DNA from: Aneurinibacillus terranovensis DSM 18919
GTDB lineage: Bacteria > Bacillota > Bacilli > Aneurinibacillales > Aneurinibacillaceae
Assembly: GCF_000430625.1 (NCBI RefSeq)
Contig: NZ_KE387177.1
Coordinates: forward strand, 1 to 46,839
DNA: 46,839 bases
Reading direction: 5' to 3'
Part shown: positions 1 through 46,839 of the stretch, piece by piece
Layout: each line of letters opens with the position of its first letter
How positions within the stretch are numbered: position 1 is the first letter of the stretch
Made by a program: the position numbers and the translations under genes
Notes under the pieces: generated by a model
The model's input: only the letters and a program-made list of their open reading frames with translations
Database searches by the model: none
Told to the model about the DNA's origin: nothing

Positions 1-87
1 CTCCAAAACCAAGCGCAGACGTTCCAAATCTCCCAACACTGCAATCTCATTCCACTGAAACAGGTTGAGTTGTGGTATAATAGCCAT
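1..87 (-). CDS. IS transposase, N-terminal fragment cut by window edge
   Basis: Only the first 29 codons are present, because the gene runs off the left edge. The peptide opens MAIIPQLNLFQWNEIAVLG and continues with a DLERLRLVLE segment. This start resembles DDE transposases of the IS4 type that are common in Bacillales, but family assignment from 29 residues is tentative. A GGAGGG ribosome binding site lies about ten bases upstream of the ATG. The start region sits against a long inverted repeat (88-157), as expected near the end of an insertion sequence. The catalytic domain is outside the window, so intactness cannot be judged. Confidence 0.6.
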   Translation of the reverse strand, partial: MAIIPQLNLFQWNEIAVLGDLERLRLVLE

Positions 88-157
88 AACAGGCGACCCT
101 CCGATACTTAAAATTGTTTTCGACAATTCAATTTTACCATGGATGGAGTCGCCTGTT
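88..157. repeat. Inverted repeat next to the transposase start (IS end)
   Basis: The ten bases AACAGGCGAC at 88-97 are exactly complementary to GTCGCCTGTT at 148-157, and weaker pairing continues inward. The arm nearest the gene holds the transposase ribosome binding site (98-103). In a transcript entering from outside, the site would be folded into the stem. This layout is known to limit transposase synthesis in IS10 and IS50. The exact IS terminus was not located. Confidence 0.55.
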
Positions 158-335
158 TACTATTTACTACCATAAAGAGGCTGGGGTGGATTTTCGCTCT
201 GCCTCTTTCTTTTATACATGAAAATGAAGTTTTTCCGCTTTTTTTGGGGGTAAAAATTTTTCTCCTGTATCTTTCAGCCCTTGTCCTGTCCGGCTTGCAG
301 GACATCGCAATTAGCTCTATAGCCTACTCTTCATT

Positions 336-1451
336 TTACAGCCTCATTAGCGTTTTCGGAAAAGAGGTCAGAACATCGGGTCCGCTGTCTGTGGCAAGCA
401 CGTCGTCTTCGATTCGCACCCCGCCTACCCCTGGGATGTAAATACCCGGTTCGATCGTAAAGGTCATGCCGGGCACAATCTTATCCATATTCTCGCCGTG
501 TATGGACGGATATTCATGCACCTCAAGGCCCAGCCCGTGCCCGACACGGTGCGTAAAATACGGGCCGTACCCGGCGTCTTCGATAATCCGCCGCGCCGTG
601 CGGTCCAGCTCCGCCAGTGTCCCGCCAGTGCGAACGGCCGCGATGGCCGCTTCTTCCGCCGCAAGAACTGTATGATAAATCTTTTCCATTTCAGCCGTCG
701 GTTCACCGATTACAAATGTGCGCGTAATATCGGAACAAAATCCGTCTTTAAATACCCCCATGTCGATTAAAAGGAACTCTCCCTCTTTTATTTTCGTCAT
801 CCCCGGGGTTCCGTGGGGCAGCGCCGAATTCGCGCCGGCCAGCACAGTCGTGCCAAAAGCGGGATAATCCGCGCCTTTTTTCTTCATCAGATACTCCAGT
901 TCAGCTACCAGGTCAACCTCTGTCATGCCAACCCGGACCCGTTTTAACCCTTCGGCCATCACTTCCTCAATTAACCGGACGGCAATTTTTATCCGGCTTA
1001 TTTGGTCCGGGGTTTTTCGGCTGCGCAGTTCAGCTATCATGTTTCCAATATTAAAAAGCGATAGGCCAGAAAACGAATTGTGCAACTGCTCAGCCTGACT
1101 TAAACGTAAGTAGTCTTTTTCCACCGCCAATTTTTTAATAGAGGACCCGCCTGTTTTCTGCAGAATCTGGTAAGGGTTATCAGTATCAGCTACCGGGATA
1201 ACTTTTATATCCGGGTTTTGACTACCCGAATTTGCACCTAACACTGCTTCGGCATTATCTTTTTCAAGAGACGGCACATACAGCGCCACGGCACCGTCTT
1301 TATCCAGTAAAAGTCCCAAAAACCGCTCATGCGGGTCACATACAAACCCGGTGCTAAACGCGACGGATATAGGGGAAGTCAAAAGCGCCGCATCCCATCC
1401 GTTGTTCCTGATTTCATCTTTGATTTTAGTAATTTGTGTGTGATCCTTCAT
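336..1451 (-). CDS. Xaa-Pro peptidase, M24 family
   Basis: This is a cytoplasmic metallopeptidase of the pita-bread fold (M24B), which removes N-terminal residues ahead of proline or splits Xaa-Pro dipeptides. Its 371 residues match the usual length of YqhT/PepQ-type enzymes. The N-terminal creatinase-like domain covers about residues 1-130. The metal ligands of the C-terminal domain are visible in order: Asp in LLIDMG, Asp in SDITRTF, His in GHGLGLEVHE, Glu in TIEPGIY and Glu in RIEDDV. The ATG is preceded by AGGAAG at good spacing. The gene lies alone between an IS end and a 387-base intergenic region, at the place where lepA would be expected after yqxA in B. subtilis. Substrate preference (dipeptidase or aminopeptidase P) is not resolved. 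Confidence 0.92.
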   Translation of the reverse strand: MKDHTQITKIKDEIRNNGWDAALLTSPISVAFSTGFVCDPHERFLGLLLDKDGAVALYVPSLEKDNAEAVLGANSGSQNPDIKVIPVADTDNPYQILQKTGGSSIKKLAVEKDYLRLSQAEQLHNSFSGLSLFNIGNMIAELRSRKTPDQISRIKIAVRLIEEVMAEGLKRVRVGMTEVDLVAELEYLMKKKGADYPAFGTTVLAGANSALPHGTPGMTKIKEGEFLLIDMGVFKDGFCSDITRTFVIGEPTAEMEKIYHTVLAAEEAAIAAVRTGGTLAELDRTARRIIEDAGYGPYFTHRVGHGLGLEVHEYPSIHGENMDKIVPGMTFTIEPGIYIPGVGGVRIEDDVLATDSGPDVLTSFPKTLMRL

Positions 1452-1838
1452 TTTTGTTCTTCCTCTCTATCTTCAGTTGGGTATGTACTTTAATTCCCTA
1501 CACTCCGGAAAATGTCCTTTTTTCATGCTTTCGCCAATCCTGTACACGATCAATTGAATTACTCATGGTTTCATGAGAAGTCACAAATGTGTCTCCTCAT
1601 GAAACTAATGGGCACTAATTTTTAATTGATAATAATTTCTACATAAATGGGGATAATTACATTAACCATTTGCAATTCACATTATTAAATCCATTTAAAG
1701 GTTGATGAAATTTAATGAACACATTCGAAAATTTGTGGACGATGTTAGTTGCCACAGAACATTTTATGAATAGCGAAGATGTATCTTCCCCTTGCGCATT
1801 CTGGACGGCTTTCTTTTGCCTGCACTTTCGTTATGTCC
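1452..1838. other. Gene-free stretch with one hairpin
   Basis: No convincing gene was found in these 387 A+T-rich bases. One inverted repeat stands out: GTTTCATGAG at 1568-1577 pairs with CTCATGAAAC at 1596-1605, with an inner CACAAATGTG at 1582-1591. No T-run follows on either strand, so it is unlikely to be an intrinsic terminator. It may be an operator for the peptidase gene. A 68-codon frame at 1715-1921 overlaps yqxA and lacks coding character. Confidence 0.5.
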
Positions 1839-2150
1839 TTATAGTTTTTTCATTAGCCATTCGAGTGCTTGACGTGTATTCGTCGTCACCCAATCCCTCA
1901 TCGTGCTGCCGATATTGGTGAGCAAGTTGCCAGGGTAGACAGCAAGCACTCTATTTTCCCCGTTGACTTGTCTCCCAAAGACCTCGACCTCAATCTTGCC
2001 CTGGTCTACCTTTTTTATTTGAAAAGCTTTTGTCGATTGATAAGGTGCGCCTTCAATTCGCTCAATTCCGCTCTGCGCAACATTGATTCCTGTCATAATT
2101 CCAACAAACATGACGACGACTAATGAGAAAAATACAGCGCTGAATTTCAA
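1839..2150 (-). CDS. yqxA: YqxA family small membrane protein (DUF3679)
   Basis: This short protein of about 103 residues has one N-terminal membrane helix (FSAVFFSLVVVMFVGIM) followed by a soluble part. It is assigned to the YqxA/DUF3679 family from its position directly after spoIIP, as in B. subtilis, and from its size and topology; sequence resemblance alone would be weak evidence. A TTG start at 2150 is preferred because GGAGGAGC lies seven bases upstream. A GTG at 2168 would overlap the spoIIP stop codon but has no comparable ribosome binding site. It is probably co-transcribed with spoIIP during sporulation. Its function is not established. Confidence 0.75.
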   Translation of the reverse strand: MKFSAVFFSLVVVMFVGIMTGINVAQSGIERIEGAPYQSTKAFQIKKVDQGKIEVEVFGRQVNGENRVLAVYPGNLLTNIGSTMRDWVTTNTRQALEWLMKKL

Positions 2151-2164
2151 GGCAGCTCCTCCAA

Positions 2165-3319
2165 TCACGCGGTTTTTGCTTTACCCTTTGTGTTCACTTT
2201 CTCGGCGTTGAGGTACACCTCTGCAATTACCTTCGCCAGGGCATCCGCCGTCCGGTAACACTCTTCCATCGTATTATCCACTCCACCTACCTCTATAAGA
2301 ATGGCATGCGGAGAAACGGATTGATTGTATTCAGCATTGCCATATTTTTTGCCAAATATCCCCTTCGAGAGCCCAGGATATTGATTCTCAAGTTTGTCGT
2401 TAATCTGTTTTGCGAATTGCTCATTTTCCTCCCAATTTTTATTTCTCATCCCAATAACAAAATTTACCCGCGCATACGTTTGGCCCCTGATTGTAGTCGT
2501 TGTTGAATTTCGTCTGAGGGAATCGCGGTGGATATCGATAAAATAGGTAAGATTATGGTTCGTGGCCATCGCCTCTCTGATAGTCTGAATAGATTGCGCG
2601 TATGACAGGCTGTAGGAAAGATTCTTTTCCTTTAAAATTTTCACATAATCAATGGTGCTTACCTGCGTCCCAATCCCTTCTTTTTCGAGCTGAGCCGCCA
2701 GGTGCTTACTGATATACGTGACATTTATTTTTGCACTCATCGCTAAATCCGGATTGTTCTGAACCTCGTCTTTGGGCAGTTCCGGCAGGAACGATTCCCG
2801 ATCATGCGTATTATAAATAAAGATTACTTTTTTTCCGTTTGTTGTTATCGTAGGCGGCGAATTGTCAGGAGGCGAATCGTCCTGAAGCGCCTGCGGCGGC
2901 GGCGGAGATTCAATCGGCAAATCCGCCAGGCCAACCCCCTTGCCGGCAACAAGGACGTCCGTGTCAAATAAACTAAACCCGGGCAGTTCATCGCCGATAA
3001 AAGTTCTCGGGTCACCCGCATTAATTCCTGTGACCAATTGAAAAGCAAAACTGGATAGTTTTCTTTGCGATAATTCATCCTGCGGGCTCGCCTGAAAGTA
3101 TGGAATTTCATAACTCATGGCCCGCGCCAGCACACTGCTGGACATCGTAGCGCTGATTTTTCCAACCTGTTCGGAAGACAGGCCCCGGCTGGACGGGGAA
3201 GCAAAAAGAAATCCGATTAAAATAAAAACAATCGCAGTACCGAGGGACAAAATAACAAAACTTCGTTCGACGTTTGCATTGTTCAGACTAATAATAAGGC
3301 CGCGATTTTTACCACGCAC
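2165..3319 (-). CDS. spoIIP: Stage II sporulation protein P
   Basis: SpoIIP is the membrane-anchored peptidoglycan amidase/endopeptidase that acts with SpoIID and SpoIIM to thin the septal wall during engulfment. The 384-residue product has an N-terminal membrane anchor (about 18-40), a proline-rich linker (near residue 140) and the C-terminal SpoIIP domain. Likely zinc or catalytic residues are visible: His in IYNTHDRESF, His in FIDIHRDSL and Glu in the ILIEVGGVDNTMEE segment. Translation starts at GTG with AGGAAAGG just upstream. The gene lies between gpr and yqxA, the B. subtilis arrangement. I could not identify a sporulation promoter with confidence in the 192 bases upstream. Confidence 0.95.
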   Translation of the reverse strand: MRGKNRGLIISLNNANVERSFVILSLGTAIVFILIGFLFASPSSRGLSSEQVGKISATMSSSVLARAMSYEIPYFQASPQDELSQRKLSSFAFQLVTGINAGDPRTFIGDELPGFSLFDTDVLVAGKGVGLADLPIESPPPPQALQDDSPPDNSPPTITTNGKKVIFIYNTHDRESFLPELPKDEVQNNPDLAMSAKINVTYISKHLAAQLEKEGIGTQVSTIDYVKILKEKNLSYSLSYAQSIQTIREAMATNHNLTYFIDIHRDSLRRNSTTTTIRGQTYARVNFVIGMRNKNWEENEQFAKQINDKLENQYPGLSKGIFGKKYGNAEYNQSVSPHAILIEVGGVDNTMEECYRTADALAKVIAEVYLNAEKVNTKGKAKTA

Positions 3320-3511
3320 TGTATCCTTTCCTTTCTCTCCTGCTGTGAGGTTTGTCCTTTTATTCCGCTTCTATAAAACCATATGAGAGAGAAAGGGCGA
3401 TGATGCATCCGATTTGCTTTTATTTTTGCGAGTTTTCTCTTGCAGGGAAGACCTCTCAAAAAATAACAACGCTCCATTCCATTGCGCGCACCCGCTTAGT
3501 TTAACGTCCGC

Positions 3512-4624
3512 TCAATGCGTATAAGCCGACACGTTATCCATGTCGATCGCGGAGTGAAGGGCGGCGTTCAGGCCGTTGGCTACGATGTTGGCAATGTCCT
3601 CTACGTAATCGTCCACTTCTTTCGGCGTCACAATCAGATTATGGCCCAGCGGCGCCAATACTTCGTAAATGAGCGCACGTTTCTTCTGTTCATCCAGCTC
3701 ACCGACTAGACCCAGTAACAATTTCCTGTCCTGTTCATTTGGCATATCTTCCTCCGTGATTTTCCTTGTATTTCCAGTCAGGCGAAAACCTTGGGGAACA
3801 AGCCGGCCAGCGGCCTTTGGATGGCGGGCCTCGTTTACCTGCCGTCCGAGATGGCCGAGCAGATAGGTCATGGCATCGTGTACGATGGTTGCTGCCTCTA
3901 CTACGGTTGGGATGCCAACAGCGATAACCGGAATGCCAAGCGTCTCCTTATTCAGCGGCTTCCGCTTATTTCCTACCCCCGAACCCGGACTAATGCCGGT
4001 ATCAGCAATTTGAATCGTAGTGTTCACTCTATCCAGCGACCTGGATGCGAGTGCATCTATCGCAATAATAAAATCCGGTTCAGCTTTCTCCATCACTCCA
4101 TAGACGATTTCACTCGTCTCAATGCCGGTAATCCCGAGCACACCCGGTGAAATCGCGCTAACCGGCCTGTATCCTTCCTCCACCTGCTCCGGCATTAATT
4201 TAAAAAGATGGCGTGTGACCAGCACATTTTCAACGACCATCGGACCGACAGCGTCAGGAGTTACGTTCCAGTTTCCTAGACCAACAATAAGTGCCCCTGC
4301 ATCCTCCCGAATCCCCAGTTCTTTTAAAAACCGGTGAAACTCATGGGCAAAGCGTCTGGTCACGCGGTTCTGCAATTCCGTATCCTGCGTGCGAAGTCCG
4401 GGTATTTCAAGAGAAACATAGCGCCCGGGCAATTTACCGATGGCCTCGGCTCCTTCTGCCGTGAGAATTTCAATCCGGGACACAGTAATCCCGTTATCCT
4501 CTTCCGTCTCATACCTGACTCCGTTGATTTCTTTCGCACCTGTGGATTCATTCGTAAGTTCTCTCGCTTCTACCGCAAGATCGGTTCGTACTCCATACCT
4601 GCTTAAATCAAGCTTTTCTTCCAT
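3512..4624 (-). CDS. gpr: Germination protease GPR
   Basis: GPR degrades the small acid-soluble DNA-protecting proteins during the first minutes of spore germination. It is made as an inactive zymogen in the forespore and loses a short N-terminal propeptide by self-cleavage. The 370 residues are full length. The start ([20 protein letters not shown]) and the end (AYTH) match the Bacillus family closely. The aspartates thought to be catalytic in this A25 family appear in VTPDAVGP and IAIDALASR. The gene is read leftward, away from rpsT, and heads the spore cluster ahead of spoIIP and yqxA. The family is normally driven by sigma-G, but no unambiguous sigma-G promoter was found here. Confidence 0.97.
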
Positions 4625-4683
4625 GCGATCACCTCGTTTTCATCGTTTCCACTTGAATATTGCTTTATACTAAAAAAACATGG

Positions 4684-4713
4684 TTGCAAATATGACGTCC
4701 CTCATGGTATAAT
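4684..4713 (+). promoter_or_regulatory. rpsT promoter
   Basis: A -35 box TTGCAA (4684-4689) and a -10 box TATAAT (4708-4713) are separated by 18 bases, with an extended -10 TGG just before the hexamer. The gene starts 52 bases downstream. This is a strong sigma-A type promoter, fitting a ribosomal protein gene. Confidence 0.85.
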
Positions 4714-4764
4714 TTCCTTTGTTCACTTTATAGAAGTTTCGGATGCACCAAGGAGGTGAATCTA

Positions 4765-5031
4765 ATGCCAAATATTAAATCTGCAATTAAGCGTACAAAA
4801 ACAATTGAAAAACGCCGTGCGCACCGCGCCGCTCAAAAGTCTGCTCTTCGTACAGCTGTTAAAGGAGTAGAAACTGCAGTTCTTTCCGGCAGCATGGAAG
4901 AGGCTAAAGCTGCTCTTAAAGAAGCGAGCAAGCGTTTGGACAAAGCAGTAACCAAGGGATTGATCCACAAAAACGCAGCTTCCCGCAAGAAGTCTCGTTT
5001 GGCTAAAAAGGTTAACGGCATGTCCGCCTAA
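4765..5031 (+). CDS. rpsT: 30S ribosomal protein S20
   Basis: S20 binds 16S rRNA early in 30S assembly. The 88-residue product begins [18 protein letters not shown] and is rich in Lys, Arg and Ala throughout, as in the family, with the conserved tail [15 protein letters not shown]. The ATG at 4765 follows GGAGGTGAATCTA. A longer GTG start at 4756 would lie inside that ribosome binding site and is rejected. It is a monocistronic gene with its own strong promoter and a clear terminator, divergent from gpr as in B. subtilis. In B. subtilis holA follows on the opposite strand; here a biotin operon has been placed between them. Confidence 0.98.
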
Positions 5032-5056
5032 TCATATATGAATGCATTCATATGAA

Positions 5057-5088
5057 GAAAAAGCGACCAATTAATTGGTCGCTTTTTC
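5057..5088 (+). terminator. rpsT terminator
   Basis: GAAAAAGCGACCAA (5057-5070) pairs perfectly with TTGGTCGCTTTTTC (5075-5088) around a TTAA loop. The stem ends in a T-run, 25 bases after the rpsT stop codon. Confidence 0.9.
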
Positions 5089-5162
5089 TCTGCGTATAGA
5101 GAAATCGAGCGTCTTTCTGCACGCAGCAAATGATTGTTTTTTTTGAACCAGTATCCTTTTTC

Positions 5163-5191
5163 TTGACAGATGGATAGAGCCATGGTTAGAT
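5163..5191 (+). promoter_or_regulatory. Biotin operon promoter
   Basis: A consensus -35 TTGACA (5163-5168) is followed after 17 bases by TTAGAT (5186-5191), with an extended TGG just before it. The predicted transcription start falls at the left edge of the BirA operator. Confidence 0.7.
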
Positions 5192-5200
5192 AAAATCGAT

Positions 5201-5231
5201 ATGTTAACTTAATAATAAGTTTGGTTAACAA
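5201..5231 (+). promoter_or_regulatory. BirA (biotin repressor) operator
   Basis: ATGTTAAC (5201-5208) and GTTAACAA (5224-5231) form a perfect TGTTAAC / GTTAACA inverted repeat with a 15-base spacer. This is the known Firmicutes BirA box architecture. It lies at the predicted start of transcription, so biotinyl-AMP-loaded BirA would block transcription of bioF-bioH-bioC when biotin is plentiful. Confidence 0.88.
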
Positions 5232-5268
5232 AAATCAAATAGTAAAGGAACGGTTGGGGGGGAGCGTA

Positions 5269-6465
5269 ATGAAAGTTGGAAAGCAGTTGAACTGGGAAGA
5301 GGAAATCAACGCAGAACTTTACCGTTTAGAGGAAATTTCTCAAAAGCGCCATCTCATCACAACAAGATTTGCCGAGCAGCCCTGGCTTATGATAAATGGA
5401 CGTAAGATGCTGAATCTTGCTTCTAATAACTATCTAGGGTATGCAGGGGATGAACGATTGAAAAAATCAATGATTGAAGCGGTAAACACATACGGTGCAG
5501 GAGCAACAGCATCACGCTTAATTGTTGGTAATCATCCGCTTTATGAGAAAGCGGAAACAGCGCTCGTTAATTGGAAGAAGGCAGAAGCAGGGATTATTAT
5601 CAACAACGGCTATACTGCGAATCTAGGGATTATTTCTGCACTGCTGCGCCGTGATGATTTTGTTTTTAGCGATAAGCTGAACCACGCAAGCATTGTCGAC
5701 GGCGCTGTCTTAAGCCGTGCGAAGCACCAACGCTATCGGCATCATGATTTAAATCATTTAGAAGCACTATTAAAAAAAGCACCGACAGAAAAACGAAAGC
5801 TAATCGTGACAGATACTATCTTCAGCATGGATGGTGATCTCGCTCATCTTAAAGAGATTGTTGTGTTAAAGGAAAGGTATAACGCGATTTTAATGATTGA
5901 TGAAGCACACGCAAGCGGCATCTATGGCAAAAACGGGGAAGGTTATGCCCATCACCTCAATCTTCAGAACAAAGTAGATATTCAAATGGGAACATTCAGC
6001 AAAGCGCTCGGTTCATTCGGCGCCTATGTTGTCGGGAAAAAGTGGCTCATAGACTATTTAACGAACCGAATGCGCGGGTTCATTTATTCAACGGCACTTC
6101 CTCCTGCCATACTCGGTGCTGCAAAAGCTGCGATTGAAATTGTGCAAGAAGAACCGGAACGTCGTACACTGCTCCAAACGCATGCCGAGTATTTTAGAGA
6201 ATCATTGATGGATTACGGGTTTAATATTTGTGGAAGTCAGTCACAAATTGTGCCAATTATAATTGGAGAAAACGAAAAAACTATGAAGTTTGCCGGGTGT
6301 CTGCAGAAAGAAGGAATTGCTGCTATTCCTGTCAGGCCACCTACCGTTCCTGAAAATGAAGGGAGAATTCGTTTTACCGTGACAGCTGTCCATGTGAAAC
6401 AAGATCTTGATTGGGCAATTAAAAAAATTGCTCTTGTTGGAAAAGAGATGGGGGTGATTGGATGA
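5269..6465 (+). CDS. bioF: 8-amino-7-oxononanoate synthase
   Basis: BioF is a PLP enzyme that condenses pimeloyl-ACP (or pimeloyl-CoA) with alanine, the first step in building the biotin rings. The 398-residue product has the alpha-oxoamine synthase signature: LASNNYLGY near the N-terminus, the DEAHASGIYG segment that positions PLP, and the lysine in TFSKALGSFG (about Lys245) that forms the Schiff base. The ATG at 5269 follows a run of seven G and GAG; an upstream TTG at 5221 lies inside the BirA operator and is rejected. It is first in a BirA-controlled operon and its stop overlaps the bioH start. Base composition seems more A+T-rich than the flanking com and spore genes. Confidence 0.95.
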   Translation: MKVGKQLNWEEEINAELYRLEEISQKRHLITTRFAEQPWLMINGRKMLNLASNNYLGYAGDERLKKSMIEAVNTYGAGATASRLIVGNHPLYEKAETALVNWKKAEAGIIINNGYTANLGIISALLRRDDFVFSDKLNHASIVDGAVLSRAKHQRYRHHDLNHLEALLKKAPTEKRKLIVTDTIFSMDGDLAHLKEIVVLKERYNAILMIDEAHASGIYGKNGEGYAHHLNLQNKVDIQMGTFSKALGSFGAYVVGKKWLIDYLTNRMRGFIYSTALPPAILGAAKAAIEIVQEEPERRTLLQTHAEYFRESLMDYGFNICGSQSQIVPIIIGENEKTMKFAGCLQKEGIAAIPVRPPTVPENEGRIRFTVTAVHVKQDLDWAIKKIALVGKEMGVIG

Positions 6466-6929
6466 AACAGTTGCATCTAGTGATGCTTCCTGGTTGGAGA
6501 ATGGAAAAGGCAGCGTTTCAACCGTTAATCGAGCCACTCTCTGAAGTATTTCAGCTTTTATTTGTAGAATGGAGAGGCGTGAAAGCTCCAAGTGATTTTA
6601 AAGAGCGGGTCATAAAAAAAATCATTTCTGTTGGGGAGCCTGTTTTTTTACTTGGTTGGTCATTAGGATCACTTGCGGCACTTGAAATTGCAAGTACATA
6701 TCCCAAAAGCATAAAGGGTCTTATACTGATTGGCGGAACGAGTCGTTTTACGAGCGGTGAACAATATCCGTTTGGCTGGCATCCGCGCATTCTTGAGCGT
6801 ATGAAAAAGCAAATGCAGCAGAACAAGGAGAAGACACTTACTGTTTTTTACGAAGCGATGTTTTCTGGGACCGGAAAGGAAGAAGGTTTAAAAAGTTTGC
6901 GCAAAAGGGAGTGTACTCATGATCGATAA
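6462..6929 (+). pseudogene. bioH: BioH-like pimeloyl-ACP methyl ester esterase, 3' part deleted
   Basis: Intact BioH-type enzymes are alpha/beta hydrolases of about 240-260 residues that remove the methyl group BioC puts on the growing pimeloyl chain. This frame has only 155 codons. It keeps the N-terminal core (HLVMLPGWRMEK) and the nucleophile elbow LGWSLGS (Ser67), and the sequence runs on normally to about residue 143. After that only a short tail (KRECTHDR) remains. The family segment that carries the catalytic Asp and His is missing. The 11-base overlap with bioC is intact, which points to an internal in-frame deletion, not a frameshift. The product is probably inactive as an esterase unless it has been repurposed. 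Family membership is clear; loss of function is inferred. Confidence 0.75.
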
Positions 6930-7734
6930 ACAGCTTTTACGAAAGCGGTTCAGTGAACATGCCAAAACATATGATGAGTATGCCAATGTTCAAAAAAAGA
7001 TGGCAAAGGAATTAATTCATTCGCTTTCTAAAAAGAGGTGTGAAGAAAAAATTAATATCCTTGAAATCGGCTGTGGAACTGGTTATTTTACGAATTTATT
7101 ATGTGAAGCATTTCCGAAGGCGAGAATTACCGCTGTTGATTTGGCACCCGGAATGATTAAAATGGCAAAAGAGAAAATGAATGAGGAACGTATTACTTTT
7201 TTATGCGGTGATATTGAAGAAATGACGCTTGAAGGAAGTTATGATTTTATTGTTTCCAACGCAACGTTTCAATGGCTGAATAATCTTCAGACAGTCATTG
7301 AACGGTTATGTCAATTATTAAAGCGGGACGGGAGCCTTTTATTTTCAACGTTTGGAAACAAAACCTTTCACGAGCTTCATACTTCCTATGAACGTACAAA
7401 AGAAAAGCTTCAGCTTCCAATAAGCAGTTCACCAGGACAATCGTTTTACTCTCTTGAAGAGCTATATCAAGTTTGTGAACAGGCACTGATTTCTTCAGCG
7501 GCATTTCCATTTGAAATAACAGGAAGACAACAGCTCGAGCTAGAGTATTTTCAGACGGTACGCGCATTTTTTGCATCAATTAAAAAGATTGGGGCAAATA
7601 ACAGCAACGAAGAAAACTCCTGCCAGCGCCCTTCTTTTTTCCGAGAATTAATCAATACGTACGAAACAAATTATCGGGATGAAACCGGCGTGAAAGCGAC
7701 CTATCATTGTTTATTTATAACTATTACTATATAG
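6919..7734 (+). CDS. bioC: Malonyl-ACP O-methyltransferase BioC
   Basis: BioC methylates malonyl-ACP so that the fatty acid synthesis machinery can accept it and extend it to pimeloyl-ACP methyl ester. The 271-residue product opens with the family start RKRFSEHAKTYDEYANVQKKM, which runs from about residue 8. It has the SAM-binding motif ILEIGCGTGYFT (about 48-59), the acidic loop AVDLAPGM, and the VSNATFQWL segment typical of BioC. The start overlaps the end of the bioH remnant by 11 bases, as in the bioFHC arrangement of Bacillus cereus-type operons. No bioB follows: the next gene, holA, is convergent. bioA, bioB and bioD must therefore lie elsewhere if the pathway is complete. Confidence 0.92.
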   Translation: MIDKQLLRKRFSEHAKTYDEYANVQKKMAKELIHSLSKKRCEEKINILEIGCGTGYFTNLLCEAFPKARITAVDLAPGMIKMAKEKMNEERITFLCGDIEEMTLEGSYDFIVSNATFQWLNNLQTVIERLCQLLKRDGSLLFSTFGNKTFHELHTSYERTKEKLQLPISSSPGQSFYSLEELYQVCEQALISSAAFPFEITGRQQLELEYFQTVRAFFASIKKIGANNSNEENSCQRPSFFRELINTYETNYRDETGVKATYHCLFITITI

Positions 7735-7788
7735 GTTTGAATTGACGTTTTAATACTGCCATCCGATTCGAAGTAGTACACGTTTTTC

Positions 7789-8820
7789 CTATACGCTCAC
7801 CATTTCTTTCATCCCCATAATAATTAACTCAAGGGCAAGCGTTTTATCAATCTGCCCTGTTTTTATTCTGTAATCTTCTTCAGCAAGTTTTTGTATAATC
7901 CGCTTGAGCGCTAATTCACTAAATAAACGTGATTGTTCGGCCGCCAGCTTTGCAACGTACGGGTGAACCCCAAGCATAGAAGCCATTTGCTGCGGGGAAT
8001 ACCCTTTAGGCTGCAAAATTTTAATTTGAAGAAGAATGCGAAACTGGCGGGCGAGCAGCGTGAGAATTTTCAACGGTTCTTCTTTATTCATCTGCAGGTC
8101 GTAATAAATGCGCATGGCGTTTTCCAGCTGGAGACGGGCAACCTGGTCAACGAGACGAAACACATCCTGTTCAAGTTGCCGGCTGCCGAGAAGCCCGACA
8201 ACCTCTGGTGTGATGGTTTCCCCCTCCCCGACATACGTCGCCATTTTCTCTATCTCCTGATTCAGGCGGCGAAGATCCCCTCCCGTCATCGTAATTAACA
8301 TGCGGGCGGCTTCTGGCATAACACTCGCGTTATGTTTGGCCGCGCGGCGTGAAATCCAGTGGACCAGTTCATCATCTTTCAGCGGCATGAACGGAACAAC
8401 AACAGAGTTTTTTAGCAATGCCTTTACAGTTTTTTTTCGTTCGTCCAGCTTTTCCTCCGGCACTTCGAGAATAAATGTAGTATAGTCCGGGGGATTGTTT
8501 AGGTAATTCAACAGACTATCAAGATTGTGCTCTGATGACTCTTTCACTTTTCCACCGGTTAGAAACAAAGCCTGTGTGGCACGCACCAATCTTTTCTCAC
8601 CCATAAAGGGAAATGTCTCAGCATCCTGCAGCGCAGCCTGCACCGCTGTCTCGCGCAAATCGTATACGCTGTAATTAAAGTCCCGGCTTGCCTCATCGAT
8701 GACCTGCTGCTGTATCATCGTAATGACTTCGTCCATCAAATACTGCTCTTTGCCATAAAATAAATAAACAGGCGCGACTTTCCCCTGTTTAATCTCCCGG
8801 GCCAACTGGCGTACATCCAT
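7789..8820 (-). CDS. holA: DNA polymerase III subunit delta
   Basis: HolA is the subunit of the clamp loader that opens the beta sliding clamp. The 343-residue product starts MDVRQLAREIKQGKVAPVYL and contains the family motif YLFYGKEQYLMDE, a MTGGDLRRLNQE segment and a C-terminal helical domain. The ATG at 8820 follows GAGGTG; the frame stays open for 25 codons further but that part has no ribosome binding site and overlaps a terminator. In B. subtilis holA sits between comEC and rpsT. Here it keeps that place, but a sigma/anti-sigma pair has entered on the comEC side and the biotin operon on the rpsT side. Confidence 0.95.
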   Translation of the reverse strand: MDVRQLAREIKQGKVAPVYLFYGKEQYLMDEVITMIQQQVIDEASRDFNYSVYDLRETAVQAALQDAETFPFMGEKRLVRATQALFLTGGKVKESSEHNLDSLLNYLNNPPDYTTFILEVPEEKLDERKKTVKALLKNSVVVPFMPLKDDELVHWISRRAAKHNASVMPEAARMLITMTGGDLRRLNQEIEKMATYVGEGETITPEVVGLLGSRQLEQDVFRLVDQVARLQLENAMRIYYDLQMNKEEPLKILTLLARQFRILLQIKILQPKGYSPQQMASMLGVHPYVAKLAAEQSRLFSELALKRIIQKLAEEDYRIKTGQIDKTLALELIIMGMKEMVSV

Positions 8821-8867
8821 GATTCTCACCTCGTTCCTCATTATACCTAAATCAGGCTTTTGAACAC

Positions 8868-8903
8868 AAAAAACCATGACGGTTTGTGTCGCCACGGTTT
8901 TTT
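8868..8903 (-). terminator. Terminator between the anti-sigma gene and holA
   Basis: AAAAAACC (8868-8875) pairs with GGTTTTTT (8896-8903), and two further pairs follow inward past one mismatch. Read leftward it ends the sigma/anti-sigma transcript and leaves a T-run before the holA start. Confidence 0.6.
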
Positions 8904-9008
8904 GTAGAGGTGCGTATATGTAAACGTTCAGTCTCGACAGGGCCCTTGCCGAAAAGTGAACGAGTAAGCTTCTTTTCTACATCATACGCACGACGAACAA
9001 AAGCGTGA

Positions 9009-10352
9009 TTATTTATTGTAAATTGGCAGTTCAATATTTTTTCCCATGTCGATAAGCCAGTAATGCGGCATGGAATCAGGTTGATTACCTGTACCCGTAA
9101 ATTCAAGAGAGTAGGTAACTTTCTGATTATCCACCCAGTAGTAATCTACTTTGTACGTATTCTGCCAGGTATGCGTGACAAAAACAATGTTGCCCTGTCT
9201 ATCCCGAATAAGCAACCTGTTATTGCTTTCACTGACAAAATAGTTCCCTCCAGGCGACGGAAGACCAGGAGGCGTGTAGGAAGATTTCCCTGCTGCGGCT
9301 TGTCTGTCCGACTCAGCACCCGTCTTTCCTTGTTCCGGGTTTGCAATGCCGGCGATCGTGGCCACTTTATCGCTTGGTTGTACGGCGCTTGCGGAAGAAG
9401 CGGCTTTCGTTTGCCCGTCCTTGTCTGCAGAGGCAATCGCCGGCCCCCCCGGAGATGGAGATGTTCCGCTCTCGGCTACCGCCCCCGAATCTCCCTGTTC
9501 GAGCGCCGGATGGGCACCCGACTGATCGACCGTTGTTCCCTGTGGTAAAGATGGTCCAACGACAGTATTTTTCGCAACGGAGGAATCTGTTGATGGTTCT
9601 GTTGAATTGGTCTTGCCAGGCGATACAGAAGCCGGATCTGTATTTTGCTGAACGGAATGGGGAGACGGAGAATTCGTCCCGCCTTCTTTACCGGCAGACA
9701 CATTCGGCTGCTGGTGTCCATTTGAAGTATCCGCTTTGGCTGTCTCCTGCGGTGCTGTGCCTCCTGCAGAAGATCCCCCTCCTGCAGTCGCCTTATCTCT
9801 ATTAGCAGCGGGGGCATCGGCACCATTCGTTTCTGTTTTTTGAGCAGGCGGGGTGTTTTTTGCCACTGAATTGCCCGATGTTTCCGATGAGGACGGCGGT
9901 AAAACAGCTTTTCCTGTATTTACGTGTTCCCTCGTTCCGCCGAAAGACGATTCATTCATATACGTTTTTGTCTTATCCATCCCATACATAATGGCTGAAA
10001 TCAAAAGTCCGGCTGCCGCTACACTTCCAAGTGAACGGTAGAGAATAATTCTCTTACGGGAAGTTCGACCCGGCTCAACCGCACGCAATGCTGCGGCCTG
10101 TTCATCGTGTAGAGCGGACGCGCGTGCCCTGTCCAATTTATCGAGTTCAGGCATAATGGATTCAACAATACTAAATGGTGGTTCAACCATAGGGAGGTCT
10201 TCGAGATGGCCGGATAAGCTTTTCAGACGGTTATAAAGCAGCGAACAGTCCGGACATTTACGGAGATGCTGAAGCAGAAGTTCCTTCTCCGAGTCTTCTA
10301 AGTCGTAATCCATATCCCGCTGTATCCAATCATAGATTTCATCACATCTCAC
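9009..10352 (-). CDS. Membrane anti-sigma factor with zinc-finger domain
   Basis: The N-terminus is a ZAS-type anti-sigma domain with the H-x3-C-x2-C zinc motif in QHLRKCPDC, which binds and holds the ECF sigma factor encoded just upstream. One membrane helix follows (SLGSVAAAGLLISAIMYGM). Next come about 210 residues of Ser/Thr/Pro/Gly/Ala-rich linker, probably crossing the cell wall. A folded extracellular C-terminal domain of about 80 residues (YFVSESNNRLLIRDRQGNIV onward) may act as the sensor. GTG at 10352 has the best ribosome binding site; a GTG at 10364 would give four more residues and overlap the sigma gene by 11 bases. The layout recalls RsiW, but the long linker and C-terminal domain differ. 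The signal sensed is unknown. Confidence 0.8.
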   Translation of the reverse strand: MRCDEIYDWIQRDMDYDLEDSEKELLLQHLRKCPDCSLLYNRLKSLSGHLEDLPMVEPPFSIVESIMPELDKLDRARASALHDEQAAALRAVEPGRTSRKRIILYRSLGSVAAAGLLISAIMYGMDKTKTYMNESSFGGTREHVNTGKAVLPPSSSETSGNSVAKNTPPAQKTETNGADAPAANRDKATAGGGSSAGGTAPQETAKADTSNGHQQPNVSAGKEGGTNSPSPHSVQQNTDPASVSPGKTNSTEPSTDSSVAKNTVVGPSLPQGTTVDQSGAHPALEQGDSGAVAESGTSPSPGGPAIASADKDGQTKAASSASAVQPSDKVATIAGIANPEQGKTGAESDRQAAAGKSSYTPPGLPSPGGNYFVSESNNRLLIRDRQGNIVFVTHTWQNTYKVDYYWVDNQKVTYSLEFTGTGNQPDSMPHYWLIDMGKNIELPIYNK

Positions 10353-10353
10353 C

Positions 10354-10896
10354 CTATACACCACCTTTCTGATATTCTTTTAAAAGTTCCTGCAACTGCT
10401 GCCTTGCCCTAAATAGATAGGACTTTACTGTGTTTAACGGCATATTCATCACTTCTGCTATTTCGTTATAGGATAAATCCTGCATATAACGCAAGGTTAC
10501 AACGGTGCGGTGATGCTCCGGGAGCTGGTTAATGGCGCGGCGCACTTCTTCTACCATACCGGATCGCTCTACTTCCTGCTCAACATTGTAAGGGGCGTAT
10601 AGCGTTGTTTCATTCTCATCAATCGATACCATTTCCTTCTTTTTGCGAAACTTATCTATGCACACATTGGTTACAATACGCTGTACCCACGTTGAGAATT
10701 TAGCTTTTTCCTGATATGTATTAATCTTTGTATAAATACGGATTAACGCTTCCTGAGAGGCATCCAGTGCATCTTGCTCATTGCCCAGCACATAGTAAGC
10801 TGTTCGATAAACGGAATGCTCAATAATCTCCAGGAGTTTAACAAGAGATTCATGGTCTCCATTCTGGGCGGAGCGTATTAAATTTGCTTCAACCAC
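10354..10896 (-). CDS. ECF RNA polymerase sigma factor (SigW-like)
   Basis: This 180-residue group IV sigma factor has region 2 (about 20-90, with QEALIRIYTKINTYQ and FSTWVQRIVTNVCIDKFRKK) and region 4 (about 120-172, with LPEHHRTVVTLRYMQDLSYNE and the helix-turn-helix NEIAEVMNMPLNTVKSYLFR). It lacks regions 1 and 3. It starts at GTG with GGGAGG upstream and is followed immediately by its zinc-binding anti-sigma gene, the standard ECF arrangement. Resemblance to SigW/SigV-type envelope stress factors is clear, but the exact subgroup is not. A probable ECF promoter just upstream suggests autoregulation. Its place between comEC and holA is unlike B. subtilis. Confidence 0.9.
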   Translation of the reverse strand: MVEANLIRSAQNGDHESLVKLLEIIEHSVYRTAYYVLGNEQDALDASQEALIRIYTKINTYQEKAKFSTWVQRIVTNVCIDKFRKKKEMVSIDENETTLYAPYNVEQEVERSGMVEEVRRAINQLPEHHRTVVTLRYMQDLSYNEIAEVMNMPLNTVKSYLFRARQQLQELLKEYQKGGV

Positions 10897-10925
10897 GCCC
10901 TTGCCTCCCCTCTCTACCCTATTTA

Positions 10926-10952
10926 GACGTAGGGTTTATAAGAAATGTTGCA
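10926..10952 (-). promoter_or_regulatory. Probable ECF-type (autoregulatory) promoter
   Basis: Read leftward, TGCAAC (10947-10952) is followed after 17 bases by CGTC (10926-10929). This fits the ECF pattern TGAAAC, 16-17 bases, CGTA/CGTC of SigW/SigM-type promoters. It lies 30 bases ahead of the sigma gene start. Confidence 0.6.
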
Positions 10953-10954
10953 GA

Positions 10955-10980
10955 AAAATACCGATTCTTTGAATCGTTCC
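10955..10980 (-). terminator. comEC terminator
   Basis: Read leftward, AACGATTC, a short AAA loop and GAATCGGT form a stem followed by ATTTTT. It lies directly after the comEC stop and just upstream of the ECF promoter. Confidence 0.8.
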
Positions 10981-11000
10981 AGCTACACTACCACTTTACT

Positions 11001-13382
11001 TCACTTTACTGTTGTATATGTAAATTCATGATTGTTTACATTAATAATAACAGCACCCTGTTTGTCCGTCCTCAGCACCGTGCTATGATGAGCTTCAAGC
11101 CTGCGGATTACCTCAGGATTAGGATGGCCGTAGCGGTTTCGTTCTCCCACCGAAATGACGGACAGCAAAGGGTGCAATCGGGAAACCCAATTCTCTCCCG
11201 TGGACGATTTGCTGCCGTGATGACCGACTTTCAGGACGTCTACAGATGGAAGTCTACCATCCTGAAGCAGGCGGTCCTCCCGTTCCTTTTCGAGATCCCC
11301 TGTAAAAAGAAAGTGATGCTGATACGCATCCAGCAGCAGAACGACAGAATTATTGTTATCGCTTGCGGCCTCATCTTTTTCGTGAGAGATTGGCGGATTT
11401 AATACGTCCAGATTTATGCCTTCTTCTTCCCTCCAGCGCTGGCCGGATTGCGCTGTAACAACAGGAATTCCCCTTTCTTTGATAACTCTCGCAATTTCTT
11501 GCTCAAGCTGTGTTTTCGGGGGTAATCCATTCGCCAGTATTTGTTTAACCGGCATATGAAGCAGCAGATAAGGGGATCCTCCTACATGGTCGCTGTCTCC
11601 ATGCGTCATGACGTACAAATCAACTGAGCTAATCCCGCGATACAGAAGATAAGGAATCACTACATTTTTTATCGGCTGATACGGGTTGCGCTGTCTCTTC
11701 CACCCCTCTTTTTCGGCAGGGCTGCCTCCTCCGTCAATGAGGACTACCCTTCTTGGTGTTTCGATGACGATAGCATCTCCCTGTCCGACATCAAGAAACG
11801 TAATCTGCGTTCCTTTTTTCATCCACTGCGGTATAAACAAAGCCAACAACAGCAAAAAACAGGATAAAAAAGACGCCGTTATCGTTTTCCAATTTGTTTC
11901 TATTTTACCATACAATAAAAAGGCAAGGAAGACGAGCCAACCGGCGTAAACGACGAACCAGACAAAAGATGGAGAAACAAACGCAAACGAAAGCCATTTC
12001 CAGTTTTCTATTTTGTAAAGAAGCTGCAGGACCGGAGCCAGCATAAAATCAACGATACGGGCAAGCAAAATTCCAAATGCCGGATGAATACTACCAAGAA
12101 TAAGCGAAACAGCAGCCGTCGGCATAATGAGAATACTGGAAAATGGCACAAAGATAAAATTAACGAGGGGTGATAAAAATGAAAAAAGATGAAAATAAAA
12201 AATACTCAGAGGAAAAGATACAAGCGTTGCCGCCGCGGTTACTGTTATATTTTCTCTGAGAAACTTCCATTTGATAGCCACTTTTCTATCAAGCAGCGGT
12301 ACAAAGGCAAGCAGCCCAAACGTAACAAGATAAGATAATTGAAAGCTGATAGAATGAATCTGGTATGGATCAAACAGGGTCATCATTAGAAAAGCTGCAC
12401 CGATAAGATTCCATCCGTCCTTAAACCGGTGCAACAGAACAGCGAGCAGCACAAGCTCTCCCATAATAAGAGCCCGCACGGCTGAAGCGCCGGCACCTGT
12501 AAGCAGAACATACAGGGGGAGAAGGATAATGGCGAGAACACCCGCTCTCTCCTTAGTCATTCCCAGCCAGCGCAATAAAAAAAGCAGGCCAATGACAAGC
12601 AATGTAATATGGTGGCCGGAAATAGCAAGAATATGAGCCAGTCCAAGCGAAGAAAGCCTTACATAATTCTCCGCGTCCATTTCATCGAGCGATCCGATGA
12701 GCAGACCTGAGATAAATCCGGCGGTATCTGCGGAATACATCCGATTAATCCGCCCGACCAGCCACTTTTGTAAAGAAAGGATGGCCCCTTCTATACTCCG
12801 GTTGGGCTTTTGATAAGATAAGGACTGAGGCGACCTAATACTCCCTACACGATGAATATGTTCTCTATGCAAATAAACCGGATAATTAAAGGCTCCCGGG
12901 TTGGTCGGTGGTTTGGGAAGGTTGAGCTCCATTTCCCCTTTTAAGCGGCTGTGGTATAAAAAACAGGCTTCTGCCCGCTTTTTTTGTTCCTCTGTTGTAA
13001 AATAAACGGTGGTCCATACACGTTCGGCCTGCGGAATGTTCCGGTTATTGATTTTTGCAATTTGCAGCGTAAAGCGGCTGCGGTCGCCGTCAAAATCAGG
13101 CGCATCTTGAATGATGCCTTCAAAGGAAACCCTGCCGAGCGGCAAATGGCTCGTATTATGAGCCTCTGTCCACATATAGTTACTGCCGCCTATGAGAAAA
13201 AAACAAGCTCCCACAATAAACGGCCTGCGCAGGGTCGGCTGTTTCCATAGTATAATCGCCGCTCCTAAGATAAAAACAGAAAGACAAAGAAGTATGAAAC
13301 GCTTGTTTTCATAATACGCGGCAGCACTGATCATGCCGCCCAGCGCGCATACACTGCAGCAAAATAATATACGGCACTTCAT
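11001..13382 (-). CDS. comEC: Competence channel protein ComEC
   Basis: ComEC forms the membrane channel that takes single-stranded DNA into the cytoplasm and may degrade the other strand. The 793-residue product has several N-terminal membrane helices with a soluble loop (DUF4131), the multi-helix competence domain (for example GLAHILAISGHHITLLVIGL), and a C-terminal metallo-beta-lactamase domain. That domain shows FLDVGQGDAIVIE, the zinc motif in MTHGDSDHVGG and KVGHHGSKSS. The ATG at 13382 has AGGAAGG seven bases upstream; a frame extension to 13442 begins within a few bases of a -10-like box and is rejected. In B. subtilis comEC follows comEB directly; here an unknown gene and its terminator intervene, so comEC probably has its own promoter. 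Confidence 0.95.
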   Translation of the reverse strand: MKCRILFCCSVCALGGMISAAAYYENKRFILLCLSVFILGAAIILWKQPTLRRPFIVGACFFLIGGSNYMWTEAHNTSHLPLGRVSFEGIIQDAPDFDGDRSRFTLQIAKINNRNIPQAERVWTTVYFTTEEQKKRAEACFLYHSRLKGEMELNLPKPPTNPGAFNYPVYLHREHIHRVGSIRSPQSLSYQKPNRSIEGAILSLQKWLVGRINRMYSADTAGFISGLLIGSLDEMDAENYVRLSSLGLAHILAISGHHITLLVIGLLFLLRWLGMTKERAGVLAIILLPLYVLLTGAGASAVRALIMGELVLLAVLLHRFKDGWNLIGAAFLMMTLFDPYQIHSISFQLSYLVTFGLLAFVPLLDRKVAIKWKFLRENITVTAAATLVSFPLSIFYFHLFSFLSPLVNFIFVPFSSILIMPTAAVSLILGSIHPAFGILLARIVDFMLAPVLQLLYKIENWKWLSFAFVSPSFVWFVVYAGWLVFLAFLLYGKIETNWKTITASFLSCFLLLLALFIPQWMKKGTQITFLDVGQGDAIVIETPRRVVLIDGGGSPAEKEGWKRQRNPYQPIKNVVIPYLLYRGISSVDLYVMTHGDSDHVGGSPYLLLHMPVKQILANGLPPKTQLEQEIARVIKERGIPVVTAQSGQRWREEEGINLDVLNPPISHEKDEAASDNNNSVVLLLDAYQHHFLFTGDLEKEREDRLLQDGRLPSVDVLKVGHHGSKSSTGENWVSRLHPLLSVISVGERNRYGHPNPEVIRRLEAHHSTVLRTDKQGAVIINVNNHEFTYTTVK

Positions 13383-13444
13383 TTTTCCCGCCTTCCTATC
13401 ATTTCTTTTTCCTCCCTCGTCTGGACAGCACCCCTCTAGCATTT

Positions 13445-13450
13445 ATTATA
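13445..13450 (-). promoter_or_regulatory. Possible comEC -10 box
   Basis: TATAAT lies about 60 bases upstream of the comEC start and after the terminator of the preceding gene. No good -35 is visible at 16-18 bases, so the promoter is tentative. Confidence 0.35.
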
Positions 13451-13478
13451 GCATTTTTTATGGAAAAAAAAGTAAAAA

Positions 13479-13500
13479 GGAAGAATTTTATTATTCTCCC
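13479..13500 (-). terminator. Terminator after the unknown com-region gene
   Basis: Read leftward, GGGAGAAT (13493-13500) pairs with ATTCTTCC (13479-13486), with one G-T pair, and is followed by TTTTTACTTTTTTTT. It lies three bases past the stop codon at 13503. Confidence 0.75.
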
Positions 13501-13502
13501 TT

Positions 13503-14090
13503 TTAATACCCCTGCAGTTCATGTAATTGTTCCGATAAATGACTAAGTTCCTGTTTAATCATAGATAGACGCCTCTGGTCTTCCTCTTCTTCTATGCATT
13601 CATTCAGCTTTTCCAGAAGGAGATTGATACGTCCCTCTACAATCTGCTGTTCGATATGCTGTTCCACAAGAATATTCGAAAGTTCCGTTTCCTGGCCTAA
13701 TCCATTGTTTTCAAAAATTTTGCCTTCACGGAAATAAATATCTTTTGTAAACCCTTCTTCATAAAGGCGAAGCATTCCGGAAGCACCCATCAAATATACC
13801 GAACCATAAAATAAACGAATCAATTGGTTGGCCGCCATCTCTTCTTCCGTAATCCCGTTTATATACAATCTTCCTTTAATCGGCAATCCCGCTTGAACAA
13901 CGAGACGAAATACTCCGTGTTCAGTATAGAATCCAAGGAGTAAGGTGCCCTGCATGGTTTTCTTTTCTTCAACGGTTATATCACTGCGCAATTTCGCTTC
14001 TTCTACAACACGATAAACGTCATCAATCCGTTCCTGGGGCGCCTGGAAATTATCACATACACCTCGGATCGTGGCTACATTTGATTGCAT
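13503..14090 (-). CDS. Protein of unknown function between comEB and comEC
   Basis: I do not recognise this 195-residue protein. It has no signal peptide or membrane helix. The first two thirds look like a mixed alpha/beta fold (GTLLLGFYTEHGVFRLVV, KGRLYINGITEEEM). The end is a charged helical stretch (about 145-190) rich in Glu, Gln and Leu, likely a coiled coil. That tail faintly recalls the IDEAL motif seen in YpiB-type proteins, but the match is too weak for an assignment. ATG at 14090 is chosen because GAGGTG lies just upstream; a GTG nine bases earlier is within that site. It has its own terminator. Position suggests co-expression with comEB, but a role in DNA uptake is not shown. Confidence 0.75.
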   Translation of the reverse strand: MQSNVATIRGVCDNFQAPQERIDDVYRVVEEAKLRSDITVEEKKTMQGTLLLGFYTEHGVFRLVVQAGLPIKGRLYINGITEEEMAANQLIRLFYGSVYLMGASGMLRLYEEGFTKDIYFREGKIFENNGLGQETELSNILVEQHIEQQIVEGRINLLLEKLNECIEEEEDQRRLSMIKQELSHLSEQLHELQGY

Positions 14091-14201
14091 TGTAATCACC
14101 TCGTTCGTAGTTAAGAAGAAATTTCCTCCTTGCTACATCATTACCCCGTTTTTTATAATCCATACCATGCTTTTTTCAATTCCGTTACGGAAGTTTAGGG
14201 T

Positions 14202-14705
14202 TTATTCCACAACGTCCATCTTTACACCGTGGGGCGGAACATACGAAGTAAGCTGCCAGAACTTGATTCCTTTTTGCGCCAGAAGGTTGGCTACTTTCGC
14301 ATAATCTTTTTCATAGGCCCGATGGTACACGACACTTCGGATTCCGCTGTTGGCAATTAAGTTTGCACATGTCCAGCACGGCTGATCGGTGACATAAATC
14401 GTCGCCCCCTGCCTGTCCGCCTGGTCCGTAAACAAAAATAAATTTTGCTCGGCGTGAATGGACCGGATGCAGCGGTGCTTCCGCACGAGTTTGCGGCCCC
14501 CGTCTGCCTCATAATAATCCTGAAGCATGCACCCTTCATCAAGACAGGAGGGCGTTCCGCTGGGGCTTCCGTTATAAGCGGTTCCCAGCACTTTATGATC
14601 GCGTATTAATACCGCTCCTACGTACCGGCGGGGGCAGGTCGCTCTAGTTGATGCCATATAAGCTAAATCCATAAAATATTCATCCCATGATTTTCGGTTG
14701 TCCAC
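14202..14705 (-). CDS. comEB: ComEB, dCMP deaminase family
   Basis: ComEB is a zinc cytidine/deoxycytidylate deaminase-like protein encoded in the comE operon. The family converts dCMP to dUMP, and in B. subtilis the protein also helps place ComGA at the cell pole. The 167-residue product shows the zinc motif His-Ala-Glu in SIHAEQN and the pair of cysteines in QPCWTCANL, plus the nucleotide-binding YNGSPSGTPSC. GTG at 14705 is preferred because AAAGGAGAATCAAC precedes it well; an ATG at 14726 gives seven more residues with poorer spacing. Here comEB is separated from comEA by metY and a repeat element. Confidence 0.92.
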   Translation of the reverse strand: MDNRKSWDEYFMDLAYMASTRATCPRRYVGAVLIRDHKVLGTAYNGSPSGTPSCLDEGCMLQDYYEADGGRKLVRKHRCIRSIHAEQNLFLFTDQADRQGATIYVTDQPCWTCANLIANSGIRSVVYHRAYEKDYAKVANLLAQKGIKFWQLTSYVPPHGVKMDVVE

Positions 14706-14805
14706 GTTGATTCTCCTTTTTTCCATGCGCCTTTACGTTATTATCTCATAAGCCAAACGAGTCCAAAAGCCCCTCGCGGCGGAAAGCTATCGTTTCTTAC
14801 TGTAT

Positions 14806-15002
14806 TGAGAAAAACTCGCGGGCGTTGCCGCTCGTCCTTTTTCTGCAGGGAAGCGAAACGGCCGCTTAGTGACCGGAAGGTCGGACCGACAAAACATCCG
14901 GGTACCTCAAGGATGGAGACAATTGTCGGTCTGATCGACCTTCCGGCCACACGCTCCACATCGAAAAAGAAACGTTCGGCACACCCCCGCGAGTTTTTCT
15001 CA
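14806..15002. repeat. 197-base palindromic repeat element (MITE-like or structured RNA)
   Basis: The element is bounded by a perfect 17-base inverted repeat: 14806-14822 reads TGAGAAAAACTCGCGGG and 14986-15002 is its complement. Pairing continues inward with bulges along nearly the whole length, for example 14875-14883 with 14936-14944 and 14886-14892 with 14923-14929. The tip is a small hairpin: CATCC (14895-14899), loop GGGTACCTCAA, GGATG (14911-14915). The first 45 bases (14806-14850) recur exactly at 46795-46839, and the tip region has a diverged relative at 28104-28175. It encodes no plausible protein. It could be a small non-autonomous mobile element, a structured RNA or both. Confidence 0.8.
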
Positions 15003-15016
15003 GGTGACCCATGGAG

Positions 15017-15060
15017 GAAAGTATATGTTGCTTTAACACTGTAAAGCAACATATACTTTC
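15017..15060. terminator. 19-base perfect hairpin
   Basis: The 19 bases at 15017-15035 are perfectly complementary to 15042-15060 around a six-base loop, and TTT follows on the plus strand. No plus-strand gene ends here. It may be a second terminator behind metY or the end of an unannotated transcript. Confidence 0.45.
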
Positions 15061-15068
15061 TTTAACGG

Positions 15069-15106
15069 TAAGAAAGGATGCCTGCATAAGCGGGCATCCT
15101 TTCTTA
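15069..15106 (-). terminator. metY terminator
   Basis: TAAGAAAGGATGCC (15069-15082) pairs with GGCATCCTTTCTTA (15093-15106). It lies 35 bases beyond the metY stop codon. The downstream T-tract is short, so the call rests mainly on stem strength and position. Confidence 0.65.
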
Positions 15107-15140
15107 AGTCATCGATTTTAATTTTTATGATGCGTTATCG

Positions 15141-16647
<1,507 letters not shown>

Positions 16648-16709
16648 ATGTTATTCAGTTAGGTATCCTTGCGTAAGCAGTACCGGTTTGACCCGCTACT
16701 GTTAAAGTA

Positions 16710-16738
16710 ATTATAGCCACACTATTCCTACCTGTCAA
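16710..16738 (-). promoter_or_regulatory. metY/S-box promoter
   Basis: Consensus TTGACA (16733-16738) and TATAAT (16710-16715) are 17 bases apart, read leftward. The S-box aptamer begins about 60 bases downstream. Confidence 0.9.
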
Positions 16739-16753
16739 CTTACTTTGAAAATT

Positions 16754-17467
16754 TTATTGTACTAAAATTTTCGGACGAATCTTTTCAAGCGTTTTCTCTC
16801 CTATTCCTTTGATCTGCCTGAGGTCCTCCTCCGCTTTAAAAGCCCCGTGATCCTGCCGGTATTGAAGGATAGCTGCCGCTTTTCCAGGACCGATTCCCGG
16901 CAGTGTTTGCAGTTGTTCAGCCGTCGCATGATTAATATCCACTTTTTCGTCCTGTTGTGAACCCTCCACCGGCCGTGAAGCGGTTGCGGGTAATGCCGCA
17001 GCTGGCGTTGCTGGTGTTGACGTATCTCCTTTACTGGTTAAAACAGGGGGGCCTTCTCCCTCTGCGCCGGTTTTTTCTCCTTTAGCAGGAATATAAATAA
17101 GGGTACCATCCTGCAGGGGCATAGCTCCATTTACAATCTTTTGGTCGGCACCGGGTAAAAACCCACCCGCCATGCCGATTAATTGAAACAAACGGTCATT
17201 CTCTTTGAGCGTATAGACCCCGGGATGTGCTACCGCCCCCTTAATATCCACGATGATTTTCTTAGAGGAAGACACAGCCGAACCGCCGGTTGTATGTATA
17301 TTTTGTCCGTTGTCTTTCTCGCGGGGGCTTCCGCTTCCCTGTATTCCGGTGACAGGCACCATATTATTATCGGGGGATGATTGGTAGTAATACACGCTGC
17401 AGCCCAGAAAGCAAAGCGCGATAATAACAATAATCCACCTTTTCTTCTCCATCCAGAGTGCTTTCAT
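16754..17467 (-). CDS. comEA: Competence DNA receptor ComEA
   Basis: ComEA is the membrane-anchored receptor that binds double-stranded DNA outside the cell and passes it to ComEC. The 237-residue product has an N-terminal membrane helix (RWIIVIIALCFLGCSVYYY), a SLBB-type domain (about 70-128, KIIVDIKGAVAHPGVYTL), a Pro/Thr/Ala-rich linker, and a C-terminal pair of helix-hairpin-helix motifs (DINHATAEQLQTLPGIGPGK and LRQIKGIGEKTLEKI). ATG at 17467 follows GAGGA. It is divergent from the rightward YpbS-like gene and comER. The metY promoter lies directly after its stop, so comEA is probably not co-transcribed with comEB here. Confidence 0.95.
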   Translation of the reverse strand: MKALWMEKKRWIIVIIALCFLGCSVYYYQSSPDNNMVPVTGIQGSGSPREKDNGQNIHTTGGSAVSSSKKIIVDIKGAVAHPGVYTLKENDRLFQLIGMAGGFLPGADQKIVNGAMPLQDGTLIYIPAKGEKTGAEGEGPPVLTSKGDTSTPATPAAALPATASRPVEGSQQDEKVDINHATAEQLQTLPGIGPGKAAAILQYRQDHGAFKAEEDLRQIKGIGEKTLEKIRPKILVQ

Positions 17468-17552
17468 CAAAATCGTTCCTCACTTGTGATTTTGTTTTTG
17501 ATTCCATATAATTCTCATATACTAAAAAATGATTGTAACCTAAGGGGGTTTT

Positions 17553-17804
17553 ATGATGAGTGTTCATCGCTCCATTTCCGAACATGTCTCACGACAGGCT
17601 GAATATATTACTCTTTACCGTAAACTTGATGCTATGCGGGAAGTAAGAATCGAGCAGGCTGTCGAACAATGCAAACAAGGAAAAGAAATCGATATCGCTG
17701 CCATTAATTACGTGACCGAACAAATCAATCAGCTTGCGCAGCAGCATCATCTGCCGCCCCGCAAGAAAGTGACCGTTGAAATGATTCAGTTGATAAACAA
17801 ATAA
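17553..17804 (+). CDS. Small YpbS-like protein (DUF2533)
   Basis: The 83-residue product is a small, soluble, largely helical and highly charged protein with no signal peptide. The SVHRSISEHVSRQ start, the VTEQINQLAQ middle and the PPRKKVTVEMI end recall the YpbS/DUF2533 family of Bacillales. This is from memory of the family pattern and is only moderately sure. The start is preceded by AAGGGGG. It is rightward, divergent from comEA, and separated by 168 bases from comER. No function is established. Confidence 0.75.
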   Translation: MMSVHRSISEHVSRQAEYITLYRKLDAMREVRIEQAVEQCKQGKEIDIAAINYVTEQINQLAQQHHLPPRKKVTVEMIQLINK

Positions 17805-17972
17805 ACAATTTACTTTTTTTACCATTTTAACATACTCAGGGAAAAAAAGTATACTAAAATTCTTCTCCCACGCATACATAGTAAAGATATATAAGATTGC
17901 CGGAAACCAGTGAGGCGAATCCGCCCGCAAACGGCAGCTTGTATAGCACGAAAGAAAGGGGAGGGGATTCTC

Positions 17973-18809
17973 ATGCAGATTGGTTTTATTGGAACAGGGA
18001 GTATGGGAACAATTTTAATACAATCCTTCGTTGAATCCGGAAGAATACACCCTTCACAGATTATCGCATCCAATCGAACGGGGGAAAAAATACAAAAGCT
18101 TGCCTGGAAATACCCTGGTTTGCAGACAGGAACGAACCGGGATGTGGCCAAAAACGCAGCGCTTCTCTTTATCTGTGTAAAGCCTCTGAATTATCGGTCT
18201 GTCTTAGATGAGGTGAGAGATCTTCTAAGCCCCGAAAAATTCCTTGTGTCCATTACCAGTTCTGTCAACGTTGATTTGTTAGAATCGGTTTGTTACTGTA
18301 AAACGGCGCGCGTTATTCCCAGCATTACGAATGCCGCACGACACGGGGCTTCGCTTATCACTTTCGGAAACCGCCTGCAGGCTGCCGATAAGTCCCTGCT
18401 GCTTCGCCTGATGTCGGCAATAAGCACACCTGTCGAAATCGATGACGAGAATACCCGAATATCGTCGGATATCGTAAGCTGTGGACCTGCTTTCTTTAGC
18501 TTCCTGCTGCAGCGATTTATCGATAGTGCGGTACAGGAAACCGGGATTTCCGAGGATGCGGCCACAAAAATGATGACGCAAATGATTGTGGGTATGGGAA
18601 AACTGTTCGAGGAAGAACGATATACACTGTCAAGCTTACAGGAAAAAGTGTGTGTGCCTGGGGGGGTAACCGGGATCGGGCTGCATGTTCTCGATAAGGA
18701 AACAGCGGATGTTTTCGATCACCTGATTCAGGCGACCCACCGAAAATTTGCAGAGGATGTAAGCAACGTAAAGGCATCCTTTGCCGATAAAAAAAACTCC
18801 TTGCATTAA
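17973..18809 (+). CDS. comER: ComER, pyrroline-5-carboxylate reductase-like protein
   Basis: ComER belongs to the ProC family and is encoded divergently from the comE operon in B. subtilis. Reports link it to sporulation and biofilm control more than to DNA uptake. The 278-residue product has the Rossmann nucleotide-binding start MQIGFIGTGSMG, the FICVKPLNY segment and the C-terminal ProC dimerisation region (SCGPAFFSFLLQRFIDSA, CVPGGVTGIGL). ATG at 17973 follows GGGGAGGGG, and an upstream ATG in frame has no ribosome binding site. The stop codon sits in the loop of the gene's own terminator. The catalytic ability as a true P5C reductase is uncertain in this subfamily. Confidence 0.92.
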   Translation: MQIGFIGTGSMGTILIQSFVESGRIHPSQIIASNRTGEKIQKLAWKYPGLQTGTNRDVAKNAALLFICVKPLNYRSVLDEVRDLLSPEKFLVSITSSVNVDLLESVCYCKTARVIPSITNAARHGASLITFGNRLQAADKSLLLRLMSAISTPVEIDDENTRISSDIVSCGPAFFSFLLQRFIDSAVQETGISEDAATKMMTQMIVGMGKLFEEERYTLSSLQEKVCVPGGVTGIGLHVLDKETADVFDHLIQATHRKFAEDVSNVKASFADKKNSLH

Positions 18810-18823
18810 GTAAGGAGTTTTTA
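18791..18823. terminator. Bidirectional terminator between comER and the lipoprotein gene
   Basis: AAAAACTCCTT (18792-18802) pairs perfectly with AAGGAGTTTTT (18812-18822). A/T-runs on both sides let it end the two convergent genes. The comER stop codon is in its loop. Confidence 0.9.
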
Positions 18824-18826
18824 TGC

Positions 18827-18863
18827 TTTATTCCACAATCGTTGGTTTATTCCACAATCGTTG
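18827..18863. repeat. 18-base tandem duplication at a gene end
   Basis: TTTATTCCACAATCGTTG occurs at 18827-18844 and again at 18846-18863, one base apart. The second copy holds the last codons and stop of the substrate-binding lipoprotein gene. The first copy repeats them just downstream. Confidence 0.9.
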
Positions 18864-19875
18864 CCGAAGCTTTGAGTTTTTCGGGAATTTGCAGGCCAAA
18901 ACTTTGAACTGTCTTTTTGTTGATAACAAGTTGGACTTCTTTTGTTGTTTCGACAGGAAGAGAGCCCGGCTTAGCACCTTTTAATATTTTTGCCGCCATA
19001 ACACCGGTTTGCCGGCCCATTTTGTAGTAGTCGATCCCATATGTTGCGACAGCCCCGCGCTTGACCGTGTCACTATCCGAGGCAAATACCGGCTTTTTAG
19101 AAGCCTTCGCTGTCGAAAGTAAAGCTTCAAAGGAAGAAACGACTGTATTATCGACCGGAACAAGGAAAGCATCCACTTTGCCCACTGCAGATTCGGCTCC
19201 CTGCTTCACTTCATTTGAATTCGTAATACCAATTCTTTCAACCGCAATTCCTTTGGCCTTAGCGGCCTTCTCGACCATGCCAACCTGAACAGCGGAATTC
19301 ACTTCCCCTGTATTATAGATAACACCAAGCTTCTTAATGGACGGCACGAACTCGGTAATAAGCTCTACCTGCTTATCCATTGGGGACACATCCGATGTGC
19401 CTGTCACGTATTCAGAAGGCCTGTCGAGTGCCGGCACAAGCTTGGCCGCTACCGGGTCGGTTACCGCCGCGAATACAACCGGAATCCCTTTTGCCTGGTT
19501 CGCAACAGCCTGGGCGGACGGCGTTGTGATCGGGATGATAACATCCTCTTTATTTTGCGCCATCTGCTGCGCGATTGTCGTGACGTTGCTCATATCCCCC
19601 TGGGCATTCTGATAGTCGAGCTGCATCGTTGATTTATCCTTAAAACCCTCATCCGCTAACTCATCGATAATCCCTTTACGAATCGAGTTTAATGCCGGAT
19701 GATCCACAATTTGCGTAATGCCCACTTTTACCACATGTTCAGCCTTTGCTGCCGCCTGGGAATTCCCTCCCGCCGCCTGTGACGACGTGGCCTCCGCACT
19801 CTTACCCGGACTGCATCCCGCCGCTGTCAACATCACCAAAGAAAGGGCCACGCTCGTTACTATCGCTCTTCTCAT
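18847..19875 (-). CDS. ABC transporter substrate-binding lipoprotein (TrpX/ABC_sub_bind family)
   Basis: The 342-residue product has a signal peptide ending in the lipobox LTAAGC, a Ser/Ala/Gln-rich linker and two alpha/beta lobes like the periplasmic-binding fold. VKVGITQIVDHPALNSIRKG, PVVFAAVTDPVAAKLVP and GVIYNTGEVNSAVQ are typical of PF04392. That family often binds aromatic amino acids such as tryptophan or tyrosine, but the ligand cannot be read from sequence here. GGAGG precedes the ATG. No permease or ATPase gene is nearby, so partners must be encoded elsewhere. It is transcribed leftward from an extended -10 (TGGTATAAT, about 19930), separate from leuS. Confidence 0.88.
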   Translation of the reverse strand: MRRAIVTSVALSLVMLTAAGCSPGKSAEATSSQAAGGNSQAAAKAEHVVKVGITQIVDHPALNSIRKGIIDELADEGFKDKSTMQLDYQNAQGDMSNVTTIAQQMAQNKEDVIIPITTPSAQAVANQAKGIPVVFAAVTDPVAAKLVPALDRPSEYVTGTSDVSPMDKQVELITEFVPSIKKLGVIYNTGEVNSAVQVGMVEKAAKAKGIAVERIGITNSNEVKQGAESAVGKVDAFLVPVDNTVVSSFEALLSTAKASKKPVFASDSDTVKRGAVATYGIDYYKMGRQTGVMAAKILKGAKPGSLPVETTKEVQLVINKKTVQSFGLQIPEKLKASATIVE

Positions 19876-19962
19876 CTTTTCTATCCTCCAAGCATTCTCA
19901 ACTAAAAATTTTAAAACTTTTCAAGATTATACCACGACATAGTGCAGATAGACTACTAAAAA

Positions 19963-22440
19963 TTAGCCAACCACTATGTTAACCAGCTTGCCCGGTACCG
20001 CAATGATTTTGCGTATCGTTTTGCCCGCAATGAGTTCTTTGATTTTATCGTCTGCAAGCGCCTTGGCTTCCATTTCCTCTCCGGTCACTTTCGTGCTGAT
20101 CATCATTTTTTCCCGCACTTTGCCGTTAATCTGCACCACAATCTCTACTTCATCGCGCACAAGCGCCGCTTCATCAAATGCCGGCCACTCCTGAAGATGA
20201 ACGCTATCTTGGCGGCCAATCATGCGCCACATTTCCTCTGTAATATGGGGCGCGAACGGGGCAAGCAGCACGATAACTTTTTCAATTGCCTCAAGAAGAA
20301 TGCCGTTGTCCGCAGTCTCAGGATAGGCATAAATCTTATTAACGAGTTCCATAATCGCGCTGATCGCCGTGTTAAACTGGCGGCGCTCTCCAATGTCTTC
20401 ACTTACTTTTTTAATGGTAGCATGCAGCGTGCGATTTAAATCTTTCGCAGCTTCATCCGACAGGTCAAGGCCGCTCAGTTTATTTGCCAGATCCTCTGCG
20501 CGGGCAAATGGTTCCGCATGACTATCCACCATGCGCCATACCCTATTTAAGAAACGGTAGCTTCCTTCCACACCGCTATCGCTCCATTCGAGGTCGCGAT
20601 CAGGCGGCGCAGCAAACAAAATGAACAGTCGGCTGGTATCGGCCCCGTATTTCTCGATAATTTCATCCGGGCTTACGACGTTTCCTTTTGACTTCGACAT
20701 TTTAGCCCCGTCTTTTAATACCATTCCCTGGGTGAGCAAACTTTTGAACGGTTCGTTAAAATCGACCATTCCGGCATCCTTCAGTACTTTCGTGAAGAAA
20801 CGGGAGTAGAGCAAATGCAGAATCGCGTGCTCAATCCCACCAATATATTCATCAACCGGAAGCCATTTGTTTGCTTTCCCGGGTGCAAACGGGATTTGGT
20901 CGTTTTTCGGGTCTGTAAACCGCAGATAGTACCAGGATGAATCGATAAACGTGTCCATCGTATCCGTTTCACGCCGCGCCGGGTTCCCGCACGACGGGCA
21001 CGTGGTATGGATGAATTCCTCCGCTTTTGCAAGCGGATTCCCCTGTCCGTCAATCACCACATTTTCAGGAAGCAGAACAGGCAGTTGTTCTTTCGGAACA
21101 GGAACCGTACCGCAATCCTCACAGTAAATCATCGGGATCGGGCAGCCCCAGTAACGCTGGCGGGAAACAAGCCAATCGCGCAAACGGTATGAAACGGCAG
21201 GCCCTCCAATGCCTTCTTTGTCCAGATGCTCACCCACGACTGTAATCGCCTTACGGTTTGGAATTCCATTAAAGGAGAAGGAATTCATTAATACACCGTC
21301 TCCGGTATACGCATCAGTCATCTGATCTTCGGTAAGCTGCTCATCTTCCGGCTGGATGACAAGTTTAATCGGAAGGTTATACTGGCGGGCAAAGGCAAAA
21401 TCGCGCGTATCGTGGGCCGGTACAGCCATCACAGCACCTGTACCATAATCCATCAGCACATAATTCGCAATCCAGATTGGAATCAGTTCCCCGGTCAGCG
21501 GATGGCGTGCATACGCCCCGGTAAACAGCCCTTCCTTTGGAGCATCAGCGGATGTGCGGTTCATCTCAGGCTCTTTTTTCATCTGTTCAATAAAGGCGAG
21601 CACATCTGTTTCCGTTTCTTTCCCTTTAATCAACTGCGGAATGAGCGGGTGTTCAGGCGCAAGGACCATAAAGGTTACACCGTACAATGTATCAGGCCGC
21701 GTGGTAAAAACGGTGACCTTTTCATTAATATCGGGCAGTTCAAACGTTATTTCAGCCCCTTCACTGCGGCCGATCCAATTGCGCTGCATGGTTTTCACTT
21801 TTTCCGGCCAGCCGTCCAATTGATCCAGGTCCTTCAACAACCGATCCGCATAATCGGTAATTTTGAAATACCACTGCTCCAGGTCAATCTTTGTTACTTC
21901 CGTACCGCACCGCCAACAGCGGCCATCTTCCACCTGCTCGTTCGCCAGCACGGTCTGGTCATGCGGACACCAGTTAACCGCACCTTTTTTACGGTAAGCA
22001 AGCCCTCTTTCGTAAAATAGTAAGAACAACATCTGTGTCATTTTATAATAATCCGGACTGCAGGTGGCGATTTCCCGATCCCAGTCATAGCTCACACCAA
22101 GCTGCTTTTGCTGGCCGCGCATGAAATCGATATTTTCATAGGTCCATTTCGATGGCTGCGCCCCGAATTTAATCGCCGCATTTTCCGCCGGCATCCCGAA
22201 TGCATCCCACCCCATCGGATGGAGCACCTGATACCCTTTCATCCGGTTATAACGGGCCATCACGTCTCCAATCGAATAGACGCGCATATGCCCCATATGC
22301 AGGCGGCCCGAAGGATACGGAAATTGTTCCAGGCAGTAAAATTTATTTTTGCCATCGTTCTCATTCGTTCGGTTTACATGGTGCTCTGTCCAGTACTGCT
22401 GCCACTTCTGTTCAATCTCATGCGGCTTATACGATTTCAT
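19963..22440 (-). CDS. leuS: Leucyl-tRNA synthetase
   Basis: LeuS charges tRNA-Leu and proofreads the product in an editing domain. The 825-residue length fits bacterial LeuRS. The catalytic signatures are present: the HIGH-type [15 protein letters not shown] near the start and [13 protein letters not shown] near residue 575. The editing CP1 domain between them includes [12 protein letters not shown], and the C-terminal anticodon-binding domain follows. ATG at 22440 has GGAGG upstream; a longer frame to 22491 lies inside the T-box terminator and is rejected. Expression is controlled by a leucine T-box leader. The gene sits between yqeM and comER, which are adjacent in B. subtilis. Confidence 0.98.
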
Positions 22441-22490
22441 TTGAATAACCTCCAACTTTCTATTCTTCTCCACAGCACAACTAATATACA

Positions 22491-22528
22491 AAAACCTCCC
22501 GCCCCTGAATTGCTCCAGGGACGAGAGG
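22491..22528 (-). terminator. T-box attenuator of leuS
   Basis: Read leftward, CCTCTCGTCCCTG and CAGGGGCGGGAGG (22495-22528) form a long stem followed by TTTTT. Uncharged tRNA-Leu would disrupt it through the T-box antiterminator. Confidence 0.92.
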
Positions 22529-22765
22529 ATTCTTTAATCTCCCGCGGTACCACCCTAGTTAGCGCTGCCGAACCAGCGCTCACTTTACATCCATAACGCG
22601 GATGATGCGGATAACAGTAGCGGCGCACAAGGCGTGTTCCTGTTACCGGTTCAGAGGTGAGTTCATTGCCTGCGGTGGTTAACTCGCACCACCCGTTAAC
22701 TCTCTGCCAACACCACAAAGGTCAATTACTAATCCTCATCAAGACCGACAAATATAGATAATTAT
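22529..22765 (-). promoter_or_regulatory. T-box leader of leuS (leucine specific)
   Basis: The leader carries the T-box core GGTGGTACCGCGG (22542-22554, read leftward), which pairs with the tRNA 3' end. Upstream lies a large stem I region. The segment TGAACTCACC (around 22655-22665) has a CTC codon followed by A, as expected for a leucine specifier. Low leucyl-tRNA charging should allow readthrough into leuS. Confidence 0.92.
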
Positions 22766-22770
22766 CTAGA

Positions 22771-22800
22771 ATTATATGAAATTCGACAGCGGAATGTCAA
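22771..22800 (-). promoter_or_regulatory. leuS promoter overlapping the yqeM stop
   Basis: TTGACA (22795-22800) and TATAAT (22771-22776) are separated by 18 bases, read leftward. The -35 box includes the last bases of yqeM. Confidence 0.88.
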
Positions 22801-23585
22801 CCTTGCGCGAGCTGACCCGTTTTTCGCGCAACAAAAAAAGCTCGTTCGCTTTCTTCTTCTACAGGAGAGGACGTAAAATCCGCGGTGATAGAAACGATCT
22901 CAAACCCGGCCTCTTTAAGCCACCGGGCGAGGAGGCCGATCTTGTACGATTGCTGTATATGTGTCTCCTGAAACCGGCGGTAAAGGCCATCCGCCTGCTG
23001 AACGAACAGCGTCAATTCATGGTGTACCGCTTGCTTTTTCTCGTCGAAGCTGCTTTCCCAAATATACGAGACTTCATCGTCAACGCAATGAAACGTCTCG
23101 TCGCCAAAAACATCGCATATTTTATACGGCGTATGTACATCAAACAGAAACGTCCCCCCCGTTTTCAGAGCCTCATACACACGGCTGAACACCCGGGGAA
23201 TACCTCCTTCATCGGTAATGTAATTCAACGTATCACAAAAGCTTACTACGCTATCCATTGTTTCATCTAAATGAAGCTGTCGGATATCCTGCTGAATGAA
23301 ATGAACCCTGGCCCGGGGATGGCTTACCGCGATTTTTTCCCTGGCTACAGCGAGCATGTCTGCTGATAAATCCACCCCCCATACGTCAACATCCGCTTCT
23401 AAAAGGAAGCGGGTAAACGCGCCTGTCCCGCAGCCAAGCTCAGCTACCCGCTTCGGATTCGTTCCCGCTGCACGCCATGCCTGCATCACAAACCGCATCC
23501 ATTGGTCATACGGGGCATCCGCCATTAGATGGTCATACACATACGCAAGACTCCGGTAGCTACTGGACAGGGATAGTTCGGGCAT
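22797..23585 (-). CDS. yqeM: YqeM, class I SAM-dependent methyltransferase
   Basis: The 262-residue product is a class I methyltransferase with the SAM motif VAELGCGTGAFTRF (about 47-60), the acidic loop VDLSADML and the post-II segment VVSFCDTLNYITD. It opens with SSYRSLAYVYDHLMADAPYD, the YqeM-type start. The substrate is unknown. It is the last gene of the yqeG-yqeM operon as in B. subtilis, and its start overlaps rsfS by 26 bases. The leuS promoter overlaps its stop codon. The family assignment is firm because both context and sequence agree. Confidence 0.9.
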   Translation of the reverse strand: MPELSLSSSYRSLAYVYDHLMADAPYDQWMRFVMQAWRAAGTNPKRVAELGCGTGAFTRFLLEADVDVWGVDLSADMLAVAREKIAVSHPRARVHFIQQDIRQLHLDETMDSVVSFCDTLNYITDEGGIPRVFSRVYEALKTGGTFLFDVHTPYKICDVFGDETFHCVDDEVSYIWESSFDEKKQAVHHELTLFVQQADGLYRRFQETHIQQSYKIGLLARWLKEAGFEIVSITADFTSSPVEEESERAFFVARKTGQLAQG

Positions 23586-23901
23586 CTTTCCACAATCTTT
23601 CTATATTATAAAATTCGCGCTCATCGCGGTGGAATACGTGGACAACGACATCCCCTAAGTCAATAAGCACCCACCGGGCGTCTTCATATCCTTCGCGGCC
23701 GCGTACGGGAACCCCTTTTTCATCCATTTCTTTCTTAATGCTGTCAACAATCGCCTGTACCTGTGTTTCGGAATTTCCATGGCATACAACAAAATAATCA
23801 GCAATCACAGATAATCCCTGAATGTCAAGCATAAGTACATTTTGGGCCTTTTTTTCTTCTGCCGCATGGGCGGCCAGCTGGGCGATTTCAAGCTCTGTCA
23901 T
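23560..23901 (-). CDS. rsfS: Ribosome silencing factor RsfS
   Basis: RsfS (YqeL, RsfA/Iojap family) binds ribosomal protein L14 on the 50S subunit and blocks subunit joining when nutrients are scarce. The 113-residue product shows the family core: DIQGLSVIADYFVVCHGNS, VRGREGYEDARWVLIDLGDV and VVHVFHRDEREFYNIERLW. It starts directly after the yqeK stop codon and overlaps yqeM, so it is translationally coupled within the yqe operon. Confidence 0.96.
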   Translation of the reverse strand: MTELEIAQLAAHAAEEKKAQNVLMLDIQGLSVIADYFVVCHGNSETQVQAIVDSIKKEMDEKGVPVRGREGYEDARWVLIDLGDVVVHVFHRDEREFYNIERLWKDARTIPVQ

Positions 23902-24489
23902 CTATTTTAACTCCTCCTGCACGTTTTTTTGTTCGGCGAGTAACGAATTGCGGGCCATTACCGTTAAAGGATACACCTTTTTCCCTCTGTTCACCAGGAA
24001 AGTAATCGTGTTGCCAAACGCTTTAATTAAGGCCGCATCTATGTCATTTTCCGCGAGTTGGCGAATCTCCTCAACTCCCGGAAAAATTCGGTTTGGTTCG
24101 ATATAATCAGCGAGACAAACCACTTTTTCGAGTTTTTTCATCTTTTCCCTGCCGGACGTATGATAACGGATCGCATTCAATATTTTTTCATCCTGGATGC
24201 CAAGCGTTTGTTTAACGACTTCGGCCCCAACCGGGGCGTGCCACAGTTCCTTATCATAATCGAGCAAATCCTTTTCAATATGCGGAGTTCTTTTGATGAT
24301 TTTTCTCATCTTTTCTTCCGGCCAGAATTTGCAATAATCATGGAGAATCGCCGCTGTTTCCGCTTTCTTCTCATTGACCCCATATTTTCTGGCCAGTGCA
24401 ATGGCTGTTTCCATAACCCCAAGGGTGTGCTGATAACGGTGTTCCGTCACCTGCTCCCTTACAGCAGCCAATAACTTTTCACGATCCAT
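23902..24489 (-). CDS. yqeK: YqeK, HD-domain diadenosine tetraphosphate hydrolase
   Basis: YqeK-type enzymes split Ap4A symmetrically to two ADP. The 195-residue product has the HD metal ligands in order: His in EHRYQHTLGV, His-Asp in ILHDYCKF, His in WHAPVGAE, His in RYHTSGR and Asp in CLADYIEPNR. The PNRIFPG segment that follows is typical of YqeK. It overlaps nadD by 11 bases and abuts rsfS. In some relatives it is fused to NadD; here they are separate. Confidence 0.93.
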   Translation of the reverse strand: MDREKLLAAVREQVTEHRYQHTLGVMETAIALARKYGVNEKKAETAAILHDYCKFWPEEKMRKIIKRTPHIEKDLLDYDKELWHAPVGAEVVKQTLGIQDEKILNAIRYHTSGREKMKKLEKVVCLADYIEPNRIFPGVEEIRQLAENDIDAALIKAFGNTITFLVNRGKKVYPLTVMARNSLLAEQKNVQEELK

Positions 24490-25078
24490 ATAACCTGTTC
24501 TCCTCTATATATAGTCTTACCTTATCCGGGATTAAATACCGAACGGACTGTCCCTTCGCGATTTTTTCCCGAATCATACTGGAGGAAATATCCAGCTGCG
24601 GCATTTCTATCGCTGTAACATGATGGCCGTAAGGGTGGTTCATCGTATATCCCGGACGCGCCAGTGCGGCAAACTGGACAAGGTTCACCAGTTCATCAAT
24701 TTTATACCACCGGGGCAGATATTCAACCATATCTCCCCCAATAATAAAATAAAAGGTATGATCCGGAAAAGCATTCGTTAAATACAGCATGGTGTCGTAT
24801 GTATAGGATGGTCGATCTTCCCGTGCTATATCAAGTTCTACCGTAGTTAATCTAAATGAATCATTGCCCGCCACCGCTCGTTCCAGCATGGCCAGCCGGT
24901 GATGATCGGCCGTTATGTCCTGATCGCGCTTATGCGGCGGAATGTGCGCGGGCATGAACCAAATTTCATCAAGACCAAGTGCACTTTTTGCCTGTTCCGC
25001 AACGATGAGATGGACAATATGAACCGGGTCAAACGTCCCTCCCATAATGCCGATTTTTTTATTATTGCGGGAGTTCAA
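24479..25078 (-). CDS. nadD: Nicotinate-nucleotide adenylyltransferase
   Basis: NadD adenylates nicotinate mononucleotide to deamido-NAD in NAD synthesis. The 199-residue product has the nucleotidyltransferase motif GIMGGTFDPVHIVH, the substrate segment IWFMPAHIPPHK and the C-terminal ISSSMIREK (SSTxIR-like). No ATG is available before the GGTFDP motif that would keep the first beta strand, so a TTG at 25078 (MNSRNNKKIGIMGG) is chosen. AGGA lies upstream and the start overlaps the yhbY 3' end by 17 bases. Together with pncB at 30065-31495, two consecutive steps of nicotinate salvage are encoded in the window. Confidence 0.95.
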   Translation of the reverse strand: MNSRNNKKIGIMGGTFDPVHIVHLIVAEQAKSALGLDEIWFMPAHIPPHKRDQDITADHHRLAMLERAVAGNDSFRLTTVELDIAREDRPSYTYDTMLYLTNAFPDHTFYFIIGGDMVEYLPRWYKIDELVNLVQFAALARPGYTMNHPYGHHVTAIEMPQLDISSSMIREKIAKGQSVRYLIPDKVRLYIEENRLYGS

Positions 25079-25355
25079 TCGTTTTCTTTTCCTTCGATTC
25101 TTTATATAAAACAATCGTTTTTCCTATAAGCTGTACAAGTTCTGCACCTGCCGAATCGGCAATTTCCTGCGCGGTTTGATTCTTATCACCATCGTAATTG
25201 TTAAGGAGCGATACCTTCAGCAGCTCCCGCGCTTCCAGCGCTTCTTGGATTTGCCTGATTAAGTTCTCATTGACCCCGCCCTTGCCGACCTGAAAGATTG
25301 GCGTTAAATGGTGGGCCATCGAACGTAAATACCGCTTTTGTTTTCCTGTTAACAT
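25062..25355 (-). CDS. yhbY: YhbY/YqeI CRM-domain RNA-binding protein
   Basis: This 97-residue protein consists of one CRM domain, an RNA-binding module associated with 50S ribosome assembly. Family landmarks are LTGKQKRYLRSMAHHL, IFQVGKGGVNENLI (the GxxG loop GKGG) and the C-terminal GAELVQLIGKTIVLYKES. The ATG at 25355 has GGAGG seven bases upstream; neighbouring GTG and out-of-frame ATG codons are less well placed. It is inside the yqe operon between aroE and nadD, as in B. subtilis where it is yqeI. Confidence 0.95.
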   Translation of the reverse strand: MLTGKQKRYLRSMAHHLTPIFQVGKGGVNENLIRQIQEALEARELLKVSLLNNYDGDKNQTAQEIADSAGAELVQLIGKTIVLYKESKEKKTIELPQ

Positions 25356-25367
25356 CACATTGCCTCC

Positions 25368-26237
25368 TTATTTTTTCGTTCGGGCAAGCTCTTTATATAC
25401 TATATCACGCATCACTTCTACAGGTGCTTCCCGCCCCGTCCAATATTCAAAACTGAGCGCACCTTGGTAAATAAACATGCCGACACCGCTATGGGTTCGT
25501 GTCCCCATGGCTTCGGCATCCCGTTGAAGTTTTGTTTTTAAAGGATTATAAATCAGATCACTAACGAGAAGATCGGGGTGCAGCAGTGAAGATGGGATTG
25601 GACTTTCCTCTATGTTTGGGTGCATCCCGATCGATGTCGTTTGTACGAGAATCGTACTTTTCGTAATGGCGCCCGCGACCTCTTCCATTGATATGGCCCG
25701 GATCCCTGTTGCTTGTTCGCTAACACGCGATAAATCGAGTGCCAGTTGCTCGGCCTTCTTCACCGTGCGGTTGGCAATGGTGAGCCGTTTTACTCCTGTA
25801 CGAAGCAGAGCAACGGCGACCCCGCGGGCAGCACCGCCGGCCCCCAGCAGCAAAACGGATTCCTGTTCCAACTGAAGCCCGCATTCTTCAATGAGAGAGC
25901 GGACATAGCCTCTTCCATCTGTATTATACCCAATTAAACGCCCATTCTCGTTGACGATCGTGTTGACAGCACCGATGAGCCGGGCTTCCTCATCTATTTC
26001 ATCCAGGTATGGAATGACGTCTACCTTGTATGGAACGGTAACATTGACGCCACGCAATCCGAGTGACCGTATTCCGGCAACCGCACTCTCCAGTTGTGAC
26101 GAATGGATATCGAAAGCACCATACCGATAATTTAACCCCAGTACCTCAAATGCCCGGTTGTGCATAAGCGGGGATAATGAATGCCCGACGGGATGGCCAA
26201 ATAATCCCGTAAAAATCGTACGGCTGTTAATTTCCAT
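25368..26237 (-). CDS. aroE: Shikimate dehydrogenase
   Basis: AroE reduces 3-dehydroshikimate to shikimate with NADPH in aromatic amino acid synthesis. The 289-residue product has the substrate site (GHPVGHSLSPLMHNRAF, GVNVTVPYK with the catalytic Lys, AVNTIV, GYNTDGRGY) and the Rossmann motif LLGAGGAARGVA. The ATG follows a purine-rich stretch containing GGGGG. A terminator hairpin lies between it and yqeH, so it may have its own promoter or depend on readthrough; no strong promoter was seen. Confidence 0.97.
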   Translation of the reverse strand: MEINSRTIFTGLFGHPVGHSLSPLMHNRAFEVLGLNYRYGAFDIHSSQLESAVAGIRSLGLRGVNVTVPYKVDVIPYLDEIDEEARLIGAVNTIVNENGRLIGYNTDGRGYVRSLIEECGLQLEQESVLLLGAGGAARGVAVALLRTGVKRLTIANRTVKKAEQLALDLSRVSEQATGIRAISMEEVAGAITKSTILVQTTSIGMHPNIEESPIPSSLLHPDLLVSDLIYNPLKTKLQRDAEAMGTRTHSGVGMFIYQGALSFEYWTGREAPVEVMRDIVYKELARTKK

Positions 26238-26308
26238 CTACCTGTTCCCCCTGTAAACATAGTCAATATATTTGGAAAATTTTACACTTTCCTTCTCCGC
26301 ATAGTTGA

Positions 26309-26330
26309 AAAACCCCTGGAAGCAGGGGTT
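26309..26330 (-). terminator. Terminator between yqeH and aroE
   Basis: Read leftward, AACCCCTG, a CTTC loop and CAGGGGTT form a perfect stem followed by TTTC. It should reduce yqeG-yqeH transcription into aroE. Confidence 0.75.
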
Positions 26331-26387
26331 CACCTAAGGACATTGCCAGCGCCATCGGCTTGGCGTTAGCCAAGTTTTCTTTACCGG

Positions 26388-27494
26388 CTAAATTAATGAC
26401 GGCCGCAGGGATGCGGTGACACCTTTTGGTACATAAACGGCCACATTGGCTCCGCTGCCATGCAGCGCAACCCAGCCAAGACCTGAGATCACAAGGTCAA
26501 AATCCCCCGGCGGTACTTTAAACGTGAACTTTTCCAGCCTGGACATGGACTCCGCCGCCTCTTTCCCCGGGGGTGACAGCATTTCGCCGAGATGGTTGGC
26601 ATAAATCTCATCCGCCCGCTCAAGCTTGGTCCGGTGAATGTTTAAACCGTTGGAGACATAAAAGACGAATGACTGATTTTCTCCCTTAACAAAATCAACG
26701 CGCGCAAGCCCTGCAATGAACAAGGTCTGTTCCTGTTTTAGCTGATACACTTTAGGCTTAATCGGTTTATCGGGCATAACAAGCTTTAGCTCTGCCGGTG
26801 TCACACGGTGGACAATTTGATCACGGTTGACAATTCCCGGTGTATCGTAGAGCGAAGATTTGTCATCGAGCGGAATTTCAATCACATCGAGCGTTGTTCC
26901 CGGAAACTGCGACGTCGTAATGTCCATTTCTGATTCGCCAAACTGTCTGATTAGACGGTTGATGAGCGAGGATTTTCCAACATTGGTAACCCCAACTACA
27001 TAAATATCGCGCTTCTTACGATGGGTGTTCATCGCTTCCACAAGGCGTTCAATTCCCGTACCTGTGCGGGCGCTGACGAGTATAACATCAACCGGCTTAA
27101 GCCCCAGGTCGCTTGCCGATTTGCGAATCCAGTTAATGAGCCGGTTGCGGTTTACATTTTTCGGCAGTAAATCGACTTTGTTTGCCACCAAAAGAATGGG
27201 ATTATTCCCTACAAAACGCGGCAAGCCGCGCAGCCAGCTGCCGTTAAAATCAAAAATATCGACAACCTTAACGACAAGGGAGTGCGTCTGGCCGATTCCA
27301 TTCAAAATGCGAACGAATTCGTCATCACCAAGCGTAACGGTCGACGCTTCATTATAATGCTTAATCCGGTAGCAGCGCTGACAGATTGGGACCTCCCGCT
27401 GCAGTGAACTTTCCGGCGCGTAGCCGGTCTTTTCTTTCTCTGTTGTCTGTATAGCAATGCCGCAGCCGGCACAATGTATATCATGTTTGTCCAT
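26388..27494 (-). CDS. yqeH: YqeH, circularly permuted ribosome-assembly GTPase
   Basis: YqeH is needed for 30S subunit assembly. The 368-residue product has an N-terminal four-cysteine zinc finger (CAGC and CQRC). The GTPase motifs are in permuted order: G4 (VANKVDLL) and G5 (VSARTGTG) come before G1 (GVTNVGKSSLINRL), G2 and G3 (YDTPG). A C-terminal domain rich in basic residues follows. GGAGG lies six bases before the ATG. The start overlaps the yqeG 3' end by 14 bases, showing translational coupling. Confidence 0.97.
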   Translation of the reverse strand: MDKHDIHCAGCGIAIQTTEKEKTGYAPESSLQREVPICQRCYRIKHYNEASTVTLGDDEFVRILNGIGQTHSLVVKVVDIFDFNGSWLRGLPRFVGNNPILLVANKVDLLPKNVNRNRLINWIRKSASDLGLKPVDVILVSARTGTGIERLVEAMNTHRKKRDIYVVGVTNVGKSSLINRLIRQFGESEMDITTSQFPGTTLDVIEIPLDDKSSLYDTPGIVNRDQIVHRVTPAELKLVMPDKPIKPKVYQLKQEQTLFIAGLARVDFVKGENQSFVFYVSNGLNIHRTKLERADEIYANHLGEMLSPPGKEAAESMSRLEKFTFKVPPGDFDLVISGLGWVALHGSGANVAVYVPKGVTASLRPSLI

Positions 27495-28014
27495 TGTTAT
27501 CCTCCCACGGAATCATGCCCCGTTTTCTCATCCAGCCAAGAGCCAACCGTTCCATCGCACGATTGACGCGGGTAAAAAAGCCGTCGCTTCTTGCAACCGG
27601 TACGACAAGGATCGTATAAAAGCCCATACGGCGGCCGCCCAAGACATCGGTAAATAACTGATCCCCCACGACTACAGTTTCCTCGACTGAAAGCTTCATC
27701 TGCCGGGTTGCCTTACGAAATGCGGTCTGTGTAGGCTTCTTCGCCTGGTGGATGTATGGCACGCCAAGAGGTTCAGCTATCTTGGAAACACGGGTCTGTT
27801 TATTGTTTGAAACAATCACTACGGAGAACCCCTGTTCTTTGACTTCCTTCATCCATCTAACCAATTCAGGGGTGGCATCAGGCCTGTCCCATTCAATCAA
27901 TGTGTTATCCAAATCCGTAATAATCCCTCTCACACCGCGGGCTTTCAATTGTTTTAGGTCTATGTCATATACCGATTCAACATGTAAATCCGGTACGAGT
28001 AGAGACAAGAACAA
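27481..28014 (-). CDS. yqeG: YqeG, HAD-family phosphatase
   Basis: This is a HAD-superfamily (IIIA) hydrolase of 177 residues. The nucleophile motif is ITDLDNTLIEW, motif II is VIVSNNKQ, the lysine is in QAKKPTQTAF and motif IV is VVVGDQLFTDVLGG. YqeG-type proteins are probably phosphatidylglycerolphosphate phosphatases, by relation to the PGP phosphatase family (PF09419), but this is inferred. The TTG at 28014 is chosen because GGAGGGG lies five bases upstream and the family start (LVPDLHVESVYDID) follows it. First gene of the yqe operon. Confidence 0.93.
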   Translation of the reverse strand: MFLSLLVPDLHVESVYDIDLKQLKARGVRGIITDLDNTLIEWDRPDATPELVRWMKEVKEQGFSVVIVSNNKQTRVSKIAEPLGVPYIHQAKKPTQTAFRKATRQMKLSVEETVVVGDQLFTDVLGGRRMGFYTILVVPVARSDGFFTRVNRAMERLALGWMRKRGMIPWEDNNGQT

Positions 28015-28054
28015 TCAGACCCCTCCAAACATCCTGGCATAAATTCCGGAATTT

Positions 28055-28083
28055 ACTATACCACATTCGGCACACCGTGTCAC
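28055..28083 (-). promoter_or_regulatory. yqeG operon promoter
   Basis: Read leftward, GTGACA (28078-28083) and TATAGT (28055-28060) are 17 bases apart, with an extended -10 TGG. The yqeG start lies 41 bases downstream. Confidence 0.75.
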
Positions 28084-28103
28084 TGTCCGTGATCCTCTTC
28101 CGT

Positions 28104-28175
28104 TTGGGGACAGGCCCGAAACATCTGGGTATCTCGAAGATGGAGACAGTCGGGCAGAAAGACGTCCCCCTTTGT
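28104..28175. repeat. Diverged relative of the palindromic element
   Basis: GGGGAC (28106-28111) pairs with GTCCCC (28164-28169), and GCCCGA (28114-28119) with TCGGGC (28150-28155). The tip is CATCT (28122-28126), loop GGGTATCTCGA, AGATG (28138-28142), then GAGACA. The tip matches 14895-14921 closely while the stems differ in sequence but keep pairing. The outer arms of the 14806-15002 element are absent. Confidence 0.7.
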
Positions 28176-28374
28176 TCATACTATTATTCGACATTCATTT
28201 TAGATTTTAAAAGAATACCAAAGTAACCCCTATTCCGCATTTACAAAATAAGGGAACCGTGACTGCTTATTTTCTTGGATTCTTAGCAAAACGAGGTATA
28301 CAAGCGTTTAAATGTCATAGACCACGGACTATATTTCCCGAAACGTAATTGATATCGGCGAGCATGACCTAACG

Positions 28375-28486
28375 GAAGTGGATGGCGAGCGGGGTTTCGC
28401 GCAAAACTTAGATCTTGAATACGCATCGACTTGACTTTTTGCGCGCGCCCGCTATCCACTGGAGCGGGCAGTCTAACTTCCCCGCT
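28375..28486. repeat. Imperfect palindrome with repeated AGCGGG/CCCGCT half-sites
   Basis: AGTGGAT (28377-28383) pairs with ATCCACT (28454-28460), GCGGG (28389-28393) with CCCGC (28448-28452), and CGCGCAAAA (28398-28406) with TTTTGCGCG (28437-28445). A further AGCGGG (28463-28468) and CCCGCT (28481-28486) could form an alternative hairpin. No protein or known RNA family was recognised. Confidence 0.6.
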
Positions 28487-28556
28487 GAGCGTAACCTAGC
28501 GACAGAAACCTTCCTTAGCTCCTCCTAACCCATGTAGCATGGCAAAAAGAAAACGC

Positions 28557-28587
28557 AAAAGCGGACATATAAAATGTCCGCCCTTTT
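28557..28587 (-). terminator. Terminator of the SLH gene
   Basis: GCGGACAT (28561-28568) and ATGTCCGC (28574-28581) form a stem flanked by A- and T-runs. It lies 15 bases past the stop of the SLH gene and could act in both directions. Confidence 0.85.
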
Positions 28588-28601
28588 TCGTGCCCTACTG
28601 C

Positions 28602-29972
28602 CTATTTCGTTGAAGGTGCCGGGTTTCCTGCGGGCACGCCCATCATGCCCGGCATTCCAGGTATTGATTTTGCGTCTTTTGCTTCGGCAGGGAGGTCAAT
28701 TTTAATGTCGGTATTATAATCTGCCATTTGAACTTTTTCATGCAAAATAATGCGTTTTAGCGGGTTGTTTTCTCCCTGAATTTTATCTTTAAATGTCAGC
28801 ACGATCTGTGCATCCCCATCTTTCGATAAATTCGTTTTTGGATCAACGCTGAATGTTCCCTGCAGATACATACCATCAATAGCGGCGTCGGCCTGGCTTA
28901 GCGCTTTTTTCATTTCAGCTACTCCCTGGAAGTTGCCACCAAACATATCCATCAGATCAGATAGATGATCAATTCGTCCCTGGAATGCAAACTGCCCATT
29001 GCCGAGGTTTCGATAGAAAAGCTTTTTGGCTAATTGTTCCGGAAGAACCTGGCCGTGCTGCTGCATCATTGACTTCATATCCGGCATAACGTTTTCCATC
29101 TTCATCCACTGGGGAGCGTTCTGTGCACCTGGCATAGCAGGAACTTTTACATACAAATCTTTTCCCATCATATATTCTTCGACTTGAATTGGATTCGGCA
29201 TTGGCGGCATGTTTGGAATCGCAGGCAAAGAGACGGCAATATTTAATTTCATTTTATCGGGCAGTATATAGGCTGCATCACCATGGACTGCCAACTGATT
29301 CACGATCTGTTCAATTTGTTTCCAGTCATTTTCGTGGCCGGCCATACCCTGCGGATTTCCTTCTACCTTTGCCGATAAATCCAGCTTCATCGTAGCGGAT
29401 TTAACATCCTGCTGTTTTGTGTAGTTGTCCTCCAGTGCTTTTTTCGTATCATCCGATGTCGTCAGCAATTGGTTGATTAATGTTTCCGCATCCTGTTTCG
29501 TCAGAAGTTTATCGGGCTTTGTCCAATCAATATTTACATGTGCCGCATCAAACCATGTGGAAAGATTGTAGGCCCAATGAGTGGCAGGCAGTTGTGATTG
29601 GCCGCCGGGTGCCGCAGTGTTGGGCATGCCGAGTGCACGGCCGATAAAGGCCAGTGCCTCCGTCTGCTTAACAGGCTGATTTAAACGGATTGTGTTGTCT
29701 TTAAAACCTGCGATAACGTGATTCCCCAAAAGTTTCTCTGTCACGCCGTAGTATGGACTGTTTTTTTTCAAATCTTTGTATGTATACTCTGCGCTAGTGT
29801 TTGGTAAATCTATTGCATTTACAAGCATGGTAAAGAAATCCCCGCGCGTGATTAAATCGCTGTGTGATGCGACAACCGGAACATCGTCAGCGGCCAAAAC
29901 ATTGGCAACCGGTGACCCTATCAACATGGACAAGCTCAATAATCCCGCTGCAACCATATGTCTTTTCTTCAT
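28602..29972 (-). CDS. Secreted S-layer-homology domain protein
   Basis: The 456-residue product has a cleavable signal peptide (KKRHMVAAGLLSLSMLIG, likely cut after VLAA). An N-terminal region of about 130 residues then resembles two or three SLH motifs (ITRGDFFTMLVNAIDLP, GFKDNTIRLNQPVKQTEALAF). SLH modules bind pyruvylated cell-wall polymers and keep a protein on the surface. The remaining 250 residues resemble lipoprotein-like beta domains that measure or carry hydrophobic ligands (repeated KMKLNIAVSLP and DLYVKVPAMPG strands), but no function can be named. The C-terminus is rich in Pro, Gly and Met. GGAGGGG precedes the ATG. It is monocistronic with a strong terminator. Confidence 0.82.
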   Translation of the reverse strand: MKKRHMVAAGLLSLSMLIGSPVANVLAADDVPVVASHSDLITRGDFFTMLVNAIDLPNTSAEYTYKDLKKNSPYYGVTEKLLGNHVIAGFKDNTIRLNQPVKQTEALAFIGRALGMPNTAAPGGQSQLPATHWAYNLSTWFDAAHVNIDWTKPDKLLTKQDAETLINQLLTTSDDTKKALEDNYTKQQDVKSATMKLDLSAKVEGNPQGMAGHENDWKQIEQIVNQLAVHGDAAYILPDKMKLNIAVSLPAIPNMPPMPNPIQVEEYMMGKDLYVKVPAMPGAQNAPQWMKMENVMPDMKSMMQQHGQVLPEQLAKKLFYRNLGNGQFAFQGRIDHLSDLMDMFGGNFQGVAEMKKALSQADAAIDGMYLQGTFSVDPKTNLSKDGDAQIVLTFKDKIQGENNPLKRIILHEKVQMADYNTDIKIDLPAEAKDAKSIPGMPGMMGVPAGNPAPSTK

Positions 29973-30064
29973 TTCTACCCCTCCGGTACATTTAGTAATT
30001 TTTTCATATATTATTACGTAATGGAAAGAGCAAAAGTTGCAACGAAGACGAATTTAAATCCTTA

Positions 30065-31495
30065 TTATTCGCGATCCTGGTGAATCAGCTCTTGCTTCAA
30101 ATCCCACAGCGTTTGGCTTAAATCAACATGATAGATGTGAGGATTTGTGAGACGGCGAATTTCCTGGGGAAAATGCTGCAACTCGTCCTGGGCATACCGC
30201 CTAATTTGCTCGAGTTCAGGAGCCGCCCCTGTACACTGTCCATTTACGATAACAGGTGAGAGCAGCTCACGAACACGGTAATGCCGGATGGTTTTTCGTT
30301 TATGCGGGAAAAGCGGGTCAAACATTGTAATTTTATCACGCGGGATTGATTCTTCCTGAAGGGTGATTAAATCTCCCAACGGCCTTCCGCTGTTCTCGTC
30401 ATAAAACCGGATGACTTTCTTAAAGCCAGGGTTTGTAATTTTAGCCGGATTTTCGGAGATTTTCAGGCGCGGAATCCAACGCCCGTCTTGGTAAATCGCC
30501 GCCAGTTTATAGACCCCGCCCAGCGCCGGACAATCGCTTGACGTGATTAAATTTGTCCCGACTCCCCAGGCAGAGATACAGGCTCCTTGATTTTTTAAAT
30601 CCTGGATTAAATATTCGTCGAGATCGCTGGAAGCGACAATCGGGACATCTGTAAGGCCCGCTTCGTCCAGCATGGTCCGTGCCTGCTTGGACAGATATGC
30701 GATATCGCCGGAATCGAGCCGAATACCCAACAGACGCTTCCCCTGTTCTTTTAAAGTTTTGCCAATTTTAATTGCATGCGGAATACCAACCGTCAGCGTG
30801 TCATATGTATCGACAAGAAGCACAGTTTCATCCGGAAACGACTCACTATAAGCGTCAAACGCCTCCAGTTCGTTGTCAAATAATTGGACAAAGCTGTGGG
30901 CGTGCGTCCCTTTAACCGGAATGCCGAAATCCCGGCCAGCCAGCACATTCGACGTAGCCGCCACACCACCAATGTACGCGGCGCGTGCACCATAATAACC
31001 GGCCTCCGTTCCCTGAGCACGGCGCAGGCCGAATTCAAGCACCGCATCCCCCTTCGCCGCACCTACAATTCTTGCTGCCTTTGTGGCAATAAGCGTTTGA
31101 TGGTTAATGATAGTAAGGATCGCGGTCTCAATCATCTGCGCTTCAAAAATGGGAGCTTCTACAATCAGTAATGGCTCACCCGGGAAAACAATTTCGCCCT
31201 CCGCTGCAGCTATAACACTTCCTGTAAAACGAAAATGGCGCAGCTTGTCAAGGAAATCTTCCTCATAAGGATATACACTTCTCAGGTAAGCAAGGTCCTC
31301 TTCTGTAAATTGAATGGATGTAATATAGTCAAGAACTTGTTCCAATCCTGCAAAAATGGCGTAACCGGCGCCGCACGGAGTTTTCCTAAAAAAGACATCA
31401 AACACAGCCCGGGTCGTTTCCATTCCTTTTTTATAGTACGCATACATCATATTGATTTGATATAAATCTGTACTGAGTGTTAAATTTTTTATCAT
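30065..31495 (-). CDS. pncB: Nicotinate phosphoribosyltransferase
   Basis: This enzyme makes nicotinate mononucleotide from nicotinate and PRPP with ATP use, feeding NadD. The 476-residue length fits the long Gram-positive form (YueK-type). Conserved parts are LTLSTDLYQINMMYAYYKKG, VLEFGLRRAQG (phosphate binding), VKGTHAHSFVQLF, LLVDTYDTL and GIRLDSGDIAYLSKQ. ATG at 31495 has AAGGAAG eight bases upstream; a TTG at 31531 is less well placed. It is divergent from the kinase gene at 31603. Confidence 0.95.
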   Translation of the reverse strand: MIKNLTLSTDLYQINMMYAYYKKGMETTRAVFDVFFRKTPCGAGYAIFAGLEQVLDYITSIQFTEEDLAYLRSVYPYEEDFLDKLRHFRFTGSVIAAAEGEIVFPGEPLLIVEAPIFEAQMIETAILTIINHQTLIATKAARIVGAAKGDAVLEFGLRRAQGTEAGYYGARAAYIGGVAATSNVLAGRDFGIPVKGTHAHSFVQLFDNELEAFDAYSESFPDETVLLVDTYDTLTVGIPHAIKIGKTLKEQGKRLLGIRLDSGDIAYLSKQARTMLDEAGLTDVPIVASSDLDEYLIQDLKNQGACISAWGVGTNLITSSDCPALGGVYKLAAIYQDGRWIPRLKISENPAKITNPGFKKVIRFYDENSGRPLGDLITLQEESIPRDKITMFDPLFPHKRKTIRHYRVRELLSPVIVNGQCTGAAPELEQIRRYAQDELQHFPQEIRRLTNPHIYHVDLSQTLWDLKQELIHQDRE

Positions 31496-31539
31496 CTTAA
31501 ATACTTCCTTTTTCCCATTAGTTTCTTTCAATTCAAAAA

Positions 31540-31567
31540 TTGACGTATCTTCAGCGGATGTTATACT
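31540..31567 (+). promoter_or_regulatory. Promoter of the LytS/BtsS-type kinase operon
   Basis: TTGACG (31540-31545) and TATACT (31562-31567) are 16 bases apart and lie about 36 bases upstream of the kinase start codon. Confidence 0.6.
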
Positions 31568-31602
31568 TTTTATACCATAAATTGTTGAGGAAGGGGAATA
31601 TT

Positions 31603-33279
31603 ATGGTATCACAACATCCGCTGTTCCTTTCTTTAACGGAACGTACCGCCACGCTGGTTGTCGCTGCTTTCTTCCTGTCCCGCTTCAGTTTCTTTCGCAG
31701 AATGCTCCACCGAAAAGACGGACCCTTCGATAAATTTATTACCATTATTGTATGTACTTTTATAGGAATCTATGGAACATATGCGGCGATCCCGATTGAA
31801 GGTGCATTGGCCAACTCGCGGGTCATCGGCCCGGTTATGGCCGGTTTGCTTGGCGGCCCGGTTGTTGGCACAATTACCGGTTTACTGGCAGGCCTGCACC
31901 GGTATATGCTTGGAGGATTTACCGATCTCGCGTGTGCCGTTTCCACTACCGTTGAAGGGCTGCTGGCAGGCGTGTGTTATCTGCGCTATCATGAACGCGA
32001 GATGCATTGGGGAACCGCCTGGCTCATCGGATTTATCGCCGAAGGTATTCAAATGCTTATTATCCTCGCTCTGGCAAAACCATTTTCAAGTGCCTTACAC
32101 CTTGTAGAAATTATTTCATTTCCTATGATGGCGGTCAATGCTACGGGTATCGCTCTTTTCATTATGATCGTTCAGGCGGCTCAGTCCGAAGAAGATCGGA
32201 TCGGATCCATGCAGGCCCAACGCGCCCTGCAAATCGCGGATATTACTCTCCCTATCCTCCGGCAGGGGCTAAATGAAGCATCCGCGGAACAGGCAGCACT
32301 CGTCATCTACAACATGACCGAAGCTGCAGCGGTCGCCATCACAAACAGAGAACGAATCCTCGCTCATATCGGCCAGGGCAGCGACCACCACCAAAAAGGG
32401 CATGATCTCCAGACCGAAGCCACCCAGGAGGTACTTCATACAAACAAAATTCTGTGGGCCCGCAATAAGGAGGAAATTGGCTGCAGCAGCAAAAGCTGTC
32501 CGCTTCACTCCGCTATTATTGTTCCGCTCATGAAAAAAGATACGAGTGTCGGCACCCTTAAACTGTATTTCAAACGCCAGCGTGAAGTATCCGTTGTGGA
32601 TTTGGAGCTGGCGCGGGGTCTGGCTCAGCTTTTTTCTACCCAGCTTGAGATTGCCGATCTGGAGAAACAGGCGTCCCTTTTGGCCGACGCTGAAATCCGT
32701 GCGCTTCAAGCCCAGATCAACCCGCACTTCTTATTTAATGCGCTCAATACCATTTCTTCCTTCATTCGTACTAAACCGGAAGAAGCGCGCTTATTAACGG
32801 TAAAACTCGGGGAATTCTTCAGGCGAAACCTGCACAATGGCAGCCAGATGGTAACCGTGCGTGAGGAAATTCAGCATATACAGGCCTATCTGGAAATAGA
32901 ACAGGCCAGATTCGGAAGCAAATTAAACGTAATAATAGACATTTCTCCCGAGACGTGGGACCATTCGCTGCCCTCGCTTATTTTGCAGCCGCTTGTGGAA
33001 AATGCGGTGAAACACGGTTTACTGCCCAAACGAAGCGGGGGGACGGTTGAAATAAAAATATATAAACAGGAAAACAACCTTACCATCGAAGTGAGAGATG
33101 ACGGTATCGGCTTTAATAAAACGATGCAAAACAAGCTTTCCGGCATAGGGTTACAAAATGTCCGCGGCCGACTGCAGGCAATATATGGAACTCCCTATAA
33201 CGTTGTTATTGAAAGCAAGCCGGGAAGCGGCACACTGTGTACGATTACTATTCCATGGGAAGGGAGGATGGCCTCATGA
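31603..33279 (+). CDS. LytS/BtsS-type sensor histidine kinase
   Basis: The 558-residue membrane kinase has the 5TM-5TMR_LYT sensor domain (about 1-195, with GPVMAGLLGGPVVGTITGLLAG), then a GAF-like domain (about 215-355) holding HIGQGSDHH and the cysteine pair CSSKSC. A His_kinase domain with INPHFLFNALNTIS follows (phosphorylated His about 375), and an HATPase_c domain with LVENAVKHG and DDGIGF. The family detects extracellular pyruvate in LytS and BtsS of other bacteria. ATG at 31603 follows GAGGAAGGGG. The response regulator gene overlaps by four bases. With the CstA-type transporter downstream, pyruvate is the probable signal; this is inferred from context. Confidence 0.92.
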   Translation: MVSQHPLFLSLTERTATLVVAAFFLSRFSFFRRMLHRKDGPFDKFITIIVCTFIGIYGTYAAIPIEGALANSRVIGPVMAGLLGGPVVGTITGLLAGLHRYMLGGFTDLACAVSTTVEGLLAGVCYLRYHEREMHWGTAWLIGFIAEGIQMLIILALAKPFSSALHLVEIISFPMMAVNATGIALFIMIVQAAQSEEDRIGSMQAQRALQIADITLPILRQGLNEASAEQAALVIYNMTEAAAVAITNRERILAHIGQGSDHHQKGHDLQTEATQEVLHTNKILWARNKEEIGCSSKSCPLHSAIIVPLMKKDTSVGTLKLYFKRQREVSVVDLELARGLAQLFSTQLEIADLEKQASLLADAEIRALQAQINPHFLFNALNTISSFIRTKPEEARLLTVKLGEFFRRNLHNGSQMVTVREEIQHIQAYLEIEQARFGSKLNVIIDISPETWDHSLPSLILQPLVENAVKHGLLPKRSGGTVEIKIYKQENNLTIEVRDDGIGFNKTMQNKLSGIGLQNVRGRLQAIYGTPYNVVIESKPGSGTLCTITIPWEGRMAS

Positions 33280-34055
33280 TTCGGGTATTGATTGTCGATG
33301 ATGAAGCACCGGCCCGTTCAGAGCTGCGTTTTCTTCTTGAACAATATGACGATTTACAAATTGTGGGTGAAGCGGATAGTGGGGAAGAGACCGTTCAGCT
33401 TACAAGCCGGCTGCAGCCGGATGTTATTTTTCTTGATATTAATCTCCATGATGGAAATGGTATTGACATCGGGTTTCACTTAGGGAAGGTAGTTCCCCCT
33501 CCCATCATTGTCTATGCTACGGCCTATGAAAATTACGGGATCCAGGCATTTGAAACAGAGGCTGTCGACTATATTTTAAAACCATTCAGCAAAGATCGGC
33601 TTGAAAGGACAATACACCGTATACGCAAACAAACCGCGCTAAAAAACGAAGAAAAAATAACAGCTGCTTCTCTCGAATCCACATTAAAAAAGCTGCTGAC
33701 AGATATAGAGGCGCCGAGATCATCACACGCACGACTGCCGGTTGACAACGGCACAAGCATTGCCTTTATCGACACCGACACGATTATATATGCGGCGGCA
33801 GAAGAAAGAAGCTCCCGTGTATACACAAATGCATCCAGCTACCTCACATCTTTTTGCCTGCAGGAATTAGAAAAAAAGCTGCCGCCTAATTTTTTTCGGA
33901 TTCACCGGACGTATATTGCCAACCTTAACTGTGTGAACGAATTTATTCCCTGGTTTAAAGGTAGCGTACAGGTAAAAATGAACGACAAAAATGAAACAGT
34001 TCTTCCTGTAAGCAGAAATCTCGTTCGTGAGGTAAAAACAAGGCTCGGTTTTTAG
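33276..34055 (+). CDS. LytTR-family response regulator
   Basis: The 259-residue regulator has an N-terminal receiver domain (VLIVDDEAPARSELRFLLEQ, phospho-acceptor Asp54 in VIFLDINLHD, Lys in YILKPFSKDRLERT). The C-terminal LytTR DNA-binding domain (about 155-259) ends FFRIHRTYIANLNCVNE and LPVSRNLVREVKTRLGF. It overlaps the kinase gene by ATGA, showing translational coupling. It is orthologous in type to LytR/BtsR. A likely target site lies in the 136 bases before the transporter gene. Confidence 0.93.
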   Translation: MIRVLIVDDEAPARSELRFLLEQYDDLQIVGEADSGEETVQLTSRLQPDVIFLDINLHDGNGIDIGFHLGKVVPPPIIVYATAYENYGIQAFETEAVDYILKPFSKDRLERTIHRIRKQTALKNEEKITAASLESTLKKLLTDIEAPRSSHARLPVDNGTSIAFIDTDTIIYAAAEERSSRVYTNASSYLTSFCLQELEKKLPPNFFRIHRTYIANLNCVNEFIPWFKGSVQVKMNDKNETVLPVSRNLVREVKTRLGF

Positions 34056-34091
34056 ATGTTTCCATTCATGTTGTGTTTTTTACCATTTACG

Positions 34092-34121
34092 CAGAACTTT
34101 CTACAGTTGATTCGCAACGTA
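34092..34121. promoter_or_regulatory. Possible LytTR binding sites before cstA
   Basis: On the minus strand TACGTTGCG (34113-34121) and AAAGTTCTG (34092-34100) form a direct repeat with 21-base spacing. They share the LytTR core pattern (A, A or C, GTT). They sit just upstream of the expected -35 of a promoter with -10 TATAAT at 34145-34150, the usual place for an activator. Confidence 0.45.
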
Positions 34122-34191
34122 TGGAGAGATCGGCCCCCTTGATTTATAATCTATACAATTATTAGAATATTTTAATAAGGGGGATATATAG

Positions 34192-36291
34192 GTGAAAAAT
34201 CGAATGCTGTCGATTTTAATCTGGGCAGGCATCGCGATATTTGGCGCTGTTGCCTGGGGGTGGCTTGCTCTCGCCCGCGGGGAAGAAATCAATGCCGCCT
34301 GGCTTCTGTTTGCCGCTCTTGCAAGCTATGCCGTTGCTTATCGTTTTTATAGCCGCTTTATCGCACATAAAATTTTTGGACTGACCGACAGGCGCGCCAC
34401 ACCGGCAGAGATCAACAATGACGGAAAAGACTTTGTTCCAACAAATAAATGGATCGTATTTGGACACCATTTCGCCGCGATCGCTGGGGCAGGTCCGCTT
34501 GTCGGTCCGACGCTGGCCGCGCAGATGGGGTATTTGCCAGGTACGATCTGGATTGTCGCCGGCGTTATCCTCGCAGGGGCAGTTCAGGATTTTATTATTC
34601 TTATTGCGTCGATGCGCCGAAACGGAAAAAGCTTAGGGCAAATCGCAAAAGAAGAAATCGGGCCTGTAGGTGGATTTCTTACCTTAATTGGTGTATTGGC
34701 GATTATGATTATTCTCATAGCCGTTCTCGCACTCGTTGTTGTGAATGCGCTTACAGGAAGCCCGTGGGGAACATTTACCATTGCGATGACGATTCCAATT
34801 GCGTTGTTTATGGGATTTTATATGCGGTATATTCGTCCAGGCCACGTGGGCGAGGCTTCACTTATCGGTTTTGTTCTGATGATGGCCGCTCTAATTGGCG
34901 GGCAGGGTGTGGCGCAATCACCTGCATTGGCGCCTTTATTTACATTAAAACCGGAAACGCTGGCGATTATGATGATCGTATACGGATTTATCGCTTCTAT
35001 TTTGCCTGTGTGGATGCTGCTCGCTCCACGTGATTATTTGAGCTCTTTCTTAAAAATCGGAACGATCGGTTTACTAGCAGTCGGCATCGTTTTAACACTG
35101 CCTGCCCTTCACATACCAGCGTTAACTAAATTTATCGACGGCAGCGGTCCGGTTTTTACAGGTAATCTGTTTCCGTTCCTCTTTATTACCATCGCGTGCG
35201 GGTCCATTTCCGGCTTTCATGCTCTTGTATCCAGCGGAACAACGCCGAAGTTGATTGCGAAAGAAAGCCACAGCCGGGTCATTGGGTATGGCGGAATGCT
35301 TATGGAATCTTTTGTGGCGATTATGGCTTTGATTGCCGCCTGTATTTTAACGCCGGGAACGTATTTTGCCATTAACAGCCCCGCAGCCGCCATTGGTAAC
35401 GATACGGTTTCCGCTGCGAAGGCGATTACGGAATGGGGCTTTACCGTATCGTCAACCGACCTTGATCAGCTTGCCAAAAACGTAGGGGAGAGCACGATCC
35501 TCTCACGGACAGGAGGAGCTCCTTCTCTTGCGGTTGGAATGTCCCATATTCTCTCGCAGCTTGTCGGCGGACACGCGCTCATGGCATTCTGGTATCACTT
35601 CGCCATCCTGTTTGAAGCCGTGTTTATCCTTACGACAATTGACGCCGGAACGAGGGTCGGGCGCTTTATGGTCAGCGACCTAATCGGCAATTTTATTCCA
35701 AAATTCAAAGAAACCACGTGGCTGACCGGAACGATTTTCTCAAGCGCTGCCATTAGTATAGGCTGGGGGTACTTTCTTTATGCCGGGGTAATCGACCCGC
35801 TTGGCGGCATTAAAACATTATGGCCCCTGTTCGGGATTGCCAATCAAATGCTCGCCGCCATCGCCCTTGCTGTTGCGACAACGATTATTTTCAAGATGGG
35901 CAAAAAAGCATATGCCTGGGTTACCCTTGTCCCGCTTGCATGGTTGACAACCGTAACGATGGCCGCTTCATGGCAAAAACTATTTGACCCGAACGTAAAT
36001 ATTGGCTTCCTGTCCCATGCTGCCAAATTTTCCGGTATGCTTTCCAAAGGCCAGCTTCCAAAACCGGCTAAGACAGTGGAAGCCGCCAGGCAGATGATTT
36101 TTAACGACCGGGTAGATGCGGTGTTAACAGCGATCTTCATGCTCATTGTTATCGGGCTTTTACTGGATTGTATTCGCCTGTGGAACTCTATCCTGCGCGG
36201 AACGTACCGGGGTACCCTGCAGGAGTCTCCATACATTGAATCCAAAGGAGACATGGCTGATTACGAAAGGGGTCATTCCCACAGTGCTTAA
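34192..36291 (+). CDS. CstA/BtsT family pyruvate transporter
   Basis: The 699-residue protein is a multi-helix membrane transporter of the CstA family, which includes the pyruvate/H+ symporter BtsT and peptide-linked CstA. It has the N-terminal CstA domain with FVPTNKWIVFGHHFAAIAGAG and VGPTLAAQMGYLPGTIWI, and the C-terminal CstA_5TM region (LWPLFGIANQMLAAIAL). GTG at 34192 has AAGGGGG eight bases upstream. The regulator pair before it and a YjiX-like gene after it copy the E. coli btsSR-btsT-yjiX set, supporting pyruvate uptake. The substrate is inferred from family and context. Confidence 0.92.
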   Translation: MKNRMLSILIWAGIAIFGAVAWGWLALARGEEINAAWLLFAALASYAVAYRFYSRFIAHKIFGLTDRRATPAEINNDGKDFVPTNKWIVFGHHFAAIAGAGPLVGPTLAAQMGYLPGTIWIVAGVILAGAVQDFIILIASMRRNGKSLGQIAKEEIGPVGGFLTLIGVLAIMIILIAVLALVVVNALTGSPWGTFTIAMTIPIALFMGFYMRYIRPGHVGEASLIGFVLMMAALIGGQGVAQSPALAPLFTLKPETLAIMMIVYGFIASILPVWMLLAPRDYLSSFLKIGTIGLLAVGIVLTLPALHIPALTKFIDGSGPVFTGNLFPFLFITIACGSISGFHALVSSGTTPKLIAKESHSRVIGYGGMLMESFVAIMALIAACILTPGTYFAINSPAAAIGNDTVSAAKAITEWGFTVSSTDLDQLAKNVGESTILSRTGGAPSLAVGMSHILSQLVGGHALMAFWYHFAILFEAVFILTTIDAGTRVGRFMVSDLIGNFIPKFKETTWLTGTIFSSAAISIGWGYFLYAGVIDPLGGIKTLWPLFGIANQMLAAIALAVATTIIFKMGKKAYAWVTLVPLAWLTTVTMAASWQKLFDPNVNIGFLSHAAKFSGMLSKGQLPKPAKTVEAARQMIFNDRVDAVLTAIFMLIVIGLLLDCIRLWNSILRGTYRGTLQESPYIESKGDMADYERGHSHSA

Positions 36292-36321
36292 AAGAAAAAG
36301 AGAAAGAAAGGGGGAATCTTT

Positions 36322-36579
36322 TTGGAAAAGTGTTCACATTCCTATGAAGTCCATGTTTCTACGGAGGAGCTGGAAAGAATAAAGGCTGGCTATAGCCTGC
36401 TTCGCCGAATCCGCTCCGGATTACGCCTCATATTTGGGATTCCTGATTATGAACGTTACCTGGATTACTGGCATGCCTCTCACTCTTCCGGCGGTGAAAA
36501 CCCATTATCTAAGAAAGACTTTTTTGCCAGGGCTCTGCACGACAGGTACGGGAGCGGAAAGCAAACGCGCTGCTGTTAA
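36322..36579 (+). CDS. YbdD/YjiX family small protein
   Basis: This 85-residue protein has the YbdD/YjiX (DUF466) core: IRSGLRLIFGIPDYERYLDY, then HASHSSGGENPLSKKDFF and the end ARALHDRYGSGKQTRCC, including the terminal Arg-Cys-Cys also seen in E. coli YjiX. It starts at TTG with GGGGG seven bases upstream and no better start exists. It follows the CstA-type transporter by 30 bases and is surely co-transcribed. The family always accompanies CstA-type transporters and was proposed to assist them; the mechanism is unknown. Confidence 0.92.
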   Translation: MEKCSHSYEVHVSTEELERIKAGYSLLRRIRSGLRLIFGIPDYERYLDYWHASHSSGGENPLSKKDFFARALHDRYGSGKQTRCC

Positions 36580-36622
36580 AGGAAGCGTAGGATAAGCCAA
36601 GCCAAAGGCGCAGGTTATAGCC

Positions 36623-36856
36623 TTAGTTGTATTTATGCGTATAGGCGTATACAAGAATCTTGGTCATCATTTTCGGGTGAAAACTACTGCGACCACCGCC
36701 AGGATAATAACAAAGGAAGTGAGAGTCGGGGATCCGTTCGATCCTTTCATTTACGACACGAGCCACACTATGTGCCGGAATCCATTCGCTGATATCCATT
36801 GGAAGCATCAGCTGGTTCATGGTATAATCGATAAAGAAAATATGATCATGTTTCAT
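36623..36856 (-). pseudogene. IS1182-type transposase, N-terminal remnant
   Basis: The 78-codon remnant (MKHDHIFFIDYTMNQLMLP, then VARVVNERIERIPDSHF and the MMTKILVYAYTHKYN end) matches the first domain of IS1182-family transposases. A stop truncates it where the intact protein continues for several hundred residues. AAGGAG precedes the ATG. The remnant lies close to IS end-like sequences at 36955-36988 and 37085-37098. Confidence 0.75.
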
Positions 36857-36954
36857 AAAAGAATCGCTCCTTGTTTGATTGTTGTGTGGTAACTCAATGA
36901 TAACAAAAAGAGCGATTCTTTTATTGTACAAAGACATAAATAAGCGTAAAAATC

Positions 36955-37098
36955 GGGGCTGACCCAAAAGTTCTAAAATTTCAGCCCCACTTTTACCTTA
37001 AAATAGCCTTAAAAATTAAAGGACTCCTACCACTTTTTATAGTGATAAGAATCCTTTTTGGGATTTGATAATATCGGACGCCCCTTTGGGACAGCCCC
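36955..37098. mobile_element. End sequences of the IS1182-type remnant
   Basis: GGGGCTGA (36955-36962) pairs with TCAGCCCC (36981-36988) around CCCAAAAG. A second TTTGGGACAGCCCC (37085-37098) is the complement of a GGGGCTGTCCCAAA end. Together they look like the terminal repeats of an IS1182-type element whose interior has been lost. The left boundary of the remnant, before 36600, is unclear. Confidence 0.55.
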
Positions 37099-37125
37099 CT
37101 TGGTTTTCAAATACCGATTTTACAC

Positions 37126-38532
37126 TTACATCGAGTGGATGCCCTGACCGAGCGCATTTTCCGCAGCTTCCATTACGACTTCACCAAGCGTTGGATGCGC
37201 GTGAATCGTGAGGGCGATATCTTCTAACGTAGCGCCCATTTCGATTGCAAGACCCGCTTCCGCAATCAAATCGGAGGCACCTGCTCCAACGATTTGGACA
37301 CCAAGTACACGGCCGTCTTCTTCATTGGCTACGATTTTTAAGAAACCATCCGGCTGATTCAGGCTGAGCGCACGCCCATTGGCACCGAACGAAAAGCGGC
37401 CTGTTTTCACCTTATAGCCCTGTTCTTTTGCCTGTGTTTCATCCAGACCAACCGACGCGATTTCTGGGTCGGAGAAGACAACAGCCGGAATGCACAGGTA
37501 ATCCACTTGGCTCGGATGACCGGCAATGACTTCGGCGGCAACTTTTCCTTCATAAGATGCTTTATGCGCTAGGGCAGGGCCTGCTACAATATCCCCGATC
37601 GCATAAATATTCGGCACACTTGTTTTACATTGTTTGTCAACCTCGATGAAGCCGCGTTCATTCATCTTCATTTCGATGGCTTCCAAACCGAGATTATCCG
37701 TATTCGGACGGCGACCTACCGTCACAAGGCAGTAATCCGCTTCAAATGTTTCTTCCGTTCCTTTAATCGAGGCGGTAACTTTTACACCGTTTGCGGTTAC
37801 TTCACTTTTCGACGCAAAGGCTTCGGTTTTAATTTCCACACCAAGATTTTTGAGTTTTTTCTTAACGGCTGCCGTAAGATTTTTTTCAAAACCTGGAAGA
37901 ATGTTAGGCGAACCCTCCAGGATGGTTACCTTAGACCCAAATTTTGCAAACGTGGTCCCCAGTTCAATCCCGATATATCCACCGCCGACAACCAGCAGTT
38001 TCTCGGGAATGTGATCCAGCATAAGAGCTTCAGTGGAAGACAGAATGCGTTCACCAAACGGAAGCGACGGGATTTCAATCGGGCGTGAACCCGTCGCAAT
38101 AATGCAGTGATTGAAACGGTAGCGGTTTACTTCATACCCGTGGAATACGCGCACTTCATTTTCATTGACAAAGAGGGCTTCCCCTTCAATCACTTCCACC
38201 TTATTTCCTTTCAGAAGGGACGCTACACCGCCGGTTAATTTATTAACGACCGACTGCTTCCATTCCTGCACTTTTTTCATATCGACCGTGACGCCCTGTA
38301 CATTAACCCCGATGTCACTGCCATCTTTTGCTTCTTCATAACGGTGAGCGGCGGAAATTAAAGACTTGGAAGGGATACAGCCGCGGTTTAAACAAACGCC
38401 GCCCACTTCCGCTTTATCAACAACGGCTACTTTTTTCCCAAGCTGTGCAGCCCGGATAGCGGCCACATAGCCGCCCGGACCCGCTCCAATAACGAGAACA
38501 TCCAGTTCGATGGTAAATTCACCTACTACCAT
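37126..38532 (-). CDS. pdhD: Dihydrolipoyl dehydrogenase (E3)
   Basis: E3 reoxidises dihydrolipoamide of the pyruvate dehydrogenase complex and passes electrons through FAD to NAD. The 468-residue product has the FAD motif [19 protein letters not shown], the redox disulfide [13 protein letters not shown], the NAD motif [13 protein letters not shown], and the C-terminal catalytic pair in [23 protein letters not shown] precedes the ATG. It is the last gene of the pdhABCD operon, four bases after pdhC. Confidence 0.97.
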
Positions 38533-38535
38533 GGT

Positions 38536-39858
38536 TTACACCTCCATCACAAGCAATTCCGGGTTTTGCAGCAATTGCTTAATATAGTTCATGAACAGTT
38601 GCGCCATTTCTCCATCGATCAAGCGGTGGTCAAAGCTGAGAGACAGGGCCAATACCGGTGCCACCACAACTTCATCGTTCTCATTGACAACCGGTTTCTT
38701 CGCAATGCGTCCAACCCCTAAAATAGCAACTTCCGGATAATTGATAACCGGAGTAAAGAACATTCCGCCGGCTGACCCGATGTTAGTAATCGAGAAGGTG
38801 CTGCCTTTTAATTCATCAGCGCTCGCTTTGCGGTCGCGTGCTTTCGCGGCAAGTTCGGCAATATCGCTGGCGATCTTCCAGATAGGTTTGCGGTCGGCTT
38901 CTTTTACAACGGGAACCATTAACCCTTCGTCTGTGGCGGTTGCAATGCCAATGTTGTAGTATTTTTTCAAAACGATTTCGTTTTTCTCATCGTCAATGCT
39001 TGCGTTCATTTCCGGGAATTCACGCAGACCTGCGATGACAGCTTTGACAATGAATGGCAGATACGTTAATTTAACTTCTTTCTTCGCCGCAATCGGTTTG
39101 AAACGCTCGCGCATTTCTACAAGCTTCGTTACATCCACTTCATCCATTACCGTTACGTGCGGAGCCGTATACGCGGATTTAACCATCGCTGCAGCAATCG
39201 CTTTGCGAATGCCTTTGAGCGGCTTGCGTTCTTCCAGGCCGGCAGCTGTTGTCACTGCAGCCTGTGCAGCAGGTGCAGCTTGCGTTTCCCGGGCAGCTTG
39301 AGCGCCAGTCTGTAGAGCCTGCGGGGCCGCCTGGCCGCCGTTTGCGAATTGCTGCACGTCTTCTCTTGTAATTCGGCCGTTTTTGCCGGTTCCGTTCACG
39401 GCCCGAATGTTTACGCCCAATTCGCGGGCAAACTTCCGCACAGACGGCGTCGCCAGTACTTTTTTATTTTCATCTACAGGTTGATTGTTCTGCTGGACAG
39501 GCGCCTGCGCCTGGGAAACAGGAGTTGACTCAGCTTGCGGCTGCTGTGCAGGTGTTGCCTGGAACTGGGCGGGAGCAGACGGTTCAGCAGGAGCCTCAGC
39601 CGGTGTTTCATTTGCTGCCCCCTCTGCATCAAACTCGACAAGCACATCGCCTACGACAGCGACGGTTCCTTCTTCTACTTTAATGGAAAGAACTTTCCCG
39701 TTAACGGGAGAGGGAATTTCAACAACAGCTTTATCGTTTTGCACTTCAAGGATAATCTGGTCTTCTTCTACCTGATCGCCCTCCTTAATGTGCCATTTAA
39801 CAATTTCACCTTCATGGATGCCTTCACCGATATCCGGCAGCTTAAACTGATATGCCAT
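38536..39858 (-). CDS. pdhC: Pyruvate dehydrogenase E2, dihydrolipoamide acetyltransferase
   Basis: E2 is the core of the complex and moves acetyl groups from E1 to coenzyme A. The 440-residue product has one lipoyl domain (1-80, lipoyl Lys43 in [10 protein letters not shown]), an Ala/Pro/Gln-rich swinging linker, an E1/E3-binding domain ([20 protein letters not shown]), a second Ala/Gln-rich linker, and the catalytic domain with [13 protein letters not shown] near the end. ATG at 39858 is eight bases from GGAGG; an ATG six bases earlier is too close to it. The operon order E1 alpha, E1 beta, E2, E3 matches other Firmicutes. Confidence 0.97.
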
Positions 39859-39877
39859 ACTCATACCCTCCTCTTGA

Positions 39878-40858
39878 TTAGAAATCTAGTACTTTAGTAA
39901 GCGCTTCGATCACGCGGTCAGGATTAGGAAGCCATACATCTTCCGCAGCGGCAAATGGAAATACCGTATCGGGTGACGTTACACGAAGGACCGGCGCTTC
40001 AAGGGAAAGGATGGCACGTTCATTAATCTGTGCAATAATCTCGGCAGCGGCGCCGGCTTGTTTCTGGGCTTCCTGTACGACAATGGCCCGGTTTGTTTTC
40101 TCAACGGAAGCGATAATTGTTTCATAGTCAATCGGGCTGATCGTGCGAAGGTCGATGACTTCTACGCTAACCTCCCGGTCTTTCTCAATTTGTTCCGCCG
40201 CTTTCAGAGAGGTTTGAACCATAGCACCATATGTAATGATGGTCACGTCCTTTCCTTCTTTCACAACATTCGCTTTGCCAAGCGGAACCGTATAGGAACC
40301 TTCCGGAACTTCGGCGCGGAACGATCGGTACAGCTTCATATGCTCCAGGAAAATAACCGGATCATTGTCACGGATAGCGGAGATGAGCAGACCTTTTGCA
40401 TCATATGGATTAGAAGGGATAACGACTTTTAAACCTGGGGTCTGCAGGAATAAGCCTTCCAGGCTGTCCGCATGAAGTTCTGGTGTTTTTACCCCGCCTC
40501 CGAATGGTGCGCGGAATGTGATTGGGGCATGGTATTTACCTCCCGAACGATAGCGCAAGCGTGCAGCCTGCGAGGCAATCGCATCCATCGTCTCGAAAAC
40601 GAATCCAAAGAACTGGATTTCCGGCACAGGGCGGAATCCCTGCAGAGCCAAACCGACCGCCATCCCGCCGATAGCGGATTCGGCAAGTGGAGTATCGAAC
40701 ACGCGATTTTCCCCGAATTCTTTTTGCAGTCCTTCCGTAGCACGGAATACCCCTCCGTTAACGCCGACGTCTTCACCAAAGACGAGAACTTTTTCGTCGG
40801 CTCTCATTTCTGTGCGTAATGCGTCCGTAATCGCTTGAATCATTGTCATTTGTGGCAT
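39878..40858 (-). CDS. pdhB: Pyruvate dehydrogenase E1 beta subunit
   Basis: E1 beta, together with E1 alpha, decarboxylates pyruvate and transfers the acetyl group to the lipoyl arm. The 326-residue product contains [58 protein letters not shown] and the C-terminal transketolase domain ([30 protein letters not shown]). It lies two bases after pdhA and 19 before pdhC, so the genes form one operon. Confidence 0.97.
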
Positions 40859-40860
40859 GA

Positions 40861-41961
<1,101 letters not shown>

Positions 41962-42103
41962 TAGTACAATCCTAAAATGGAACACCCTTTGTTACACAAC
42001 AAGTACAGTTTGGCCATTTCTTGCCCGCGAAGAGTATAGCACCTCATCATTATGATGTCCAATTTTTTTGCACATACATAAAAAAACGGAGGGAATTTCA
42101 CAG

Positions 42104-42823
42104 ATGGACGCCAATATCCGAAAACGCACCATTATTCGCCGCGAAATCGACAGTCAATATCTTGCCGAGAAGCGATCCTACAAAGTATATTTACCAACGA
42201 ATCACATCCTGACACGCCCCTATCCTATTCTTTATACCCAGGATGGTGAGCAGTTCCTCAACTTTGGACGCATTGCCACCATCGCCAATGAGCGGGTCAT
42301 AAAAGGGGAACTGTTCCCTTTTATTATTGCTGCTGTTACAGTGTCGCGCGAAAATCGTACCGAAGAATACGGCACCGGGCGCTCCCGCAACGCTGCTTAC
42401 AAATCTTTTTTTATAGAAGAACTGCTCCCCGCAGTCGAGAATGAATTTCTCACCGGGGAACGTACCCTTGCAGGAGATTCACTCGGTGGAACCGTAAGCC
42501 TTGATCTGACGATAGATAGGCCGGATCTTTTCCCTAATGTTCTTTCATTATCCGGGGCCTTCTATCCTGATACGATGAAAAATGTTTTGCAGCAGACCTC
42601 ATTAGATCATCTGAATATCTACATGGTAGTCGGGCGAAAGGAAACAGAGGTCGCAGTAGGCACAAAAAAAGCGGATTTTCTGCTGTATAACCGTGAGATG
42701 AAGCAACTGCTTGAAGAGAAGGGGGCAAAGGTGGAATATACCGAGCAGGACGGGGGGCATGACTGGGGATTCTGGCAGAGCCAGTTGCCGGCGGCGTTAG
42801 CTTATTTTTATGGGGTGAAATAA
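42104..42823 (+). CDS. Esterase of the EstD/Fes family
   Basis: The 239-residue alpha/beta hydrolase belongs to the PF00756 esterase family (S-formylglutathione, enterobactin and mycolyl esterases). The nucleophile elbow is AGDSLGGTVS, and the last histidine is in GGHDWGFWQSQLPAAL. Early landmarks are YKVYLPTNHILTRPYPILYTQDGEQF. No signal peptide is present, so it is probably cytoplasmic. Siderophore esterases of this type are similar in size, but no iron genes are nearby and the substrate is unknown. GGAGGG lies ten bases before the ATG. It is divergent from pdhA. Confidence 0.85.
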   Translation: MDANIRKRTIIRREIDSQYLAEKRSYKVYLPTNHILTRPYPILYTQDGEQFLNFGRIATIANERVIKGELFPFIIAAVTVSRENRTEEYGTGRSRNAAYKSFFIEELLPAVENEFLTGERTLAGDSLGGTVSLDLTIDRPDLFPNVLSLSGAFYPDTMKNVLQQTSLDHLNIYMVVGRKETEVAVGTKKADFLLYNREMKQLLEEKGAKVEYTEQDGGHDWGFWQSQLPAALAYFYGVK

Positions 42824-42833
42824 AGACACGGGA

Positions 42834-42888
42834 GGGCCCAAACATTCGGGTGAGATGCATCTGCGAACGTTTAGGTGCCCCCCCTTTG
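42834..42888. terminator. Hairpin between convergent genes
   Basis: AAACATTCG (42840-42848) pairs with CGAACGTTT (42864-42872) with one mismatch, around the palindrome AGATGCATCT. Outer G- and C-tracts extend the stem and TTTGTT follows on the plus strand. It probably ends the esterase transcript. Confidence 0.5.
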
Positions 42889-42897
42889 TTAAAATAC

Positions 42898-44229
42898 TTA
42901 CGGTGCGGTCCGGGAATAGTCATACACATTTGGGGCAAACCATTTAATGCCAATGCTTTGCTTCCCTGTCTCATCCGCAGGATTTCGCTGAATTTGATTT
43001 TCCGGAACCGGTTGATTACCGATAAATATCTTCGCCTTTTGTGAATTCCCTACATAAAAAGTTATTCCCCGAATTTCGTCAATTGTAACAGGAGACTTTC
43101 CGAAAATCGGATCATCTATTGTATCCAAAATAATATGCTTTTCATCACCAGCCTGCTTTGTATGATATTTTAAGCAGTTTTGCGCAAGATTGTAACGGAG
43201 CAGACGGCTTGTGCGCGCCACGAGAATTTTTCCGTCGTCATTATACCGGGCAAGCAGCCGGAGTGCAGCTACATTTTTCCCGTAGAAAGGAAACGCCCGG
43301 TTCCCTCCGCCAAAGTGCTGGGCGACAATCGCGTACTGCCGTTTGGCTACCAACTCATCCAGCCTGTTTTTCGTCAACTGAATATAGAGGGCACCCGGGC
43401 CCCATGTCCAGTTCGCCCGATTTTTCTTGCCTTTGTCAAAAGCATACCGGTGAAATCCCCATACTGAGCGGCCATCCCGCAAATGAATCGGAAACAGTGC
43501 ATTATTCTCGCCAAAGGCCGAATCAGAAGTGGAATTCCAGACAAACCGAACCCCATTTTTAAGCAAAATGTCGGTATGATAATAAGGCGATTTGGGGTTA
43601 TCCCCTTCCTGGTAGCTTGAAAACCCATACGGTTTATAGTCTCCAAAATTCTGTTTATTCGCTTCGTTTCCATGATTAATCCAGATCTCCGGCATAATTC
43701 CATCCGCCTTTAAATGCTGCCACGCAGCCTCGGCATACTGGCGGGTGCAGTACGCCAGCCTGTGATCGGGCTGGCTAAAATCTCCGTATCCGTGCATGGA
43801 ATCGATCCACCCGGCGTTCCAGTAATATTTAATTTTAGCCGCATCTTTCTTTTGTGCGGTATCCATTCCCTGAAAATAAGTCATAACCGCCTTGTTTGTA
43901 TCTTTTTTATCATCTACGAAATAAGGATGGGAGTATTTCGTGCCGTTATACATCCAGAAGCTGTCCCCTACATCCAACCCCAGCCCTTTACCGACGGGAG
44001 TGGGTTCCAATGTATTTAAAAATCTGTGATACTGGGCAAATTCTTCCGGTGTTGTACCGTCAATATCTGAAGTTAAAGACAACATGGCCCGGTATGGATA
44101 AGGAAATTTCCGCATAGAAACCTGCTCGGCAGCGGACACTTTATGGTTAAGCGGTGAACATCCGGCAACCAGTGTTCCCAGAGCGAGCACCATACCAAAC
44201 AGCGCAGTAACCGTATATTTTTTTCTCAT
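42898..44229 (-). CDS. Lipoprotein with possible polysaccharide-deacetylase-like domain
   Basis: The 443-residue product has a signal peptide with lipobox LVAGC and so should be anchored to the outer membrane face. After a short linker the segment RAMLSLTSDIDGTTPEEFAQ has the pattern of the first motif of NodB-type polysaccharide deacetylases, where an Asp-rich LTFDDG normally occurs. Histidines in DSMHGYGDF and EIWINHGNEA could be later metal or catalytic residues. About 110 C-terminal residues look like a separate beta-rich domain (KHIILDTIDDPIFGKSPVTI). I cannot assign a substrate, and the deacetylase link is tentative. ATG at 44229 follows GGGGGG. It is convergent with the esterase gene. 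Confidence 0.75.
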   Translation of the reverse strand: MRKKYTVTALFGMVLALGTLVAGCSPLNHKVSAAEQVSMRKFPYPYRAMLSLTSDIDGTTPEEFAQYHRFLNTLEPTPVGKGLGLDVGDSFWMYNGTKYSHPYFVDDKKDTNKAVMTYFQGMDTAQKKDAAKIKYYWNAGWIDSMHGYGDFSQPDHRLAYCTRQYAEAAWQHLKADGIMPEIWINHGNEANKQNFGDYKPYGFSSYQEGDNPKSPYYHTDILLKNGVRFVWNSTSDSAFGENNALFPIHLRDGRSVWGFHRYAFDKGKKNRANWTWGPGALYIQLTKNRLDELVAKRQYAIVAQHFGGGNRAFPFYGKNVAALRLLARYNDDGKILVARTSRLLRYNLAQNCLKYHTKQAGDEKHIILDTIDDPIFGKSPVTIDEIRGITFYVGNSQKAKIFIGNQPVPENQIQRNPADETGKQSIGIKWFAPNVYDYSRTAP

Positions 44230-44329
44230 GGTTTCCCCCCTAAGCTGTTGCACCGAAATGTTTCAATATGATGTGTTATTAGCGTACGGGGAAAACATTA
44301 AAGATGGAGTGTGAGAAAAATGAAATTTT

Positions 44330-44396
44330 CATGAGATGGTATTTAACGTATTCTCATGTTTATTTAGTATTTTTTTATATCATGAGTAGAAAAGGG
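44330..44396. promoter_or_regulatory. Repeated CATGAG sites before the ArlRS-like operon
   Basis: CATGAGA (44330-44336) and TCTCATG (44352-44358) form a perfect inverted repeat, and another CATGAG is at 44391-44396, ten bases ahead of the first gene. They may be operator half-sites, perhaps for the operon's own regulator. Confidence 0.35.
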
Positions 44397-44404
44397 GAAC
44401 CTTT

Positions 44405-44680
44405 ATGAAACACTCCTTTCTTGCCAAACGTTCTAATCTATTCCTTTTTCTGATTACAATAATGTCACTTGTTATTTTTTCCTTTGTTTTTATGATAATG
44501 TTAAGTATAATGAATGTTTTTCCACATCATTTTATCAGCGAATGGCCAATCATTGCCGGCCGGATTGTACCTACATGTGAAATCATTGGGGCTGCGGCTG
44601 CCGGAGCCATCGGTTTTTATTTTTTGCGAAAATACATTCGGAGGAGAATTCATGAAAAAGGTACTCGTTATCGAGGATGA
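44405..44680 (+). CDS. Small membrane protein ahead of the two-component system
   Basis: This 91-residue frame encodes two membrane helices (about 12-37 and 50-73) and a basic C-terminus (RKYIRRRIHEKG). I do not recognise the family. It starts at ATG with GGGG seven bases upstream, and its end overlaps the response regulator by 29 bases, containing that gene's ribosome binding site. This suggests translational coupling. A role as an accessory or sensor partner of the kinase is possible but only inferred from position. Confidence 0.6.
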   Translation: MKHSFLAKRSNLFLFLITIMSLVIFSFVFMIMLSIMNVFPHHFISEWPIIAGRIVPTCEIIGAAAAGAIGFYFLRKYIRRRIHEKGTRYRG

Positions 44681-45326
44681 AAAAAATTTGGCGCGATTTA
44701 TTGAACTGGAACTTGAACATGAAGGGTTTAACGTTAGTGTATGTTACGACGGGCGCCAGGGGGTAGAGAAAGCGTTAAAAGAAAACTGGGATATTATCCT
44801 GCTTGATTTAATGCTGCCCGGATTAAGCGGGATCGAAATCTGCCGCCGGGTGCGCACGGTAAAGAAGACTCCGATTATTATGCTCACGGCGCGAACAAGT
44901 GTGCTCGACCGGGTATCCGGGCTCGATAGCGGGGCAGACGACTATATACCGAAACCCTTCGCCATTGAAGAATTGCTTGCCCGGATGCGCGCCTTGTTCC
45001 GCCGAGTGGAAAATCAGGCCGAGGAAACACCTCTGCTTATGTACAAGCATATCGAGGTCAACACGGAATCACAGACCGTTAAACGGAACGGCGAGAATGT
45101 GATGCTGACCCGGCGCGAATACGAGCTTCTCACAACTCTGCTCCGCAATATTAACCGGGTCATGACACGGGACATGCTGCTGGATCAGGTATGGGGCTAT
45201 GATAGTGCTGTCGAGACCAACGTGGTCGATGTCTACATTCGATATTTACGCAATAAACTTGATTTACCCGGCGAGGATAGCTTCATTCAAACCGTTCGCG
45301 GGATGGGCTATGTGATTCGAAAATGA
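44652..45326 (+). CDS. OmpR-family response regulator (ArlR-like)
   Basis: The 224-residue regulator has a receiver domain (KVLVIEDEKNLARFIELELE, phospho-acceptor Asp52 in IILLDLMLPG, Lys in YIPKPFAIEELLARM) and a winged-helix DNA-binding domain (VMLTRREYELLTTLLRN, VDVYIRYLRNKLDLP). GGAGGAGAATTC precedes the ATG. It overlaps the kinase gene by ATGA. The sequence is close to ArlR of staphylococci and YkoG of Bacillus, but target genes are unknown. Confidence 0.94.
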   Translation: MKKVLVIEDEKNLARFIELELEHEGFNVSVCYDGRQGVEKALKENWDIILLDLMLPGLSGIEICRRVRTVKKTPIIMLTARTSVLDRVSGLDSGADDYIPKPFAIEELLARMRALFRRVENQAEETPLLMYKHIEVNTESQTVKRNGENVMLTRREYELLTTLLRNINRVMTRDMLLDQVWGYDSAVETNVVDVYIRYLRNKLDLPGEDSFIQTVRGMGYVIRK

Positions 45327-46774
45327 GGAAATTGTATTCTCATTTTCTCCGTCTGCCGATTAAATGGAAGCTCGCCATCTGGTCTACCTTCTTGCTTACG
45401 CTCTTATTTTTCTTATATAACAGCCTTCAATATATAGTGATTAACCGCTGGATTTACGGACAAGCAGAAAGCCAGATCGAGCAGACCATCAATGATATCA
45501 AAGATTATTACTCAGATAAAGGAAACCGGTTAAACGAGTCCGACATCAGACACAGCCACGGCTTTCTTAAAGACATTAACGAAAAAGGGCAGATTATCTG
45601 GATTGTTGATGAACATTCCAACCCAATCGTGAGAGTTTCCAATCAGATGCCATTGAATGTAGTGAAGCCCGAATACAGCCCAATCCACAAAATAAAAAAT
45701 GTAATTAATGATGACGACACCCATCTGCTTATTGTTCGCGCCCCGCTAAAGAGCGCATATTTTACGGGAACGATTGAAATCGTTCGAAACCAGGCACCTA
45801 CTGACGAACTCGTGGATAACATTCTATTAATTTTGTTTGCCGCCAGCTTGAGTGCCATCATTCTTAACGGACTGGGAGGATACATTCTTTCGCGCCAACT
45901 GTTAATGCCGATACAATCGATTACGGAAACGATGCAGCGCATTCATGAAGAAGATTTAAGCAAGCGGTTTGTTTTTTATGATAACGGTGATGAACTGTCA
46001 CGACTTGGCCATATTTTTAATCAGATGATGAACCGGCTGGAAGCGTCCTTTCACCAGCAAAAGCAGTTTGTGGAAGATGCCTCGCATGAACTTCGCACAC
46101 CGGTAGCGATCATTGAAGGACATCTCTCACTTCTGGCGAGATGGGGGAAAAAGGACCCGCGCGTACTGGAAGAATCTCTCGAAGCTTCCCTGGAGGAAAT
46201 TCGCCGCCTGGCTTCACTGGTGGAAGAACTGCTGCACCTAAACCGAACAGAAGATTTATCATTTAAAAGCGAACAAACCCAAAATCCGGCGGCTGTAATT
46301 TCGGGCGTATGCCACGATTTCCACTCTCTTCATCCCGACTTTGTATTCGAACAGCACCTTGCTTCTCTTGAGGACATCTCCCTTCCTGTCTCCGCGGAGC
46401 ACTTAAAACAGATTCTGATCATCCTGCTTGACAATGCGGTAAAATATTCCAAAGATGATAAACGCGTCGTTGTTACAGGGAAAGTAACCGATGAGGGCGC
46501 ACATCTGCTCATTCAGGATTTTGGACTTGGCATCCCTGCAGAAGACCTGCCGCGTATTTTTGACCGGTTCTACAGAGTCAACAAGGACAGAAGCCGGGAG
46601 CGGGGCGGAAACGGGCTGGGACTTTCCATCGCCAAACGGTTAATCGAGAGAGCTCATGGAACAATTGAAATAACAAGCGAGGAAAATGAAGGCACCACCA
46701 TCACATTAACCTTTCCTATTGAAAAGCCAAATGCGGCTGCACCGGAGCAGCCGGACAATCTCCTGCATCCATAG
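45323..46774 (+). CDS. Membrane sensor histidine kinase (ArlS-like)
   Basis: The 483-residue kinase has two membrane helices (about 15-38 and 172-195) flanking an extracellular sensor domain of some 130 residues. A HAMP domain follows. The phospho-acceptor domain has QKQFVEDASHELRTPVAII (His255) and the HLSLLARWGKKDPRVLEESL stretch also found in S. aureus ArlS. The ATPase domain has LDNAVKYSKDD, DFGLGIP and GGNGLGLSIAKRL. This similarity makes an ArlS/YkoH-type kinase likely. Its signal is unknown. It ends 20 bases before a partial copy of the palindromic element. Confidence 0.94.
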   Translation: MRKLYSHFLRLPIKWKLAIWSTFLLTLLFFLYNSLQYIVINRWIYGQAESQIEQTINDIKDYYSDKGNRLNESDIRHSHGFLKDINEKGQIIWIVDEHSNPIVRVSNQMPLNVVKPEYSPIHKIKNVINDDDTHLLIVRAPLKSAYFTGTIEIVRNQAPTDELVDNILLILFAASLSAIILNGLGGYILSRQLLMPIQSITETMQRIHEEDLSKRFVFYDNGDELSRLGHIFNQMMNRLEASFHQQKQFVEDASHELRTPVAIIEGHLSLLARWGKKDPRVLEESLEASLEEIRRLASLVEELLHLNRTEDLSFKSEQTQNPAAVISGVCHDFHSLHPDFVFEQHLASLEDISLPVSAEHLKQILIILLDNAVKYSKDDKRVVVTGKVTDEGAHLLIQDFGLGIPAEDLPRIFDRFYRVNKDRSRERGGNGLGLSIAKRLIERAHGTIEITSEENEGTTITLTFPIEKPNAAAPEQPDNLLHP

Positions 46775-46794
46775 TCAATCATCATCAATTCAAA

Positions 46795-46839
46795 TGAGAA
46801 AAACTCGCGGGCGTTGCCGCTCGTCCTTTTTCTGCAGGG
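46795..46839 (+). repeat. Second copy of the palindromic element, cut by window edge
   Basis: These 45 bases are identical to 14806-14850, the left end of the 197-base palindromic element. They include the 17-base terminal repeat. The copy starts shortly after the kinase stop codon and continues beyond the window. Confidence 0.85.

Follow-up and report, generated by a model that had tools for sequence, protein, structure and literature searches.

Known biotin operons and the locus of Aneurinibacillus terranovensis

In the biotin pathway the esterase step is regarded as the wild card, whereby bioC is conserved and its partner is swapped among unrelated hydrolases, as described in the available parts of two papers (PMC5438404, PMC3494674). 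According to the accessible part of one of them, bioH of Escherichia coli is freestanding and lies outside BirA control (PMC3494674). E. coli BioH (PDB 1m33, 4etw) is the best solved match of the full-length BioH from Pseudalkalibacillus decolorationis (L046), with 60.4 bits, and is a complete enzyme, unlike the remnant that is the subject of this analysis. P. decolorationis and Bacillus taeanensis (L045) harbor the operons that are nearest in sequence to our locus. These have the gene order bioA-bioD-bioF-bioH-bioC and share with our locus the ATGA or TGATG-like gene junctions, and the identities amount to 73–78% for BioF, 61–68% for the N-terminal part of BioH, and 68% for BioC. They differ from our locus in that BioH is full length (247 and 246 aa), bioA and bioD belong to the same gene row, and a BirA-type box was not found within the 8.8 kb examined. 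Bacillus pakistanensis DSM 24834 (L047) has, like the strain analyzed here, a stand-alone bioF-bioH-bioC behind a perfect BirA-type box, at a nearly equal distance between box and bioF (63 versus 67 bp), and in both strains bioD-bioA-type genes form a separate boxed unit. However, BioH of B. pakistanensis is full length (248 aa), and its proteins are 57–71% identical to those encoded at our locus. A literature search yielded nothing on a bioH pseudogene beside BioC nor on biotin in Aneurinibacillus that touches the present case.

The window, i.e., the whole stretch of DNA that was analyzed, comprises 46,839 nucleotides from A. terranovensis DSM 18919 (contig NZ_KE387177.1, positions 1–46,839). 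Within it, three overlapping plus-strand genes, namely bioF, an ORF of 155 codons, and bioC, sit between rpsT (ORF 4756–5031) on the upstream side and holA (7789–8895, minus strand) on the downstream side. NCBIfam cut-offs were applied for TIGR00858 (8-amino-7-oxononanoate synthase) and TIGR02072 (malonyl-ACP O-methyltransferase). Both bioF (5269–6465, 398 aa; 471.8 bits versus a cut-off of 426.45) and bioC (6919–7734, 271 aa; 232.3 bits versus 184.95) exceeded these cut-offs and are intact. The ORF between them (6462–6929) overlaps bioF by 4 bp (ATGA) and presents a bioH remnant without the Asp and His of the catalytic triad. A BirA operator-like dyad, TGTTAAC-N15-GTTAACA, is located at 5202–5230 (no strand assigned) and has 0 mismatches. 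Thus, the perfect BirA box, the intact bioF and bioC, and the bioH of 155 codons, all of which had been claimed in a first-pass annotation of this DNA, were confirmed. Judged by the dyad, the two intact genes, and the gene overlaps, the three genes form an operon that would be controlled by BirA. In its vicinity, a sigma-70 promoter scan revealed no distinct signal (10 promoter-like sites versus 6.3 expected), and a terminator scan gave 0 terminators.

Distribution and origin of the operon

The occurrence of BioH was surveyed by profile in 398 Bacilli genomes at a match threshold of E 1e-20 or better, at which weaker fragments would escape, and 120 of these genomes yielded a match. Among the matches listed, the frame of A. 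terranovensis is the shortest, with 168 codons from stop to stop, followed by one of 213 codons. A close relative with a short BioH of the 155-residue type, which the first-pass annotation had named as the case contrary to its reading, does not occur among the matches listed. In a sample of 15 genomes of the order, our strain included, BioB is present in all 15 and BioW in ten, from which our strain is absent. BioC occurs in three, i.e., in our strain, G004, and G011, and the latter two both carry a full-length BioH. G006 from the same family and G012 from the same order have BioB, and at the thresholds used neither BioW nor BioC was detected in them.

In the 14 other genomes of the order, rpsT and holA are directly adjacent without exception, and the operon is found between them in A. 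terranovensis only. Its G+C content is 40.6% compared to a window median of 46.9%, and 0.45% of 886 overlapping windows of equal size are as low. The sequences nearest to its BioC come from other Bacilli (68, 67, and 63% identity); BioC of G011 and G004 shows 54 and 42% identity, respectively. The simplest reading would be that a lineage in which BioW prevails acquired the operon horizontally.

The bioH remnant and its deletion

The 155-aa product matches TIGR01738 (BioH) at positions 6–138 of 245 only, with 72.6 bits versus a cut-off of 206.95, and the ORF is real and constitutes the N-terminal 60% of BioH. The Ser nucleophile is retained as Ser67 in the motif GWSLGS (motif residues 65–69), and the columns of Asp194 and His223 (L046 numbering), which are invariant in nine relatives, are absent. 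The partial profile match, the missing columns, and the dyad bear out the earlier claim that this BirA-type operon contains a remnant of BioH devoid of the triad Asp and His. Within the N-terminal 140 codons there is no stop and no frameshift. The remnant ceases to align with its relatives near residue 143, and the last ~11–13 residues of the ORF are out of the native frame. According to the alignments, the section in the native BioH frame (~140 residues) extends over 6462–6886 on the plus strand, with the junction between about 6880 and 6893. The predicted model of the full-length L046 BioH is confident (mean pLDDT 93.0), whereas that of the remnant has a mean pLDDT of 69.9, with residues 93–108 and 133–155 under 50. 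If made, the remnant protein would be a partial alpha/beta-hydrolase that is presumably incapable of esterase work.

In each of the nine aligned relatives, bioF and bioC likewise flank the bioH gene, whose product has 234–254 aa. The distance from the bioH start to the bioC start is 457 bp in A. terranovensis versus 740, 740, and 739 bp in the three nearest relatives and 704–749 bp in the other four of seven relatives measured, so that ~283 bp are missing from bioH. Provided that the ancestral spacing equaled that of the two nearest relatives, this loss is not a multiple of three. In the -1 frame, the sequence before bioC (6887–6922, plus strand) reads FKKFAQKGVYS plus stop, which resembles the C-termini of the relatives (e.g., IIKFLQKDEKQ and ITTFIQEGVR) and keeps a phenylalanine that is invariant in the nine relatives. 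This tail is spaced from bioC as in the native gene, and its stop codon, TGA at 6920–6922, forms an ATGA overlap with bioC. The three frames were compared with the relatives in an anchored tail test, in which the position was fixed by the distance from bioC, bioC-encoded residues were left out, and 2000 random open peptides served as the reference. Of the 2000 random peptides, 0 equaled the -1 frame when the three nearest relatives were used and 1 did so when all nine were included. In contrast, 181 and 221 of 2000, respectively, equaled or surpassed the ORF frame, and for the third frame 545 and 458 of 2000 were as good. Wide anchoring weakened the signal, with the -1 frame equaled by 29 of 2000 random peptides and the ORF frame by 455 and 83.

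The first-pass annotation had proposed an in-frame deletion of about 90 codons that kept the conserved overlap with bioC. Such a deletion might have left a short, still useful BioH, since the ORF remains open until its stop within bioC (11-bp overlap), and bioH also ends just inside bioC in B. pakistanensis and at loci L048 and L049. Moreover, when anchoring was dropped altogether, the ORF frame had a slight lead, being equaled by 14 of 3000 random peptides versus 85 of 3000 for the -1 frame. This lead is due to its tail REC, which is similar to the conserved EC in the last helix, a match that would require a second deletion of about 36 bp. However, once anchored, the ORF-frame tail is no better than chance, its terminal HD derives from the start codons of bioC itself, and Asp and His are absent either way. 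We therefore rejected the in-frame deletion, which we regard as highly improbable. From the native tail in the -1 frame we conclude that the deletion was frameshifting and that the end of the ORF as well as its 11-bp overlap with bioC are by-products, i.e., read-through past the native TGA. At the junction, positions 6887–6893 read GG T TTA AAA in the ORF frame, which we take to be a classical -1 slippery heptamer, and -1 slippage at this site would lead into the frame of the native C-terminus. This is probably chance, since the slipped product would still lack Asp and His.

Compared to the two nearest relatives, the N-terminal 143 residues are not accelerated (own-unique to other-unique residues 8:18, 8:14, 12:18, and 10:11), and the same holds for bioF and bioC. 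Since the rest of bioH is not accelerated, the deletion is probably recent; either the remnant is recent or its N-terminal part is still under selection. The lack of acceleration would also fit an assembly or sequencing fault in the draft, which consists of 98 contigs. However, the site lies 6.5 kb inside a 73-kb contig, and short-read assemblers seldom lose 283 bp within unique sequence. In addition, the remnant has an independent oddity, namely Arg at residue 13, directly behind the conserved GW, a position that is occupied by G (21), S (7), or A (1) in all 29 full-length relatives examined in the class survey. A fault of this kind is thus very unlikely. Overall, bioH is with high probability a pseudogene that arose by a frameshifting deletion of ~283 bp, in a bioF-bioH-bioC operon that was inserted between rpsT and holA.

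Being a pseudogene would be compatible with a residual role, namely that of a translated leader which is retained because it couples the translation of bioF to that of bioC. The remnant overlaps bioF as ATGA, the native end of bioH overlaps bioC in the same manner, and the ribosome-binding sequence of bioC, AGGGAG, is located within the surviving bioH tail. Translational coupling is discussed for bio operons of such kind in the available part of PMC5438404. On the other hand, any open leader would serve this purpose, and we consider such a role unlikely.

Remaining biotin genes and the partner of BioC

The dyad pattern has two perfect sites genome-wide, one before the bioF-bioH-bioC operon and one before bioB (C18:56900). 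A BirA-type site with one mismatch (C25:44879) precedes bioY-bioD-bioA. A second one-mismatch site (C37), situated within a flagellar region, appears to be spurious. When up to two mismatches are allowed, the dyad is not commoner than its reversed control (23 versus 33 sites per strand), and thus only the best sites are meaningful. In an NCBIfam scan bioB, bioD, and bioA exceeded their family cut-offs, whereas the BioY-like protein had no match at the threshold used and was named from its sequence and place. The BirA ligase is encoded on C11, and its N-terminus appears to carry a helix-turn-helix-like stretch. Among the genes that the first-pass annotation had listed as informative, bioA, bioB, and bioD were thus found, together with the bioY-like gene. 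BioW gave zero matches in the genome, and for BioG (PF04301) the best match had 13.2 bits, under the cut-off of 27. A second BioH was not found in the genome at the threshold used either, as the BioH profile (A1) scored 193 bits at the remnant and 25 bits at the next place. BioC is therefore left without a known partner esterase after the search for BioH, BioG, and BioW.

For the earlier statement that BioC needs a partner, so that either an unlinked enzyme replaces BioH or the pathway decays, both consequences were upheld as right. The likeliest of the two is a loss of the pathway with uptake of biotin by BioY. The course of events was most probably that the bioF-bioH-bioC operon entered the genome between rpsT and holA, and that a single frameshifting deletion of ~283 bp took most of the second half of bioH, comprising helices and the parts that bear Asp and His. 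Left behind are a short native C-terminal piece and the bioC ribosome-binding site. BioC would then still be made, and methylated pimeloyl-ACP would stay unreleased unless another hydrolase cleaves it. As an outcome, the strain would depend on biotin or a late intermediate, which may be taken up via BioY. Altogether, this looks like ordinary recent gene loss. The other bio genes look intact, which would be equally expected if the pathway runs with another esterase.

It is possible, though we hold it for the less probable course, that the pathway still runs since an unlinked alpha/beta-hydrolase took over the pimeloyl-ACP methyl ester esterase step and made bioH dispensable; this would be compatible with a pseudogene as well. 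The genes bioF, bioC, bioB, bioD, and bioA are intact and BirA-boxed, and PF00561 has 12 matching places in the genome, 11 of which are over the cut-off, the remnant among them. On reading, the PF00561 proteins seem to include MetX-like, PhaC-like, and carboxylesterase-like sequences. Six of them were scanned against NCBIfam and none reached a cut-off, and none of these hydrolases can be singled out as the partner of BioC. Precedents are BioG and BioK and an esterase of P. aeruginosa that gained BioH activity by simple substitutions (accessible part of PMC3494674), as well as the promiscuous EstN1, which complements delta-bioH (accessible part of PMC6138646). Against a replacement, no other hydrolase of the genome resembles BioH beyond 26 bits, and neither of two weaker BirA-like sites that were inspected (L032, L033) lies at a hydrolase gene. 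That a host hydrolase from a family not yet linked to biotin took over after the gain of the operon, so that the strain was caught in the midst of the replacement, seems rather doubtful to us. Of the readings considered here, only a takeover by an unlinked hydrolase is of wider interest. A BioC next to a freshly broken BioH presents a natural test of how esterase swaps begin, i.e., whether the loss of bioH follows a takeover by a host hydrolase or whether biotin dependence sets in first for a time.

The missing half of bioH might also have been located elsewhere in the genome. This was rejected, as pieces of the C-terminal type that were found with the BioH profile on C3 and C6 (20 and 18 bits, respectively) resemble, in their reading frames, portions of other decayed hydrolases and not of BioH. 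The one on C6, near the contig end (L056, 5301–5546), is an alpha/beta-hydrolase remnant in which the Ser motif GNSIGG is joined directly to the Asp/His part. It resembles the product of an internal deletion and lies near an extradiol-dioxygenase-like gene. The one on C3 (L057, about 4590–5158, minus strand) is a decayed hydrolase in two frames, with a dienelactone-hydrolase-like start and a hydrolase C-terminus in another frame.
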